DNA from: Halomicroarcula saliterrae
GTDB lineage: Archaea; Halobacteriota; Halobacteria; Halobacteriales; Haloarculaceae
Reading direction: 5' to 3'
Assembly: GCF_031624395.1 (NCBI RefSeq)
Contig: NZ_JAMQON010000005.1
Span: 186,001 to 250,000, forward strand
Length of the DNA stretch: 64,000 nt
In this document: positions 1 through 64,000 of the stretch, piece by piece
How the letters are laid out: the number at the start of each line of letters is the position of its first letter
Numbering within the stretch: the stretch's first letter is position 1
The notes under the pieces: model-generated
Databases searched by the model: none
The model's input: the letters and a program-made list of their open reading frames with translations, nothing else
Told to the model about the DNA's origin: nothing
Translations under genes and position numbers: made by a program

Positions 1-496
1 AGCCCGAGCGGGAACCCGAGGATGCTCCCGCCCCGTATCAGTCCCATACTGCGACCGCGCGAATCGGACGCGGTCACGTCCGCGGCGATGGTGTGGGAGG
101 TGGCGAACGTGAGCGCGCTGGCGGCACCGAGGAGGACGCGGGCGCCGAAGAACCACGCCTCGGGCATCGGTGCGCCGAGGCTGACCACGTATCCCAGCGT
201 CGCGACCGCCTGCAGTCCGAGGCCGGCGACAAACGGCGTGCGCGCCCCGAACTTGTCGACCAGCGCCCCCGCGGGTGCGTTGGCGACGAGCCGCGCGAAG
301 CGGTTTGCGCTCAGGATGAGGCCGACCAGAAACGGCGAGATGCCGAGGACGGACCCCAGAGCCGGGAATATCGGGAAGACGACGCCACCACCGAAACCGA
401 CGAAGAGTGTGCTGACAACGACGGAAGCGATGACGACCCGGGGCGATGGCTCCCCGTCGTCGCTCTCGCCGGGGTCGGCAGGTGCTGTGGCGGTCA
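1..496 (-). CDS. MFS transporter, N-terminal part (runs off the window)
   Basis: The reverse strand is open from ATG 496 to the window edge, about 165 residues. A short acidic cytosolic tail (MTATAPADPGESDDGEPSPR) is followed by hydrophobic segments typical of the first membrane helices of a major facilitator transporter. The loop between helices 2 and 3 carries the A-motif-like GALVDKFGART. The C-terminal two thirds lie outside the window, so the substrate cannot be guessed. It lies on the same strand as the ureohydrolase gene behind it, about 90 nt away, and could share a transcript. Confidence 0.85.
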
Positions 497-587
497 TTCG
501 GTCACCCACCAGCAAATATCGGTCGCCCGATTCCGGCCGGGCGCACCCGCTCGCCGAAACCAGCTGTCGGAGGCTCGCATCGTATCG

Positions 588-1601
588 CTACTGCGCCTTG
601 TCGTGAAATCGGGCTTCGAGGAACCGTGAAAGTGCGTTCGACCCGAGGAGCGACGTCGTGTTAGTCGGATCGATGCGTGGCGCGACCTCCATGAGGTCCG
701 CAGCGCCGATCGCGTCACACTCCCCGAGCAGGTCGACGGCGCGAAGGAACTGGTCGCTGGTCAGCCCACCGTGTTCGGGCGTCCCCGTCCCGGGTGCGAA
801 CCCGGGGTCGACGACGTCGATGTCCATGGTGAGGTAGACGTGGTCGGCCTTCGTGGTGACGTGGTCGATGGCTCCCTGGATACTCGATTCGATCCCTTTC
901 TCGTGGACGTCGCGGGCGTAGTCCACGTAGATATCTCGTTCCGCCTGAATCTCGAGGAACGATGGCCGCGAGTGGCCTCGAATGCCGACCATCGCGTGGC
1001 GGTCGTAGCTCCCATGTTCGGACTCGTCGATACGGGCCATCGGCGACCCGTGGTAATGTTTCCCGTAGAGGTCGCTGTCGTCGGAGGTGTCGGAGTGGGC
1101 GTCCAGATGGATCAGACCGATATCTTCACCGACCGCGTTGGCATACCCCACGAACGCTGGATAGGTGATGTAGTGGTCCCCCCCAAGCACGACCGGCATC
1201 GTCTCCGTGGCGACCTGCTCGACGTAGTCGACGACGAGCCGTCCCGTCTTCTCGATGTCGTTGGGCACGGTCGGGGCATCACCGCAGTCCCGGAGGGTGA
1301 CGGAGCTGTAGTCGGCCGTCCGTTCGGTCGGAAGCGTCACCGACTCGCCCTCGGAGTGGAAGCGGCGACCCTGCCACGCACTCGCTTCACGGAGTCCCGA
1401 TGGCCCGTGGCGGGTGCCCGGTTCCCTCGTGACCCCGCCGTCGAAGGGGACGCCGACGAACCCCGCGTCGACGTCGCCCGACAGGTCGGCCGGCTCACAC
1501 TGGGGTGCTCGGAGGAACGTCTCGATCCCGCCGTAGCTCGTTCCGTAACTATCACCGCTCGCTACTGTCTCGTCACGTTCCGCTGAGTCGTTTTCACTCA
1601 T
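588..1601 (-). CDS. Ureohydrolase (agmatinase/arginase superfamily), copy 1
   Basis: The 337-residue protein has the complete binuclear metal site of the arginase/agmatinase fold: GGDHYITYP (H143), HLDAHSD (D167, H169, D171) and MDID (D260, D262). The family hydrolyses guanidino or amidino compounds to release urea. The actual substrate (agmatine, guanidinobutyrate, guanidine or another) cannot be read from these motifs. A TTG codon at 1610 would add three residues, but ATG 1601 is preferred because a TATA-like TTTAATAC lies 28 nt upstream, as for a leaderless mRNA. It is paralogous to the gene at 2488-3471. The organism also degrades purines, so a ureide-linked role is possible, but this is inference. 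Confidence 0.85.
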   Translation of the reverse strand: MSENDSAERDETVASGDSYGTSYGGIETFLRAPQCEPADLSGDVDAGFVGVPFDGGVTREPGTRHGPSGLREASAWQGRRFHSEGESVTLPTERTADYSSVTLRDCGDAPTVPNDIEKTGRLVVDYVEQVATETMPVVLGGDHYITYPAFVGYANAVGEDIGLIHLDAHSDTSDDSDLYGKHYHGSPMARIDESEHGSYDRHAMVGIRGHSRPSFLEIQAERDIYVDYARDVHEKGIESSIQGAIDHVTTKADHVYLTMDIDVVDPGFAPGTGTPEHGGLTSDQFLRAVDLLGECDAIGAADLMEVAPRIDPTNTTSLLGSNALSRFLEARFHDKAQ

Positions 1602-1625
1602 CCACCACAACGAATTGCCGTTATT

Positions 1626-1633
1626 GTATTAAA
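1626..1633 (-). promoter_or_regulatory. TATA-like box of ureohydrolase copy 1
   Basis: TTTAATAC on the reverse strand is centred about 28 nt before ATG 1601, the normal archaeal TATA spacing for a leaderless transcript. It lies in an AT-rich stretch (about 1610-1735) within otherwise GC-rich DNA. Confidence 0.5.
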
Positions 1634-1792
1634 GCACCCGTACAAGGAATATATATTGTGGATTGAACCAATTAGTTCCAAGATTATCCAGATATCTGGG
1701 CTATTATCACTTAAACATTTAATTCTGTAGTGTGACTACTCCTCCGGACTGTCTGTCGCTGAGAAAACGTGGCGGTTCGACCGTTCCTGACG

Positions 1793-2488
1793 TCAGTCCG
1801 GGTCGTCCCAATCGCCCTTGTTGGGGAAGTCGACGAAGTCGTCGAGTTTCCCGCGAGCGTCCTCGAAGACCGACGAGCCGTGGAAGACGAGCCCCACGTC
1901 GAACGCGTACTGCTGCAACCGTTCGAGATTCCGTTCGGCGGCGACGAGGTCGTCCGAGTAGATTCCCTCGACGAGGACGAAGTAGCCGGCCGGGAGGCCG
2001 CGCCAGTCGGCACCGAGAACCGCGTCGCCCATGACCGCGAGGTCGCGGTCGGGCGCGACCAGTGCGTAGTTGTCGACGGAGTGGCCCGGGACGTGGACGG
2101 CCGTGAACGGCCCGACGGTATCGTCGTGACTGTAGCGGTGGTCAGGGTCGTTGTCTGCCGCCAGTGTGGACTCCTCGGGGACCCACGTCGTCGTGTCGTA
2201 GCGGTCGACGACGGCGTCGAATCCACCGTCGTGGTCGGGGTGAGCGTGCGTTACAATCAACCGCTCCGGTTCGATACCGACGCGCTCTATCCGGTCTATG
2301 AGCGTCTCGCTCGTCTCCGGGAGGCCGCAGTCGACCAGCGTCGGTCGGTCCCAGTCGAACAGATAGGCCCGGTACCGAGCCGGCTCGACCGTGAGCGTCA
2401 GGTCGTAGACGCCGTCTCCGAGTTCGGTGACCGGCTTGACAGTGTCCGGGCGACCCCGACGACTCGCGTGGTCCTCGCTGTCGGTCAT
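1793..2488 (-). CDS. Metallo-beta-lactamase fold hydrolase
   Basis: The 231-residue protein has the zinc-binding THAHPDHDGG motif (H81, H83, D85, H86), a second metal histidine in VHVPGH (about H136), an aspartate in VMGDAV (about D155) and a late FHG motif. This is the standard glyoxalase II/lactonase-type metallo-hydrolase layout. The start ATG at 2488 overlaps the TGA of the upstream ureohydrolase by one base (TGATG), so the two are translationally coupled. Longer in-frame extensions upstream are shadows of the ureohydrolase gene. The substrate is unknown; the coupling suggests an ester, thioester or lactone in the same pathway as the ureohydrolases. Confidence 0.85.
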   Translation of the reverse strand: MTDSEDHASRRGRPDTVKPVTELGDGVYDLTLTVEPARYRAYLFDWDRPTLVDCGLPETSETLIDRIERVGIEPERLIVTHAHPDHDGGFDAVVDRYDTTTWVPEESTLAADNDPDHRYSHDDTVGPFTAVHVPGHSVDNYALVAPDRDLAVMGDAVLGADWRGLPAGYFVLVEGIYSDDLVAAERNLERLQQYAFDVGLVFHGSSVFEDARGKLDDFVDFPNKGDWDDPD

Positions 2489-3471
2489 CAGCAGAACCGT
2501 CGTTCGAGGAACCGAGCGATTGCCATCGAACCGAGCATCGCCGTCGAATCGGTCGGGTCGAGTCTCGGGGCGACCTCCATCAGGTCCATCGCCGCGATGT
2601 CGGAGCACGCGCCCAGCCTGTCCATCGCCAGCAGGAGTTCGGAACTGGTCAGCCCGCCGGGCTCCGGCGTGCCGGTCCCGGGCGCGAACGCGGGGTCGAC
2701 GGCGTCGATATCGACGGTCAGATAGACGGCGTCCGTCCCGTCGGTGGCGTGCTGGATAGCGTGCTCGATAGCGGTCTCTATCCCCTTCTCGCGGATGTCG
2801 CGTGCGTAATCGACGTGGATGCCCCGCTCCGAAACGAGCTCGGGGAACCCGTCGCGTTCGTAACACCGTATCCCGACCATCGCGTGGGTCTCGTAGCTGG
2901 CGTCGGGTAGCTCGTCGATGCGAGCCATCGGCGAACCGTGCCAGTGGTCGCCGTATATCTCGGAGCCGTCGCTCGTGTCCGAGTGAGCGTCCAGATGAAT
3001 TAGCCCGATATCACCGTCGACAGCGTTTGCGACCCCGGCGAAGGAGGGGTAGGTGATGTAGTGATCCCCGCCCAGCACGACCGGGAACGCCGATTCGGTG
3101 ACGGCCTGGACGTACGCGGCAACCTGGTCGCGAGTGCGCTCGACATCGTTGGGAATCGTCGGCGCATCCCCGCAGTCACGCATCGCGATGTCGTCGTAAC
3201 TGACGTGGCGGTCGGTGTCGACGTTGTGCGCGCCCGCCGGTCCGCCGGCGAACGTCGATTGCCAGCTGCTCGCCGCTCGCAGGGCACCTGGTCCGTAGCG
3301 CGTCCCCGGTCGCCGCGAGACGCTGCCGTCGAACGGGACACCGACGAAGCCGACGTCGACGTCGTCAGTGAGCTCGTCGGGGTCCTCGGGCGCTGCGCCG
3401 AAGAAGGTGTCAATACCAGCGAAAGTGAGGTCCGGCGGACGGGTGGTCGGTTCTCTGATGTCGTTTGTCAT
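2488..3471 (-). CDS. Ureohydrolase (agmatinase/arginase superfamily), copy 2
   Basis: The 327-residue paralogue of the gene at 588-1601 has the same intact metal ligands: GGDHYIT (H137), HLDAHSD (D161, H163, D165) and VDID (D254, D256). Both share the N-terminal block GFVGVPFDG and the GDAPT-x-PND segment. ATG 3471 (MTNDIREP) is chosen; an 18-residue extension upstream has no family-like features. It is first in an operon with the metallo-beta-lactamase-fold gene, which begins on its stop codon. Two ureohydrolases this close suggest either different substrates or a hetero-oligomer. Confidence 0.85.
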   Translation of the reverse strand: MTNDIREPTTRPPDLTFAGIDTFFGAAPEDPDELTDDVDVGFVGVPFDGSVSRRPGTRYGPGALRAASSWQSTFAGGPAGAHNVDTDRHVSYDDIAMRDCGDAPTIPNDVERTRDQVAAYVQAVTESAFPVVLGGDHYITYPSFAGVANAVDGDIGLIHLDAHSDTSDGSEIYGDHWHGSPMARIDELPDASYETHAMVGIRCYERDGFPELVSERGIHVDYARDIREKGIETAIEHAIQHATDGTDAVYLTVDIDAVDPAFAPGTGTPEPGGLTSSELLLAMDRLGACSDIAAMDLMEVAPRLDPTDSTAMLGSMAIARFLERRFC

Positions 3472-3698
3472 TTGTATTCCGTATCGTCTGGCCGGTCGCG
3501 TGCCGGCTGACGGATACGGATGCATCTGGCTGACATCCGGAATAAACGCTGTCCATAAGCTATCGCATCGTCTCGTATGTTCACAGGGAGGTACAGGCGT
3601 GTGGTCACCCGTTGGGAGGTCTATCCACGTCTTCGAAGAATATTAGGGGGCAATGGGAGCCAGCCACACCTCTGATGTGTGCCGGTGTAACATAGGGG

Positions 3699-3712
3699 AA
3701 CGCTGAAGCGTT
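3699..3712. promoter_or_regulatory. Inverted repeat upstream of the isochorismatase-family gene
   Basis: AACGCT-GA-AGCGTT is a perfect 6-bp inverted repeat with a 2-nt spacer. It sits 25 nt before ATG 3737, in the 265-nt region between the divergent ureohydrolase operon and this gene. Its size and place suit a dimeric repressor operator or a 5' hairpin; the regulator is unknown. Confidence 0.35.
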
Positions 3713-3736
3713 GCTTTCCGGAACACGACGATTACG

Positions 3737-4480
3737 ATGCTCCCACCCACGGACGCACCGATTGGTACCACACCGGCACTGATAGTCGTCGACGCACAGG
3801 GTGGCTCACCTGACGTGGGCACCGACAGCCCGATGACCTCCGACTCGGGGTCGCTCCCGGGCGGCCGCGAGGCGGTCATCGAACAGATCAACGAAGTCGT
3901 CGGACACGCTCGTGACGCCGATGTCCCGATTATCTGGGGGAAAGAGGTCCATCGCCCCGACTTCGCCGACTACGGTGCCGAGTACGACTCCTGTGAACCC
4001 GAACACGCGATCGCCGGTGACGACGGGACACGGCTCGACGACCGACTCGTCGTCGACGAGGACGAACTCCCGCCGGCAGAGTACGTCGTCGGCAAGCAGC
4101 GGTACAACTTCTTCCACCGGACGGATATCGACCACATCCTCAGGACGTACGACGTCGACACCGTAATCCTCGTCGGCTTCATGACCCACATCTGTGTCCA
4201 CTACACGGCACACGGTGCCCACGAACACGACTACGCCTACCGCGTCGTCGAAGAGGGCACCGCCTCACCGACACAGGAGCTCCACGAGATCGGGCTTCGG
4301 ATGTTGCGGTACCTCCAGCCCCGCGGCGTCCGTAATCGCGACGAGGTCACGGCCGCTCTCGACGACTACGAGGGCAACCCGGTCGTCCGCCGGGTCAAAG
4401 AGACCGGGCTCGTCCACCCCGACACCGGTCCAGTCCAGCCACTGGACGGCGACCCGGACCCGCTCCGACCGTCGGAGTGA
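3737..4480 (+). CDS. Isochorismatase-family cysteine hydrolase
   Basis: The 247-residue protein has the family's catalytic triad in order: D19 in IVVDAQGG, K120 in VGKQRYNFF and C153 in THICVHYTAHGA. Members cleave amides, ureides or enol ethers through a cysteine acyl-enzyme (nicotinamidase, N-carbamoylsarcosine amidase, ureidoacrylate and biuret hydrolases). The C-terminal extension of about 50 acidic residues is longer than in minimal members. It is divergent from the ureohydrolase operon and 275 nt before an amidohydrolase. A carbamoyl-type amide as substrate would suit the nitrogen-rich context, but this is inference. Confidence 0.85.
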   Translation: MLPPTDAPIGTTPALIVVDAQGGSPDVGTDSPMTSDSGSLPGGREAVIEQINEVVGHARDADVPIIWGKEVHRPDFADYGAEYDSCEPEHAIAGDDGTRLDDRLVVDEDELPPAEYVVGKQRYNFFHRTDIDHILRTYDVDTVILVGFMTHICVHYTAHGAHEHDYAYRVVEEGTASPTQELHEIGLRMLRYLQPRGVRNRDEVTAALDDYEGNPVVRRVKETGLVHPDTGPVQPLDGDPDPLRPSE

Positions 4481-4754
4481 GGCTGCGCTCTAGTGCTCTC
4501 TGAACCATGACGACTTCGACAAAACGGGTCACCCGGGGCCAGCCACCCAGTAACCGCCCACACTGGTGCAGGCGACGCTTGACCGGGCCCACGAACGAAC
4601 CGACAGCAGACCGCGTGTTGCCGTCGCGTGCGGCGGACTGGGGCCGCGTGTCCCGCCGGAGCTTGACGGCACCCTATCCGCTCCACGCCCGGAGGCGGGC
4701 GGGGACGGGTTTGCGGCGACTGACCGAACAGCTGCTTCTCCACAGGGTCCCACG

Positions 4755-6305
4755 ATGAAATCGACACGGAATCTCGTTCTCACGAACGGTCGAATCCATC
4801 CACTGACGGGCGACGAGCCGGTCGAGAAGCTCCTCGCACAGGACGGAGAGATCGCCAGTGTCGGTACCGCCGACGGGCTCAACCGCGCGAGCGGCGCCGA
4901 GACGACGACGATAGACCTCGGCGGGCGGACCGTACTGCCCGGGTTCGTCGACGCACACACCCACATGGAAGTTATCGGCCAGTACCAACTGGAGGCCGAC
5001 CTCACCGATGCGAGCTCCCCCAGCGACTGTCTGGAGCGACTCGGATCGCTCCGTGACGAGCGCCGCGGGACCGATGACGAGTGGATACTTGGTTTCGGCT
5101 ACGACGAGAGCAACTGGGGCGGTGACTACCTCAGTCGTGACCAGCTCGACGAGGTGAGTACGGCCCGCCCGGTCATCGCCTACCGTGAAGATATGCACCT
5201 CGCGTCGGTCAACAGCGTGGTCCTCGACCGCTACGGCGACGAGTTGCCCGGCGACGACACGCGTACTGCGGGCGGCGAGCCGACGGGCGTGCTCGTCGAG
5301 GAAGCGGTCAACGTGCTCCGGGAAGCTACCAGCGCCGACCCCGACCGTACCCGCCAGTATCTCCTTGCGGCACAGGAGTACGCCAATCGTCGCGGCGTGA
5401 CGACCGTCCACGACATGGTCCGGCGGTCTCACGCGCCGCGGGTCTACCGCGACTTAGACAGTGCGGACGAACTCACTCTCCGCGTTCGCGTGAATTACTG
5501 GCGGGACCACCTCGATGCGGTGCTGGAGACGGGGCTACGGAGCAATCACGGCTCCGACCGTGTCCGGATGGGCGGTATCAAGACGTTCACCGACGGCAGC
5601 ATCGGCGGACGAACCGCCCGCCTCTCGGAACCGTACGCGGACGCCGGGTCGGGCGATTCGCCGCCTGACGAGCGTGGCGACTGGGTGGTCGACCCCGAAC
5701 AGCTGGCGGAACTGGTCGAACGCGTCGACGACGCCGGCCTCCAGATGACCGCTCACGCCATCGGCGACGAGGCGATCGCTGCGACGTTGGACGCCTACGA
5801 CAACACCGACGGCGAGCGCCACCGGGTCGAGCACGCGGAGGTACTCACGGACCCGCTAATCGAGCGGCTGGCCGCTGCTGATATCGTCGTGAGTGTCCAG
5901 CCGAACTTCCTGAAGTGGGCCCGGGAAGATGGACTGTACACGCGACGTCTCGGCGACGAGCGTCGCCTCGCCTCCAATCGCTTTGGCGACCTTCAGGCGG
6001 CCGGGGCCACGCTCGCGTTCGGCAGCGACTGTATGCCGCTCGCCCCGCTGTTCGGCATCGCGCAGGTGGTCGATGCACCGTCGCCCGAACAGCGGCTGTC
6101 GGTGACCGACGCACTGCGTGCGTACACCGTCGGCGCCGCGTACGCTGGCTTCGACGAGGAGCGTCTGGGCACTATCGAAGTCGGCAAGTCCGCCGACTTC
6201 GTCGTCCTCGAGGAGTCGCCCTGGGAAGCCGACGACATCGCCGACATCGACGTCGAAATGACGGTCGTCGGTGGCGACATCGTCTACGACGGGCGCGATC
6301 ACTGA
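4755..6305 (+). CDS. YtcJ-like metal-dependent amidohydrolase
   Basis: The 516-residue protein of the amidohydrolase superfamily, YtcJ-type, starts with the short beta-sandwich strand (NGRIHPLTGDEP). It has the metal-binding FVDAHTHME, the KTFTDGSIGG block with the candidate bridging lysine, AHAIGDEAI, VEHAEV and the late FGSDCMP, and it closes with a C-terminal sandwich (GKSADFVVLEESP). Family members hydrolyse amide or formamide bonds, but most have no known substrate. ATG 4755 is used; the 63-residue upstream extension has shadow-like composition and starts inside the intergenic region. It follows the isochorismatase-type gene on the same strand. Confidence 0.88.
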   Translation: MKSTRNLVLTNGRIHPLTGDEPVEKLLAQDGEIASVGTADGLNRASGAETTTIDLGGRTVLPGFVDAHTHMEVIGQYQLEADLTDASSPSDCLERLGSLRDERRGTDDEWILGFGYDESNWGGDYLSRDQLDEVSTARPVIAYREDMHLASVNSVVLDRYGDELPGDDTRTAGGEPTGVLVEEAVNVLREATSADPDRTRQYLLAAQEYANRRGVTTVHDMVRRSHAPRVYRDLDSADELTLRVRVNYWRDHLDAVLETGLRSNHGSDRVRMGGIKTFTDGSIGGRTARLSEPYADAGSGDSPPDERGDWVVDPEQLAELVERVDDAGLQMTAHAIGDEAIAATLDAYDNTDGERHRVEHAEVLTDPLIERLAAADIVVSVQPNFLKWAREDGLYTRRLGDERRLASNRFGDLQAAGATLAFGSDCMPLAPLFGIAQVVDAPSPEQRLSVTDALRAYTVGAAYAGFDEERLGTIEVGKSADFVVLEESPWEADDIADIDVEMTVVGGDIVYDGRDH

Positions 6306-6431
6306 ACGTCGCGCCACCAGTTCTCAGACGGGATATCCATCTTCGGCGCTGCTTCCCGCAGGCCGACCTCACCGAGCGTTCGTGATCTCTCGCTCAGCAA
6401 GTCAAGGGATTCTCGACGGGAGTTATGCTTT

Positions 6432-7733
6432 TCACTCCCGAGAGTCCGACGTTTGCGCGTGAACGTCGAGTTTCTCCGGCCCCACGTCTTTCACCGCTGG
6501 AACGCCACGTAACGGCGACCGAAGCGCGAAATAGAGACCGGCGAACCCGAATCCCCCAGCGGCTAGTCCCATCGTCGCCACCGTCCCCAACTGTTCTGCG
6601 AGGAGACCACCGACTAGCGAACCGATTGGCAGCGTGCCTGTGGATACCGTACCTTTGATAGCGGACACCCGGCCGAGCTGGTCGGCGGGGAACACCTTCT
6701 GACTCAACGTTTCGAGCATAACAGCGTCGATGCCAGCCGAAACCCACGCCAGACCAAACAGCACGACGGTGAGGACGACCGATGGCGAACCGACCGACCC
6801 GACCCAGAGCAGCGCTGAGAACACGTAGGTGATCGGCTTGAACCGACCGTAGGCCAGATGGGTCAGGCGTGATGCGGACACCGACCCCACAACTCGTCCG
6901 ATACCGAGCGCCCCCAGCAGGAGCCCGTAGATAGCCGGTCCACCGAGCATCTCTCCGAACGCTGGGAGGATTGCGAGCGTTACGCCGACGGCGAAGTTGA
7001 ACACTGCGGAAGTACCCATAATCTCCACAAACACGGTCCCTCGGAGCACGTCTACTCCCTCCCGCAGGTCTGCGAGGTACGTTGCGGTGGCTGACTCGCC
7101 GGCTCCGTCGCTGTCGTCGTCGACGACCGGAATCAGCATTCCGGAGAACAGGAGCCCTGCTACCGCGAAGGTGAACGTATCGAGGAGGAACAGCGTCGTC
7201 ACTCCGAAGGCGGCGATGAGCAGTCCACCCATCGCATCGAATACCATATCGAGTCCGTGCGTGATGGTCGTGAGCGCCGAGTTACTCCGCGACAACTGGT
7301 CTTCGGGGACGATTCGCGGGACGACCGTCGCCCGTAGCGGGTCCGCAACGAGGGTCATCAGCGACAGGACTGGAATCGTTACGAAAACGAGTGGAACGCT
7401 CAACGCTCCGGTAGACGCTGCGACGGTGAGCACGAGGATGGCACCGCCCTGCACCACCTGCGTCCCGACCAGCACGTGTTTGATTGGGAGCCGATCAATA
7501 AGGGGTCCAGCAGCGATCTGCAACAGGAACGGGAGGAGCAACAGCGAGTTCGCGGCGCCGGTCAAGAACGTGGAGCCACTGAGCTCGAAGACGGCCCAGA
7601 GGATAGCGACACTGTAGAGACTATCTCCGGCGTTCGTCACGAACTGGCCGACGAAGAACCGCAGGAAATCTCTGTTTTTCCAGAGCGGCGGAGACGCTTC
7701 CCTCTGGCTGTGGTCGTCACTCCGTGCTCTCAT
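6432..7733 (-). CDS. MFS exporter (MFS_3/macrolide-efflux-like)
   Basis: The 433-residue protein has about 12 hydrophobic segments. The N-terminus (WKNRDFLRFFVGQFV followed by an NAGD motif) is characteristic of MFS_3-type drug or siderophore exporters, with the A-motif-like GPLIDRLPIK after helix 2. It lies in the plasma membrane and exports an unknown compound. It converges with the amidohydrolase gene at 4755-6305 with a 126-nt gap, so it is transcribed on its own or from the 7.7-8.1 kb region. No regulator is adjacent. Confidence 0.85.
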   Translation of the reverse strand: MRARSDDHSQREASPPLWKNRDFLRFFVGQFVTNAGDSLYSVAILWAVFELSGSTFLTGAANSLLLLPFLLQIAAGPLIDRLPIKHVLVGTQVVQGGAILVLTVAASTGALSVPLVFVTIPVLSLMTLVADPLRATVVPRIVPEDQLSRSNSALTTITHGLDMVFDAMGGLLIAAFGVTTLFLLDTFTFAVAGLLFSGMLIPVVDDDSDGAGESATATYLADLREGVDVLRGTVFVEIMGTSAVFNFAVGVTLAILPAFGEMLGGPAIYGLLLGALGIGRVVGSVSASRLTHLAYGRFKPITYVFSALLWVGSVGSPSVVLTVVLFGLAWVSAGIDAVMLETLSQKVFPADQLGRVSAIKGTVSTGTLPIGSLVGGLLAEQLGTVATMGLAAGGFGFAGLYFALRSPLRGVPAVKDVGPEKLDVHAQTSDSRE

Positions 7734-8134
7734 ATCCCTCTCACCTCGCGTTCTCGCGCGACAGGGAGCACCTGAGGGTGTGCCTGCAGTGGCTGCTTCC
7801 GACGTGTCAACCGGGGGCGGTCTGTGTCGTGAGTCGGTACGTCTCTCTTTTCGTCCTGATAGAGGGGTCTCGGCGGCGTGATGTCGAGCGACATTTGCGT
7901 GGTTGCTCGTCGGGCGGACGTTGCGACTACGGAGTCCGTAGCGTAGCGACCCGGGTGCTGCAGCTATCCGGCCCAGTTGGCGGCCGGCCGCGGGAGGGGT
8001 ACAAAAATAGGTCGGCCGATACGTCGCCGGGTCATATGCCGCTCGTTTGAACTGTCTAGATAATCATCTTCATATATTTATCGCCTCTCACGAGCGACAG
8101 AACCGCTTTCACAGGGTATCTAATCAGGATGTTG
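7734..8134. other. Intergenic, no feature recognised
   Basis: This 401-nt gap is the upstream region of the MFS exporter and the downstream region of the HD hydrolase. Short open frames on the forward strand show no protein-like composition. A short AT-rich patch (about 8055-8085) after the HD gene could be a terminator. Confidence 0.4.
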
Positions 8135-8800
8135 TCACGTGTCTGTCGCTGCGCCCGTTTCCCGGGCGAACTGCGCGAAAAAGCGCTCCATGAACTCCCA
8201 CCGGGACTCGCCGAGCTGTCGGCCTGGAGCGGTGTACAATGCATCGAGACGCTCTCGTGCCCACTCCCGTAACAGGGCAATGTCCGGTCCCTCGGGGCGG
8301 GCCCCGTCGAGTGTGGTCGCGTCATCGATGACGGCATACTGATCGCCGGTTCGTCCCGAGCGTTCACCGACGATACAGGTCAGGCGAACGAGCCCGACAG
8401 CACCGGCCGCATCGAGCTTGTCAGCGTCGAAGAGCAACTTCGCCTCGGGTGTCTCGGGTGGTGGTGAGCTCGAACGGATGCTGTGGGTCCGCAGACAGTG
8501 CTCGATGGCGGTAATCCGCTCGGCCGTCACGTCCTCCTCCGCGAGAAGGGGCAATACTTCGTTCGCGGCCCAGTCGCCGTGGTCGTCGATCTCCCCGACA
8601 CGCTCGCGTGGTCGGCCGACATCGTGCAACCACGCCGCGGCCGCTAGAACGCCTCTATCGACCGGACCGGGATGCTGGTCCGCCAGCTGTACGGCGACGT
8701 CACGGACTCGCTTCGCGTGGAATATATCGTGTGCCGGGAGGGCCTCCGCGTAGTATGGTCGCGATAGCTCGCGGGCGCGGGGACCGATTCTGGAGGGCAT
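8135..8800 (-). CDS. HD-domain phosphohydrolase
   Basis: The 221-residue HD-superfamily protein has H28 in HDIFHAK, the metal-binding pair H59-D60 in AAWLHDVGR, H74 in IDDHGDWA and a later aspartate in LLFDADKLDA. This is the standard one-domain HD layout seen in nucleotide and (p)ppGpp-like phosphohydrolases. No additional sensory or synthetase domain is present, and the substrate is unknown. The start ATG 8800 is preceded by no clear TATA box. A 164-nt gap separates it from the alpha/beta hydrolase on the same strand. Confidence 0.85.
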   Translation of the reverse strand: MPSRIGPRARELSRPYYAEALPAHDIFHAKRVRDVAVQLADQHPGPVDRGVLAAAAWLHDVGRPRERVGEIDDHGDWAANEVLPLLAEEDVTAERITAIEHCLRTHSIRSSSPPPETPEAKLLFDADKLDAAGAVGLVRLTCIVGERSGRTGDQYAVIDDATTLDGARPEGPDIALLREWARERLDALYTAPGRQLGESRWEFMERFFAQFARETGAATDT

Positions 8801-8964
8801 TATCGTCGGGTCGTACGCCAGTCAATCATTTATTGAACAGGTTTGACGCGGACGGGACCGTCCGAAGTGTCCTCAGCGCCGCTTCCAGCGCGATACGTGC
8901 CAGACTCGTCTCACGAAGCCCACAAGAACCGCGATGACTTGCGGCCTGGTTTCTGTGGCCACTA

Positions 8965-9771
8965 CTAGCGGCTGCTCTCCGGAGCCACCGTCTCTTGTCG
9001 CTCGATGAAGGATCGAACCTTCGGTATCACGCGACCCGGCGCTTCTGCCGGGCCGCCGTGGCCGACGCCCTCAATCTCGAGAAGGTGGTCGCCCGGGAGG
9101 GCCGCATCAACTGCGCGGATCCCGTCCCGGAGATGCGGTGGTCCCTCTGTTCCAGTTAGCAGGAGTGTGGGTGCGGTGATATCCAGTGACTCAGGGAGGC
9201 GGTAGCCCTCGATCGCGCGATTGATTCGGGCGATATTCTCCGTCAGAGCGACGATGTCCGGCCACGGCGGCCACTCGGCGAGCCATCCGTCGAGGTCGTC
9301 GATGTCGCCGCCGTGCATGACCTCTCGAACGTAGAACTTCATCGCCTGGCGGGGTTCGCCGTCGTCGATTCGTGCCTGCATTTGCGACGCGAGATCGGCC
9401 TGCTCTCTATATTCTCCGACGAGGACCGCCGGCTCGTACGCGACGAGTTTCTCTACAGAGGCTGTCCGAGCAGTCTCGATCGCCAAGAGGCCACCGAACG
9501 AATGCCCGAAGAGAATCGGGTCGTCGTCGACAGCATCGATAACTGCACGAACATCCTCGGCTCCTCGGGAGAGAGTATACTCGTCACTGTCACCGCTTTC
9601 GCCAACTCCGCGCCGATGGGGAACGATGACCGTATAGTCCTCAGCAAAACGCGGGATTACCGGTCGCCAATACTGGGGGGCGGACCCACCGTGTAGCAGG
9701 ATAAGCGGTGGTCCATCTCCGTGTTGCTCAAAAGCGATATCAGTACCGTCTGTCGAAGTCACAGTCTGCAT
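8965..9771 (-). CDS. Alpha/beta hydrolase
   Basis: The 268-residue protein has an alpha/beta hydrolase fold: oxyanion-hole HGGSAPQYW (about residues 27-35), nucleophile elbow GHSFGG (S91), a late acid in LLLTGTEGP and the catalytic histidine in VEGVGHGGP. It probably hydrolyses an ester or amide of a small molecule in the cytosol. ATG 9771 (MQTVTSTDG) is chosen because the fold begins there; ATG 9795 would add eight residues. A TATA-like CATATAAAAC lies on the reverse strand near 9829-9838. Confidence 0.85.
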   Translation of the reverse strand: MQTVTSTDGTDIAFEQHGDGPPLILLHGGSAPQYWRPVIPRFAEDYTVIVPHRRGVGESGDSDEYTLSRGAEDVRAVIDAVDDDPILFGHSFGGLLAIETARTASVEKLVAYEPAVLVGEYREQADLASQMQARIDDGEPRQAMKFYVREVMHGGDIDDLDGWLAEWPPWPDIVALTENIARINRAIEGYRLPESLDITAPTLLLTGTEGPPHLRDGIRAVDAALPGDHLLEIEGVGHGGPAEAPGRVIPKVRSFIERQETVAPESSR

Positions 9772-9999
9772 TGTTGCGTTCTTTGTTCTCCGCATAGACG
9801 GCGAATACCTGTCTCTCAGCCGTTCGGCGTTTTATATGGGGGCAAATATCTACGTCTGTGGTACTATCGAGTAGGCCACCCGTTGTCGATTCTGTTGAAT
9901 TTTTCTGCGCTCTGTCGACGTGTGGAGCAATCACGAACGGACACCGGACTACGAGCGGTTCGAGCGCCGCCAAAGCGGTGAAGCGATTGATTTCTCCGC

Positions 10000-10650
10000 T
10001 CAGAGCTCGAACTGCACGTCGCGCTCACCGACCGTGAATCCCTGAGCCGCGAACGCAGCATCGCGGTATCGTTCTGCGAGTACCTGCTGTGGCACGCGGC
10101 GGAGGCCGAAACGCCGGTTAGACGTGTACTCGACGTCGATAATGGTCTGTTCGCCGGCATCACTGATTGTCGCGGTGTACGTCGCCCAGGGGGTTCCCTT
10201 CACCGTGATCTCTAGTTCGACTCGGTGCTGCCCGTTTGGGGTGGTTTCTGCCCGAGTACGGACAGTCGGTACGACAGAGCGCAATCCGAACAGATACGAG
10301 GTCGGATATGACGGTGCGCCGTCTTCCGTGACGACTTCGTCAGCGACTCCCCACTGCAGTGCGAGTACCGGCGGAGTCGGACCCGTGAGCGCGTCGAGAA
10401 CAGTCTCGGGGTCGTCATCGGTTCGCAGCTGCACCGTTCCCGTAGACTGCAGTATCGGAGCGCGTGCGATGACGACCAGTACTGCGGCGACGACGACTGC
10501 TGGGAGGAGTGAGGTCGTAACGTACGTCCCGAGGAACAGTGACACCACGAGCGTTACGATAAGTGCACTAACGAGACGCTCACGTCTGAGGTATCGTCTG
10601 GCGACGCGCAGAGCCTCCTGCGGTCGTTCGATAGTATCGTTGGAGGGCAT
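10000..10650 (-). CDS. Hypothetical membrane-anchored protein
   Basis: The 216-residue protein has two closely spaced hydrophobic segments near the N-terminus (SALIVTLVVSLFLGTYV and LLPAVVVAAVLVVIA, about residues 29-65). A soluble domain of about 150 residues follows, rich in beta strand and containing TVQLRTDDDPETVLDAL. ATG 10650 (MPSNDTIERP) is preferred; two upstream starts would add up to 17 residues. I do not recognise the soluble domain. Directly upstream on the same strand is an open membrane-protein-like frame that lacks a start codon. Confidence 0.6.
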   Translation of the reverse strand: MPSNDTIERPQEALRVARRYLRRERLVSALIVTLVVSLFLGTYVTTSLLPAVVVAAVLVVIARAPILQSTGTVQLRTDDDPETVLDALTGPTPPVLALQWGVADEVVTEDGAPSYPTSYLFGLRSVVPTVRTRAETTPNGQHRVELEITVKGTPWATYTATISDAGEQTIIDVEYTSNRRFGLRRVPQQVLAERYRDAAFAAQGFTVGERDVQFEL

Positions 10651-10704
10651 CGTAAGAGTCCGCTCTTCCTGGTTCATTAGCTCTGGTGAAATACGCTGCA
10701 CGTC

Positions 10705-10938
10705 TTACAGGCTAGTTTCCCGACGCGCAACTGTCGTCGCTAAGAGGAGACAGCCGAGCATCCCACTGACCCAAACGATGATTCCGACGACTGCTGACTC
10801 TCGTATCCCGAACGGGACATAGAGGCACGCTGTGCCGGCGTATACTGGCGTGCTGGCTAATGCGGGGTACCACTCCGAGAGACAGGACTGGGAGACGAGA
10901 CAACCGACAGGGAGTCCGACTGCGGTGGCCAGTGGGAG
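10705..10938 (-). pseudogene. Possible remnant of a small membrane protein
   Basis: A reverse-strand frame ending at TAA 10705 is open for about 77 codons. It reads like a protein with two membrane segments (LATAVGLPVGCLVS near the start and VVGIIVWVSGMLGCLLLATT near the end). It has no ATG, GTG or TTG at its beginning and is preceded in frame by a TGA near 10939. It is therefore either a truncated gene or uses an unusual start. It lies 55 nt upstream of the hypothetical membrane protein on the same strand. Confidence 0.3.
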
Positions 10939-11373
10939 GGGTCAACGGACAGTCGACGAGCTGTTCAGATGGATTCGACGCCACCACTATCGTTCACTGA
11001 CGAAACGGGACATCTCAGACCGGCTGTGACCAGTTCTCTGACACGCTGTCACGTGCGAAGCAGATCCGGACCGTGAGGAACTCTCGCCACGAGACGGAGT
11101 CGATGGCACGCTCCTTGTGGGTACAGGACTTCAGTCGCGGGGTTCAGATGGCCACAGACCAGCGCCCATCACAGACGGGCAGCCCCATGTAGGAAGACCA
11201 GCGATACGCCAGCGTTTCGGTCAAGCCAATGCCGCTCCCGAGCCAGACGGCGGCTTTGGGACTGCCGATGAAGCTCACGCGCTGTTTGCGTTGTACATCG
11301 TCGTACTGCGACCCGGGGCGGTGCCACCGTACCAGGCCGGACAGTTAATGTCAGTCTAAATCAGACATGGCGT
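10939..11373. other. Intergenic, no gene recognised
   Basis: This 435-nt gap precedes the CetZ-like gene. Open frames on both strands have shadow-like composition. The last 30 nt contain AT-rich patches (AGTTAATG near 11342, TCTAAATC near 11355), one of which may be the promoter of the CetZ-like gene. Confidence 0.35.
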
Positions 11374-12480
11374 ATGCAAATCGCAGCAGTCGGAATCGGT
11401 GGTGCTGGGGGCCGGATCGTCGATAGGCTGTGGCGGGACAACGAACACCGCGATACGACGTATCTCGGCGCGGCCTGTGTCGTCGACACGGACACCCAAG
11501 CGCTCGACGAACTCGACGCGCTCCCGGGCGACCAGCGGCATGCCTTCGGCCTCCTCGAAACGGATGGAAACGGGACGGACGGGAACCGGACGAACGGTAT
11601 CGCCGCCATCGAAGACGAACGGCTCGAAGTGCGGCGGGCGATAGACTCACTGGTGACGAGCGATATCGACGCTATTGTTCTCGTGGCCGGGCTCGCGGGC
11701 GGGACGGGAAGTGGGGCCACGGCACACATCGCCGACGCACTCGGGGAAATTTACACGATTCCGATCTACTGTGTGTCAGTGTTACCCGCCGGCTGGGACG
11801 ACGACGCAGCCGCGAACACGATGCAAGCGCTCCGGTCGCTGGAGGCAACCGTCGACGGGCGGATTCTGTTCGACAACGAAGCGTGGCTCGGGAGCGAGCA
11901 GACAGTCGAGGCGGCTGCCGAGACACTGAACGAGACGGTTGTGACGCGGCTGGGGACGCTGTTCGCGGCAGGCGAGGCGACGGAGCCCGGAGCTGTCGGT
12001 CAGAGTGTCGTCGACGCCAGCGAGATAATCAACACCCTCTCGGACTCGGGCTTCGCGACGCTTGGCTACGCCAGTCAGGAACTGGAGACGGACGAAGACG
12101 CCGGTGACGGGACAGTCATAGACCATCTCAGGGACCGCTTTTTCGCCGACGAATCCGACGATGTCGACGAAATCAAGGCACACAACGCCGTCGAGACGAC
12201 GCTTCGCCGAGCTGTGCGTGGCAAACTGACGGCCGAATGCGCGCGGGACTCGGCCGACCGCGCCCTGACCGTGTTTGCCGGGCCACCCACGTGGCTGATT
12301 CGGGATGCGGTTACCGATGGCCGGCGGTGGCTCGGGGACGAACTGCAGTCCCCGGAGATACGGAGCGGCGATATGCCGACGCCCGACCGGTCCACGTTGT
12401 CGGTGCTCGTCTTGCTCAGCGGTGTCACGGAACTGCCCCGGCTGGCGGAACTCGAAACGGTAGTCGAAGAAGCGAAGTGA
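11374..12480 (+). CDS. Tubulin/FtsZ superfamily protein (CetZ-like, divergent)
   Basis: The 368-residue protein starts with a Rossmann nucleotide-binding strand and loop (IAAVGIGGAGGRIVDRL, residues 3-19). It carries the tubulin/FtsZ signature GGTGSG at 109-114. The usual second catalytic segment (T7 loop) aligns with VVDASEI, giving D214-x-x-E217, a pattern closer to alpha-tubulin than to the DxxD of FtsZ. The body length suits CetZ or non-canonical FtsZ proteins of haloarchaea, which act in cell shape or division. It is monocistronic, with no cell-division genes next to it. Its GTPase activity and polymerisation are not established by sequence. Confidence 0.82.
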   Translation: MQIAAVGIGGAGGRIVDRLWRDNEHRDTTYLGAACVVDTDTQALDELDALPGDQRHAFGLLETDGNGTDGNRTNGIAAIEDERLEVRRAIDSLVTSDIDAIVLVAGLAGGTGSGATAHIADALGEIYTIPIYCVSVLPAGWDDDAAANTMQALRSLEATVDGRILFDNEAWLGSEQTVEAAAETLNETVVTRLGTLFAAGEATEPGAVGQSVVDASEIINTLSDSGFATLGYASQELETDEDAGDGTVIDHLRDRFFADESDDVDEIKAHNAVETTLRRAVRGKLTAECARDSADRALTVFAGPPTWLIRDAVTDGRRWLGDELQSPEIRSGDMPTPDRSTLSVLVLLSGVTELPRLAELETVVEEAK

Positions 12481-12684
12481 TACGGCGTGTTGCAGGTTCC
12501 CGCACTAGTATCGGCAGTTTCTTCTATCGTGTTGCAAAGCCGGTTCGAGGCAACGCGAAGCGACCGTAATGATGAGAGTTCCACCTCCACTACTGAACCA
12601 TCGAAGTGCTAGCCGCCGAGTGCAACATCGACGCTGTCAGACGGACCACCCTGAGATTCGCAGGCAACGAAACATTCCGTTATA

Positions 12685-12694
12685 CCTTTAATTA
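12685..12694 (+). promoter_or_regulatory. TATA-like box of the PRC-barrel gene
   Basis: CCTTTAATTA is centred about 26 nt before GTG 12716. The spacing is right for a leaderless transcript from that GTG and too short for one from ATG 12698, so it helps decide the start. Confidence 0.45.
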
Positions 12695-12715
12695 GTTATG
12701 ATATACATATTAGCT

Positions 12716-12970
12716 GTGTCCCCAATACTTGCAAGCAGGCTCTCCGACAAGCAGGTAATGAGCACAGACGGCCAACACGTTGGTCAAGTACACAACATTA
12801 CAGTGGATGTCGAGTCCGGCGACCTGGAGACTCTTGTAATCAAAACTGAGCGAAGCGAAATATTCGGGATAGAGCAGGCTGCTGACGGCCACATACGTCT
12901 GCCTGCAACCGTACTCGAATCGGTTCGCGACCATCTCATCATCACCCCGCCGAACGGAGCGGGCGACTAG
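12716..12970 (+). CDS. PRC-barrel domain protein
   Basis: The 84-residue protein is a single PRC-barrel: ILASRLSDKQVMSTDG at the N-terminus, then VHNITVDVESGDLETLVI and LPATVLESVRDHLII. Small haloarchaeal PRC-barrel proteins are common, and their roles (possibly RNA or protein binding, or division-linked adaptors) are unclear. GTG 12716 is chosen over ATG 12698 because family members begin with (M)-x-P-x-ILA and the TATA-like box has leaderless spacing to it. The gene stands alone. Confidence 0.75.
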   Translation: MSPILASRLSDKQVMSTDGQHVGQVHNITVDVESGDLETLVIKTERSEIFGIEQAADGHIRLPATVLESVRDHLIITPPNGAGD

Positions 12971-13243
12971 CACAGCCGTTTTACCGAAATCTGGGGCTTT
13001 CGCCTCGCTCTTCGGTGCGGGGAGGAAGTCAACAGGTTGGTGCACGGGTCGAACACAGTTCGCCTTCGAGCACGTGGCCTACGACGCGAATCCCTTCAAT
13101 ACGGCTCTACGGCGGTGTTCGAGCCCGATTCTCGATAGCAGTCGGATGCTGGGGAACCGAGCTCAGTACTGGGCGACTGGAACGTGGACGGTCTAACAGG
13201 TGTGGGCACACTGGGCCGTCCCAGCTATACGATACGGTGGGCG

Positions 13244-13251
13244 CATTTATC
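13244..13251 (+). promoter_or_regulatory. TATA-like box of the amphi-Trp gene
   Basis: CATTTATC is centred about 30 nt before ATG 13278, consistent with a leaderless or nearly leaderless transcript. The 307-nt gap 12971-13277 contains nothing else recognisable. Confidence 0.4.
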
Positions 13252-13277
13252 GGTGCAGGCTGTGTACTATCTCCTGT

Positions 13278-13565
13278 ATGCCCGAAGAAGTCCTGTTCAA
13301 ATCAGAGAGCGACCAGAGTCGAGAGGAGATTGCATCGTACCTCCGGAAAGTCGCGGACAATCTCGACAGCGGGGACGCTATCACCCTGAAAGCAGGCTCC
13401 GAGTCTGTAACGCTGAACCCCCCTGCGCGACCGACCTTCGAAGTCAAAGCCGAACGCGAAGGCCCGGCTGGCAACATGACTGAACGAAGTATCGAGTTCG
13501 AACTCGAGTGGGACGAGAACGACGGTGAGGCAGGCAGCGCAAGCGGTCAGTTGGAAATCGAGTAG
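13278..13565 (+). CDS. amphi-Trp domain-containing protein
   Basis: The 95-residue acidic protein has the layout of haloarchaeal amphi-Trp proteins: MPEEVLFKSE, then a helix with SREEIASYLRKVADNL, then strands with ITLKAGSESVTLNPP and a strand-rich tail FEVKAEREGP...EFELEWDE. The function of the family is unknown. ATG 13278 is favoured over longer extensions because the family begins at this point and a TATA-like box lies 30 nt upstream. It is monocistronic. Confidence 0.75.
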   Translation: MPEEVLFKSESDQSREEIASYLRKVADNLDSGDAITLKAGSESVTLNPPARPTFEVKAEREGPAGNMTERSIEFELEWDENDGEAGSASGQLEIE

Positions 13566-13797
13566 GCGCTCCACACTGCACAGCCGATTCGCCACGTCGT
13601 TTTGAGAGCGACTCGCTGAGAACTGCTATTTACATCCGTATCCGTCTTACATTTGATTTCCGCGCGTGCGCCTCGCTCTAATTAGCTGTGGTGGCTCTTC
13701 GTCGAGAGCGTCCGAAGAATAGCTGGTCGTGCTTCTCGACGCACGTTCCACCGAGCAGACCAACGATCAGTACAGATTCAACAGCAACCGGTAAGCT

Positions 13798-13806
13798 AAA
13801 ATTTAT
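13798..13806 (+). promoter_or_regulatory. TATA-like box of a 39-residue membrane peptide gene
   Basis: AAATTTATC is centred about 29 nt before ATG 13832, at leaderless spacing. Confidence 0.4.
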
Positions 13807-13831
13807 CATGCAATCGGACGATTGCGTAGAT

Positions 13832-13951
13832 ATGGACACGGAGAGTAGGACTTACGCGGATAACACTGCGTTCAAACTACTCGCACTGGCCCTCGTTGGC
13901 GTCCTGCTCGGTGTCTTACTCGAAGCGGGACTGGATACGTTCGGATTCTGA
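13832..13951 (+). CDS. Small single-helix membrane protein
   Basis: The 39-residue protein (MDTESRTYADNTAFK, then one hydrophobic helix of about 20 residues, then a short GLDTFGF tail) looks like a small inner-membrane protein. ATG 13832 is preferred to ATG 13808 because of the TATA-like box at 13798-13806. It was judged real on its clear acidic head/hydrophobic helix layout and promoter. The function is unknown. The next gene downstream is on the opposite strand. Confidence 0.5.
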   Translation: MDTESRTYADNTAFKLLALALVGVLLGVLLEAGLDTFGF

Positions 13952-14053
13952 TGGTCAGTTCGCTATATATACAGCGCGTATCTCGCACGGAGCCACTTCC
14001 TGTTCACAGACGGGCGACGTGCTCAGTGCAGCCTGTCCACTGACCGGGAATTC

Positions 14054-14185
14054 TCACTCATCACTCGGTCGAGCCTCTATCTCATTTTCGTCGTTTTCTG
14101 TCTGTCGTCCATCAAGAGACGTGTCCGACAATAGGGTGTCTAACACCATCGCAGGAACCTCAATGAGAAGTTCGAACAGACTCAT
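14054..14185 (-). CDS. Small acidic hypothetical protein
   Basis: A 43-residue reverse-strand ORF from ATG 14185 to TGA 14054 reads MSLFELLIEVPAMVLDTLLS, followed by a strongly acidic tail (TENDENEIEARPSDE). The hydrophobic or amphipathic head and the acidic haloarchaeal composition make it more protein-like than other frames in this gap. No family is recognised, and the promoter evidence is weak (TAGATTCTAA near 14211-14220 on the reverse strand). Confidence 0.38.
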   Translation of the reverse strand: MSLFELLIEVPAMVLDTLLSDTSLDGRQTENDENEIEARPSDE

Positions 14186-14524
14186 ACAGGAGACTGTTAC
14201 TGCAGTTCACTTAGAATCTACCCAAAGATACGCACACAGACACGCTGAGAAGCCGGTTTGTCCCCACAGTTCCGAAATCAGTTCTGTGAGATATGTCCGT
14301 AGACTCCGTAACTACGTATTCGATTTCCCTCGTGTCACTCACGCTAATTACGCTACCAGCAGTTACCGCCGAAGACGGTACACCGGGGCAGTTATCGAGC
14401 CCACCTGGTCTGAAACACAGGGTGAGCATACCGTTCTCGCTCTCCATACACAATCACGAGTCCGCGTTCCGGAGAATGCATCGCTCGGTCATTGGCCCGT
14501 GTTCTGCCGTGCCGATGCGGTCGG
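14186..14524. other. Intergenic, no gene recognised
   Basis: This 339-nt region lies between the small acidic ORF and the end of the universal stress gene. I see no protein-like frame or RNA signature; only the possible promoter of the small ORF is suggested at its left end. Confidence 0.3.
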
Positions 14525-15394
14525 CTACGACCGCTCGTGGACGGTGATAACCGGGACAGGTGCCGATCGGACCGTCTTCTCGGCGACACTCCCGAGGAGG
14601 ATTCGATCGACACCACGGCGGCCACTGGCTCCCATCACGACGGCGTCGATATCCCTCGTCTCGATGTGTTCTCTGATCACCGCTGCAGGCGACCCGTGTT
14701 CGACGTACGTTTGGACGTGTGAAAGATCGTACGCATCAGCGTCCGCGTCTACGTCTTCGACAGCTTCGGCTGCCGGGCGCTCGCGTGCATCCGTAGGGAG
14801 TGCAGAGCGAACGTCAGGGCCCAGCGACGTATCATCCACGACAGAAAGGGCGTGCACTGTCGCATCGAGCGTCGCCGCGAGGGCGAGGCCATGCCCGGCT
14901 GCAGCGGTCGAAGCAGGACTCCCGTCGGTCGGCACGAGAATATTCTCGTACGGGAACCGCAACTGCTCGTCAGCTCGCATTCGAGCGGTTAGAACGGGGA
15001 CCTCGGACAAGCGCACCACTTTCTCCGTGACACTTCCGAGGAGATAGCGTGAGATGCCGGTCCGGCCGTGGGTCGGCAAGACGATCAGGTCGTAATCGTA
15101 TCGCTCGGCGTAGTCGACGATCGTCGGGGCTGGACTCCCCTGCACGATATCAGTCCCGTACTCTACGCCCAGGGTATCGAGTGTACGTGCGACATCCGAG
15201 ACGATATGTTCGCCCTCCCGCTCCAGTGCGTCGACGACGTTCCCGTCGACAACGGTGAGGCTATCCCGAGTCGTATCGGCGACGAATACCACCTGAAGCG
15301 TCGCGTCTGTCCACTGTACGAGTTCGGCGGCGTGATGTACGATAGTTGCTGCGTGTTCGCTGCCGTCAACTGGGAGGAGCACCGAATCGTACAT
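14525..15394 (-). CDS. Tandem-domain universal stress protein (UspA family)
   Basis: The 289-residue protein has two UspA domains. Domain 1 (about 1-145) begins MYDSVLLPVDGSEHA and ends with the nucleotide-loop motif THGRTGISRYLLGSVTEKVV. Domain 2 (about 146-289) begins ENILVPTDGSPAS and ends GASGRRGVDRILLGSVAEKTV. Both have the G-2x-G-9x-G(S/T) ATP-loop pattern. Such cytosolic proteins are stress-induced nucleotide binders. A truncated single USP start lies divergently 140 nt away, so this locus has duplicated and lost USP genes. Confidence 0.92.
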   Translation of the reverse strand: MYDSVLLPVDGSEHAATIVHHAAELVQWTDATLQVVFVADTTRDSLTVVDGNVVDALEREGEHIVSDVARTLDTLGVEYGTDIVQGSPAPTIVDYAERYDYDLIVLPTHGRTGISRYLLGSVTEKVVRLSEVPVLTARMRADEQLRFPYENILVPTDGSPASTAAAGHGLALAATLDATVHALSVVDDTSLGPDVRSALPTDARERPAAEAVEDVDADADAYDLSHVQTYVEHGSPAAVIREHIETRDIDAVVMGASGRRGVDRILLGSVAEKTVRSAPVPVITVHERS

Positions 15395-15536
15395 GTCACT
15401 ACCGTTAGATACGGCGAACAGTCACAAAACAGTTCCCACGCCCACCTGTCGAAGTTACGACACGTTCTCTCGGTGTATACGGGCTGCGGTTGTTGTTTAG
15501 CCCCCGTCTTTGTCCCGCACCTCGTAGTGGAGCGTG

Positions 15537-15605
15537 ATGTACAATCGGATTCGTGTCGCAACAGACGGGAGTGACACCGCACAACGCGCTACAGGTCACG
15601 CTCCC
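15537..15605 (+). pseudogene. Universal stress protein, N-terminal fragment
   Basis: From ATG 15537 the forward strand reads MYNRIRVATDGSDTAQRATG, which matches the first beta strand and TDGS-loop of a UspA domain. It then changes to low-complexity sequence (HAPGSPRASGRGKS), and no second half of the fold follows. An in-frame ATG also sits at 15534. It is best explained as the 5' remnant of a USP gene lost by deletion, divergent from the intact tandem USP. Confidence 0.6.
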
Positions 15606-16133
15606 GGCAGCCCGCGGGCCAGTGGCCGAGGGAAAAGCGCGAATCATGGCGGTCTGGTTACCAAGCACACCCGAATCTACGCACCAGGGTCACCGAACGC
15701 TGGCAGCGCGAGGTGAGCCCGACGAACATCCTCCGCCCGGGGCTGGTCGCCAGAGATGGACAGGTACACAGCTGGTCGATACGCGGTGCGTCTTCTCGGA
15801 GGTCGACGGACGCCCCAATTGGACGCGGACTCAATCACTCGATGCGGCCCATCGATCAGCTCCCCCTGCGTGCCGGTTTCGTCTCGTGCTCTCCACTGGC
15901 AGCCTCCGAGAATCGTGGCAGTTCCCCGTTCAGCGATCCGTCTGAGTACCGACCGCCGACGAGTGGGACACATGTATCCACGCCAGAAGTGACGGATATA
16001 AAACCACGCCCATCAACAGATGCGCGTCACGTGAGGGCCAGCACGTCGAAACGGCCCACCATCGGTTGGTAGTCCGGATAACTCACAACCGGTGTCGCGG
16101 GGTCCCGCCTTCACCGGTGGAGGTCGATAGAAC
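15606..16133. other. Intergenic, probably decayed DNA
   Basis: In this 528-nt stretch after the USP fragment no frame on either strand looks like a protein. A GGATATAAAAC TATA-like string near 15993-16003 on the forward strand is followed only by a five-codon ORF. The stretch is likely the eroded remainder of the lost USP gene region. Confidence 0.35.
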
Positions 16134-16565
16134 CTAGACAGCTGGGTCGCTGCTGCCATCGAGTGAGTCTCGCATGACCAACAGTGACGAGAGGACGAAC
16201 GACCCCGCGAACAGCACCGGGAAGCTGAGGACTTGCGCGACCGGGTCCGGAGGTGTGACGAGCGCGCCGACCACGAACGCCAGCAATACGGACGCCGAGT
16301 AGGCGGTGACCAATCGTTCGCGTCGGTCGGCTGACCGCGTACGCGCCGCCCAGTCGTTTCGGACGTAGCGGACCCAGAGGTAATAGACCAGCCCGTATCC
16401 CGAAGCCAGCATCAGGAACGTCCGGAACGTCGACCCGTCCTGCGCTGTCGCTTCCGCACGGGCCCAGTATCCTAGCGCGACCAAGTTCCCGAGGAGGATG
16501 AGCACTGTCAGGGCGAAGGCAACACCGAGCAGTGGGGTTTCGATCAGGGAGAGACCGAATTGCAC
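16134..16565 (-). CDS. Four-helix hypothetical membrane protein
   Basis: The 143-residue protein starts at GTG 16565. It has four hydrophobic segments (about residues 12-34, 46-66, 86-104 and 110-130) separated by short charged loops (RYVRNDWAARTRSADRRER between 2 and 3). No catalytic motif is seen and I recognise no family. It is convergent with nothing close and divergent from the photolyase-family gene 290 nt away. Confidence 0.6.
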   Translation of the reverse strand: MQFGLSLIETPLLGVAFALTVLILLGNLVALGYWARAEATAQDGSTFRTFLMLASGYGLVYYLWVRYVRNDWAARTRSADRRERLVTAYSASVLLAFVVGALVTPPDPVAQVLSFPVLFAGSFVLSSLLVMRDSLDGSSDPAV

Positions 16566-16855
16566 GTCTCCAATTGGTTACGCAATAGTGATAGGTCTTC
16601 TGTGAGGCCGCCACAAGATATGTCGACACAGCACGTCGTACGACCACTTGGAAACCAACCTTCCTCGGCCCGCCGGGTGGCCCGTAGTGAGCGTCACCCA
16701 GCCAGACAGCCGTCCAGAAACCGGGCCAGACTGACCCGCCGTAGCGCAGTGGCCGTCCACAGAGAGCAGGCCAAGACGCAAGCGATATGCAGACTCGAAA
16801 GCCAGGTTCGTGACAAGCCACCGATGGTCGGCACCTGTGTACCGCTACGCTACAG

Positions 16856-18421
16856 ATGAACACACGAGAGGTCCCACTGGATTCGCAGCCGCCGGATGCA
16901 ATCCCACCTGGCGAGGATAGCTGCGTCGTCTGGCACTGCAGACAGTTGCGAACACGGGATCAGCCGGCTCTCGACTATGCCACGACGCAGTATTCGACGC
17001 TCCTCCCAGTGTTCGTGTTCGACCCGTCCTTTTACGGCCCGGACGGGCTAGCGTGCGATGCCCGGATTCAGTTTCTCCACGAGTCACTGGCGGATCTGGA
17101 CGAGCAGTATCGCGACCGCGGCGCCGCGTTGACGCTGTGTCATGGCGATCCGGTCCGGATTCTCACGGCGTTCGCTGACGCTGGGTGGGACATCGTCACT
17201 ACAGCGGATCCGACCGGTCGGTACGGGCTCCGAAGAGACAACGCAACCGCCGACGCCTGCGACGTGACGTTCATCGACGCCGATGGGCTCGTCCGAGGTG
17301 AGGCCGACTCGCGCGACGGGTGGGGCGAGCAGGCCGAGGCATGGCTCACTGCAACACAGCGTTCCTGGTGTGCAGACGACGTCACTATCGAACAGGTCGA
17401 CACAGCGGTCACGACCGAACGAATCGAAGCTGCTTACGACGTGTCGCCGGACAAACAGCGCCTCCCAACTGGGGGAACGGCTGCGGCACGGAAGCGGGTC
17501 ATAGACTTTCTCGAACAGATCGAGGCCTACCCCGAGAATATCTCCGCCCCAGCCGACGCACGGACGGGGACGAGTCAGCTCTCACCGTATCTCCGGTTTG
17601 GCTGTCTCTCGGTCCGCGAGGTGTATCAGGCAGTGACCGACCATGATGGGACTGATCGGGCGACGGAGATGTTCGTCTCCAGACTCTGGTGGAATCGTCA
17701 CTACAGTCAGAAACTGGTCGACTGGGCAGGCTGGATGGATACAGCAGCGAATCCAGTGATGGAGGGGTTCCATGCCGACACACATGACCCCGACCGCGTT
17801 GCGGCGTGGAAACAGGGCCAGACCGGCTATCCGATGGTCGATGCATCGATGCGGTGTCTGAAGGAGACTGGATGGCTGAACTTCCGTATGCGAGCGATGT
17901 GTGCGTCGTTTCTGTGTGACCTGCTCCAGCAACCCTGGAAGATCGGGGCGGACTGGTTCTACTATCATCTGATAGATGCTGATCCCGCGATCAACTACAC
18001 ACAGTTCCAGATCCAGGCCGGGATGGACGGGACGAACATGCTGCGAATCTACAACCCCCGGAAGCAGGTGCGAGACAACGATTCCGAGGGTGAATTCATC
18101 TATCGGTGGGTCCCGGAGCTACAGCCGCTCCCGGTCGAGCATCTGGATCAGCCCGAAAAAACGCCACTCCACGTCCAGGACGAGTGTGGCGTCCATATCG
18201 GTGAGACGTATCCGTACCCGGCTGTGGAATACGAGGCCGCTCGTGAAGCCATCCACGCGAAATTCGACGCTGTCCACGACAAAGCCAAGCGGGCCTTGCA
18301 GAACGACGACGTCGCTCGTCGCATCTCGATGTCCCAGCGCGGTCGCGTCGAGGACGACCCAAAACAATCACAGGACGACGCCGACTCAGGGGGCACACAG
18401 TCGTCGCTCTCGTCGTTTTGA
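16856..18421 (+). CDS. phr: Cryptochrome/deoxyribodipyrimidine photolyase family protein
   Basis: The 521-residue protein has an N-terminal photolyase alpha/beta antenna domain (CVVWHCRQLRTRDQPAL, then VFVFDPSFYG). The C-terminal helical FAD-binding domain carries TSQLSPYLRFGCLSVREVY, LWWNRHYSQKLVDW, GQTGYPMVDASMRCLKETGW, LNFRMRAMCASFL and DADPAINYTQFQIQAGM. These are hallmark FAD-pocket motifs of class I photolyases and cryptochromes. It probably repairs UV-induced pyrimidine dimers with light, as expected for a sun-exposed halophile. The acidic C-terminal tail (about 20 residues, DDPKQSQDDADSGG) is extra. ATG 16856 is the only suitable start. Confidence 0.93.
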   Translation: MNTREVPLDSQPPDAIPPGEDSCVVWHCRQLRTRDQPALDYATTQYSTLLPVFVFDPSFYGPDGLACDARIQFLHESLADLDEQYRDRGAALTLCHGDPVRILTAFADAGWDIVTTADPTGRYGLRRDNATADACDVTFIDADGLVRGEADSRDGWGEQAEAWLTATQRSWCADDVTIEQVDTAVTTERIEAAYDVSPDKQRLPTGGTAAARKRVIDFLEQIEAYPENISAPADARTGTSQLSPYLRFGCLSVREVYQAVTDHDGTDRATEMFVSRLWWNRHYSQKLVDWAGWMDTAANPVMEGFHADTHDPDRVAAWKQGQTGYPMVDASMRCLKETGWLNFRMRAMCASFLCDLLQQPWKIGADWFYYHLIDADPAINYTQFQIQAGMDGTNMLRIYNPRKQVRDNDSEGEFIYRWVPELQPLPVEHLDQPEKTPLHVQDECGVHIGETYPYPAVEYEAAREAIHAKFDAVHDKAKRALQNDDVARRISMSQRGRVEDDPKQSQDDADSGGTQSSLSSF

Positions 18422-18855
18422 GAGGGATGCGACTCGGCACCGCGCGAAGCGACACCGTCTGTGAAAGCCGTTCTCGTCACGAAGGGCCCGCTACCAGCGC
18501 AGGGCTAGTCCGACCCGGAATACCGGAAGCGGGCTTCCGGACGACATACCGAGCCGCCTCAATCTCGTCACGGCCGTGACCGCGGTACGCTTGGAAGAGA
18601 GTTAGTGACGATTCGCTCGCGTTTGTGACATCGTCGTCTCGCCCGCCTAACGGCCGTGGGCTCTGACCATACCGACACCGTGGTCGTGTCGGCCCCGAAC
18701 ACCGGACCTGCTGTGCTCGCGATACCGACTGCTGTCCCGACCGGGTGCCGATAAGCGTTCGCTACCCATGATAGATAAATGAAAACCGAATAAATTTAAA
18801 TACTTTGTCTCATTCCATGAATATAACGGCAGAAAATACTGTGGGGGAAACTCGG
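18422..18855. other. Intergenic region with promoter of the giant surface protein
   Basis: No gene is seen in the first 350 nt. At 18786-18803 an AT-rich run (CCGAATAAATTTAAATAC) is the likely TATA region for the giant downstream gene. It favours transcription starting near 18817-18825. Confidence 0.45.
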
Positions 18856-21800
18856 ATGACAGAGACTCAGCGACAGAAGCTACAGGCGATATTCGGGGCA
18901 TTATTACTGATCACTGTGGGGCCAGTGTCAGGACTGAGTGTCGGTGGCGGGGCGCTACTCGGTCAAGCGGGAAACGCTGGCAATCAGTCCATCGGGGCTG
19001 GGAACCAACCCACCGCGGACGGCGCCGGAAATGAGCCCGCGGGCGGCGGGGTATCCCAGATCACGTGGAACGATTCTACAGCGCCCAACACCAGCCAGAT
19101 CGGCGCGTTGGGCCCGCGGTCTGATACGGACCGACCGTATGCCGTCGTCGGGAACCAACCGACTGACCCGGATAACGAGGGGCTGTACGAAGACATCAAC
19201 GGTGACGGCGAGGTCAATATCGTCGACGTCGATGCGCTAAACCGGCATCTTTCGTCAACAGCGGTCGGCGCAAACTGGAGTGCCTACGATTTCACCGACG
19301 ACAATCGCACTGATGTCGGTGACGTTCAGTGGTTACTCAATGCGACCCGGTCGACCAGTGTCGACGATTCGGACGGAGACGGGTTACCAGATCCGTACGA
19401 GCGCAATGTAACGAGTACTGACCCGCACAACGCCGACACTGATGGTGATAGTGTTATCGATGGGGTGGAAGACTGGGATAACGACACACTCACCGCCTAC
19501 AGGGAATACCGACTCGGCACGGATCCACGGGCGGAGGATACTGACGGCGACGGGCTCTCAGATACTCTCGAAGTCGTAACACCTGAACTCGATCCCACCG
19601 ACGCCGACGTGAACGACAACGGCGTTCCGGACGGGCGCGATGACTTCGACGGCGACGGGCTCTCGGTCACCAACGAGACGGCCGCGGGGACCATCATCGG
19701 TGACAACGACACTGACGGAGATGGACTCGAAGAGGGGCCGGAAATCCACGAGTACGGAACGAACGCGACCCTCGTCGATACGGACGCTGACGGACTTGAT
19801 GATGGCGACGAGATAGCGCTGGGGACGGACCCACTCGTCCCGGACACTGACGGTGACGGGGTACGCGACGCAAACGAGACGTACAATACGACGGCTTCCA
19901 ACGAGACCATCGGCGCGACTGTTACGATAACCGGCCAGGGGAACGTCGCCGCTGACACTGACGTACGGCCCGCAGCACACAGCCGGTACGGAGGCGAGTA
20001 CGCGCCTAACAGCTCCGTCTCGTCGTTCGTGGAATTCGACACCGAGCGGAACTTCTCTTCGGCGAACATCTCGCTGGGCTACGACGACAGCACGCTCGGA
20101 AACGAGAGTGACGCAGCGATATACCGGTTCAACGAGAGCCTGGGTACCTACGAGCGCGTCGGCGGAACGATAGACGCGGCCAACGACACGGTAACTGCCG
20201 AGACGGCGCACTTCTCGACGTACGTCGTCTTCAACGAGTCGAGCTGGCAGCGCTATCTCGAATCCCGCTCGGCGCTCGAAGGCAACGTCACCGACGTTGG
20301 CCCGCTTCCGCCGGCACCGGCTGACTCGGTCACGATTCAGAACATCGACGCGAGCGACTATCCCAACATCACAGTGTACAGCCACGTCGACACGCCCACG
20401 GGCGTCAATGGCACGCTGAACAGCTCGCAGTTTCGTGTCTTCGAGAACGGCAACGAGTTCCCGGTCGAATCCACCAGCTTCACCGAGGGGACGCGACTCG
20501 ACATCGTGTTCGTGTTCGACGACACCGGGAGCATGGGCGGTGAAATCGACGATATGAAACGCGGTGTCTCGGACCTGACCGGGTCTATCGAAGACGCCGG
20601 TATCGACGCCAGATACGGGCTCGTCTCGTTCAAAGACGGGACCCATGTCGACCAGGAACTGACAGACGATACGGGCGCGTTTCAGGAAAGCGTCAACGGC
20701 CTCTACGCATCCGGTGGCGGTGACGGCCCCGAAGATAGCCTCGACGCCATTTATCGAGGGGCAGAGATGGATTTCCGCAACGACACCCAGCGTGTCGTCG
20801 TCCACATCACCGACTACTCCGCTCACGCATCCGACCGGACTACCCACTCGTACACCGACGTGAGCGAGCGTATCCGAACCACCGGCAGCGAGTTCTACAC
20901 GGTGTCTCCGGAGTCCACCGACTTCGATACGATAGCCAACGAGACCGGCGGGATCTGGATGGATATCTCCGACTCCGACTTCGGGGTCGTACTCGATGAC
21001 ATCCAGTCGTCGCTGACGAGCCGCTACGCAGTGCGGTACGAAGCGGCCAGACCGCTGGACGGGACCGGCCGACGCGTCGACCTCTACGCCGATGACCCTG
21101 CGGTGGGCGTCGGTAACGATACGGACGCCTACATCGCTCCGAACAGGACGACGAAAGACTGTACCGGTCCGGACAGCGATGGCGACGGCATCTCGGACTA
21201 CTGTGAGCGGACGGGTATACCGCTCGCCAACGGGCCGATCGTCACGACGAATCCCGACGACCCGGACACCGACGGTGACGGCACGCTCGACGGGCGCGAA
21301 ATCGACCTCTCGGAAAAGGTGACCAACGCCCGCGGCCAGTTTGCCGGATACGCGTGGACGAGTGACCCGACCGTTTCAGACACGGACGGCGACGGCCTCA
21401 ACGACACCGAAGAACTGGTCGGCTGGGAAGTTCAGGCAACGCTCTCGTCGGATCAGTCCCGGGATTTCGTCGAGGGGCTGTACAGTGACGGGAGCAACGG
21501 CGCGAGCCACCTCCGGAACTGGACGGTCGATTCGGACCCGCGCCAGTCCGACACTAACTTCGATGGCCTGAACGACAGTCAGGAACGTCGATACCGTATC
21601 GATCCGCGGTCGGCCAACACCGACGGGGACACGCTGAGCGACAGCGCTGAAATCGAGCAGAATCTCGACCCGACGATACACGACCACCGGCCACCGGAAG
21701 TGACGGTCTACGTCACAAGCATCGACAAGCCGAACGCGTGGCTGGACAACCGGGCGACCTACACGCTGACCTACGGTGTCGACGACCCGTACGGCGTCTC

Positions 21801-23925
21801 GCGGATCGCCGTGGTTCACAACGACGAGGTCAGAGATACACCCAGTATCAAGGACGCCGGGAGCTATCTCTCCGAGTTCCAGACCGGCTACGCCGAATCG
21901 CTTCAGGACGACCTCTCGGGCGCGAGGACGAACATCCAGGTCCGTGACACCAACGGCAACGAGGACACCGAACTGGGCTTTTCCCGGAGCACGATTCTCG
22001 TCGAAGGCGCCAAGGCGTCCGATTCCGTCAGTATCGACTCGGCCCGAGCCGCACGAAGCCTCGGATTCTACTCCGGCATAACGTCTGCCGTGGGTAGTTC
22101 TATCGAGGCCGCGCGGTCGTTCGTCGACGACCCGCTGGGGTTCGTCGATTCGATGACCCAGATCATCGGGATGATCGACGAGCTGGGGCCGGAACTCATC
22201 CGGGCGATGGCCGACAGCTACGAGCAGCGCCAGCGCACGGCCAATCCCTACAGCGAGGGCTCCAGCTCGACTCGGTATCACCAGTTCCGCACGAACTACT
22301 ACGGCGGTCTGCTGTGGGGTGAAGTCGCGAAAGCCACGGCCGGCGGACAGGCAGCCAACGCCGTGAAACAGACCCGGTCGGCGAGTCGGGTGGCGGACAA
22401 GCTGGACGGGACCAACGTGATGCGCACGGCCCGGACCTACGCGAGAGCCAAGGACCGGGTCGGTCGCTGGGAGGCTCGCCAGAAGGCCCGCGGCGCGGCG
22501 CGACTCGCCGACGCGACCGAGACGCCCCGAGCCGTCGCCCGTCGGACGTTGCGGCCGGCCAAGACCGCTACCGACGTGGTCCGTACCCGGTACCACATCC
22601 GGCGCGCCGACGTCGACATGGACTCCCTCGACGACACCCAGCAACGCCGGCTGGGCGAGATGCTCGCGGAGAACGACCCCGCGTCGGCCCGAGCCATCCG
22701 CAGGATGGATCAAGACGCCGTCGACGACCTCACACGGCTGGACGTCGACGCGAGCACCCGGAGCGACCTCGCGCCGAAATACCGGCAGCTGGACGACAGC
22801 GAGCGCCAGCGAGTGGCGAACCTGATCGACAGAGAGGGCGAGGACGGCAGCAAACTGGCCCGCGACATGGACGGCGAGACGCTCTCCGACTTCGTCTCGT
22901 GTAGCCCTTCGAGTGTGGGCAGCGGGGCAGCCGCTGCGGGCTCCTACGGGGGGGTCGCCGGCGCGTCACCTGCTGGCGATAGCTGTGACCCCGAGTTCCT
23001 CGACAGAGTCGCGGAAGTGAACGCCGATGTGGACGACTTCAACGCCGACGCGTTCGCACGGCGGTACGAGAACGACATCGACGACAAGGCGGCGTTCCGG
23101 GCCGCGACGAAGGACTTGGACACCGCCGACCGGCAGGAGCTGCTCCGGATCACCACCGAGGTCGACCGTGAGTACGTCTCGAACATCGGCAACGGCGTCG
23201 CCGATATGCGGTCGTCGGACGCCGGTAACCTCGACGACTTCTTCGCGTTCGACGCCGGGAAGGCGACGCAGGTTCGAGCGACGGTGTTACGAGCCGTCGG
23301 CGATGGCGATTTCGACGCCGTCACCCCGGAGCGTGCGTACCAGTTCTCGAACGACGTGCGGGAGCTCTCGTCGAACCCGGATGTCGAAGGCGCCAGCAAA
23401 GTCATCAACGAGGACCTCACGTCGAGCAATGGGTTCGTCAACGCCAACGACAACAACGTAAAGGGAGCGATGTACGAACTGCGCGTTGCGAACGGAAAAC
23501 TCAGCGATCGACTGGACGGAGATGCAACTCTCAAGCTTAGCTTCGAACCCGACGTCGACTTCGATTCACTCAGTAGCGACGAAGTGTCGGATATCGCCGA
23601 TGAGCTTGAGGTCCCGGAAAGCCAGGTACGGGACGAACTCGAGTACGGGTCACCGGACGACCCGAACCCCGAATTCGACGGATTCGCCATCGAGGCCGAT
23701 GGGAAAGCCATGTACTACGAGGCGAAGTCAGGAGACGTTTCGACTCGTGATATCAAGGGCAAACTGTCCCGCCTACGGGCGTACCAGATGACTGATTCCG
23801 ATGTGAGTTCGTCCCAGATTCGGCTGAACAGTCTCGAGCCCAAATCGAGCGACAAGGTGACGAACAAGGCTTGGGAGTTCCTGAATGATAAAGAGTTTGG
23901 CAACGCAGAACAGTTCGACTGGTGA
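18856..23925 (+). CDS. Giant secreted vWA/TSP3 protein with C-terminal PD-(D/E)xK nuclease-like domain (putative polymorphic toxin)
   Basis: This is a 1,689-residue protein (from MTETQRQK). Domains in order: signal-like segment (3-30, IFGALLLITVGPVSG); dockerin-like EF repeats (about 113-166, DINGDGEVNIVDV); TSP3-type Asp-rich repeats (about 171-342); vWA domain (about 548-728) with MIDAS DDTGS (555-559); a second TSP3 block (773-942); an Ig-like segment (945-1045); a long helical region (1055-1345); a Gly/Ser/Ala linker with two nearby Cys; and a terminal domain with E1541 (GAMYELRVA), D1608 (PEFDGF) and E1622-A-K1624 (YYEAKSG), the E...D...ExK order of PD-(D/E)xK nucleases. About 32 N-glycosylation sequons lie in the first 910 residues and none after. 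It is followed at 10 nt by two candidate immunity genes. An upstream ATG at 18817 would add 13 residues. The toxin role is inferred. Confidence 0.85.
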   Translation: MTETQRQKLQAIFGALLLITVGPVSGLSVGGGALLGQAGNAGNQSIGAGNQPTADGAGNEPAGGGVSQITWNDSTAPNTSQIGALGPRSDTDRPYAVVGNQPTDPDNEGLYEDINGDGEVNIVDVDALNRHLSSTAVGANWSAYDFTDDNRTDVGDVQWLLNATRSTSVDDSDGDGLPDPYERNVTSTDPHNADTDGDSVIDGVEDWDNDTLTAYREYRLGTDPRAEDTDGDGLSDTLEVVTPELDPTDADVNDNGVPDGRDDFDGDGLSVTNETAAGTIIGDNDTDGDGLEEGPEIHEYGTNATLVDTDADGLDDGDEIALGTDPLVPDTDGDGVRDANETYNTTASNETIGATVTITGQGNVAADTDVRPAAHSRYGGEYAPNSSVSSFVEFDTERNFSSANISLGYDDSTLGNESDAAIYRFNESLGTYERVGGTIDAANDTVTAETAHFSTYVVFNESSWQRYLESRSALEGNVTDVGPLPPAPADSVTIQNIDASDYPNITVYSHVDTPTGVNGTLNSSQFRVFENGNEFPVESTSFTEGTRLDIVFVFDDTGSMGGEIDDMKRGVSDLTGSIEDAGIDARYGLVSFKDGTHVDQELTDDTGAFQESVNGLYASGGGDGPEDSLDAIYRGAEMDFRNDTQRVVVHITDYSAHASDRTTHSYTDVSERIRTTGSEFYTVSPESTDFDTIANETGGIWMDISDSDFGVVLDDIQSSLTSRYAVRYEAARPLDGTGRRVDLYADDPAVGVGNDTDAYIAPNRTTKDCTGPDSDGDGISDYCERTGIPLANGPIVTTNPDDPDTDGDGTLDGREIDLSEKVTNARGQFAGYAWTSDPTVSDTDGDGLNDTEELVGWEVQATLSSDQSRDFVEGLYSDGSNGASHLRNWTVDSDPRQSDTNFDGLNDSQERRYRIDPRSANTDGDTLSDSAEIEQNLDPTIHDHRPPEVTVYVTSIDKPNAWLDNRATYTLTYGVDDPYGVSRIAVVHNDEVRDTPSIKDAGSYLSEFQTGYAESLQDDLSGARTNIQVRDTNGNEDTELGFSRSTILVEGAKASDSVSIDSARAARSLGFYSGITSAVGSSIEAARSFVDDPLGFVDSMTQIIGMIDELGPELIRAMADSYEQRQRTANPYSEGSSSTRYHQFRTNYYGGLLWGEVAKATAGGQAANAVKQTRSASRVADKLDGTNVMRTARTYARAKDRVGRWEARQKARGAARLADATETPRAVARRTLRPAKTATDVVRTRYHIRRADVDMDSLDDTQQRRLGEMLAENDPASARAIRRMDQDAVDDLTRLDVDASTRSDLAPKYRQLDDSERQRVANLIDREGEDGSKLARDMDGETLSDFVSCSPSSVGSGAAAAGSYGGVAGASPAGDSCDPEFLDRVAEVNADVDDFNADAFARRYENDIDDKAAFRAATKDLDTADRQELLRITTEVDREYVSNIGNGVADMRSSDAGNLDDFFAFDAGKATQVRATVLRAVGDGDFDAVTPERAYQFSNDVRELSSNPDVEGASKVINEDLTSSNGFVNANDNNVKGAMYELRVANGKLSDRLDGDATLKLSFEPDVDFDSLSSDEVSDIADELEVPESQVRDELEYGSPDDPNPEFDGFAIEADGKAMYYEAKSGDVSTRDIKGKLSRLRAYQMTDSDVSSSQIRLNSLEPKSSDKVTNKAWEFLNDKEFGNAEQFDW

Positions 23926-23935
23926 CGGAAGATAA

Positions 23936-24577
23936 ATGTCTGACTCCATCGAGATCGTCTTCGTACTCGACCGCCGCCGGACCACGCCTACCGCCGAGCA
24001 ATTACAGACCGCCCTCGCCGGGTCGGCAGCACACGAAGCCTCGGTGTCCAGCCCAGAGACAGTGTACATGACCGACACGACTGACGGTCCCGGAGTCGGA
24101 TGTACGCTGGACGTGTACGATGCAGACGCCGACCGGTTCACGTTGCCGTCGCTTCCCGCGGTGGTGATGGGCGTGACGTTGTCGCAACTACAGAGCGAGG
24201 AGTACTTCCAAGAGAACCTGATGAGTCTCCTCAGTCACGTCCGCTACGTCTACGAGTCACTGGACGACTGTCGGTACGTGTACGGGCTCGATGACGAACA
24301 CTTCAGCAGAATCGACAAGGAGGCCGGACCGGGACGGCCGGTCACCGAAGCGAGCCTTTCTGAAAACCGGCTCGAAACAGTGAGTTGGCTGATGCTGTTC
24401 TCACCGCCGCTGGTCGCCGAGTACGACCGCGAGTGGCTTCTTGACGCTCCCGTCTGGCAAACACGGGAACTAGACGACGGAGCAGTCATGCTCGTCGCCT
24501 CGCCCGACCCGACCGACTGGGAGGAGTTCCGGGCCGCACGGACGGAACTCGGCGAGTACTTCGATCGGTCGGGGTAG
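23936..24577 (+). CDS. Putative immunity protein 1 for the nuclease-tipped surface protein
   Basis: The 213-residue acidic soluble protein starts 10 nt after the toxin-like gene and so is almost certainly co-transcribed. It opens with strand-like MSDSIEIVFVLDRRR, has a middle segment SHVRYVYESLDDCRYVYG and ends with SWLMLFSPP followed by LLDAPVWQTRELDDGAVMLV. The tail is clearly paralogous to the next gene (14 of 20 positions identical over the last-named block). There is no signal peptide and no membrane helix, as expected for a cytosolic toxin-neutralising protein. The SPDP-x-DWEEFRAA ending resembles my memory of the Imm52 family, but this is unverified. Immunity is inferred from position, size and duplication. 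Confidence 0.6.
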   Translation: MSDSIEIVFVLDRRRTTPTAEQLQTALAGSAAHEASVSSPETVYMTDTTDGPGVGCTLDVYDADADRFTLPSLPAVVMGVTLSQLQSEEYFQENLMSLLSHVRYVYESLDDCRYVYGLDDEHFSRIDKEAGPGRPVTEASLSENRLETVSWLMLFSPPLVAEYDREWLLDAPVWQTRELDDGAVMLVASPDPTDWEEFRAARTELGEYFDRSG

Positions 24578-24613
24578 CCCGTCACGGCCTCGATGATTTA
24601 TGATATAATTGCC

Positions 24614-25285
24614 ATGACAGTCTCTGAAGACAGCTATATCAGCGTGTACTACCTCTACCGGGATGGCGATCCAGCGGCCATCGAGACGGCACACCAGAAC
24701 GCGTTCAGTGATTATCCACAGTTGACGTGGGATCCGCCCTTCCTGCGAGGGGAGTTTGGAAACGTCAGCATCGGCTGTGAGGACATCGCTGCCGAGATGA
24801 CCGGGATGGACCATCCCCAGAATTACACGTACGATGGCGGCGAGGAGAAGTGGGACCTGTTCGAGACGCCGCTCTGTGAGTACTTCCTCAAGAGCGATCA
24901 CGACCTCGGAACCGATGCGCTCGTCGACCAGTTCGTCGAGATGGTCGTCACCGGCTACGAATCCACCGACGACCCACCGCTCGCGGCCCACGCGGAGTCA
25001 CCGACGGTGCGCGCTGGCGCACACGCCACTACCAGCCCACCGTTCACCGCCGAGTCGCTCGCCCACGACGCGTACGAGTACCTCAGTTGGATCACCATCT
25101 TTACACCTTCAGTGGTCGAAACCTACGGCCGCGAGACGCTCCTGAGCGCACCAGCGTGGGAGACACGGGAGCTCACTGATGGCGCCGTCCTCGTAGTCGC
25201 GTACGGTGACCCGCATAACCCGGACAGAGACCAGCACGTCGCTGCCGCCCGGCATATCGGTCTCGAATCGTACTACGACGGGTGA
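24614..25285 (+). CDS. Putative immunity protein 2 (paralogue of the previous gene)
   Basis: The 223-residue acidic protein lies 36 nt after its paralogue. It shares the N-terminal strand pattern (MTVSEDSYISVYYLYRD) and the C-terminal block SWITIFTPS followed by LLSAPAWETRELTDGAVLVV. The end, DPHNPDRDQHVAAARHIG, resembles, from memory, Imm52-type immunity proteins. ATG 24614 is preferred because it aligns with the start of the first copy; ATG 24593 would add seven residues. The central part (about 25-145) has diverged strongly from copy 1. That is expected if each copy recognises a different toxin variant. No signal peptide is present. Confidence 0.58.
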   Translation: MTVSEDSYISVYYLYRDGDPAAIETAHQNAFSDYPQLTWDPPFLRGEFGNVSIGCEDIAAEMTGMDHPQNYTYDGGEEKWDLFETPLCEYFLKSDHDLGTDALVDQFVEMVVTGYESTDDPPLAAHAESPTVRAGAHATTSPPFTAESLAHDAYEYLSWITIFTPSVVETYGRETLLSAPAWETRELTDGAVLVVAYGDPHNPDRDQHVAAARHIGLESYYDG

Positions 25286-25480
25286 AGAGATTGGCTGGAA
25301 AAGCTGGAAACTGAGGGGTTGTTGGAATCAAAAAGGTTGGGGCCCGAGGGAAAGTTTGGTGGGACCCATCTCACACACAAACTTCTGGAACAAATCAGAT
25401 CAGACTGTATCGAGTATCTCTGGAAGTTATTTTCACAATGGCTCATCTCCCTAAGCCCGTTGTTGGCACGTTCGGGATAG
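25286..25480 (+). pseudogene. Orphan coding fragment after the immunity genes
   Basis: In the same frame as the second immunity gene, directly after its TGA, 64 codons stay open to TAG 25480. They read as protein-like sequence (WLEKLETEGLLESKRLGPEG, then HKLLEQIRSDCIEYLWKLF) without a start codon. GC content drops sharply compared with the flanking genes. It looks like the 3' end of a lost gene, perhaps a former toxin cassette or another immunity gene. I recognise no family. Confidence 0.4.
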
Positions 25481-25666
25481 TCGAATTGAGAGAAGGAATT
25501 GAAATCGAACCCAACTATCGATGAGAAGTAGTCCATATCGATCGACCAATTCAACTAGATGGCGCTTTCTCTGTTTTTTGTCTATTCCTTCCGAGTGGGA
25601 ATACAACCAATAGCCGAAATTTTTGTGTTGCTAGTTCTCTTGGTGGTAGCCATGCCGGACGGGGTG

Positions 25667-26356
25667 TCAGTCGTCGCTGGCGGAGAGCGTCTGTGGCATA
25701 ATATCCCATCGATCCGCAGTCACGCCGTCGACGCCGACTTCCCGCAACGCGCGGACGTCGTCGACCGTCCGTGCTGCCTTCCAGGCGACGACGTCGAGGC
25801 CGCAGTCGCGGGCGGCGGAAACGATGTCGGTCTCCAGGCAGAGTTCGTAATGCGGGAACACGTGCGTACAGTCCAGATCGACAGCACGTGACAGATGCCT
25901 CCGGGGGCCCTCTTTGAAGAGGAGTCCGTTCGGCACGTCGAGGTGGCTCGTTTCGATTTCCTCGATAGCCTCCGGGAGGAACGACGACACGCGAACGTCG
26001 GAACCGGCTGCCATCGCCAACTGCAGCGTATCCAGCGCGATGCCGGGCTCTTTCAGTTCGAGCTGAACGGTCACGGCATCCGGAACGGTCTGAAGCGCCG
26101 CTTCCAGACGCGGTATCGATTCGCCAGAACCGCACACGGTCAACTCCCGGAGGTCGGACCACGACGTCTCCGAGATACGTCCCTCGGCGTCGGTGACGCG
26201 CTCTAGCGTCGCGTCGTGAAACACGACTAGTTCTCCCGATCCGCACCGACGAACGTCGATTTCGATCGCGGGGAGTCGGCGGGCGGCTTCGCGGATGGCG
26301 AGGAGAGTATTCTCCGGAACTTGCTCTGCACAGCCACGGTGGCCGATAATTTCCAT
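25667..26356 (-). CDS. ugpQ: Glycerophosphodiester phosphodiesterase
   Basis: The 229-residue TIM-barrel GDPD protein has EIIGHRG (H6) and PENTL (E15) at the start, IEIDVR (E32, D34) with VVFHDATLERV (H47) on the second and third strands, and QLELKE on a later strand. These are the calcium/magnesium and general acid-base residues of the family. It hydrolyses glycerophosphodiesters to glycerol-3-phosphate (or glycerol-1-phosphate in archaeal lipids) and an alcohol. There is no signal peptide, so it is cytosolic. It is last in a same-strand cluster with a nucleotidyltransferase and a CDP-glycerol-type transferase, suggesting turnover of phosphoglycerol polymers or headgroups. Confidence 0.9.
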   Translation of the reverse strand: MEIIGHRGCAEQVPENTLLAIREAARRLPAIEIDVRRCGSGELVVFHDATLERVTDAEGRISETSWSDLRELTVCGSGESIPRLEAALQTVPDAVTVQLELKEPGIALDTLQLAMAAGSDVRVSSFLPEAIEEIETSHLDVPNGLLFKEGPRRHLSRAVDLDCTHVFPHYELCLETDIVSAARDCGLDVVAWKAARTVDDVRALREVGVDGVTADRWDIMPQTLSASDD

Positions 26357-26452
26357 CTACTGGGTTCCCAACCGCCAGCACTCATCAACATTGTGTTTCC
26401 CGTCGGTCCCGATCTGTGATCGCTACGGGCACCATCTCCTCGGACCCGTCAC

Positions 26453-27133
26453 TCACGGACAACGGATGCGTTCGGACGCAAGCCACGCTCGAGCGCGTTC
26501 GAGATCGGACGGTCGATTTACTTCGATGTGCCGCTCTGACGGAATCAGGAGGGGGCTGCTCGGTGTCCGAGGGTAGACGCAGGGGTACCAGTCGTCCAAT
26601 CGCTCTCGTAGCACCCGAATCGCCGCCGTTCTGTGAGCGCGGCTCACGATTCCGAGCCCAGCGTGTTGGTGGCCTTCGATGAGCCCGTACGCCGTCACGA
26701 ACCCCGACTCGTCCCAGCGAATCGCCGTCTCCGTGTCCTGCATCCCCGGCAGACAGCCGACGAGGTTGTATCGCCCGTCGAGCGCAGCGAACTGCTCGGT
26801 CAACCGACCGATTTCGAGCTCGTCGACCAGCACGTCGCCGTTGAGTATCAGTAGATCGTCGTCGATTCGTTTGAGTACGAGAAGCAACGACGCGGCGTTC
26901 TCGTACCGCTCCCACTCCGGGAACACGATCGGATCCTCGGGTTCGTACCTGTCGAGAACGACATCGTGACGATAGCCGAGTACGACGCTCGTTCCATCGA
27001 CGTACCGCTGGAGCAGTTCTCGCTGGCGGTCATACAGCGTTCGACCGTCGAACTCGAGGAAGGCCTTCGGCACGTCGGCGGTGTAGTGGCCCATTCGCCG
27101 TCCTCGACCGGCAGCGAGGATCACGCCCTGCAT
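26453..27133 (-). CDS. NTP-transferase family sugar/alcohol-phosphate nucleotidyltransferase
   Basis: The 226-residue protein has a single Rossmann nucleotidyltransferase domain: MQGVILAAGRGRRMG at the N-terminus with VPKAF (nucleotide and phosphate-binding), WERYENAASLLLV and the metal-binding LLILNGDVLVDE. This resembles LicC-type phosphocholine cytidylyltransferases and CDP-alditol enzymes more than the larger hexose enzymes. It probably forms a CDP- or other NDP-activated small alcohol. ATG 27133 overlaps the upstream transferase gene by 13 nt, so the two are coupled. The partner transferase suggests CDP-glycerol or a similar donor; this is inference. Confidence 0.82.
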   Translation of the reverse strand: MQGVILAAGRGRRMGHYTADVPKAFLEFDGRTLYDRQRELLQRYVDGTSVVLGYRHDVVLDRYEPEDPIVFPEWERYENAASLLLVLKRIDDDLLILNGDVLVDELEIGRLTEQFAALDGRYNLVGCLPGMQDTETAIRWDESGFVTAYGLIEGHQHAGLGIVSRAHRTAAIRVLRERLDDWYPCVYPRTPSSPLLIPSERHIEVNRPSDLERARAWLASERIRCP

Positions 27134-28107
27134 TCGAGCACCTCCCGGGCCGCGCGTTCGCCGGACCGACCGTCCATCGGAATCCCGAGATACTCGAGCC
27201 ACGATGCTCGCCGCCGTTTCGCGGATTCCGGCTCGCCGTTCCGGTAGCGCTCGTCGACGAGTTCGAGGGTGAGCGACTCCGTCGTAACTCCGATCGGGGG
27301 TACCGCTTTGCCCGGTGCATCGACGTTCGTCAACTGAATCAGCGGTCGACCGGTGTGAAGCCACTCGGCAATCGAGCCCGAGAAATCCGAGACGAGGATG
27401 TCCGACCGTTGCATGCTCTCAATCGGTGTCGTGGCCGTATCGAAGACGACGTTCGGTAACTCGGCGATCCGCTTTCGACAGTCACGAGTAACGGCGAGGC
27501 CCGGTCCCTCCCGTCTATCGGTCGGATGCGGTCGAAACAGGAGTTCGTATTCCGTCCCGGCAAAGCACTCGATAACCGAACGGGCGGTGTTCGCGTACGC
27601 TCCCCGGCCAACGAGATAGTTGGTCGGCGCGTACAACACACGGCGGTCCCGGGGCGACGGCGCGTCGACTAGTTCGTCGGCTTCTGGGATGCCGACGGTG
27701 GCGACTCTCACGTCGTCGGGCGCGACAGCGCGGTAGGCCCTCGCCCATCGCTCGCCCGGCGCCAGTGCGACGGACACGTGGTCGAGAATAGTTTCCGTTG
27801 TCACAGCGACCTCCCCTCGACCGATCGACGCGCCGTGTCGAAGGTGGACGAGCGGGTACTCTTCGTAGAACGAGAAACGATCGATACCGAACCGATGGTT
27901 GTAGACGACGACGCCAGGGTCGATCGTCCGGATGTTCGCGTCGACCGCGGCCGGATCCCGAACCGCGATTTCGGTGATGGAGTCGCTACAGCCGCGCGCA
28001 TCCCCACGGACCGGAATGTAGGCCGATTCGACGTCCACACGTCGGTCGATTGCTTCGAACGTTTTCCGCATGAACGGCCGTTCGATAGCATACAGAACGT
28101 CTACCAT
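27121..28107 (-). CDS. CDP-glycerol glycerophosphotransferase family protein (TagB/TagF-like)
   Basis: The 328-residue protein matches the catalytic half of TagB/TagF-type transferases: PLVHLRHGASIG near residue 90, LYAPTNYLVG near 165, LLFRPHPTDRR near 200 and SDFSGSIAEWLHTGRPLI near 250. In bacteria these enzymes transfer glycerol-phosphate or another polyol-phosphate from CDP-alcohols during teichoic-acid-like polymer synthesis. It is first in the operon with a nucleotidyltransferase (13-nt overlap) and a GDPD. It has no membrane segment. The real donor and acceptor in this archaeon are not known. Confidence 0.8.
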   Translation of the reverse strand: MVDVLYAIERPFMRKTFEAIDRRVDVESAYIPVRGDARGCSDSITEIAVRDPAAVDANIRTIDPGVVVYNHRFGIDRFSFYEEYPLVHLRHGASIGRGEVAVTTETILDHVSVALAPGERWARAYRAVAPDDVRVATVGIPEADELVDAPSPRDRRVLYAPTNYLVGRGAYANTARSVIECFAGTEYELLFRPHPTDRREGPGLAVTRDCRKRIAELPNVVFDTATTPIESMQRSDILVSDFSGSIAEWLHTGRPLIQLTNVDAPGKAVPPIGVTTESLTLELVDERYRNGEPESAKRRRASWLEYLGIPMDGRSGERAAREVLECRA

Positions 28108-28140
28108 TCTCGTGAACGTTGTAGCAACCGCTGGTGGGTG

Positions 28141-28155
28141 CCGGATCGAATCCGG
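28141..28155. promoter_or_regulatory. Perfect hairpin in the leader of the phosphoglycerol operon
   Basis: CCGGAT-CGA-ATCCGG is a perfect 6-bp inverted repeat, 34 nt before ATG 28107. A reverse-strand TATA-like TATAGTATATTTC lies at about 28178-28190. The hairpin would therefore fall near the 5' end of the transcript, as an operator or a leader hairpin. Confidence 0.3.
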
Positions 28156-28190
28156 AGGGAACGCGTGACTGAACGGCGAAATATACTATA

Positions 28191-29000
28191 CCCTCCGGGC
28201 ATGGACTAGCTAGGACGGCAGCGGTATTAATACTGTCATGCCGACAGTAGCAAGGTACTCTTCTGACAGCTGTCTTGTCGAATCAGTCGTGAGTCCCCCT
28301 CGGTAACTGTGTGGGACGTTCGGAGATAGCAATCTGTCACACCCCTTGTGACGTGAGAATCACTCCGTCGGACTCTGAGGTCGTTACGTCCGTTCTCTGT
28401 ACCACAGGATTTGCTCCCTACCTAGTGAAGGCCCGTATTTGTGCGGCCGTCGGATGGCTACGGCGTCGTCAAATGCGTCGGTGTGCGTGTGGTGGCGGGG
28501 CCCCTTAGAAGTCCGTTCGATAGTCAGAGAGATGGCTGACCTACCAGATAAACATATTATGTACGAGACAAACATGTCATAGTATATATAGTATGACGTA
28601 GCTGCACACTAGCAAGCAGATTAAACCCCTTCAAGTCTCCTATTACGGGCATATCACGTCATTTCGTGGTCGACGAATCCTTGCCCGTGTCACCGAACAC
28701 CAGTTCCGGAGTCTATCGCCGAAAAACCTTCGATAGCGCACCGAAAATCCGGATTTGATAGCACACAGGATACCACGGACACTGAGCCGCAGCAAATTGC
28801 TAGAATAAAAATAAATGTCGGGATATACAATATTTCATAGTGAATTCAGTTCAGCTGAACAGTGGTTCCGGGACTCGCTCGCTAGCTCACTCCGCCAAGC
28901 TACCCGCGCGCTAACGTCGAACTGGGGGCTGCCACGGCGTGAGTACGAGGCTGGGCATCTGTCGTAACACGTCGACGGCATCGGCAACAGGGAGATGAAA
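28191..29000. other. Long intergenic region, AT-rich in part
   Basis: No gene is recognised in this roughly 0.8-kb divergent region between the phosphoglycerol operon and rdfA. AT-rich patches occur at 28545-28600 and 28795-28845. A 12-nt palindrome GTTCAGCTGAAC lies at 28849-28860. No tRNA-like cloverleaf or protein-like frame was found; a non-coding RNA cannot be excluded. Confidence 0.35.
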
Positions 29001-29008
29001 CTTTATTC
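29001..29008 (+). promoter_or_regulatory. TATA-like box of rdfA
   Basis: CTTTATTC is centred about 27 nt before ATG 29032, which supports that start for a leaderless mRNA over the in-frame GTG at 29020. Confidence 0.45.
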
Positions 29009-29031
29009 GTCGGCCGCCGGTGACTCCGTAC

Positions 29032-29688
29032 ATGGACCACTGTTGCAAAGTCGGGCGGCTCAGCGGAGAATACGCGTTGAAACACGGTGTCGAAGGCCGC
29101 CGTTTCGACCGCTATCTCGCCGACCGATGGCTCGGTCGCCGGGACTACACCGCGACCGGTTTACGTCCGCTGTCGAAGGCTCTCAATCACAAACTACTGA
29201 AAACGGTGTACAACGAACACGGACGAAACGCCCTCGAAACCCGCGTCGAATCGGATTACGAGGTGCTGGCTGACGGGGACGAGTCGTCGGCACTGCTCGA
29301 TGACCTCGACTCGGACGGCATCGACGGGCGTAAGCTCCAGCGGGAGTTCGTCTCGTCGACGACGCTGTATCGCCATTTCACCGACTGTCTGGGCGAGTCG
29401 AAATCAAACGAGAGTGGCACTGGTGACGGCGAGTCGGACTGGGAAAGCGACAAAGTAGACCACGCACGTGAGGTGCTCCGTCGAAACGTCAGCCAGAGCC
29501 TTCGGTCGTTGGCAAATAAAGGGCGGCTCCCGGAAGCGGACACGGCACAGATCAAAACCGAGGTCATCCTCGGGTGTCCCGAATGTGCGACGCAGGTGAG
29601 TTTCAGACGCGCGGTCGACCGTGGCTACATCTGTGCGGAGCATATGTCTACTGCGGACGCGGGCACCGAACCGAAGACGACTGACTGA
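29032..29688 (+). CDS. rdfA: Rod-determining factor RdfA-like protein
   Basis: The 218-residue protein begins MDHCCKVGRLSGEYAL. It has a basic helical core (LADRWLGRRDYTATGLRPLS), an acidic Ser/Asp-rich linker and a C-terminal zinc-ribbon-like part with GCPECATQV and ICAEH (CxxC...CxxH). This layout and the following SMC-related gene match the haloarchaeal RdfA family, which is linked to rod-cell development in Haloferax. ATG 29032 is supported by a TATA-like box 27 nt upstream. Transcription probably continues into the ATPase gene 83 nt downstream. Confidence 0.8.
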   Translation: MDHCCKVGRLSGEYALKHGVEGRRFDRYLADRWLGRRDYTATGLRPLSKALNHKLLKTVYNEHGRNALETRVESDYEVLADGDESSALLDDLDSDGIDGRKLQREFVSSTTLYRHFTDCLGESKSNESGTGDGESDWESDKVDHAREVLRRNVSQSLRSLANKGRLPEADTAQIKTEVILGCPECATQVSFRRAVDRGYICAEHMSTADAGTEPKTTD

Positions 29689-29771
29689 TACCGGTCACCG
29701 CTACGTGAACGTCTGGTCGAGCGCCAGGCAGTGACAGTAGTTTCAATAGCTTCCGGTCTGCTTGTCCGTGT

Positions 29772-31616
29772 ATGTGGGAACTGAGCCTTCGCAACACTGC
29801 GGGCATCAAATCAGGCACTGCGACGCTGGAGTCCGGTCTCAACACCGTCCAGGCGTCGAATTTTAAAGGCAAATCGAGCTTTATCCGGGCGATACAGATT
29901 GTGATGGGCACGGCCAGCATGGGCGACCGGGCGGATTTGACCGAAGGGGCGAGCGAAGGTAGGGTCACGCTCGACACACCAGAGACCGCGTACGAGGTGA
30001 CGCTGCAGCGGTCTGAGACCGGAGCAGTGACGCGACACGGTGACCCGTACCTCACAGCGGACCGGGCCCTCGTCTGCGCTCGTCTGTTCGCATTTCTCGG
30101 TGAGGACAACGAAATACGTGCGCGGGTGCGAGCCGGCGAAGACCTGACTGACCTCCTACAGCGACCGATCGATATCGAAGATATCGACGCACAGATCGCG
30201 GATCTGCGAAACGAGCGTGACTCGGTGGTGCGCCGCCTCGAAACCGCTGAACGGGCAGCAGAGAATCTCCCGAGCGTCACAGAGGCCATCTCCCGTCTGG
30301 AGTCGGAACTGAAAGAACTCCGAGAGCGCCGAGACCAACTCGGCGACCGCGTGGGCGAATCCCCCGACGATGGCTCGCTGAGTGACGACCTCGCAGACCG
30401 ACGGAGCGAGGTCTCGACGGCCGAACAGACGGTCACCCGGCTCGAAAAGCAGATCGAACGCAAGGAGACAGCGCTGGCGGAGAAAACGGAGGAGTTAGAG
30501 ACACTCGAAGTACCGGACGAGGTGACGTTCGCGGCGGACATTCAGGAACGCGAGGAGCGTATCGACGAGCTCGGACTGCAGATAGACCTGCTGGAAGGAG
30601 TTCACCGGGCGAATCAGCGCGTCTTAGAGGAGGACGAGGTCACGCTGGTCTCGTCGGTCGAGAGCAGTCTGACGGCGGACGAATTCGACTGCTGGGTGTG
30701 TGGTGAGACGACGACCGCCGAAGATATCGAGGCGCGACTGGAGTCGCTCGAAGTGAAGCTGACCGAACTCCGAAGCGAAAAGCGGTCGCTGACCGAGGAA
30801 ATCGAGGCGGTCAAACGGGAACAGGAGCAGGTCAGGCAGCAACGCCAGACCAGACGGCAGCTCGAGGAAACGGTCGGTGACCTCAGGGCAGATCTCGACG
30901 AGCTCAGGGGGGAGCTACACAGGGCCAGAGACCGACGCTCGTCGCTTCAGGAGGCTGTCGACGAGCTCGCATCACAGGTCGAAGCGGCCGAAACGGAACT
31001 GAACGAACAACTCACGGACATCAAGGCTGAAATCAGGACCGCCGAGTCCGAACTGGACGACCAGCGTTCCCGACGGGACGAGCTCCGGGAGCAGAGCCAG
31101 GAAGCGACCCGGCTTCGCACCGAGAAACAGGACCTGACCGAGCGGATCGCAGACCTCCGCAATCGGAAGAAAAAGAAGCAACTGGAGCTCAAAGAGCAGT
31201 TCGATACGGCCATGGACGAGGCGATCTCGCAGTTCGCTCCCGGGTTCGACGGCGCTCGGCTGGACGTGCAAACCACCGCCGACGGTGAGGTAGACGCCTT
31301 CGAGCTGGTCATCGCACGGGACGGCCGCGAGACCGAGATCGGTGCGTTGAGCGAAGGGGAACGCGAGCTCGTCGGAATCGTCGTCGCCGTCGCCGGCTTC
31401 CGGACGTTCGATGTCGCCGACATCGTCCCCGTGATTCTCCTGGACGGTATCAGCCAACTGTCCGCGGATAACCTGCGACGGCTGATCGACTACCTCGACG
31501 GTGCCAGCGAGATGCTTGTCACTACCGCGTACCCCGAAGCCGGCGAGTTCAGCGGTAATACCATCCGCCCGACGGAGTGGGAGACGATTTCGGACGAAGA
31601 AGCACCGGTCGCGTAG
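29772..31616 (+). CDS. Archaea-specific SMC-related ATPase
   Basis: The 614-residue SMC/Rad50-type protein has Walker A FKGKSS (31-36), coiled coil from about 130, a zinc-hook C-W-V-C at 307-310 in the exact middle of the chain, and a second coiled coil to about 470. The C-terminal half-ATPase carries the LSEGE signature (526-530) and Walker B VILLD (D558). This is smaller than Rad50 or true SMC and matches the Sph-like or SMC-related proteins found next to rdfA. It probably dimerises through the hook and acts on DNA or on cell-shape regulation with RdfA. It has no Mre11-like nuclease partner here. A TGAAAC-N11-GTTTCA palindrome follows 10 nt after the stop. Confidence 0.85.
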   Translation: MWELSLRNTAGIKSGTATLESGLNTVQASNFKGKSSFIRAIQIVMGTASMGDRADLTEGASEGRVTLDTPETAYEVTLQRSETGAVTRHGDPYLTADRALVCARLFAFLGEDNEIRARVRAGEDLTDLLQRPIDIEDIDAQIADLRNERDSVVRRLETAERAAENLPSVTEAISRLESELKELRERRDQLGDRVGESPDDGSLSDDLADRRSEVSTAEQTVTRLEKQIERKETALAEKTEELETLEVPDEVTFAADIQEREERIDELGLQIDLLEGVHRANQRVLEEDEVTLVSSVESSLTADEFDCWVCGETTTAEDIEARLESLEVKLTELRSEKRSLTEEIEAVKREQEQVRQQRQTRRQLEETVGDLRADLDELRGELHRARDRRSSLQEAVDELASQVEAAETELNEQLTDIKAEIRTAESELDDQRSRRDELREQSQEATRLRTEKQDLTERIADLRNRKKKKQLELKEQFDTAMDEAISQFAPGFDGARLDVQTTADGEVDAFELVIARDGRETEIGALSEGERELVGIVVAVAGFRTFDVADIVPVILLDGISQLSADNLRRLIDYLDGASEMLVTTAYPEAGEFSGNTIRPTEWETISDEEAPVA

Positions 31617-31625
31617 GCCGAGATT

Positions 31626-31651
31626 CTGAAACACCCTAACTGCGTTTCAAA
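31626..31651 (+). repeat. TGAAAC-N11-GTTTCA palindromic element, copy 1
   Basis: TGAAAC and GTTTCA arms with an 11-nt spacer containing TAACTG lie just after the SMC-related gene. A second copy, with the same spacing, the same flanking C and AA and the same TAACTG, is at 59354-59379. Its position after a stop codon and an A-rich right flank suggest a terminator or a dispersed palindromic repeat. Confidence 0.5.
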
Positions 31652-31728
31652 ATTTCGGGGAGAGTGGTGTACGGAGTCGTGACAGCGACGCAGCTGGCAG
31701 CCATCTACTGTTCGAGATAGGCGAACAG

Positions 31729-32535
31729 CTACTGGTCACCGGCGAGCTTATCGCTCTGTTTGGACATATTGATATTCACCTCGATGACGTTAGCGGCACT
31801 CACGATACGCTCAGGAATCGCCTGGCGGAACGTCCCCCCTTTGAGAAAGCTGGTTGGACCGGAGACGCTCAGTGCTCCGAGTACGAGACCCTCTCGGTCA
31901 CAGATAGGTGCCCCAACGGCCCGCAGTCCTTCGATTTCTTCCTCGTCATTGTACGCGTATCCGCGTTCCCGTATTTCGGACAACGTCTCGAACAACTCGT
32001 CGGGATCGGTAATCGTGTGTTCCGTCCACCGCGGGAGCCCGTGGGTTTCGATAATCTCCTCGACGCGTTCACGTTCGAGTGCCGAGAGAATCGCTTTGCC
32101 CGCGGCAGTCATGTGCAGCCGGTCTCGATGCTGGAGTTTGGCGGCCTGATACTCGTCTCCGACCGCTGTCTCCCCCCGAATTTTGTACAGGTTCACTCCG
32201 CGACCGTTCTCCTCGCTCACGAGGTGACAGTACTGTCCGATATCGTCCGCCAGCCGGTCCACTTCGGGCTTCCCGACCTGGTACAGCAGACTCCGGTGTT
32301 TCACGTACTCGCCCAGCTGCAGGAACTTATACGAGAGCTGGTAATCGGTGCCGTGTTTCGTGACCAGGCCGGCCGATTCGAGCGTCTGCAGGTGGGTGTA
32401 CGTCGTACTCTTCGAGAGCCCGAGGTGGTCTGCGAGTGCGGTCACGCCAGCGCTGTCGAGCGTGGCGAGCGCGTCGATAACCTCCGTCGCCGTGGTGACC
32501 GTTTTCAGCGTGCGCGGGGTGTTCGGCTCCGTCAT
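31729..32535 (-). CDS. IclR family transcriptional regulator
   Basis: The 268-residue protein has an N-terminal winged helix-turn-helix (about 10-75, with LSKSTTYTHLQTLESAGLV) and a C-terminal GAF-like IclR effector domain (about 85-255, with LHMTAAGKAILSAL and AVGAPICDREGLVLGALSV). It probably senses a small organic acid or ureide. It lies downstream of the uricase operon on the same strand and next to the DUF3830 gene. It is therefore the best candidate regulator of the purine/ureide genes at 32.7-36.6 kb. Confidence 0.9.
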   Translation of the reverse strand: MTEPNTPRTLKTVTTATEVIDALATLDSAGVTALADHLGLSKSTTYTHLQTLESAGLVTKHGTDYQLSYKFLQLGEYVKHRSLLYQVGKPEVDRLADDIGQYCHLVSEENGRGVNLYKIRGETAVGDEYQAAKLQHRDRLHMTAAGKAILSALERERVEEIIETHGLPRWTEHTITDPDELFETLSEIRERGYAYNDEEEIEGLRAVGAPICDREGLVLGALSVSGPTSFLKGGTFRQAIPERIVSAANVIEVNINMSKQSDKLAGDQ

Positions 32536-32705
32536 TCTGCTGTTCTATTATGTGCGGATACACTTCATTGTTCGCGTATTGGAAACACTAAAACTGGACG
32601 TGTATGGAGCGAATATACTAATAATTCACTAATTGCTATATCCGTCGCCTGCCGACAACGCGCGGATAGAGAACGACTGGAACTAGCGTGACGGCCCCCT
32701 CGGTG

Positions 32706-33125
32706 CTACTCGCTGATACGAAGCGTCGCACTGAGAACGCCGTCTCGCAACGTTCGCTCCTCCAGTTCGGCGAGGGCGCTACGCGGCGCCTCGAGGGTCG
32801 CGAAGTGATTGCCCGCCAACTCCCCGGCCGGACTCTTGAAACAGGTGGGCCCGCAGGGGACCAGTATCTCCTGTTCGTTCCGGTATCCCGGATACAGCAG
32901 CAGGTCTCCACAGGAGGGATACACTGTGTGGTTTTCGCGTGGTATCTCGGGGAGGTCGATGTCGTCGATGTTGATCCACGTTGCGTGGCCACTCCAGCGA
33001 ACGTGCATCAGTTCCGTCTCCAGCGGCGCGATATCCTTCACTGCCGCGACCGATTCGGGGGCGTCGTCGGGCAGGAACGTTGCGGGGAACACCTCTCCGT
33101 CGACGACGAGTTCGAGCCCGCTCAT
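32706..33125 (-). CDS. DUF3830 family protein
   Basis: The 139-residue protein matches DUF3830, a cyclophilin-like barrel family of unknown function: LMHVRWSGHATWINIDDID near the middle, PSCGDLLLYPG, ILVPCGPTCF and AGELAGNHFAT near the end. DUF3830 genes often sit near amidohydrolase or ureide genes, and here it lies 76 nt after the M20 hydrolase on the same strand. It could be the last gene of the uricase operon. There is no signal peptide and no obvious catalytic motif beyond conserved Cys residues. Confidence 0.7.
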   Translation of the reverse strand: MSGLELVVDGEVFPATFLPDDAPESVAAVKDIAPLETELMHVRWSGHATWINIDDIDLPEIPRENHTVYPSCGDLLLYPGYRNEQEILVPCGPTCFKSPAGELAGNHFATLEAPRSALAELEERTLRDGVLSATLRISE

Positions 33126-33201
33126 CGGTCGTCAGCTCCGGGGAACTGGGCCACGTCGGTTCTGAGTTCGGTGCGACTGCGTCTGTGGGTCTGTCGTACT
33201 G

Positions 33202-34533
33202 TCATTTGCTTCGAGTTGCGTCTTGTTCGTTAACGTCGCCGGCGAGGGATGCGAGGGCCGCGGTGAGTATCTCGGTCGTCGCGGTGCAGGCGGGCCAGTC
33301 AGTCCACTCCAGCTTGTTGTGCGAGTGGCCGTTGTCGGAGGGAGCAAACAGCAACCCCGCATCGGTCACTCTGGCGATTTGCATGCTGTCGTGGCCCGCT
33401 CCCGAGTGAATGTCGGTCGTGCCGACGCCGACGGCGTCACCGGCATCGTGCAGGGCCTTGCGACATCGGGGCGCCATATCGACCGGGGCCACGTCGTAGG
33501 AACATTCGACCGCTGTCGCGACTCCGCGATCGTCCTCCAGTGATGCGAGCTCGTCGTGGACCGCACCGACGATACGTTTGATCACCGTATACTCGACATC
33601 GCGGATATCGGCACTGAGCTCCACTTTGCCAGGGACCACGTTGACCGCCCCGGGGTCGACGGTGAGTTCACCTACGGTCGCGACGGCGGTGTCGCTGTGT
33701 TCCGTCTCGGACTGGGCCACCCGTTCGAGCGTCAAGACCAGTTCGCTGGCGGCCGCAAGCGCATCGCTCCGGGCCGCCATCGGCGTCGTTCCGGTGTGAT
33801 CTGCCTTGCCGTCGATAGTCACGTGGAGGCGGGTGGTGCCCGATATCGTCGTCACGACGCCCGCAGGGAGCCCCCACTGTTCGAGTCGGTCGCTCTGTTC
33901 TACGTGGAGTTCGAGCCAGGCGTGCCAGCTACTCGCGTCCAGACGGCCCTCGCCGTGGAAACCGATCTCCGCCAGCGCCTCTTCGAGCGTTTCCGTGCCG
34001 TCTGAGCGGTCGAGTGCGACGTCCGCGTCCAGCTGGCCAGCAGCGACCGACGAGCCGAGAACGCCGTCCGCGAACCGCGTTCCCTCTTCGCCAGTGAAAC
34101 TCACGACGGTGACTGGACGCGAAACCGGTGTGCCGGCCGACTGCAGCGCTCGGACGGCTTCTAGCCCCGCGTACACGCCGAGGGGCCCGTCGAATATGCC
34201 GCCGTACGGAACGGAATCCAGATGGCTCCCGACGGCCACCGGCGGGGCGTCGGGGTCACAGCTGTCCGGTTCCCAGGTGCCGGCGATGTTGCCGACGGCG
34301 TCGACATCGACCGTCAGCTCTGCCTGAATCATCCGGTCGACGAGATGCTGCCGGGCGCCGCGGTTGGGCTCCGTGCCCGGCAACACGGTCCGGGCTTGTC
34401 CCTCCTCGGTTGGGACCGCGCCGAACTGCGCGTTCCGTTCGATGTCCCGCCGGAGGCGCTCACCGTCGACCGAGAACGGCGTAGCCGTCACCGTGTCACC
34501 GTCCAGACCGTCGAACGCTTTGCGGTCTTGCAT
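33202..34533 (-). CDS. M20-family amidohydrolase (allantoate amidohydrolase/N-carbamoyl amino acid hydrolase-like)
   Basis: The 443-residue Zn-dependent hydrolase has metal ligands H104 (GSHLDSVPYGG), D115 (FDGPLGV), E149/E150 (SFTGEEGTRF), H210 (LELHVEQ) and the C-terminal SGAGHDSMQIA. This is the allantoate amidohydrolase/carbamoylase type of M20 peptidase fold. In this setting (uricase, uraH and uraD neighbours) the likely reaction is allantoate to ureidoglycine or ureidoglycolate plus ammonia and CO2. It lies 68 nt after uraH on the same strand. Sequence alone cannot tell allantoate from N-carbamoyl amino acids. Confidence 0.82.
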   Translation of the reverse strand: MQDRKAFDGLDGDTVTATPFSVDGERLRRDIERNAQFGAVPTEEGQARTVLPGTEPNRGARQHLVDRMIQAELTVDVDAVGNIAGTWEPDSCDPDAPPVAVGSHLDSVPYGGIFDGPLGVYAGLEAVRALQSAGTPVSRPVTVVSFTGEEGTRFADGVLGSSVAAGQLDADVALDRSDGTETLEEALAEIGFHGEGRLDASSWHAWLELHVEQSDRLEQWGLPAGVVTTISGTTRLHVTIDGKADHTGTTPMAARSDALAAASELVLTLERVAQSETEHSDTAVATVGELTVDPGAVNVVPGKVELSADIRDVEYTVIKRIVGAVHDELASLEDDRGVATAVECSYDVAPVDMAPRCRKALHDAGDAVGVGTTDIHSGAGHDSMQIARVTDAGLLFAPSDNGHSHNKLEWTDWPACTATTEILTAALASLAGDVNEQDATRSK

Positions 34534-34601
34534 CCCTGCCAGTCACACCGACCCCGGTGGGGCCGCCGCGTGCGAATCCGTTGCACAGGACACCAGCCCG
34601 G

Positions 34602-34952
34602 TTAGCTCCCCCGGTATGTCGTGTATCCGCCCGGCGACAGCAAGAGCGGTACGTGGTAGTGTTCCTCCGGGTCGTCGATGCGAAACCGGACCGGGACTGT
34701 TTCGAGAAAGCTCGACTCGGCCGACTGCTCCCTGTAGTACGCGCCCACGTCGAACAGCAACTGGTAGGTTCCCGCCGCCATCTGTTCGGGCGTCAACAAC
34801 GGCTCGTCGAGCCTGCCGTCTTCGTTCGTCGTCCCGCTGGTCACCGTCTCCATATCGCCCGACTCGTCCAGTCGCTGGAGTGTCACCTCCACGCCGGGCG
34901 CCGGCCCTTCACTGCCCGTATCGAGGACGTGTGTCGTGAGCCCGGCGCTCAT
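34602..34952 (-). CDS. uraH: 5-hydroxyisourate hydrolase
   Basis: The 116-residue transthyretin-like enzyme has an N-terminal THVLDT (H8), a central DGR (R47), HYHVP (H98, H100) and the C-terminal YRGS tetrapeptide, which are the active-site residues of the family. It converts 5-hydroxyisourate, the uricase product, to OHCU. ATG 34952 overlaps the uricase TGA by 4 nt, so uricase and uraH are one operon. Confidence 0.95.
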   Translation of the reverse strand: MSAGLTTHVLDTGSEGPAPGVEVTLQRLDESGDMETVTSGTTNEDGRLDEPLLTPEQMAAGTYQLLFDVGAYYREQSAESSFLETVPVRFRIDDPEEHYHVPLLLSPGGYTTYRGS

Positions 34953-35911
34953 TCGGTCTCCGCCTCCAGATCGTCGCGGTCCATGGAGAACTGCTGGAAG
35001 CCGGTCGGGACGTCCGGCTCGCGCAGCACCTTGGCGTCACCCTCCAGGTCGTCCCGGACGCCGATCCACGTCCGGTTGTTGGCCTCGAAGCCGACCGTTT
35101 CGAGTTGCGGGAAGCGTTCGAGCACCCGGAGCCCGACCTGGTAGATGAGGTCCTGTATCGAGTTGACGTCGAGTTCGTCGAACACGACCTGTGCGATATC
35201 ACGCACCTGTTCCGCGGGCACGTACTGGTCCGACTCCGGGGCGAGCGCGGCTCCGGCGTCGGCGTAGCTCCAGAAGATATCCATCGCCACATACAGCGTC
35301 CGGTTTTCCCGTTCGGGGAGCGTCGTGTACTCGTCTTGCACGAAGCCAGTGAAGGAGTTGTCTTTGACCTTGACGAGTTCGATGTCCGTCACCCCGCTGC
35401 GCTGGTCTTCGAGTACCGGGCCGTCTTCGCCGCTGTCGAGAACGAGTTCTCCGTAGGCTGACTCACCGTCCGCGACGCCGAAAACGAGCTCGCTCTCGTC
35501 GAAGCCGTCCTCGTCGGGGACTAGCCGCTCCTCGAAAGGGATTTCTGTAGCCGATATCTCGACCGATTCCATCTGCTCGTACGTCTCCAGCAGGGCTGTG
35601 CCGACGTGTTCGAGGAACCCCTCGAGCGTCGCGCCCTCGTACTCGCCCACGTGGTGGTGGACGAAGTTCTTCATCGAGTCAGTCGCGACCACCATGCTGT
35701 TGTCGCCCTCGCTGAACGACGGAAGGAAGGCCTCACCTTCGACCCGGACACGGACGTCCATCCCGAAGAGGGTGTTCGGCCGTCCGTCGAAGGACGACTC
35801 CGGAATCGTCTCGATGCCCTCCAGCGGGGTCGCGTACGTGCGATAGACTCTGATTTTCTCCTTCCCGTAGTTCATCGTCCGACCCTCGTCGCTCTGTGAA
35901 TCGCGGGTCAT
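34949..35911 (-). CDS. pucL: Urate oxidase (uricase)
   Basis: The 320-residue protein has two T-fold halves. It contains YGKEKIRVYR at the start, MVVATDSMKNFVHHH, the KVKDNSFTGFVQDEYTTLPE segment and, near the end, NRTWIGVRDD. These are the uricase catalytic and urate-binding segments. It oxidises urate with O2 to 5-hydroxyisourate without a cofactor. ATG 35911 is used; ATG 35875 (MNYGKEK) would remove 12 poorly conserved residues. It is translationally coupled to uraH and separated by 200 nt from uraD, which is on the same strand. Confidence 0.94.
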   Translation of the reverse strand: MTRDSQSDEGRTMNYGKEKIRVYRTYATPLEGIETIPESSFDGRPNTLFGMDVRVRVEGEAFLPSFSEGDNSMVVATDSMKNFVHHHVGEYEGATLEGFLEHVGTALLETYEQMESVEISATEIPFEERLVPDEDGFDESELVFGVADGESAYGELVLDSGEDGPVLEDQRSGVTDIELVKVKDNSFTGFVQDEYTTLPERENRTLYVAMDIFWSYADAGAALAPESDQYVPAEQVRDIAQVVFDELDVNSIQDLIYQVGLRVLERFPQLETVGFEANNRTWIGVRDDLEGDAKVLREPDVPTGFQQFSMDRDDLEAETE

Positions 35912-36111
35912 CGGTCAGTGCCGCTCCATCCGAGTGACGGTGTCTGCAGTCACGTTTCGGTTCGACATATTTGCGATTGGTAGCACACGATTTGTCATCG
36001 TCTATCGCTAATTCCTGTGTCCTTGTACAAGTATCTTTGTTTACAGCCACATATATCCAATACTAGCGTTAGAATCTGTCCCACGGGGATGCGAGGAGAA
36101 AACCCGCGAGT

Positions 36112-36630
36112 TCAGTCGCGCGTCACCGACGAGTCGACGATGTCATCCAGACGCAGTCGAGCGATTTTGTGAACCTCCGAGAGAGCGGTTTCGAACTCCT
36201 CCTGCTCCGATTGCTCGACCCGCTGTTCCATCGCCGCTCTGATCGCTTCCGGTGACTCGTTTTTGACCGCCATGATGAACGGGAAGCCAAAACGGTCCCG
36301 GTACAGGTCGTTCAGCCGCTGGAACTCCTCGTACAGTTCGGGACGCAACTGGTCGAGGCCGGCCGAGGACTGTTCGGCCGCAGACGCGTCCGTCATCTCG
36401 GTCTGCTCACCGAGGTCGGGATGAGCGCGCAGTAGCTCCAGCCGGCGCTCGTGCGATGCGTCCCGGACCACCGCTTCGAGCGCTGTCGCGACATCGGTGA
36501 CGGACTCGAAAGGCTGGTCCGCGTACGCGCCTCGGGCGACCCAGGGTGACTCTTCGTACACGCCACCGAGGACAGCTACGAAGCGGTCCCTATCCAATTC
36601 GTTGAGTTCGGCTATGTTCGTGTCTGGCAT
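36112..36630 (-). CDS. uraD: OHCU decarboxylase
   Basis: The 172-residue helical protein has the family motifs ESPWVA (near residue 28), ELLRAHPDLG (near 70) with the catalytic histidine, and FGFPFIMAVKN (near 120). It decarboxylates 2-oxo-4-hydroxy-4-carboxy-5-ureidoimidazoline to S-allantoin, the last step after uricase and UraH. It is on the same strand as the uricase operon and first in the set. The divergent purine permease gene starts 172 nt away, so the two may share a regulatory region. Confidence 0.93.
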   Translation of the reverse strand: MPDTNIAELNELDRDRFVAVLGGVYEESPWVARGAYADQPFESVTDVATALEAVVRDASHERRLELLRAHPDLGEQTEMTDASAAEQSSAGLDQLRPELYEEFQRLNDLYRDRFGFPFIMAVKNESPEAIRAAMEQRVEQSEQEEFETALSEVHKIARLRLDDIVDSSVTRD

Positions 36631-36801
36631 ATGTTGACCGGCTTCCCATTGACGGAGTATCTATCTCTGGTATACAAATGTTTTGGAATATAGCTCAGAA
36701 ATCAAAATCACTACTCAGAATCGGAATCAAGTGAAACACCTAGCGTAATATAAGGGTGGTAATGGAGAACACTCAAATCTCTCATCTCGGAAACGGCAGG
36801 C

Positions 36802-38217
36802 ATGAGTGGTCCAGCAGCCACCGATAGCGACTCCGTCGTACTGTATGGTATCGAAGACAAACCGCCCCTCGGGAAAGCGATACCGCTTGGCATCCAGCAC
36901 GTGCTGACGATGTTCCTCGGGAACGTCGCGCCACCGCTCATCCTCGCCGGCGCAATCGGGACAGTGACGGGTGAGACGACGTTCCTCGTGCAGATGGCTC
37001 TCATTGTCGCCGGCGTCGCGACGATCGTCCAGGCCTTTCCAATCGGCCCGGTCGGCGCCCGGCTCCCCGTCGTGATGGGCACCAGTTTCGCGTTTCTCGG
37101 CCCGCTCATCGCCATCGGCAACGAGTTCGGTATCGCCGCAGTGTTCGGCGCGGCGCTGGTCGCCGCCCCCGTCGAGGTGGCGATGGGGCTCTCGCTCGAC
37201 CGGTTCAGGAACTACTTCCCGCCGCTGGTCACTGGCATCGTGGTGATGCTCATCGGGCTCACGTTGATTCCGACCGGCATGAACTACGCGGCCGGAGCCT
37301 CCGCCGGTCCGTCGGCCGAGGGGTACGGCTCGTTCGCTAATCTCGGGCTCGCGGGACTGGTGCTGATTATCACTGTCGGACTCAATCAGTTCTTCGACGG
37401 CTTCCTCCGGGTCATCAGCGTCTTCGCCGGCATCGTCGTCGGCTACGTCGCGGCACTCGCCATGGGGATGGTCGACCTCTCGGCCGTCGCGGCCGCCGGC
37501 TGGATCACGGTCCCGACGCCCCTGAAGTACGGCCTTACCTTCGAGCCCAGCGCGATACTCACTGTCGCGTTCCTCTACCTCATCACGGGCATAGAGACCA
37601 TCGGTGATATCTCCGGCACGGTCTCGGCCACCGGACGAGACGCCGACGAAAAGGAACTGCGCGGCGGGCTTATCGCCGACGGCGTGATGAGCGCCTTCGC
37701 TGCGATCTTCAACGCGATGCCGAACACGTCGTACTCCCAGAACGTCGGCCTCGTCAACTTCACCGGCGTCGCGAGCCGATACGTCGTCGGCATCGGGGGT
37801 GTGGTGTTGCTCGTTCTCGGGTTCGTTCCGAAAGTCGGGGCGATAGTTTCGGCGATGCCGGATGCCGTCCTCGGCGGCGGCGCGCTGATTCTGTTCGCGA
37901 TGATCTTCGCCTCGGGTGCCCGTCTCATCGCCCAGAACGTCACGTTGAATCACCGCAACTCTACGATTCTGGCGCTCTCGATGGCGCTCGGGCTGGGCGT
38001 GGCGTTCCGACCGGAGGTCCTCCAGCAGTTCCCGACCGAAGTGCAGACGCTGTTCGGGTCCGCGCTGGTGACGGGCGGGCTGTCGGCACTTGTGCTCAAT
38101 GTCGTCATCCCCGGCGGCGGTGTCGGTACGGGACCGACCGCACACACGGACGGACTGGACCCTGATTCAGCGGCTAATATCGGGCCCGACGCGTCCGGAA
38201 CGGTGGATGACGACTGA
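36802..38217 (+). CDS. NCS2 family purine (xanthine/urate/uracil) permease
   Basis: The 471-residue membrane protein has about 14 hydrophobic segments. It carries NCS2 hallmarks: a first segment PLGIQHVLTMFLGNVAPPL, LPVVMGTSFAFLGPLI near residue 95 and a later SYSQNVGLVNFTGVASRYV. Members move xanthine, urate or uracil with H+ or Na+. Its position between uraD and two purine deaminase-like genes argues for xanthine or urate. ATG 36802 follows a TATA-like AATATAAGG near 36745-36753. The acidic tail (about 25 residues) is cytosolic. Confidence 0.92.
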   Translation: MSGPAATDSDSVVLYGIEDKPPLGKAIPLGIQHVLTMFLGNVAPPLILAGAIGTVTGETTFLVQMALIVAGVATIVQAFPIGPVGARLPVVMGTSFAFLGPLIAIGNEFGIAAVFGAALVAAPVEVAMGLSLDRFRNYFPPLVTGIVVMLIGLTLIPTGMNYAAGASAGPSAEGYGSFANLGLAGLVLIITVGLNQFFDGFLRVISVFAGIVVGYVAALAMGMVDLSAVAAAGWITVPTPLKYGLTFEPSAILTVAFLYLITGIETIGDISGTVSATGRDADEKELRGGLIADGVMSAFAAIFNAMPNTSYSQNVGLVNFTGVASRYVVGIGGVVLLVLGFVPKVGAIVSAMPDAVLGGGALILFAMIFASGARLIAQNVTLNHRNSTILALSMALGLGVAFRPEVLQQFPTEVQTLFGSALVTGGLSALVLNVVIPGGGVGTGPTAHTDGLDPDSAANIGPDASGTVDDD

Positions 38218-38262
38218 GAGCCAGCAACCCACGGTAACGTCCTGCACGCGAGGTCGCTCGTC

Positions 38263-38532
38263 GTGGTAACTCTCGGTACGCTCATCAAAGGGGGGACTGT
38301 CGTTACCGGGGATGCGATGTTCGACGCGGCGGTCGGTATCAGTGATGGCACTATCGCGGGTATCGGGATGCCGGAGGCGCTTCCGCGGGCAGAGAGGTTC
38401 GGCCCGCCGGCCAAAGGCCGAATCGAACCCGGCGTCACCGACCTCGTCGTGTTCGACCCGGCGGCGACGTACACCATCTCGGCCGGTCGGAACTACCCGA
38501 ACGCCGGCGAGATTCCGGACTGGAGCGCGTGA
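38263..38532 (+). pseudogene. Internally deleted cyclic amidohydrolase (dihydropyrimidinase/allantoinase type)
   Basis: The 89-codon frame (GTG start) fuses the first beta-sandwich strands of a cyclic amidohydrolase (LIKGGTVVTGDAMFDAAVGI, SDGTIAGIGMPEAL) directly to the C-terminal sandwich (KGRIEPGVTDLVVFDPAATY). The whole catalytic TIM barrel of about 350 residues, including HxH, the carboxylated lysine and the metal Asp, is missing. This is an in-frame deletion product, not a functional enzyme. It sits between the NCS2 permease and a purine deaminase in the uricase island. The lost gene may have been an allantoinase or a dihydropyrimidinase. Confidence 0.75.
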
Positions 38533-38550
38533 GAGTGGTTCCACAAAAGT

Positions 38551-38560
38551 TTTTTATACT
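38551..38560 (+). promoter_or_regulatory. TATA-like box of the deaminase gene
   Basis: TTTTTATACT is centred 26 nt before ATG 38582, exact leaderless spacing. It shows that the deaminase has its own promoter and that ORF extensions running back into the remnant upstream are not real. Confidence 0.6.
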
Positions 38561-38581
38561 ATACAAGATTACATCGGTTGG

Positions 38582-39916
38582 ATGATATTATCTGGCACAG
38601 TACTGGCAGATTCCAGTACGATTATCGAGGATGGTGCCGTTGTCGTTACCGATTCCGAAATTGTTGCTGTCGGAGAGCGTGACGCGGTCGTCCCGGAGTT
38701 TCCGGCCCTCGACGAGCAGCGCTACGACGTGCTCATGCCCGGGCTGGTGGGGAGTCACATTCACTCCGTGCAGAGTCTCGGACGAGGGATGTCGGATGAC
38801 CGGGAGCTGCTCGACTGGCTGTTCGACTACATCCTGCCGATGGAGGCGACACTGAGCGCGGACGAGATGGAGGTGGCCGCCCGGCTGGGGTATCTGGAAC
38901 TGATCGAGACGGGGACGACCACGGCCATCGACCACCTCTCGGTGTCCCACGCCGAACGGGCCTTCGAAGCGGCCGGCGACATGGGTATCCGCGGCCTGCT
39001 CGGCAAAGTGCTGATGGACCGTCGGTCGCCAGTCGGGTTGCTCGAAGAGACGGAGGCGGCCCTCGCGGAGTCGGAGGCGTTGATTCGGGAGTATCACGGC
39101 GCCTTCGACGATCGGATTCGCTACGCGGTCACCCCTCGGTTCGCGGTCACGTGCAGTGAGGCGTGTCTCCGCGGCGCCCGGGAGCTCGCCGACGCCTACG
39201 ACGGCGTGCGAATCCACACACACGCCAGCGAGAACCACGACGAAATCGAGACCGTCAGAGCCGACACCGGCAAGCGGAACATCCACTGGCTCCACGAAGT
39301 CGGACTCACGGGTGAGGACGTGGTGCTGGCCCACTGTGTGTGGACCGACGAGTCTGAACGCGAACTGCTGGCCGAGACCGGCACGCACGTCACGCACTGT
39401 CCGTCCTCGAACATGAAACTCGCCAGCGGTATCGCCCCAGTCGTGGACTATCTCGACCGCGACATCAACGTCGCGCTCGGCAACGACGGACCGCCGTGTA
39501 ACAACACGCTCGACCCGTTCACGGAGATGAAACAGGCGAGCACCCTGCAGAAGGTCGACCAGCTCGACCCGACGGCGGCGCCCGTCGAGACGATTTTCGA
39601 GATGGCGACGATAAACGGCGCCGAGGCCGCGGGCTTTGACCGTCTCGGCAAGCTCAAGCCCGGCTGGCGGGCCGATATCGTCGGGCTCTCGACGGACACG
39701 ACGCGCGCGACGCCGCTCCACGACATCCTGTCGTACGTCGTGTTCGCGGCCCGCGGCGAGGACGTGCAGTTCACGATGGTCGACGGCTCGGTCCTCATGG
39801 AACAGGGCGAGGTGGTCGTAGCCGATGCCGACGATATCAGGGCGGCGGCTCACGAGGTGGCAGCGTCGCTGGACCTGTCGGACGCGCGGATCCAGGCCCG
39901 GAAACAGAAACCCTGA
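38582..39916 (+). CDS. Amidohydrolase-superfamily deaminase (guanine/8-oxoguanine deaminase-like)
   Basis: The 444-residue member of the chlorohydrolase/deaminase branch has GSHIHSVQ (HxH, near residue 57), HTHASENHDE (metal His), AHCVWTDESE (His) and GNDGPPCNN (metal Asp). C-terminal sandwich strands carry LKPGWRADIVGL. The mononuclear-site pattern without a carboxylated lysine suits deaminases of purines such as guanine or 8-oxoguanine. Next to a purine permease and the xanthine dehydrogenase genes, guanine to xanthine is the likely reaction (inference). ATG 38582 is fixed by the TATA-like box. Confidence 0.85.
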   Translation: MILSGTVLADSSTIIEDGAVVVTDSEIVAVGERDAVVPEFPALDEQRYDVLMPGLVGSHIHSVQSLGRGMSDDRELLDWLFDYILPMEATLSADEMEVAARLGYLELIETGTTTAIDHLSVSHAERAFEAAGDMGIRGLLGKVLMDRRSPVGLLEETEAALAESEALIREYHGAFDDRIRYAVTPRFAVTCSEACLRGARELADAYDGVRIHTHASENHDEIETVRADTGKRNIHWLHEVGLTGEDVVLAHCVWTDESERELLAETGTHVTHCPSSNMKLASGIAPVVDYLDRDINVALGNDGPPCNNTLDPFTEMKQASTLQKVDQLDPTAAPVETIFEMATINGAEAAGFDRLGKLKPGWRADIVGLSTDTTRATPLHDILSYVVFAARGEDVQFTMVDGSVLMEQGEVVVADADDIRAAAHEVAASLDLSDARIQARKQKP

Positions 39917-39928
39917 CGGACCGCTCGG

Positions 39929-40843
39929 TTACAGTTCGGCGACTGCCGTCTCGACTATCTCCGCACACCGGTCCCAGTACTTCGGCGTGTGGCCGGCGTT
40001 GTGCGGCGTGATGTGACAGTTCTCCAGCTCCCACAGCGGGCTGTCGGCCGGCAGGGGCTCGGGCGCCGTCACGTCCAGCGCCGCCCCGCGGATCTTGTTG
40101 GTCCGTAGCGCGTCGACCAGCGCGTCGGTGTCGACGATCTCACCGCGCGCGACGTTGACAAGCGTCGCGTGCGTCGGCAGTAACAACAGCGCCTCCTCGT
40201 CGACGAGCTCGGCCGTCAGCTCGGTCAGCGGGCAGGCCAACACGAGATGGTCCGTCCGAGCCAGTGCGTCGTGGATGGCGTCGTCCTCGAACCCGATGAC
40301 CTCGTCGGCGGGGCCGCCCTTCGACGGGGTGTACCGGACACCGACCGTCGTCACATCGAAGGCGTTCAGTCGGTCGACGATGGTCCGGCCGATTGGTCCC
40401 TGCCCGACGACGGTCGCGGTCGAGCCTTTGAGTTCGCCCGCCTGGTAATGGTTCCACGAGGAGCGCTGCTCCTGTCGCCACCCCTGGTCGAGCCGACGGA
40501 CGAAGGTGAGGACGTTTCCGAGCACCTGCTCGGCGATGTTCGGCCCGTGGACACCCGACGCGTTCTCCACGGTAACGCCGTTGGCTTCGAGTGTCTCCAG
40601 CGGGAGGTGGCCGGTGCCAGCGAACGTACAGATGAACAGCGACAGCGAATCAGCGGACTCGACTTGCGCCTCGGAAATCTGGTAGCCGGTGGCGACAGTC
40701 GCCGTCTCCAGCAGTTCGGCTTTCTCCGCCGGGGTCCGTGCGAGCGCGATGTCGTATTCCGGGAGCGTCTCTCGCAGGGCCGCGGCGTAGTCGGCCGCGG
40801 AGAGGCCGTGGATCTTGTGATCCAGCACGACGATGTCCGTCAT
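39929..40843 (-). CDS. D-isomer specific 2-hydroxyacid dehydrogenase
   Basis: The 304-residue NAD(P)-dependent dehydrogenase has a catalytic-domain segment NASGVHGPNIAEQVLG, the nucleotide-binding VVGQGPIGRTIVDRL (GxGxxG, near residue 145), NVARGEIVDTDALVDAL (the catalytic Arg), the glutamate in DVTAPEPLP and the histidine in ITPHNAGHTP. It probably reduces a 2-ketoacid such as glyoxylate or an end-product of the ureide pathway. It converges with the deaminase gene 13 nt away, so it is a separate unit that points away from the molybdoenzyme operon's direction of entry. Confidence 0.88.
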   Translation of the reverse strand: MTDIVVLDHKIHGLSAADYAAALRETLPEYDIALARTPAEKAELLETATVATGYQISEAQVESADSLSLFICTFAGTGHLPLETLEANGVTVENASGVHGPNIAEQVLGNVLTFVRRLDQGWRQEQRSSWNHYQAGELKGSTATVVGQGPIGRTIVDRLNAFDVTTVGVRYTPSKGGPADEVIGFEDDAIHDALARTDHLVLACPLTELTAELVDEEALLLLPTHATLVNVARGEIVDTDALVDALRTNKIRGAALDVTAPEPLPADSPLWELENCHITPHNAGHTPKYWDRCAEIVETAVAEL

Positions 40844-41130
40844 CGCTGTGGCCCCACTGGCGGTCGGTCACTGCTCGGTTCGGTCCGGTCGATGGCTGAA
40901 GTGAGTTCGTACATAGCTGGTCTGTCTTCGAGTGCCCGACTCGCGCGGCTGGCCGACCGCCGTCGGGTCGACGGAGCTGTCGGTCTCACGGGCGGGGCCA
41001 ATCCTGCATCGCGGCAGTGGCATCGGGCCGTTACGACAGACCAGATTACGGATAGATATAAAAATAATTCGTTCTGCCCGCCCGTTCGGGGGCGGTATCC
41101 GCGATTTGTCTGACGAAAGTTACGCGATAG

Positions 41131-42006
41131 TCACGCGTCGGTGGCCGAGAAAAGTGATTTGTAAACGTACGACTCCAGAAGCGCCAGCCGATAGTCAGCT
41201 GACGCTTTCTTGTTGTCGAGCACGGCGTCAGCGTCGATGGCGTCTCCCGCGACAGACGCTGCTTCCTCGAGGGTGTCTGAATCGAGCGAGCGGCCGGTCA
41301 GTGCCTGTTCGGCGGCGGTGAGCCTGACAGCGCTCTCCTGGAGCCCGTTCACCGCGACGGTCGCAGCCCGGCACTCGCCCCGAGCGGCCCCGTCGAACGT
41401 CAGGTCTGTCGCGACGCCGACGATAGCGTTCCCGGACGCGGGCTCTTTTCGTTTCGCGTACCCGCCGCCCCGCTCGCCGTCGACGGTCGGCAGCTCGATG
41501 GCGGTGACAATCTCGGTGTCAGTGAGAGCCGTCCGACGGGCCCCGCGGACGAACTCCGCGATGGGTATCGACCGGCTCCCGTCGGAGCCCCGGACGTGAA
41601 TCTCACACCCTGCGGCCAGTAGCGCTCCCTCGTAGTCGTAGCCGGGGTGGGCTCGGGCGAGGTTGCCACCGACGGTCGCGAAGTTGTGGACCTGCCGACC
41701 GCCGGTGATATGAGCGACGGTCCGGGGCACGACGGGGACCGCCGCATCGAGAACCGATGATTCGAGCACCTCGCGATGGGTAGTGAGCGCACCGATTCTG
41801 ACCGCCCCGTCGCTTCGCTCGATTCCCCGGAGCCGGTCGAGCCGACCGATGTCGACGACCGTTTCGGGGGTCAGCTCCCGTTTTTTCAGTGCCGGAATGA
41901 GGCCGTGGCCGCCGGCCAACAGCGTCGCCTCGGGCTCGGTTGCGAGCAGTTCGACCGCGTGTTCGACGCTCTCCGCTCGGTGGTAGTCGAATTCGTCGGC
42001 GTGCAT
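41131..42006 (-). CDS. Xanthine dehydrogenase family FAD-binding (medium) subunit
   Basis: The 291-residue protein of the CoxM/XdhB type has the FAD-binding segments LLAGGHGLIPALKKREL (near residues 28-45) and TVGGNLARAHPGYDYEGALL (about 112-131), plus a C-terminal CO-dehydrogenase flavoprotein domain (GYAKRKEPASGNAIVGVA). It passes electrons from the iron-sulfur subunit to NAD+ or another acceptor. It starts 3 nt after the stop of the molybdopterin subunit and is the third gene of that operon. Confidence 0.92.
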   Translation of the reverse strand: MHADEFDYHRAESVEHAVELLATEPEATLLAGGHGLIPALKKRELTPETVVDIGRLDRLRGIERSDGAVRIGALTTHREVLESSVLDAAVPVVPRTVAHITGGRQVHNFATVGGNLARAHPGYDYEGALLAAGCEIHVRGSDGSRSIPIAEFVRGARRTALTDTEIVTAIELPTVDGERGGGYAKRKEPASGNAIVGVATDLTFDGAARGECRAATVAVNGLQESAVRLTAAEQALTGRSLDSDTLEEAASVAGDAIDADAVLDNKKASADYRLALLESYVYKSLFSATDA

Positions 42007-42009
42007 GGG

Positions 42010-44394
42010 TTACTCGGACCCTCCCTCGGCCATCGCTCGCCAGACCATCTCCGGGGTGACCGGCGGCGTCATGGGCTCGGTGTCGAACGGTTCGAGCGCG
42101 TCCGCGATGGCGTTCATGATGGCGCCGGGCGCGGCGATGGCGCCCGATTCACCCATCCCCTTGGCTCCATGTGGAGTGTGTGGCGACGGCGTTTCGGTGC
42201 TCTCGACCGTTATCTCGGGGATATGCTCGGCCTTCGGAAGCGTGTAGCCACCGCTCGACCCGAGCGTTTCGTCCCGCAACGCGTCCGACAGCAGTGTTCC
42301 GTCGCTATCGTACTCGACGTCCTCGTAGAGAGTCTGTCCGATGCCCTGGGCGATACCGCCGACGACCTGTCCCTCGACGATGTCGGGGTTGAGCTGGACG
42401 CCGCAGTCCTCTGTCGCGACGTAGTCGTGGAACTCGATGGCGCCGGTATCGGGGTCGAGTTCGACCACGGCGACGTGCGTGCCGAACGACCACGTCCGCG
42501 TCTCCGGGTCGAAGTAGGTCTGCTCTTCGAGCCCGGGCTCTAACTCGTCCGGAACTGCCGCGCCCATGTGGGCTTGTGCCGCGATTTCCTGAAACGAAAG
42601 CGACTGCTCGGACGCCCCGTGAAAGGCGCCGTCGTCGAACGCGACAGTGTCTACGGGCACGTCCCACTCGTCGGCTGCTATCTGCCGTCCCTTCTCGATT
42701 ATCTTGCGACAGCTCTCGGTGATGGCGCTCCCACACAACGCTGCGGTCCGGCTGGCGAAGGTCCCGACGCCGTCGCTGACTTCCTTCGTGGAGTTCTCGA
42801 CGACACTGACGTCGTCGAACGGGACACCGAACTCCGTTGTGGCGATCTGTGCCAGTGACGTCTCGTGGCCCTGGCCGTGGTTCGCGCCGCCGGAGTACAC
42901 AGTCACCTCTCCGCCCGGGTGGACTTGCACGCGGCCGTACCCCCAGGTCGGGACATCGAGTTCGCCACACGGCCCCAGCGCCGCGCCCTCGATGTAGGAG
43001 CAGAGCCCGACGCCGAGGTACCGATTCTCGTCCCGTAGCGCCTCTTTCCGGGCCTGGACCGCTTCGTAGTCGACGGCCTCCAGCCCCATCTCGAAGTTCC
43101 GGGCGTAGTCCCCGCTGTCGTAGACGGCCCCGGTCGCGTTCTCGTAGGGAAACTGGTCCGGGTCGACGAAGTTCCGGCGACGGACCTCCGCCGGGTCCAG
43201 CCCGGCTTGCTTCGCGACGCGGGTGACGAGCCGTTCCAGCATCATGATCATCTCCGTCCCCGTGACGCCGCGGTATGCGTCGACACGGGCTTTGTTCGTC
43301 ACGACGCCGGTGACGTGGGAGTACACCGCCGGTACGTCGTACTGCCCCGGCAACACCGAGTTCCCCGACTGAGCGAGTCCGCAGGCCCCGCGGGCGACCC
43401 ACGCGCCGAGGTCGTAGCGGATATCGGCCCGCAGCGCCAGGATGTCGCCGGCTTCGCCGAGTGCAATCTCCCAGGTCCCCTCGTAGCCGCGGCCGTCGTT
43501 CTCGACGAGCTGGTTCTCCGTTCGGCTCGCCCGCCATCTGACCGGTTCCGACAGGTCGAGCGCACACCAGCCCACGAGGACATCGGCGGGATAGGGATGC
43601 TGACGGGCCCCGAACCCACCGCCCATGTCCGGGACGGTCACGTCCACCTTGTGTTCGGGATGATGGAGCATCTGTGACAGCAACCGACGGTAGCCGTGGG
43701 GAATCTGCGTCGTCGCGACGAACTCCAGCGTGTCCATCGACGGGTCGTGGACGGCGACGGCCGCACGGGGTTCCAGCGGACACGGCGAGACCCGCTGTGG
43801 CTCCTTTTCGAGCTCGGCGGTGTAGGCAGCCGTCTCGAAGTTGGCCTGTGTCTGTGCCTCGTCCCCGCTGGCGCCCTCGAACACGATATTGTCGGCGACG
43901 TCGTCGTGGAGCACCGGCGCGTCGTCGGCGAGCGCCGCCTCTGCGGTCATGACTGGTTCGAGCGTGTCGTAGGTCACGTCGATGTCGTCGAGCGCGTCCC
44001 GGGCCGCTCGCTGGTCCGTGCCGACTACTACGCCGATGATTTCGCCGTGATACCGGGCTCTGTCGGTCGCGATGGAGCGCTGGAGGTAGGCGTCGTCAGG
44101 ATACGGGACGCCCTTCATCGGCGCGGCGTACAGCGAGAACGGCTCCGGCGTCGGTGTCTCACTGGCTTCGATATCCGCCGCGGTGTAGACGGCGACGACA
44201 TCCGAGCGGGCCCGCGCCGCGCTCGCGTCGATGCTGAATCGCGCGTGGGCCTTCTCGCTGCGGAGGAACTGTACGTGCAACGCGTTCGGCACGGCGAAAT
44301 CGTCGGTCCCGGTCGAGTTGCCGGTGAGCACTCTGCGGTCCTCGTTGCGGCTGACACTCTCGCCGATTCCGCCGTCCGGATTCACCGTCGTCAT
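42010..44394 (-). CDS. Xanthine dehydrogenase family molybdopterin-binding (large) subunit
   Basis: The 794-residue protein of the CoxL/XdhA type has an N-terminal a/b hammerhead domain (about 20-130, GTDDFAVPNALHVQFLRSEK) and Mo-pterin domains with DMGGGFGARQHPYPAD. The catalytic glutamate lies near the C-terminus in KGMGESGAIAAPGA. There is no selenocysteine or CO-dehydrogenase-type VAYRCSFR active-site loop; the loop reads VDAYRGVTGTEM, which suits purine or aldehyde hydroxylases. ATG 44394 overlaps the iron-sulfur subunit stop by 4 nt. In this context xanthine or hypoxanthine hydroxylation is most likely. Confidence 0.93.
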   Translation of the reverse strand: MTTVNPDGGIGESVSRNEDRRVLTGNSTGTDDFAVPNALHVQFLRSEKAHARFSIDASAARARSDVVAVYTAADIEASETPTPEPFSLYAAPMKGVPYPDDAYLQRSIATDRARYHGEIIGVVVGTDQRAARDALDDIDVTYDTLEPVMTAEAALADDAPVLHDDVADNIVFEGASGDEAQTQANFETAAYTAELEKEPQRVSPCPLEPRAAVAVHDPSMDTLEFVATTQIPHGYRRLLSQMLHHPEHKVDVTVPDMGGGFGARQHPYPADVLVGWCALDLSEPVRWRASRTENQLVENDGRGYEGTWEIALGEAGDILALRADIRYDLGAWVARGACGLAQSGNSVLPGQYDVPAVYSHVTGVVTNKARVDAYRGVTGTEMIMMLERLVTRVAKQAGLDPAEVRRRNFVDPDQFPYENATGAVYDSGDYARNFEMGLEAVDYEAVQARKEALRDENRYLGVGLCSYIEGAALGPCGELDVPTWGYGRVQVHPGGEVTVYSGGANHGQGHETSLAQIATTEFGVPFDDVSVVENSTKEVSDGVGTFASRTAALCGSAITESCRKIIEKGRQIAADEWDVPVDTVAFDDGAFHGASEQSLSFQEIAAQAHMGAAVPDELEPGLEEQTYFDPETRTWSFGTHVAVVELDPDTGAIEFHDYVATEDCGVQLNPDIVEGQVVGGIAQGIGQTLYEDVEYDSDGTLLSDALRDETLGSSGGYTLPKAEHIPEITVESTETPSPHTPHGAKGMGESGAIAAPGAIMNAIADALEPFDTEPMTPPVTPEMVWRAMAEGGSE

Positions 44395-44882
44395 CGGTGC
44401 GACTCGTCCAGTGCCTCCGCCGCGACTTCCACGGCGTCGACGATGTTCTCGTAACCCGTGCAACGGCAGAGGTTCCCCTGCAGCGCATCACTGCGAATCT
44501 CCTCGCGCGAGGGGTTCTCGTGGCTATCGAGGTACTCGTCGACGGCCATGACCATACCCGGCGTACAGTAGCCACATTGCAAGGCGTGTTCCTCGGTGAA
44601 GGCGGTCTGAAGGTCCCCGAGGACGCCCTCCTCGCTCACTCCCGCGACGGTGACGATTTCCGCGCCGTCGGCCTGAGCGGTAAGGCGCGTACAGGACTTC
44701 AGGGCTTTGCCGTCCGACCGGACCGTGCAGGCGCCACAGATGCTCGATTCACAGCCGATGTTGATTTCCGTACAGTCGAGCCGGTTCCGCAACGTCTGGG
44801 ACAGCAGTTCCCTGGGTTCGACTTCGACCTCGTGTGACTCGCCGTTGACGGTCAGAGTCACGTCTAGTTTATCTGCGACCAT
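44391..44882 (-). CDS. Xanthine dehydrogenase family (2Fe-2S)-binding (small) subunit
   Basis: The 163-residue protein has an N-terminal plant-type ferredoxin cluster site (GCESSICGACTV, then SCTRL) and a C-terminal helical cluster site (CGYCTPGM and LCRCTGY), the standard two [2Fe-2S] layout. It passes electrons from the molybdenum centre to the FAD subunit. It is first in the three-gene operon (small-large-medium) and overlaps the large subunit by 4 nt. Confidence 0.94.
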   Translation of the reverse strand: MVADKLDVTLTVNGESHEVEVEPRELLSQTLRNRLDCTEINIGCESSICGACTVRSDGKALKSCTRLTAQADGAEIVTVAGVSEEGVLGDLQTAFTEEHALQCGYCTPGMVMAVDEYLDSHENPSREEIRSDALQGNLCRCTGYENIVDAVEVAAEALDESHR

Positions 44883-45035
44883 TCTCTTGACAAACTACCT
44901 TTGTAGCACCAGTTAATAAAGTTTGTATGGCCACTACTGGACGAACTTGCTAAAAATAGCCGTATTCCAAAACGAATCGTGTCTTATTTCGCGGAGAGTC
45001 AGTCGCCGGCGCGCTTACCACGGGCGACCCCGCCC

Positions 45036-46175
45036 TCAAGGGTCCGGACGCTCGTGGATAGGACCGTCGGCTGTCCGGAGGTGGGTCGGCGTCTTCCCGT
45101 TTCGGACGGCAAGCAGTTCGGCGGCGATGCTCTGTGCGATCTGGTGTGGCGAGCCGCCACCGAGGTCGAGGCCCACTGGCGCGTACACGCGTTCGAGGTC
45201 CGTCCCCGGTGACGGGTCGAGTTCGGCCACCAGCTTCTCGTACCGGTCAGTCGGTCCCAACAGGCCGATATACGGGGCCGGCGAGGCCAGCAGCCGTTCG
45301 ACGGTGAGACAGTCGTCGACGAAATTGTGGGTCATCACGACAGCGTACGTGCGCTCGGTCAGGTCGAGGCGCTCGTCGATTCTGGCCGGTGCAGTCGTGA
45401 GCGTGCGGTCCGCATCGACGAACCGAGCGGCCATGTCGACACCGCCACGGAACCCGACGACCGTAACGCGGAAACCGGCGTCGGTACCGGCGTGGACTAC
45501 CGGCCCGACGTCGTGCCCGCTCCCGAAGACGACGAGTTCGGGCACGGGCTCGACCACGTCGACGAACACGCGAAGCGACCGCCCGTCGCTCGTCTGGGTC
45601 GTGACCGCTGGCCGCCCGCGAGCAACCAGCTCGTCGGCCCGTTCAAGCAGCGTCTGCCCGCCCCAGGCGTCGCGTGTGCTGCCGTCACGGGGCTCCAGTG
45701 TTCCCGTCTCCGGCCGGTAGTACGCCCTGCTGCCCGGCTCGAGCGGTCCCGTCTCGTCCGCGAGCACGGTGAGGACGCCGAGGTGGCGTCGGTCCCCGAA
45801 CGCCTCGACGACGGGACGGTACCGCTCCGAGAGCGGTTCGAGCAAGACGGTAACGACTCCTTCACAGCCGACGCCGAGGCCCCAGGTCTCGCTCTCGTCG
45901 CTAGTGAGGTCGTAGGAGCGCAGTTCCGGTTCGCCGCTCTCCCTGACTCGGCGGCTCGCGTCTGCGAGGTCGGTCTCCAGACACCCGGCCGTGATAGAGC
46001 CGGTGGCGGCTGTCCCCTCGAACAGCATCTTGGCCCCCGGCCGCCGGTAGGCGCTCCCACGGACATCGACGACGGTGGCGACGGCAGCCGCATCGTCAGT
46101 CCCGAAACGGTCCCTGAGACGGCGCCGAAAAACGGGTTCCGGGGCGCTCCAGTTGGTCCGCTGCATCACTCTCAT
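45036..46175 (-). CDS. xdhC: XdhC/CoxI family molybdoenzyme maturation protein
   Basis: The 379-residue protein has an N-terminal XdhC/CoxI domain (AVATVVDVRGSAYRRPGAKM, then TGSITAGCLETDL). The C-terminal Rossmann domain carries LVVFGSGHDVGPVVHAGTDA and APYIGLLGPTDRYEKL. XdhC proteins bind the molybdenum cofactor, help sulfurate it and insert it into XDH-type enzymes. It lies 153 nt upstream of the XDH subunit operon on the same strand. ATG 46175 is chosen; a GTG at 46205 would add 10 residues. A TTTAATAA string lies 22-30 nt upstream on the reverse strand. Confidence 0.9.
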   Translation of the reverse strand: MRVMQRTNWSAPEPVFRRRLRDRFGTDDAAAVATVVDVRGSAYRRPGAKMLFEGTAATGSITAGCLETDLADASRRVRESGEPELRSYDLTSDESETWGLGVGCEGVVTVLLEPLSERYRPVVEAFGDRRHLGVLTVLADETGPLEPGSRAYYRPETGTLEPRDGSTRDAWGGQTLLERADELVARGRPAVTTQTSDGRSLRVFVDVVEPVPELVVFGSGHDVGPVVHAGTDAGFRVTVVGFRGGVDMAARFVDADRTLTTAPARIDERLDLTERTYAVVMTHNFVDDCLTVERLLASPAPYIGLLGPTDRYEKLVAELDPSPGTDLERVYAPVGLDLGGGSPHQIAQSIAAELLAVRNGKTPTHLRTADGPIHERPDP

Positions 46176-46267
46176 CACACTGTTACTCTCGTCGTTATTA
46201 AACACTCGTGTTGATATCTGGCTACGTTATCGAGATACCGGCGGGAGTAAGGGCTAAAATAGAACGT

Positions 46268-47683
46268 TCACTCGTACCCGGTCCGGGAGACGAGGTCAGC
46301 CGCCGTCGCGGAGGCCCGGGCGAGGACATCGTCGACCGACTCGTCGAACGAGCGGATATCGCGGTCGCGCATCACGACCTCGCCGGCACAGACGACGGTT
46401 TCGACTTCGAACCCCTGGGCCGCGTGGACGAGGGCGAACACCGGGTCCGGGGCTGGCGTCAGATGCGGGTGGTCCATGTCGACGATGGCGATATCGGCCT
46501 GTTTCCCGACCGCGAGCGAGCCGAGTGACTCGCCGCGGCCTATCGCCCGGGCAGCGTCGATAGTGATCATGTCGAACGCCGTCTGGGCCGGGACCACGCC
46601 GGCGTCGCGATGGTATCCCTTGTGGCCACCGGCCATCGCACGGACGTCGCCGAGGGGGTTGACGGTGTCGCTCAGAATCGAGTTGTCGGTCCCGAGCCCG
46701 ACGGTGACGCCGCTTTCGAGCATCGTCCGGACCGGCGCATAGCCGGTCGCGAGGCGCATGTTCGCCATGTAGTTGTGTGCCACGGCGGTGTCGGTCCGTT
46801 CGAGGAGTCGTACGTCGCTCGTAGAGAGCTGGACGCAGTGGCCCAGCAGGGTCCGCTCGCCGAGATACCCGACGTTACGGAGATACTCGATACTCGATAT
46901 CGAACGCTGTTCCTGGGCCTCGGCTTCGGCGACGTGTGCCGTCGTCATCACGTCGTGCTTTTCGGCGAGTTCGTACGCCTCGCGAAACCCCTGGTTGGTC
47001 GTCGTCTCGACCACGACCGGCGCGGGCCAGACCGCCTGCCGTCCGTCCGCAGTCCCGTGATACGTTTCGATGAGCGAGTCGACCGCTGCGACGACATCGT
47101 CGGTCGCCTCGACGAACGCGTCTATCGGGGGGTGGTCGACGTCGTCTTCGCGGGCCTGAACGTCGGTGACGAGCCGCTGAAACTCGTCGTCGGCCGGCCG
47201 GTCGACCATCCCCGCACCGTAGACGTTGCGGATACCAGCCCGCTCGTACGCATCGAGTTTCGCCTCGATAGTCGCCCAGTCGTCCCAGACAACCTCGGTG
47301 TCGTTTTCGACGAACGTCGTGACGCCGGCCCGAATCGCTTCGATGCAGTACAGCATCGCGGCGGTCTCGTGTTCCTCGGGCGCCATCGCGAGGGTCCCGG
47401 GCCGCTTGACGTTGTACAGCCAGTCGAGCAGGCCACGGTCCTCGGCGAAGGAGCCACGCAACAGGATATCGGAGACGTGGGTGTGTGGGTTGACCAGTCC
47501 GGGGATAACAGCACAGCCAGACGCGTCTATCACCTCGTCGGCGTCGGACGCCGGGACCAACTCCTCCGTGGGACCGACAGCGACGATTCGACCGTCCTCG
47601 ACGGCGACAGCACCGTCCTCTATGACTGTCCGCTGGTCGTCCTGTGTCACCACCCGCCCATCGCGAATCAGCAGGTCAGTCAT
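46268..47683 (-). CDS. Amidohydrolase-superfamily deaminase, second copy
   Basis: The 471-residue chlorohydrolase/deaminase-branch enzyme has NPHTHVSDILL (HxH), TTAHVAEAEAQEQ (His), LLGHCVQLS (His) and GLGTDNSILSD (metal Asp), with sandwich strands at both ends (RDGRVVTQDDQRTVIEDGA and GKQADIAIVDMD). It is related to but distinct from the deaminase at 38582-39916. It is the first gene of the block that includes XdhC and the XDH subunits. It probably deaminates a purine, nucleoside or related base before oxidation. ATG 47683 replaces a longer extension with shadow-like composition. Confidence 0.86.
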   Translation of the reverse strand: MTDLLIRDGRVVTQDDQRTVIEDGAVAVEDGRIVAVGPTEELVPASDADEVIDASGCAVIPGLVNPHTHVSDILLRGSFAEDRGLLDWLYNVKRPGTLAMAPEEHETAAMLYCIEAIRAGVTTFVENDTEVVWDDWATIEAKLDAYERAGIRNVYGAGMVDRPADDEFQRLVTDVQAREDDVDHPPIDAFVEATDDVVAAVDSLIETYHGTADGRQAVWPAPVVVETTTNQGFREAYELAEKHDVMTTAHVAEAEAQEQRSISSIEYLRNVGYLGERTLLGHCVQLSTSDVRLLERTDTAVAHNYMANMRLATGYAPVRTMLESGVTVGLGTDNSILSDTVNPLGDVRAMAGGHKGYHRDAGVVPAQTAFDMITIDAARAIGRGESLGSLAVGKQADIAIVDMDHPHLTPAPDPVFALVHAAQGFEVETVVCAGEVVMRDRDIRSFDESVDDVLARASATAADLVSRTGYE

Positions 47684-47995
47684 GGCCCCACTCGAACGCA
47701 GGCAGTCGCGAGTCACAGCCCGTCCGCTGCGGGTCGGTACACAGCCGGTTTCGGAAAGGTAGCACACCGGTACTCGCACAGCTCGATAGAAATACCTGCT
47801 CGATTCGTCATCTTTTGCGAGCGGACCGGGAGCAACGGAACGGAACCGCCGATATCGGCTCGGAAAATTTCACATTGCGATGAGTTCCATATTTCGGGAG
47901 TGAGAGTGGATATACAGACACAAAACTGTGCGAATATCGCCAATTTAGGTGGTATTATATGCTACTGGTGTCACCTTTTCAGATAACCGGATAGT

Positions 47996-49642
47996 ATGAC
48001 CGAAGACGCATTTGTCCAGATGGAAGACATCACGAAGACGTTCCCGGGTGTCGTCGCGAACAACGAAGTGTCGCTGTCGATTCAGAACGGGGAGATACAT
48101 GGGCTCCTCGGAGAGAACGGCGCGGGCAAGAGCACGCTGATGAAAATCCTGTACGGGCTCTATTCGGCCGATGAGGGGCGGGTGCTCCTCGACGGCGAGC
48201 CGCTCGAACTGTCGTCGCCACAGGACGCTATCGACGCCGGGATCGGGATGGTCCACCAACACTTCAAGCTGATTCCGCGGCTCTCCGTCTCGAAGAACAT
48301 CGTGCTCGGGATGCGTGAGCCGGCCTCGAAGTTCCGTGGCGACGACGACGGGTGGCTCTCCTCGCTGACGAACAGTCGGCCGCTGACCGAGCTCGCGACG
48401 CGGTTCACGCTCGGTCTCGACGAGCCCGAGACGAAAATCCAGTCGCTGGCCGACGACTACGGTTTCGATATCGACGTCTCCTCGAAAGTCTGGGAGCTCG
48501 GCGTCGGCGAGCGCCAGCGGGTCGAGATACTGAAGGCGCTCTATCGGGACGTCGACCTGCTCATCCTCGACGAACCCACGGCGGTGCTCACCCCGGCGGA
48601 GGCCGACCGGCTGTTCGACACGCTCCGGGAACTCGCCGACCAGGGACTCTCGATTATCATCATCACGCACAAACTCGACGAAGTCGACGCGGTCACCGAC
48701 CGGGTCACCATCCTGCGCGATGGAGAGGGGGTCGGAACGGTCGACACCGCCGACGTGGAGGCCGACGATCTGGCGCGGATGATGGTTGGGCGTGACGTCC
48801 TGTTCACCGTCGACAAGGAGCCGGTCCAAACGGGCCAGACCGTCCTGGAAGCGGACGGGCTGTGGGCGGAGGACGACCGGGGCATCGATGCACTATCGGG
48901 AGTCGACCTGACCGTTCACGAGGGCGAAGTCGTCGGCCTCGCCGGTGTCAGTGGGAACGGACAGAAAGAACTCGCGGAGACGCTGGTCGGCGTCCGCGAT
49001 ACGACCGCCGGGTCGATTACCCTCGACGGGGAGGACCTGACCCACGCCTCGCCCCGGACCTTCATCGACAGTGGCGTCTCGTTCGTCCCGGAAGACCGCC
49101 ACGTCGAGGGGTGTGCCGGCGGTCTGTCTGTCATGCACAACGCGGTGATGAAAGGGTACGTCGACGAAACGTTCTCCGACGGCCCGTGGCTCGATTACGA
49201 GGCGACCGCCGACTACGCGGAGCGGCTCGTCGAGGAGTTCGACGTTCGCGGGATTAGCGACGTCAGAGACATCACCGCAGGCGAGCTCTCCGGCGGGAAC
49301 CTCCAGAAGCTCATCCTGGCCCGCGAGATGGTTCGAGAGCCGGACCTCCTGGTCGCCAACCAGCCCACGCGGGGAGTCGACGTCGGGGCCATCGAGTTCA
49401 TCCGGGAGCGACTCATCGAACAGCGCAAACAGGGGACCGGCATCCTGTTGCTCTCGGAGGACTTAGACGAGATATTCGACCTCAGCGACCGGATTCTGGT
49501 CATCTACGAGGGCGAAATCGTCTACGAGGCGACGCCGGAGGAGACCTCGCGGCGCCGCATCGGGCTGGAGATGAACGGCGGAGAGGCTCAGACCCAGTCA
49601 CAGCAGGTGGCAGCGGACGGAGGGTGTACCGACTCCCGATGA
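47996..49642 (+). CDS. Nucleoside-type ABC transporter, fused twin ATPase
   Basis: The 548-residue ATPase has two ABC domains. The first has Walker A GENGAGKSTLMK (39-50), the signature-like LGVGERQRVEIL and Walker B LLILDEPTAVLTP. The second has the degenerate AGVSGNGQKELAETLVG, signature LSGGNLQKLILAREM and VANQPTRGVDVG. This tandem design with a degenerate second Walker A is typical of BMP/NupO-type nucleoside importers. It is coupled (ATGA overlap) to the first permease. The gene begins an operon divergent from the deaminase/XDH block. Confidence 0.93.
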   Translation: MTEDAFVQMEDITKTFPGVVANNEVSLSIQNGEIHGLLGENGAGKSTLMKILYGLYSADEGRVLLDGEPLELSSPQDAIDAGIGMVHQHFKLIPRLSVSKNIVLGMREPASKFRGDDDGWLSSLTNSRPLTELATRFTLGLDEPETKIQSLADDYGFDIDVSSKVWELGVGERQRVEILKALYRDVDLLILDEPTAVLTPAEADRLFDTLRELADQGLSIIIITHKLDEVDAVTDRVTILRDGEGVGTVDTADVEADDLARMMVGRDVLFTVDKEPVQTGQTVLEADGLWAEDDRGIDALSGVDLTVHEGEVVGLAGVSGNGQKELAETLVGVRDTTAGSITLDGEDLTHASPRTFIDSGVSFVPEDRHVEGCAGGLSVMHNAVMKGYVDETFSDGPWLDYEATADYAERLVEEFDVRGISDVRDITAGELSGGNLQKLILAREMVREPDLLVANQPTRGVDVGAIEFIRERLIEQRKQGTGILLLSEDLDEIFDLSDRILVIYEGEIVYEATPEETSRRRIGLEMNGGEAQTQSQQVAADGGCTDSR

Positions 49643-50742
49643 AACTGGACGTGGAACTCACCCCGAGAGAGGAGGTCCCGCGCTGGATGGGGTACGGGAC
49701 GCCGGTGTTTACTATCCTGGCGGCGCTGGCTGTCAGCGCTGTCGCCCTGGTGGCCCTCGACGTGAGCCCACTGGCCGCGTACCGCATTATGTTCGTCCAG
49801 ACGCTGACGACGAGTTTCGGGCTGACGGAGACAGTCGCGAAGGCGGTGCCGCTGATATTCGTCGGGCTGGCGGTGTACCTTCCGCTCAAGGCCCAGCTGT
49901 GGAACATCGGCGCGGAGGGACAGCTGTTTCTGGGTGCCATCGCCGGCACCTGGGTCGGGGTCAACGTCTCCCTCCCGACGTACGCCCTGTTGCCGCTGAT
50001 GTTCGTCGCCGGGGGGCTGGCCGGCGCCGTCTGGATTGCGGTGCCGGCGTGGCTGCGCGCGAAACTCGGCATCAACGAGATTATCACCACGCTGTTGTTC
50101 GTCTTCATCGCCACCGAGATCAAGAACTACCTCGTCCGCGGTCCGATGCAGGCGCCGGGTGCGAACTTCCCGCAGACACCAGGGCTTCCCGCCGCAGCGC
50201 GACTGCCCGACCTCCCGATAGTCGGCTTTCCCGCCGGCATCGTCCTCGCCATCGCGCTCGTCGGTCTGATACACGTACTCCTCAACTACACCCGACTGGG
50301 ATTCGAGATCACGTTTATCGGTGCGAACGACGAGGCCGCCGAACACGCGGGGATGAGCAAGTTCAAGATCTACATGATAGTGCTGCTGAGCGGCGGTGCC
50401 ATCGCGGGCTTTGCCGGCGTCAGCGAGATGGCCGGAGTCCAGGGTCGCCTGCGGGCGCAGTTCGCACCCGGATACGGGTTCACGGCGATTCCAATCGCCC
50501 TGCTCGGTCGCAACGGAGCCGTGCAGGTGATGCTCGCGGCGCTGTTCTTCGCGGTGTTGTTCGTCGGCGGGTCGAGCATCCAGACCCTGCTGAGCGTGCC
50601 GGCGGCCATCGTCAACATCATCCAGGCGCTCGTGATCCTCTTTCTGATCACGGCCGAGTTCTTCAAGCAGTACAGCATCGACCTGTCGCTCACGAAGCGG
50701 CCGGACTCGAACGCCGCTGGTCGTGTCGAGGGTGACCTCTGA
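49639..50742 (+). CDS. ABC transporter permease (BMP/nucleoside family), subunit 1
   Basis: The 367-residue permease has about 10 hydrophobic segments. It carries the BPD_transp_2 core: LWNIGAEGQLFLGAIAG (about residues 90-106), KLGINEIITTLLFVFIATE (about 139-157) and GGAIAGFAGVSEMAG. It is the longer of the two permeases, like NupP. ATG 49639 overlaps the ATPase stop by 4 nt. Confidence 0.92.
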   Translation: MKLDVELTPREEVPRWMGYGTPVFTILAALAVSAVALVALDVSPLAAYRIMFVQTLTTSFGLTETVAKAVPLIFVGLAVYLPLKAQLWNIGAEGQLFLGAIAGTWVGVNVSLPTYALLPLMFVAGGLAGAVWIAVPAWLRAKLGINEIITTLLFVFIATEIKNYLVRGPMQAPGANFPQTPGLPAAARLPDLPIVGFPAGIVLAIALVGLIHVLLNYTRLGFEITFIGANDEAAEHAGMSKFKIYMIVLLSGGAIAGFAGVSEMAGVQGRLRAQFAPGYGFTAIPIALLGRNGAVQVMLAALFFAVLFVGGSSIQTLLSVPAAIVNIIQALVILFLITAEFFKQYSIDLSLTKRPDSNAAGRVEGDL

Positions 50743-51734
50743 TGGCCGGCCTGGTCACCGGCCTGGCGAACGCGACGGTCAACGCCAGCACGGTGCTCAT
50801 ACTGGCTGGCCTCGGCGAACTCATCAGCGAGCGCGCCGGCGTCCTCAACCTGGGCGTCGAGGGCATCATGCTCGTTGGAGCGCTGTCGGGCTTTGTCACT
50901 GCGTTCGTGACCGGCAGTTACTGGCTCGGCTTCGGCGTCGCGATCCTCGCGGGCGGCCTCATCTCGCTGGTCCACGCCTTCTTGTGTATCTCGCTGAACT
51001 CCGACCAGGCGGTCAGCGGCATCATGTTGACCTTGCTCGGGACCGGCCTGACGACGTACTTCGGCAACAGTTGGTCCGGCAAGTCCATCTCGGGGTTCCC
51101 GGAACGGACGCTGCCGCTCGTCGGTGAGTACCTGGTCGAGATACCGATCCTCGGCACCGCGCTGTTCCAGAGCACCGTCACCGACTACGCTGCCTTGCTG
51201 CTCGTGCCAGTCGTCTGGCTGTTCCTCTACCGGACCAACATCGGCCTGGAACTCGTCTCGGTCGGGGAAGACCCCGAGACCGCGGACACGATGGGCGTCG
51301 ATGTGTTCAAGATGCGGTATCTGGCGGTCGTACTCGGCGGGATGTTCGCCGGGGCTGCCGGCGCGCACCTCTCGCTGGCGTTCAACGAGATCTGGTCGGC
51401 GTCGATGACTTCGGGACGGGGATGGATCGCCGTGGCGCTGGTCATCTTCGCCCGCTGGCGCCCGGAACGCATCCTGCTGGGGGCGTACCTCTTTGGCCTG
51501 TTCAACGCCCTGCAGCTGTACTCACAGGGGCTGGACATCACGCTCGGGACCGGCGTTCCGCTGGCCGGACTCCTCAACCCGGTCCTCAACTTCGTGTTGA
51601 ATCCGACCATAATGTCGACGTACCCCTACATCGTGACGCTGCTCGTGCTGGTCCTGACGGTTTTCAGAGCCGAAAACCGCGAGCTTGCACAGCCGTCCGC
51701 GCTGGTCCAGTCCTACAGCCGGGAGCTGGACTAG
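50742..51734 (+). CDS. ABC transporter permease (BMP/nucleoside family), subunit 2
   Basis: The 330-residue permease has 8-9 hydrophobic segments, the shorter NupQ-like partner. It contains ERAGVLNLGVEGIMLVGAL (about residues 28-46) and LGGMFAGAAGAHLSLAF. Its ATG begins on the last base of the previous stop. It forms the heterodimeric channel of the importer with the gene before it. Confidence 0.92.
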   Translation: MAGLVTGLANATVNASTVLILAGLGELISERAGVLNLGVEGIMLVGALSGFVTAFVTGSYWLGFGVAILAGGLISLVHAFLCISLNSDQAVSGIMLTLLGTGLTTYFGNSWSGKSISGFPERTLPLVGEYLVEIPILGTALFQSTVTDYAALLLVPVVWLFLYRTNIGLELVSVGEDPETADTMGVDVFKMRYLAVVLGGMFAGAAGAHLSLAFNEIWSASMTSGRGWIAVALVIFARWRPERILLGAYLFGLFNALQLYSQGLDITLGTGVPLAGLLNPVLNFVLNPTIMSTYPYIVTLLVLVLTVFRAENRELAQPSALVQSYSRELD

Positions 51735-51866
51735 GGGACGTCGCAATAACAAAGGCATTGGTAATATTTAAGTTTCTTTGATTTAAAGTGGGCGTGTAAT
51801 CGAAAGTGCGCACAAGGTACAGACATATGTTGGTAATAAGCTCGAAAAACAAGGCGAATCGATAGA
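51735..51866. promoter_or_regulatory. Likely promoter/terminator region before the binding-protein gene
   Basis: This AT-rich 132-nt gap (AATATTTAAGTTTCTTTGATTTAAAG at about 51764-51789, given in two overlapping halves: AATATTTAAGTTTC and TTTGATTTAAAG) separates the permeases from the substrate-binding protein. It may terminate the permease transcript and start a stronger transcript for the binding protein, as often seen for such lipoproteins. Confidence 0.35.
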
Positions 51867-52940
51867 ATGGTTCGGAAGCAACTGACGCGACGGGATGCAC
51901 TGAAAGCGGCAACTACCACTGGACTCATCGGCCTGGCAGGCTGTTCGGGCGGTTCGAGTTCGGGCGACAGTGACGGCGTGAGCGCGGCGTTCATCTACCA
52001 GGCCGAGGTCAGCGATGTCGGCTGGGACCGGGCCCACGAGGACGCCCGCCAGGCAGTCACGGACCAGTACGACTGGCTCGAAACGGAGTTCTCCGAAGCG
52101 GTCGCTCCGGGCGACGTCCAGCGGGTTATCGAGCAGTATATCTCCAGCGGGATGGACGCCATCTTCGGGACGACCTTCGGCTATATGGACCCGATGCACG
52201 AGATCGCACCGGAATACCCGGACGTCGTCTTCGAACACTGTTCGGGGTTCAAAACGCGAGAGAACATGGGCCGGTACTACGGGCGACTCTACCAGGCGCG
52301 GTTCCTCTGTGGCGTGGCCGCCGGCCTCCTGACCGAGACGAACCAGCTCGGCTACGTCGGCGCGTTCCCGATTCCGGAACTGGTCAGGCAGATAAACGCC
52401 TTCGTCAGGGGGGCTCGTCTCGTCAATCCGGACGTGACGGCGAGCGTCCGCTGGACCAACGCGTGGCTCGACCCGCCGGCCGTGACCCAGGCGGTCAACG
52501 CGCTCGTCAACGACGGCGCGGACGTCATCAACAACCACCAGACCTCGACGGCCGCCGTCCAGACGGCCGCCGACAACGAGGCGTACGCCTTTACCTACAC
52601 CACCTCGATGGCGGACGCCGGTGGCGACTGGTACGGCAGTTCGGCGCTGTTCAACTGGGAAGAGTTCTACGGGCCGACGCTCGAAGCGATAAACAACGGG
52701 AACTGGGAGTCGGAAGCCTACTGGAACGGCCTCGACGCCGGCGTAGTCGGCGTCGACGATTTCGGCCCGCAGGTCCCCGACGATGTCGTGTCGGAGGTCG
52801 AAACCTACGAAGAGGAGATCGTCAGCGGCGACCGAACCGTCTGGCAGGGCACGAAGTTCGAGGGCGAGTCCGACGAGTTCCTCTTCGGCGAGATGAGCAG
52901 CTACGTCGAGGGCATCGAGGGCGAAGTGCCCAACTCGTGA
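51867..52940 (+). CDS. BMP family ABC transporter substrate-binding lipoprotein
   Basis: The 357-residue protein has a twin-arginine signal (KQLTRRDALKAATTTGLIG) ending in the lipobox LAGC with the modified cysteine at about residue 26, then a Gly/Ser linker. The mature part is a BMP/Med-type periplasmic-binding fold (AFIYQAEVSDVGWDRAHEDA, VIEQYISSGMDAIFGTTFGY, GRLYQARFLCGVAAG). It presents a nucleoside, purine or similar ligand to the importer. It is exported folded by Tat, as usual in haloarchaea. The signal supports ATG 51867. Confidence 0.94.
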   Translation: MVRKQLTRRDALKAATTTGLIGLAGCSGGSSSGDSDGVSAAFIYQAEVSDVGWDRAHEDARQAVTDQYDWLETEFSEAVAPGDVQRVIEQYISSGMDAIFGTTFGYMDPMHEIAPEYPDVVFEHCSGFKTRENMGRYYGRLYQARFLCGVAAGLLTETNQLGYVGAFPIPELVRQINAFVRGARLVNPDVTASVRWTNAWLDPPAVTQAVNALVNDGADVINNHQTSTAAVQTAADNEAYAFTYTTSMADAGGDWYGSSALFNWEEFYGPTLEAINNGNWESEAYWNGLDAGVVGVDDFGPQVPDDVVSEVETYEEEIVSGDRTVWQGTKFEGESDEFLFGEMSSYVEGIEGEVPNS

Positions 52941-52971
52941 GCTCACGACCGCGGACGCTGTCACACCACCG

Positions 52972-53355
52972 ATGAGACGAACAATCGACGCAGACGACAC
53001 CGCCAGCCCGCTCGGCCCATACAGCCACGGCGCGACCGACGGGCGACTCCTGTACACCGCCGGTCAGATTCCGGTCACCCCGGACGGGGCCGTGCTGGCT
53101 GACGAGCCTATCGGCCCCCAGACCGACCAGGCCCTGACGAACATCGAGCGAATCCTCGCTGCTGCCGGCCTGGAGATGGCCCAGGTGCTCAAAACGACGG
53201 TGTACATGACCGATATCGACGACTTCGACGGCATGAACCGGGTTTACCGGTCGTACTTCGAGGGGGACCCACCGGCGCGAACCGCCCTCGAAGTCAGCCG
53301 TCTCGCCGACGACGCGGCCATAGAAATCGAAGCCGTGGCGACACAGGAGCCATGA
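52972..53355 (+). CDS. ridA: RidA family enamine/imine deaminase
   Basis: The 127-residue RidA/YjgF protein has the active-site arginine R103 (PPARTALEV), the late E120 (IEIEAVA) and a conserved GPYSHGATDG at 15-24. RidA removes reactive imines or enamines released by deaminases and oxidases. It is 31 nt after the binding-protein gene and its stop overlaps the Rieske alpha-subunit ATG (ATGA). The pathway therefore probably produces an unstable imine or enamine. Confidence 0.92.
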   Translation: MRRTIDADDTASPLGPYSHGATDGRLLYTAGQIPVTPDGAVLADEPIGPQTDQALTNIERILAAAGLEMAQVLKTTVYMTDIDDFDGMNRVYRSYFEGDPPARTALEVSRLADDAAIEIEAVATQEP

Positions 53356-54716
53356 GCCTGCCGAACACAGGCGACTGGGAGCGTGACGTGGCGGCGCTCA
53401 TCGAACGCGTTGGCGACGACTTGGCAGACGGTCGGTATCCGATGGCGATGCTGAACAACCCCGACCTCTATCCCACGGAACTCCGCCGGATATTCGGGCA
53501 CGCCTGGAACTACCTCGGGCACGTCTCGGAGTTCACCGAGCCGGGCGACTACGCCAGACGGTACATCGGGGAGGACCCGTTCATCCTCACCCGCGACGAG
53601 AGCGGCGAGCTCCACGCCTTTCTGGACAGCTGTATGCACCGGGGCGCACAGTTCTGTACGGCCGAGAGCGGGAACACCTCGCACTTCCGGTGTCCGTACC
53701 ACGGCTGGACCTACAAGAACGACGGCACGCTACAGGGGATGCCCCACATGGCCGAGGCGTATCAGGACCTCGACGAGGAGGAGATTGCGCTCACGGAGGC
53801 ACACATCGACAGCTACCGGGGCCTGATTTTCGGCCGTATCGCGGACGAGGGCCCGACGCTCCGGGAGTATCTCGGGGAGTTCACGTGGTATCTGGACGTG
53901 CTGTTCGGCGCGACGAGCGAGGGGATGACCGTCGTCGGTGAGCCACACCGCTGGGAGGCCGACCACGACTGGAAGACCTCGGCCGATAATTTCTCCGGGG
54001 ACTCCTACCACGTGTTGACGACCCACCAGGCAGGTTTAGAGACGGAGACTCTGGCCCGCGGGCCCTGGGAGAAACTCGACGACTTCCCGGGCGCGTCCTA
54101 CCTCGCCTGTACGGACCGCCACTCCGTCGGTTACTACCTCTCCCAGGAGGAGGGAACGTTCATGGGCTATCCCGATTCGATACGGGACACGCTGAACCCA
54201 GCGCTCAGTGACGAGCAGCGGGAACTGTTCAGCCGGTCGGTGTTTCACTTCGGGACCGTCTTCCCCAACATGTCGATCATCCACGGCATCCAGTCGGGCG
54301 GCTGGGGCGGACCGTGGGCCTGCATTCGGAAGTGGAACCCGCGGGGACCGGGCACCACCGAGACGACGAGCTGGTGGCTGGTGCCCACGGAACTGGCCGA
54401 TGACGAGGGGTTTCTGGAGGACTCCCACCGCGGCTGGGAGAGCCTCAGCCCCGGCGGCGCGTTCGAGTCGGACGACCTCACCATCTGGGAAGGCATCTCC
54501 GACAGCAGCGGGGCCGTCACGCACGAACTACGGGAAACCCGTGGGAACATGCAGCAGGGACTCGGGGCGATGTCCGACGAAGTCGAGACGGTGGAGGACC
54601 CGCTCCACGGCCCCGCGGCGGTGACAAGCAAGGGGCTCTACTTCGACGAACGCAACTCCCAGACCCTGCTGCGGTCGTGGTACGAGATGATGCGGCAAGG
54701 AGCGCCAGAGTCGTGA
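53352..54716 (+). CDS. Rieske aromatic-ring-hydroxylating dioxygenase, alpha subunit
   Basis: The 454-residue protein has an N-terminal Rieske [2Fe-2S] domain with C94-x-H96-x17-C114-x2-H117 (CMHRGAQFC, CPYHGWTYKNDG). The C-terminal catalytic domain has mononuclear-iron ligands H220 and H225 in NFSGDSYHVLTTH, with the bridging D217. This fits a ring-hydroxylating dioxygenase large subunit. The beta subunit follows with overlap. No dedicated ferredoxin or reductase is in the window, so electrons must come from elsewhere. The position behind a nucleoside-type importer and next to XDH suggests an N-heterocyclic substrate. Confidence 0.92.
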   Translation: MSLPNTGDWERDVAALIERVGDDLADGRYPMAMLNNPDLYPTELRRIFGHAWNYLGHVSEFTEPGDYARRYIGEDPFILTRDESGELHAFLDSCMHRGAQFCTAESGNTSHFRCPYHGWTYKNDGTLQGMPHMAEAYQDLDEEEIALTEAHIDSYRGLIFGRIADEGPTLREYLGEFTWYLDVLFGATSEGMTVVGEPHRWEADHDWKTSADNFSGDSYHVLTTHQAGLETETLARGPWEKLDDFPGASYLACTDRHSVGYYLSQEEGTFMGYPDSIRDTLNPALSDEQRELFSRSVFHFGTVFPNMSIIHGIQSGGWGGPWACIRKWNPRGPGTTETTSWWLVPTELADDEGFLEDSHRGWESLSPGGAFESDDLTIWEGISDSSGAVTHELRETRGNMQQGLGAMSDEVETVEDPLHGPAAVTSKGLYFDERNSQTLLRSWYEMMRQGAPES

Positions 54717-55249
54717 CAGAACCACGGACTGGGGCCACGCTGCCTGTCGATGCCGAGACCCAGCACCGGGTCGAACAGTGGCTCTACGACGAGGTCGACC
54801 TGCTCGACGGGTTCGCGCTCGCGGAGTGGCTCGAACTCGTCGAAGCGGACGTGCTGTTGAAAGTCCCGGTTCGGGTTGCACGCCACCCGGGCTCGGAACG
54901 CTCGGAGTTCAGCGCCGAGTCGAACTACCTCCGGGAGGACTACGAGATGATTCGCGAGCGGGTGGGTCGTCTGGAAAAGGAGTACGCGTGGTCGGAGAAT
55001 CCGCGGTCGCGGGTTCGGCACGTCGTCGGTAACGTCCGGGTGCTCGACGTGAGCGGTGACGAACTCACGGTCGCGAACAATCAGCAGGTGTTCCGGAGCT
55101 ACGGAGACACGGCCGACCACGACCTCATCTCCGCACAGCGACACACCGTGTTGCGAGAGCGCGACGACGGCTACGGCATCGCGGCCCGGACCGTCTATCT
55201 CGACCACTCGATACTGAACACGAAGAACCTCACCCTCCCACTCCTGTGA
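54713..55249 (+). CDS. Ring-hydroxylating dioxygenase, beta subunit
   Basis: The 178-residue NTF2-like small subunit has RVEQWLYDEVDLLDGFALAE near the start, FSAESNYLREDYEMIRERVG and RVRHVVGNVRVLD in the middle, and LTVANNQQVFRSY with ISAQRHTVLRE near the end, matching ring-hydroxylating dioxygenase beta subunits. GTG 54713 overlaps the alpha-subunit TGA (GTGA). Together they would form an alpha3beta3-type oxygenase. Confidence 0.88.
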   Translation: MTEPRTGATLPVDAETQHRVEQWLYDEVDLLDGFALAEWLELVEADVLLKVPVRVARHPGSERSEFSAESNYLREDYEMIRERVGRLEKEYAWSENPRSRVRHVVGNVRVLDVSGDELTVANNQQVFRSYGDTADHDLISAQRHTVLRERDDGYGIAARTVYLDHSILNTKNLTLPLL

Positions 55250-55251
55250 CG

Positions 55252-55746
55252 ATGCCCGACGAACCACCCAGCGAGCAGTCCGGGCGCATCGAGCTGGCCG
55301 ACGCGGACGGCACCGTCGTCGTGGAGAAAATCGTCTCGAAGGGGGAACGACTGGCGATAGTGGACGGCGAGCGCACCGTAAAACTCGACGCGTTGTTGCT
55401 CGAAGGACTGTCCTGGCAGCGCGACCGGGCGGCGATAGACGAGCTCCTCGATTCGGCGACGGCCGTCACCGGGGACCCGGTCGGTCCAGCGCCACCCGTC
55501 AGCCAGCCAACCGACGAGTCGGTCGGGCTGGCCATCTCCAGCGAGTACGCACACGTTCACGTTCGGAGGGTCGTGACCGAAGCCGGCCACGGCATCGAGA
55601 TAGCGACGCCGGGGCGCAACACGGCCATCACGCTCGGCCCCCAGTCACTCCGTGGCTTGGCCGCCGTGGACGACACGTACGTCTTCTCGGTATGGTTCAA
55701 GACGCCCTTCGGGCCGGAAGACACACCGGTCGAGGGCCCACTCTGA
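55252..55746 (+). CDS. Uncharacterised protein of the dioxygenase operon
   Basis: The 164-residue acidic soluble protein starts within 3 nt of the beta-subunit stop. Strand-rich segments (RIELADADGTVVVEKIVSKG, GERTVKLDALLLEGLSWQRD) are followed by an acidic linker and a second strand-rich half (AISSEYAHVHVRRVVTEAG, GIEIATPGRNTAITLG). The two halves look like a duplicated small beta domain. I recognise no family. Strict operon position makes it a likely accessory factor of the oxygenase. GTG 55246 is an alternative start. Confidence 0.65.
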   Translation: MPDEPPSEQSGRIELADADGTVVVEKIVSKGERLAIVDGERTVKLDALLLEGLSWQRDRAAIDELLDSATAVTGDPVGPAPPVSQPTDESVGLAISSEYAHVHVRRVVTEAGHGIEIATPGRNTAITLGPQSLRGLAAVDDTYVFSVWFKTPFGPEDTPVEGPL

Positions 55747-56088
55747 GGGGCGGCCGCAGCGACTCACTCGACGACGACGTCGAACGCGGCCGCCGTCTCC
55801 TGTATCGACATGTCGGAGCGGAGTCCGCCGACGGGCAGCGCGAGCGTCGGCGGACTCCGTCGAGGGGTCGTACACGGCGTGCCACCGCCGACCTCCCGGA
55901 GGTGATTCGCGGCGCTGCCCGTTCGATGCGGGTCGACCGCCTTCGACGCGTACTACTCTCACGGGAGTTCTTGATCGTATGTCTTCACCACGATACGCAC
56001 GAAGATATGGCGCCGGGTCAGCTACAGTCGGGAACCGGCCGGAGTACCACGAGGAAAGGTTCAGTACCCTGCGATCCGAACGCTCGGT
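55747..56088. other. Intergenic, no clear feature
   Basis: This 342-nt gap separates the oxygenase operon from the MocA-like gene. A reverse-strand frame ending near 55765 is open for about 70 codons and ends MSIQETAAAFDVVVE. It has no start codon near its beginning and a GC-rich shadow-like composition, so it is not called. Confidence 0.3.
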
Positions 56089-56691
56089 ATGCCCGACGAG
56101 CGGGACCGGACCGTGGGCGGGGTCGTGCTCGCCGCCGGAACGAGCGCCAGATACGGCGCGGAAAACAAACTACTGGCACCGATTTCAGGGGTGCCGATGG
56201 TCAGAGTCGTCGCCGAGACTGCGGTCGAATCGACGCTGGAGGAAGTCGTCGCGGTTGTCGGTCATCAAAACGAGGCTCTCTCGGATGCGCTGTCGGCCAC
56301 AGTCGACGCCGTCCGGTACAACGGCCGATACCCGGACGGGCAGAGCGAATCAGTCCGACACGGGGTCGCGATAGCGCGCCAACACGACTGGGATGCCATC
56401 GTGTTCGTCTTGGGCGACATGCCGTTCGTCGAGACGGCCACGCTCGACCTGCTCGAAGGCACCTACCAGTCGTCGACGGCGAGTATCGTCGTGCCGCGCT
56501 ACGACGGCCGCCGAGGGAATCCAGTTCTGTTCGGCCGCCAGCACTTCGAGCAACTGGCGAGCCTCTCAGGGGACCGAGGTGGACGGGAGATACTACTGAA
56601 CCACGAGGGGACCCGATTCGTCGACGTCGACGACTCGGGCGTCGTCGAAGACATCGATACCAGACAGGACAGAGCGGCCCATATCGAGTGA
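56089..56691 (+). CDS. mocA: MocA/MobA-like molybdenum cofactor cytidylyltransferase
   Basis: The 200-residue single-domain nucleotidyltransferase has the N-terminal loop GVVLAAGTSARYGAENKLL, the central GQSESVRHGV and the metal-binding VLGDMPFV, the pattern of MocA proteins. MocA transfers CMP to the molybdenum cofactor to make the dinucleotide form used by many XDH-family enzymes. With XdhC and the XDH subunits 10-15 kb away it completes a maturation set. It lies on the same strand as the oxygenase operon, 342 nt downstream. Confidence 0.87.
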   Translation: MPDERDRTVGGVVLAAGTSARYGAENKLLAPISGVPMVRVVAETAVESTLEEVVAVVGHQNEALSDALSATVDAVRYNGRYPDGQSESVRHGVAIARQHDWDAIVFVLGDMPFVETATLDLLEGTYQSSTASIVVPRYDGRRGNPVLFGRQHFEQLASLSGDRGGREILLNHEGTRFVDVDDSGVVEDIDTRQDRAAHIE

Positions 56692-57032
56692 ACGCTTTCA
56701 GCGGTGGTTCCCCGGTGAAACGGCGTCTCTGAGGGCACTGTAGCGGTCGTGCTTCACCGACGGCCCGCACTGGCGGAGTGTGCTCATCTTCATTTCGCCG
56801 CTCAGAGGCTCTGAGAGTGGCTGTTCGGTATCGGTAGGTCTACCGGCTGTTGACTGTGCCTCAGCACCTGCGAGCGACAGTTTCTGGGCGTGAGAAGGAC
56901 CAGAGACGATGCCAGTGGGGGTACACGCTCGATACCAGTCTGAATCGCCGTCCGGTGTGTCACTCCCCAAGGAATGACCAGATGTCGGCTCCAGACTACA
57001 CAGGTCAATAGTGTTTAGTTTACAGCTTCGTG
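56692..57032. other. Intergenic, no gene recognised
   Basis: This 341-nt stretch lies between the MocA-like gene and the decayed IS6-type transposase. No protein-like frame was found; it may include the eroded left part of the insertion. Confidence 0.3.
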
Positions 57033-57475
57033 TCAGTGAGTGGACCTCTGGAGCCAGTGTTCTGTCGTGCTCGGTTCGGCGTGACAGAAATGATTTGAAA
57101 GGCGATATTTCTGGCGGTTTGATTTTCTGTAGACACGTTCGACAGCGTCGCGATTTCCGCGGCGTTCTGTCCGAAATCGGAGCCCGGGTCGTCGAATCGG
57201 AGTCTGGGAACGCATCGCGCCATAGACCGGAAAGGCGGCGGTTTCGAGATCGGATTTTTCCCGCAGTGCTTTGAGAAAGATGTAGCAGGGGCGAGTGTAG
57301 GTGTTGAAAACACCTCCAGTGGGGGCTCGTCTGTCTGTCGACTCGCGGCGGCGTACAGACAGAGCTGTCGGCCGTTGATCCGGACCGCTGTTTCGGCGAC
57401 CACGACCTGCGTCGGAGCGCTGCCGCTGACTGGCCGTCAATCGGCCTTCTGTACCCAATCGCCGACGGCTTTTCG
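57033..57475 (-). pseudogene. IS6-family transposase remnant (frameshift and internal stop)
   Basis: Reading the reverse strand from 57475, one frame gives AVGDWVQKAD, a TGA, then VVAETAVRINGRQLCLYAA and STPTLAPATSFSKH. After a frameshift near 57270-57300 a second frame gives REKSDLETAAF, GLRFRTERRGNRDAVERVY and NHFCHAEPSTTEHWLQ. These correspond in order to the HTH end, the DDE-domain VDET-like strand and the C-terminal G-NRN-VER glutamate motif and AENWLQ-like end of haloarchaeal IS6-type transposases. The first Asp of the triad is changed (VAET). Both ends are missing, and no clean terminal repeats are seen. Confidence 0.7.
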
Positions 57476-57606
57476 AGGGGACTAGACAGCCAGAATATCA
57501 GAAATATATACTGTGTCTGATAGTGATATTACGGTGCAACTGAAGACGGTATCGCCCGCTGAACGAGCACAGGCCGCTGGCAAGTTTTCCGCGTATCCGA
57601 CAGTAT

Positions 57607-59277
57607 ATGCCAACACTAACCATAGGTAGCGGCAGCCGAATGTACGATACCACCGAGACGGGCCGTCCGCCGACGCGAGTGTCGAACGCGTTGGTCGCCG
57701 CGCCACACTCCCTGGCCAGTAGCGCCGGTCTCGCAGTTCTGCGCGCCGGCGGGAGCGCGGTCGACGCGGCCATCGGAATCAACGCCGTCCTCGCCGTGGC
57801 GTACCCCCACATGGCAGGGTTGGGCGGCGACGGGTTCTGGCTTATCGCTTCACCGGACAGCGATGTTCGCGCGATCAACGCCAGCGGACCGGCCGCTGCC
57901 AGCGCGACCCAGTCGTTCTACGACGGTGCGGACGAGATTCCCGAACGCGGCCCCGGCGGTGCGCTCACGGTTCCCGGCGCGGTCGACGGGTGGCGACTGG
58001 CCCACGAGGCGTACGGTCGCCTCAGCTGGGAGCGACTGTTCGAGGATGCCATCGGCGCTGCTGACGACGGCGTCCCGGTGACCGAGAAACTGGCCGGCTG
58101 GATGCGCCGGGACCGGGACGTGCTCGGCGCCGACACCCGGGCGGCATCGACGTATCTGCCGGGCGGAGAGCCGCCGGCAGCCGGTCACCGACTCGTGCAA
58201 ACTGAACTGGCCGATTCACTGCGGGTCGTCGCGAACAGGGGGCCGCGGGAGGGGTTCTACGAGGGGCGGCTCGCGACGGAGTTCTGTGAGAGCCTCGGAC
58301 CGGAGTCGCCACTCGACCCGAGTGATTTCGCGGCGTACAGCGCGGCGTGGGTCGACCCGATATCGGTGTCGTATCGCGACCACACGGCCTACGCGCTCCC
58401 CCCGAACACACAGGGGGTGACCGCCCTCCAGATTCTCGGGCTCCTCGACGGGTTCGACGTCCCCTCCTGGGGCGACGGGACGACGGACTACTACCATCAC
58501 ATGGTCGAAGCGACGAAGGTCGCGTTCGCCGACCGGGACGCGTGGGTGACCGACCCCGCGACGGTCGACATCCCGATAGCGGAGTTGCTCGCGGACGGCT
58601 ACTTGGACGAGCGACGGGCCCTGATTTCGGCGGAGACCGCCGTGTCGTCTGACCTGGAGTCGGGCGTTCACCACGACGGTCACAGCCGGGCTACTGATTC
58701 CCCCGGTGGTGACACCTGTTATTTCACTGTCGTCGACGACGACGGGCTGGCCGTGTCCGTGATACAGTCGATTTACTTCGACTTCGGAGCGGGTGTCGTC
58801 GCCGGTGACACCGGCATCATCCCCCAGAACCGAGGGGCGTACTTCTCGCTCGACCCCGCCAGCGTCAACGCGCTGGAACCGGGGAAGCTACCGTTCCACA
58901 CGCTCATTCCGGGGCTGTTGACGAAGGACGGTGACCCCTGGCTTACGTACGGGACGATGGGCGGGGAAGGCCAACCCCAGACGCAAGCTGCACTGGTGTC
59001 TCGTATCGTAGATTACGGCTACGACGTCCAGCAAGCGATCGAGGCACCGAGATGGTTGTACGGCCGAACGTGGGGAACGTCGTCGCGGTCGCTATCCCTC
59101 GAAAAGCGCATCGGCGACCGCGTCGTCGACGGTCTGGAGGAGCGCGGTCACACCACCGCGCTGGCGCGTGAATTCGACGCGGCGATGGGGCACGCTCAGG
59201 CGATTCGGGTGCACGACGACGGGACACTGTCGGGCGGGTCGGACCCCCGCGGCGACGGAGCGGCTATCGGCTATTGA
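57607..59277 (+). CDS. Gamma-glutamyltransferase family (Ntn-hydrolase) protein
   Basis: The 556-residue protein has the GGT-family layout: LRAGGSAVDAAIGINAVLAV and PHMAGLGGDGFWLI near the start, GGALTVPGAVDGW near residue 118, and the autoprocessing site GGDTCYFTVVDDDG with the nucleophile threonine near residue 370. Later come NRGAYFSLDP and TYGTMGGEGQPQTQAAL. Members cleave gamma-glutamyl bonds or act as cephalosporin acylase-like amidases; the substrate here is unknown. No signal peptide is evident, so it may be cytosolic. ATG 57607 is used; ATG 57640 (MYDTTETG) is also plausible. A TGAAAC-N11-GTTTCA palindrome lies 77 nt after the stop. Confidence 0.86.
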   Translation: MPTLTIGSGSRMYDTTETGRPPTRVSNALVAAPHSLASSAGLAVLRAGGSAVDAAIGINAVLAVAYPHMAGLGGDGFWLIASPDSDVRAINASGPAAASATQSFYDGADEIPERGPGGALTVPGAVDGWRLAHEAYGRLSWERLFEDAIGAADDGVPVTEKLAGWMRRDRDVLGADTRAASTYLPGGEPPAAGHRLVQTELADSLRVVANRGPREGFYEGRLATEFCESLGPESPLDPSDFAAYSAAWVDPISVSYRDHTAYALPPNTQGVTALQILGLLDGFDVPSWGDGTTDYYHHMVEATKVAFADRDAWVTDPATVDIPIAELLADGYLDERRALISAETAVSSDLESGVHHDGHSRATDSPGGDTCYFTVVDDDGLAVSVIQSIYFDFGAGVVAGDTGIIPQNRGAYFSLDPASVNALEPGKLPFHTLIPGLLTKDGDPWLTYGTMGGEGQPQTQAALVSRIVDYGYDVQQAIEAPRWLYGRTWGTSSRSLSLEKRIGDRVVDGLEERGHTTALAREFDAAMGHAQAIRVHDDGTLSGGSDPRGDGAAIGY

Positions 59278-59353
59278 ACCCGCCGGGACGACTGTCGGCC
59301 GTCGCCGTTCTCGGAGCGTGGCGTCAGTCGTCGTGGAACGAGTTAATCCCGTC

Positions 59354-59379
59354 CTGAAACAGAGTAACTGTGTTTCAAA
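59354..59379 (+). repeat. TGAAAC-N11-GTTTCA palindromic element, copy 2
   Basis: The arms, the 11-nt spacing, the TAACTG core in the spacer and the flanking C and AA are the same as in the copy at 31626-31651; four spacer bases differ. It also follows a gene end. Its recurrence after two unrelated genes suggests a dispersed palindrome or a shared terminator type. Confidence 0.5.
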
Positions 59380-59565
59380 GAGCACGGTCTGACCGTCCTC
59401 GGAACGCCGGAGTCCACTCACCGAGAGTGACCGCGCGCCGGAGCGGATGTGGCTTCGACGTGGAGCGAGCTGTCTCCCCCTCCACGGCGGTGAGATGCCG
59501 GTAGTCTGGATAGCCGGGCAGTTGGATGACCGTTCGTTTCGAAAAATTGCGAACTATCCTAGCAG

Positions 59566-59574
59566 GTTTATCCT
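59566..59574 (+). promoter_or_regulatory. TATA-like box of the CitE/HpcH-type lyase gene
   Basis: GGTTTATCC is centred about 26 nt before ATG 59595, consistent with a leaderless transcript and with that start codon. Confidence 0.45.
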
Positions 59575-59594
59575 TGTAGCCCATCACGGGCCAT

Positions 59595-60491
59595 ATGCAC
59601 AAGACGAATCCGCTGTATCGGTCACAGTTAGGTATACCGGGCAACGAGAAGCAACTGGTCTCCAATGCGCTGAACACGGAGGCCGACGAAATCTTCCTCG
59701 ATCTCGAAGATTCGCTGGCCCCCGGGGAAAAAGAGTCGGCGAGGGCGGATATCATCTCGATAGTCGAGGACGAAGAGTGGACCGACACGGGCCTTGGCTA
59801 CCGGATCAACGGGACCGACACGCGGTGGTGGTACGAAGATATCATCGAGGTGCTCACCGCCGTCGGCAGCGAAATCGACTGTATCATCGTTCCGAAGGTC
59901 ACGACGCCGGCGGACCTCGAGACCGTGGCGAACCTCGTCCAGAGCGTCGAAACCAACACCGGACTGCCCGTCGGTTCGGTCACACTCCGCGCACAGATTG
60001 AAACGGCGACGGGGATGAACGCGGTGATGGATATCGCACACGCCAGCCAACGGCTCACTGCGATGATGTTCGGGCCGGCGGACTACGCCGCCTCGATTGG
60101 TGCTGCACACGGGGCGATAGAGTATCCCGGACACTACTGGCACTATCCGCTCTCCCGTATCTCACACGCTGCAGCGAGCGCCGGTCTGCTCGCGATCGGC
60201 GGCCCATACACCGATGCAGACGATTCGGAGGGGTTCTACGAGGCGTGTCGAGCCGAGCGCGCGCTGGGGTACGACGGAAAGGTTGTCATTCACCCGGACC
60301 AGGTCGAGGCCGCCAACAGCGTGTTCTCGCCGACTATCGAAGAAGCGCACCGAGCCCACCGCATCGTCCAGCAGTACGAGGCGGCTGACGAGAACGACGT
60401 CGCGGCTATCGACGGGAAGGTCATCGACGAAGAGATGTACCGAATAGGCGAGCAGATTCTCTCGAAAGCGAAGGCAGCAGGCCTGCTGTAG
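59595..60491 (+). CDS. HpcH/HpaI aldolase / citrate lyase beta-like (CitE-type) protein
   Basis: The 298-residue TIM-barrel C-C lyase has RSQLGIPGNEKQLVSNALN at the start, EIFLDLEDSLAPGEKESAR (metal-linked Glu/Asp region), CIIVPKVTTPADL, RAQIETATGMNAVMDIA (catalytic Glu) and FGPADYAASIGAAHGA near the end. These are typical of CitE-like and malyl-CoA/beta-methylmalyl-CoA lyases. It probably splits or forms a malyl- or citramalyl-type CoA ester. The adjacent IclR-type gene (60736) on the same strand is the likely regulator. Confidence 0.88.
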   Translation: MHKTNPLYRSQLGIPGNEKQLVSNALNTEADEIFLDLEDSLAPGEKESARADIISIVEDEEWTDTGLGYRINGTDTRWWYEDIIEVLTAVGSEIDCIIVPKVTTPADLETVANLVQSVETNTGLPVGSVTLRAQIETATGMNAVMDIAHASQRLTAMMFGPADYAASIGAAHGAIEYPGHYWHYPLSRISHAAASAGLLAIGGPYTDADDSEGFYEACRAERALGYDGKVVIHPDQVEAANSVFSPTIEEAHRAHRIVQQYEAADENDVAAIDGKVIDEEMYRIGEQILSKAKAAGLL

Positions 60492-60735
60492 TTCGTCTCG
60501 ATAGCTGTTCTATTCTCTCGAACGTGCCCTCACGAAGCCAACAGCACAGTGAAATCGGCTACCAGGTGACTCGCACACTGGTTCGTCGATGAGCGGCGAG
60601 CGGACCCAGTGGGCGACGAATCCGCGATACCACCCGTTTACCGGCGGGCCTGTGGTGCCGTTCTACGCTCGCAAACGGATGGCGGAAAATGACGCTACCG
60701 CCACTGACTATGCAGTTGCTATGGTAATCTATCCC

Positions 60736-61494
60736 ATGGCCTATGAGGCGAACAGACGGGTGAAGACGAGCGCCAGAACGTTTGAGATAGTAGAACGGCT
60801 CAGCCGCGATGATCATATCGGAGTGTCACAGCTGGCGGCGGATCTAGAGATGACTAAAGGAATCGTTCACAACCACCTCAGTACGCTCCGGGAGATGGGA
60901 TACGTGACCAAGACCAGCGACGGCTACCGGTTGTCGCCGAAACTGCTCTCGGTCGGACTCAGGGCACGAGCCAACGCACAGCTCTATCGGTACGCAGACG
61001 GCCTCCTCACCGGGTTGGCTGAACAACTGGACGTCGGGGTGGTGCTGTGTCAGGAAGCCGGCACCGACTGTGTAATCGTCGCCACCTACGACGTGCCGCC
61101 TCGACTCGACACCGAGGTCGGTACGTCGTTCCCACTGACGGAGTCGATACTGGGCCTCGTCCTCCGTCTCTCCAGCGAGCGAGCGGCCCCGGCCGACCGC
61201 GAAACCGAATACGACCTCGCGGCGATCGACCGGGAGCTAGCCGAGAACGCGTACGCTATCGGCCCGCTGTCACGAGGGGTCGCGGTCAGCTGCGTCGCGA
61301 CGCCCATCCGTGACGACGACGGGTACGGCCACGGGAGCGTGGGTGTGTTACTCACCGAGAGGCAGCGGGAGCAGCATCTCCAGCGGATTACTGAAGCGAC
61401 TGTCACGTTGCGACAGCAGGTCGAGAAACGGCTGCGATCGGAGTGGACGAGTGAGCGGTCGTTCGCGACGGAGAAACACTCCTGGATCGGCTGA
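60736..61494 (+). CDS. IclR-type transcriptional regulator
   Basis: The 252-residue protein has an N-terminal winged helix (SARTFEIVERLSRDDHIGVS, then LEMTKGIVHNHLSTLREMGYV) and an IclR-like effector domain (about 85-240, with VVLCQEAGTDCVIVATYDV). The effector half is less canonical than in the regulator at 31729-32535. ATG 60736 is preferred because the HTH begins about 10 residues later; upstream in-frame starts add up to 49 residues of non-family sequence. It follows the CitE-type lyase by 244 nt and precedes a convergent MFS gene. Confidence 0.8.
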   Translation: MAYEANRRVKTSARTFEIVERLSRDDHIGVSQLAADLEMTKGIVHNHLSTLREMGYVTKTSDGYRLSPKLLSVGLRARANAQLYRYADGLLTGLAEQLDVGVVLCQEAGTDCVIVATYDVPPRLDTEVGTSFPLTESILGLVLRLSSERAAPADRETEYDLAAIDRELAENAYAIGPLSRGVAVSCVATPIRDDDGYGHGSVGVLLTERQREQHLQRITEATVTLRQQVEKRLRSEWTSERSFATEKHSWIG

Positions 61495-61572
61495 CGACGT
61501 GCGTTCGAGCCGTCGCCGCCCCGACCGGCCGCCCACGTCGACGTTGGAACCGACCCCCACGGCGACTCCGCT

Positions 61573-62835
61573 TCAGACGGAGTCGGCACGTGGTTGCGTG
61601 TCCCCGCCTCGCCCGATCAAGAGCGAGAATCCGACACCGAGGACCGGAAAGACCGCCAGTACCCCGAACGTCGTCGCCGGGGTGAACACCGACAGGAGGG
61701 CTCCCGAGACCGCTGCGCCGGCGGCTCCGATTCCGAAGGAAACGAGATAGGTGTAGCCGTAGGACAGGCCCCGTTCGTCGGGCGGCGACTGCTCGGCGAT
61801 CGTCGCCTGATACAGCGGCTGTAAGGCAAACAGGAGAAAGCCGAGCCCGGCGCTCACCGCCACCAGGGCCGGCATCCCGAGCCTCGCGGTCGGGACGAAC
61901 CCGACAGCGACGACGGCGAGGCTCCCGAAGACGACAGCCAGTGCGGTTGTCGGCTCCACTCGGTCCGAGACCTTTCCGCCGACGTACTGGCCGCCGACAC
62001 CGACTGTGAGCAGCCCGACGTAGAGATACGACGCCAGGTTGAACTGCTCTGCGACCGGGCTGCCGGCGTCGAACATTCGGGCGTACTCGGTGACCGGTGG
62101 GAGAAGACCGCCGAGTACGTCCGGGAGGAAAGTCAGGGCCCCCCGATAGAACAGCCCGTTCATCATCACGACGAACATGGCCAGCGTGAACCCGACGGTA
62201 AACAGTGCTCGGCTATCGGCGACGAACCCCGAGAGCGACATCGACGGCCGCTCGTCGGTCCCCCCGTCGACGCTGACCGCCGCCGTCTCGTCGAAATCGG
62301 TCGCCAGCGCGTACAGGACGGCCACTACTGCGGGCACAACCAGCAGCCTCGTGACGACCCGCCAGTCGAAGTTCAGCAACAAGAGCGCAGTGAGCAACGG
62401 GCCGAACGCGATTCCGAGGTTCCCCGCCATGCCGTGGTACGCGAAAGCCGTGCCTCGGTTCTCGACGCCGGTCGAGATGAGGGAGAGGCCCGACGGGTGA
62501 TACACGCTCGCCGCGAGTCCCCACGCCGCGAGCGCGATTGCGATGGTCACGATGCCGCTGGCGACGCTCAAGAGCAGAAACGACAGCGCCATGCCGACGA
62601 GACAGAACAGGATCAGGGTCCGGGAACCGTACCGGTCAGCCAACACGCCGCCGGGCAGTGCTCCGATACCGAACAGCGCGTACCCGAGAGCCACGACGAG
62701 CCCGAGCATCGCTGTCGAGACGGAGAACTCGAGGAGCCAGATGACGACCAAAATCGGAATCGAGAGCTCGAACGTGTGAACTATCGCGTGAGAGACACTG
62801 GTGAATAAGACGACTGAGCGTGCGTTTTCTTCCAT
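61573..62835 (-). CDS. MFS transporter
   Basis: The 420-residue protein has about 12 membrane segments. The A-motif-like GGVLADRYGSRTL lies after helix 2 and GGKVSDRVEPTTALAV in the second half; YHPSGLSLIS and FAYHGMAGNLGIAFGPL lie in helices 4-5. The pattern is close to fosmidomycin-resistance-like and other FSR-type MFS proteins. ATG 62835 (MEENARSVV) is used; a TTG 51 nt upstream is unlikely. It is convergent with the IclR-type gene and on the same strand as the amidase, 216 nt away. Confidence 0.87.
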   Translation of the reverse strand: MEENARSVVLFTSVSHAIVHTFELSIPILVVIWLLEFSVSTAMLGLVVALGYALFGIGALPGGVLADRYGSRTLILFCLVGMALSFLLLSVASGIVTIAIALAAWGLAASVYHPSGLSLISTGVENRGTAFAYHGMAGNLGIAFGPLLTALLLLNFDWRVVTRLLVVPAVVAVLYALATDFDETAAVSVDGGTDERPSMSLSGFVADSRALFTVGFTLAMFVVMMNGLFYRGALTFLPDVLGGLLPPVTEYARMFDAGSPVAEQFNLASYLYVGLLTVGVGGQYVGGKVSDRVEPTTALAVVFGSLAVVAVGFVPTARLGMPALVAVSAGLGFLLFALQPLYQATIAEQSPPDERGLSYGYTYLVSFGIGAAGAAVSGALLSVFTPATTFGVLAVFPVLGVGFSLLIGRGGDTQPRADSV

Positions 62836-63051
62836 CACTGGGATACGCGATGCTACGAGTGTCGGCAGGCTTAGTCTTTTCTGCAACGGTAGATATGCCG
62901 CGGCGAAGAGTCGCCGCGTGCTGTCACAGGGACACCGACCGGACGGCGACGCCGGTCCGACCCCATCGCGGCGAGCGGGGCGACACCGGAGGAACGTGCC
63001 CGAGGGGGGCTGAATCGCCCGTTCGTCGCTGCCAGTCCGCCGACGGTACCG

Positions 63052-64000
63052 TCAGTCGGGTCCAAGCGGCGGGGCCGTGGCGGGCGGGCGCCGCGTTTGA
63101 GCCCGACGCTCGTAGGCGGCGGCCATCCCGACGAGCGTCGCTTCGCTGTGGGGCGCGCCGAGTAGCTCGACGCCGACGGGGAGGCCGTCGTCGGTGAACC
63201 CTGCGGGCATCGAGATGCCTGGACAGGAGGACTGCGAGGAGATGACGGTGTTGACCGGGTAGTCCGCACGGGTCAGGTCGCCGCTCCGCAGCTCGGCGTG
63301 CCGGGGCGGGACGACCTGCACGTCCGGGAACACGAGGGCATCGAGGTCGCGGTCGGCCAGCAGATAGACGAGTGTCTCCCGAAGCGACTCCTGGGCGGCG
63401 ACCCTTTCCCAGTAGTCCGGGACCGTAGTCGGGTCCTCCGGGGCGGCGGCGATAGTCTCGAACAGCTCTAACCCCTCGTGGTACGCCCCCTTCCGGTGGA
63501 GTTCCGCGACGGAATCGACGGGAGGGCGCTCCAGACCGGCGAGAAACGCGTCGATATCACGCTTTGGCTGCAAAGCGTGCAGCGAACTGGTGTCGAGACG
63601 CTCCTGTAGCCCCGGGATACCGACCGGGTCGACCAGCTCGGCACCCGCCTCCGACATCGTCGACAGTGCCGTTTCGACGACCGACGTCACCGGCGCTGCA
63701 GTCGGGTCAGCGTCGCTCCCGAACACGTCACGAACGACGCCGAGTCGGGCCCCGTCGAGGCCGGTGCCATCGATGGCCGACACGCAGGACCCGGGGGAAC
63801 CGCCGAACCGCGCGGCCCCCGTCCGCTCGTCGCGTCTATCGAACCCGGCTATCACGTCCAGTACGCGGGCGAGGTCCTCGACTGTCCGTGCCATCGGTCC
63901 GGGGGTGTCCTGTCGCGTTACCAGCGGAGACAGCCCCGCGCGACTCACCAGCCCGGTCGTCGGCCGAAGGCCGTAGAGGTTACAGCACGATGCGGGGACG
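63052..64000 (-). CDS. Amidase signature family protein, C-terminal part (runs off the window)
   Basis: The reverse strand is open from the window end to TGA 63052, about 315 residues. It begins VPASCCNLYGLRPTTGLVS, the strand after the amidase signature Ser-Ser-Lys region. It continues QDTPGPMARTVEDLA, PGLQERLDTSSLHALQPKRD and the C-terminal SSCPGISMPAGFTDDGLPVG. The catalytic Ser and Lys lie in the missing N-terminal half. The family hydrolyses diverse amides; no substrate can be proposed. Confidence 0.88.
   Translation of the reverse strand, partial: VPASCCNLYGLRPTTGLVSRAGLSPLVTRQDTPGPMARTVEDLARVLDVIAGFDRRDERTGAARFGGSPGSCVSAIDGTGLDGARLGVVRDVFGSDADPTAAPVTSVVETALSTMSEAGAELVDPVGIPGLQERLDTSSLHALQPKRDIDAFLAGLERPPVDSVAELHRKGAYHEGLELFETIAAAPEDPTTVPDYWERVAAQESLRETLVYLLADRDLDALVFPDVQVVPPRHAELRSGDLTRADYPVNTVISSQSSCPGISMPAGFTDDGLPVGVELLGAPHSEATLVGMAAAYERRAQTRRPPATAPPLGPD

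Follow-up and report, generated by a model that had tools for sequence, protein, structure and literature searches.

A probable remnant of an allantoinase-type enzyme in a haloarchaeal urate island, and the paralogue that may replace it

Which enzyme opens the ring of allantoin in a haloarchaeal urate island where the gene at the place of the allantoinase is an open frame of 89 codons? The window (the whole stretch of DNA analysed, 64,000 nucleotides) lies on a 404-kb contig of a 4.2-Mb haloarchaeal genome. The first-pass annotation had described, around this short frame (hereafter the stub), an otherwise complete urate-to-allantoin island with an allantoate-type hydrolase, and the Pfam and NCBIfam assignments of the neighbours agree. 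The features are as follows (OHCU decarboxylase and 5-hydroxyisourate, or HIU, hydrolase being enzymes of urate breakdown).

32706-33125, minus strand, DUF3830 protein
33202-34533, minus strand, M20 hydrolase of the allantoate amidohydrolase/carbamoylase type (Pfam/NCBIfam)
34602-34952, minus strand, HIU hydrolase, transthyretin-like (PF00576)
34949-35911, minus strand, uricase (PF01014)
36112-36630, minus strand, OHCU decarboxylase (PF09349)
36802-38217, plus strand, xanthine/uracil-type permease, the upstream synteny anchor (PF00860)
38218-38262, plus strand, gap of 45 bp between permease and stub
38263-38532, plus strand, stub, probable remnant of a clade-A cyclic amidohydrolase (HydA/AllB type), 89 aa, GTG start
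38263-38397, plus strand, N-terminal sandwich strands of the stub, residues 1-45, the last residues ambiguous at the junction
38398-38505, plus strand, part of the C-terminal sandwich, residues 46-81, after a loss of ~326 codons; contains a one-codon gap
38506-38532, plus strand, terminal tail GEIPDWSA and stop, equivalent to the C-terminal end of intact enzymes, after a loss of ~41 codons
38582-39916, plus strand, 5'-deoxyadenosine-deaminase-type amidohydrolase, the downstream synteny anchor, with its own TATA-like stretch in the preceding gap
46268-47779, minus strand, second deaminase-type amidohydrolase

The island also contains a xanthine-dehydrogenase-type complex (three subunits recognised from sequence) and XdhC (Pfam/NCBIfam), and its M20 hydrolase presents no visible damage. 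Among the 32 sampled species of the genus, uricase occurs in the host only, so that the island has been either gained by the host lineage or lost by the others. A purine-degradation cluster has been proposed in Haloferax volcanii (HVO_B0299-B0310, with pucM, pucL1, pucL2, pucH1, amaB4, and coxSLM), although the complete pathway is termed highly speculative by its authors (PMC8305020). Both that cluster and the window cover urate oxidation, HIU hydrolysis, and OHCU decarboxylation, and both include an allantoate-type hydrolase, a xanthine-dehydrogenase-type complex, and a hydantoinase/allantoinase-like gene; in Haloferax, this last gene is listed in the cluster (PMC8305020), whereas in the window its counterpart is the stub. 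The deaminase at 38582-39916 scores above the NCBIfam cut-off for 5'-deoxyadenosine deaminase (668 vs. 522 bits); its place suggests a role on purine bases or nucleosides.

The stub starts with GTG and stops at 38530-38532. In DNA as rich in G+C as this, such short open frames abound (104 of at least 60 aa in 18 kb of the window), so that the frame alone is meaningless and the homology is what counts. Over residues 6-44, the stub shares 72% identity with the N-terminus of the intact enzyme of G025, a genome of the same genus (E 3e-16 in a five-sequence database), and residues ~43-81 are up to 70% identical to the C-terminal strands of intact enzymes. The model for D-hydantoinase/dihydropyrimidinase (TIGR02033) matches residues 7-39. 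As in the enzymes of that model and of allantoinase AllB (TIGR03178), both blocks of the stub align with the small beta-sandwich domain of the hydantoinase/allantoinase cyclic amidohydrolases. The intact clade-A orthologues cover both models end to end; the stub, unlike these enzymes, is without barrel, metal ligands, and last strands (89 vs. ~457 residues).

Set against eight intact clade-A relatives, the stub lacks 326-327 codons at the join of its two blocks. From the second block to the terminal "PDW" tail it lacks another 42, including a separate one-codon gap. The (beta/alpha)8 barrel with its metal ligands (HxH, Lys, His, His, Asp) is wholly absent, all five ligand positions falling within the missing segment, and so are the last strands of the C-terminal sandwich. 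Thus, the fusion of N- and C-terminal strands without a barrel, as first described, stands by homology, but the C-terminal end is not complete: the loss of ~41 further codons, the one-codon gap, and the loss of upstream DNA had all been missed. With barrel and ligands deleted, no catalysis by the stub is possible. The deletion junctions display at most very short shared stretches around Pro-Ala codons; for want of a near-identical intact copy, the exact end points and any junction repeats cannot be fixed.

That the stub stands where an allantoinase would be expected, as proposed from the window, is borne out in G271 (locus L065). An intact orthologue is present there at the same place, flanked on its two sides by the same permease and deaminase. 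The order in G271 is ABC ATPase, deaminase 2, deaminase 1, intact enzyme, permease, OHCU decarboxylase, uricase, HIU hydrolase, M20 hydrolase, and DUF3830 protein. The window keeps this relative order; the stub replaces the enzyme, and the xanthine-dehydrogenase genes separate the two deaminases. The search of related genomes for intact orthologues that had been suggested also finds them at L061, L067, and L070, where the enzyme adjoins the same permease. At these four loci, all with this permease as neighbour, 175-344 bp separate the permease from the enzyme (vs. 45 bp in the window), and three of the four gaps contain a TATA-like motif that is absent from the gap of the window.

Uricase is found in 31 other sampled genomes, and an intact enzyme of the stub's type in all 31. 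The two genes are 1.6-16.1 kb apart (start to start) in 30 of them; in the remaining one (G095), they are on different contigs of the draft. In a maximum-likelihood tree, the uricase-linked enzymes comprise clade A (that of the stub), a large clade B, and the enzyme of G094. In G348, intact copies of both clades A and B occur. In G295 (L068:4750-5082), the clade-A copy has a one-base deletion and two in-frame stops and is truncated after ~100 codons, with an intact clade-B enzyme 2.3 kb from the uricase. Like the stub, the G295 pseudogene is thus a decayed clade-A gene accompanied by an intact substitute of another clade, there near the uricase; the decay in G295 proceeded by frameshift, two stops, and truncation, whereas that of the stub consists of in-frame deletions. 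Decay of clade A beside a second clade has occurred at least twice, independently. Both stops in G295 are Trp-to-stop changes, and the pseudogene adjoins an intact permease. A 75-codon end frame in G273 (C2) was considered as another stub and rejected: a gene lacking its N-terminus (homology from residue 19) is present at the other end of the contig, and the two probably belong to a single gene interrupted by the ends of the contig. In the congener G025, which has no uricase, a clade-A enzyme (C1:1182172-1183539, L029) is found near ABC-transporter ATPases and adjoins an M20 hydrolase only 35% identical to that of the window, possibly a hydantoin-utilisation locus. Because of this enzyme in a uricase-less genome, clade A is not strictly linked to uricase.

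Another allantoinase was also to be sought in the host genome, as first proposed. A general amidohydrolase model has 16 matching stretches there. Intact full-length enzymes of the hydantoinase/allantoinase type are only two, at C5:265564-266940 (459 aa) and C4:119119-120492, and both keep the metal-ligand residues; a third match (C7) is only 30% identical. An allantoinase of the PuuE type is absent from the host genome and was rejected as the substitute, the best score against TIGR03212 (29.7 bits) being far below the cut-off (424.6). The C4 paralogue was set aside as the likelier substitute, since its clade in the tree is not linked to uricase. The C5 paralogue is on the contig of the stub, 41 kb away, where it adjoins amidases outside the urate island. 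It is 73% identical to the G094 enzyme, its sister in the tree (support 100/100), and G094 has no other enzyme of this type; the gene is placed within the urate island of that genome, flanked by deaminase 1 and the DUF3830 protein. The C5 paralogue reaches neither the cut-off of the allantoinase model nor that of the dihydropyrimidinase model; with TIGR03178 (AllB), it scores 287.4 bits (cut-off 357.85), and the intact island enzyme of G271 is also below (284.1).

The stub is very probably a dead remnant of the allantoinase-type enzyme of the island, the job of which would now most likely be done by the C5 paralogue. The whole metal-binding barrel, the last strands of the sandwich, and DNA upstream of the gene would have been lost by deletion. 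What remains may be in one frame by chance, or the decay may be recent. The conversion of allantoin into allantoate would then most likely fall to the C5 paralogue. From the window, two outcomes had been left side by side, that the pathway stops at allantoin or that another enzyme has taken over. Sequence comparison favours the second, since the C5 paralogue keeps its ligands and has an island enzyme (that of G094) as its closest relative, PuuE is absent, and each of the 31 other uricase-positive genomes has an intact enzyme.

The first outcome, a dead gene with nothing in its place and allantoin excreted or left for other cells, is unlikely, although it keeps more weight than any other alternative. 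The island enzyme is gone, neither intact paralogue is in the island or above the NCBIfam allantoinase cut-off, and the C4 paralogue belongs to a clade without uricase linkage. Yet a pathway ending at allantoin fits poorly with the retention of an apparently undamaged M20 allantoate-type hydrolase in the island, with a C5 paralogue that is sister to an island enzyme, and with the intact enzyme in every other uricase-positive genome.

Is the stub itself still under selection? At second codon positions, it differs from its clade-A relatives at 14-19 sites and intact pairs differ at 4-12, about a twofold excess, with similar third-position differences; this is a simple count on 73 alignable codons, not a formal test. 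At near-invariant sites, the stub has 14 private amino acid changes, the most of nine sequences (4-9 in the others), and it departs at five of the 30 residues invariant in clade A. Its three indels are all in frame, which would happen by chance in about 1 in 27 cases (1 in 9 if only the two large ones are counted), and the frame has acquired no stop codon. These last features speak against a mere remnant and leave some room for selection for a short peptide.

It is nevertheless highly improbable that the 89 residues form a working mini-protein, such as a regulator or binding partner consisting of the sandwich domain alone. Besides the in-frame indels and the open frame, a GAGG-like stretch 5' of the GTG would suit such a protein; the restriction to one species, the missing last strands, the signs of relaxed constraint, and the lack of an upstream TATA-like motif and of a confident fold do not. 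A conserved family of short proteins with this fusion, which the first-pass annotation had named as evidence against decay, does not appear among 392 genomes of the order or 146 of the family (overlapping samples). In a plasmid collection, no fusion was recognised among the five records with a match, and a scan of GTDB contigs matched only a distant deltaproteobacterial enzyme. In AlphaFold2 models predicted from single sequences, and thus weakly informative, the stub reaches a mean pLDDT of 37.5, and the 116-residue HIU hydrolase, treated likewise, one of 64.0; the stub has no confident predicted fold. Scans for bacterial-type promoters and terminators gave nothing useful for an archaeon. That the stub is still translated and survives as a sandwich protein without a barrel, for instance one binding or regulating the surviving allantoinase paralogue, is a still more distant prospect. 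Least credible of all is an assembly or strain artefact with the gene intact in the living organism: the observation is based on a single assembly, but one assembly collapse does not produce two large deletions together with a one-codon gap, a shorter upstream region, and additional substitutions in the codons that are left.

With a dead remnant and a C5 substitute as the preferred reading, the locus would be a clean, small example of ordinary gene decay inside a catabolic island, with a probable substitute. More generally, a hydantoinase/allantoinase-type enzyme is a nearly constant member of the urate islands of haloarchaea; the enzymes belong to at least three clades, which seem to substitute for each other. 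The comparison supports the still speculative haloarchaeal pathway of purine degradation and names three enzyme clades that can be tested. A literature search found no paper on the decay of allantoinases in haloarchaea.

Two further observations concern the surroundings. The probable substitute adjoins two amidases (L033:12327-16943, equivalent to G000:C5:262327-266943). Its surroundings, which include a cytidine-deaminase-like protein and more amidohydrolases as well, constitute a second region of nitrogen-heterocycle catabolism on the contig. The DUF3830 protein, named in no paper found by the literature search, occurs in all 12 related urate-island loci mapped (the 11 carrying the island-type M20 gene, plus G094), where it is 62-83% identical and usually beside the M20 hydrolase; it is a candidate ureide-catabolism protein.
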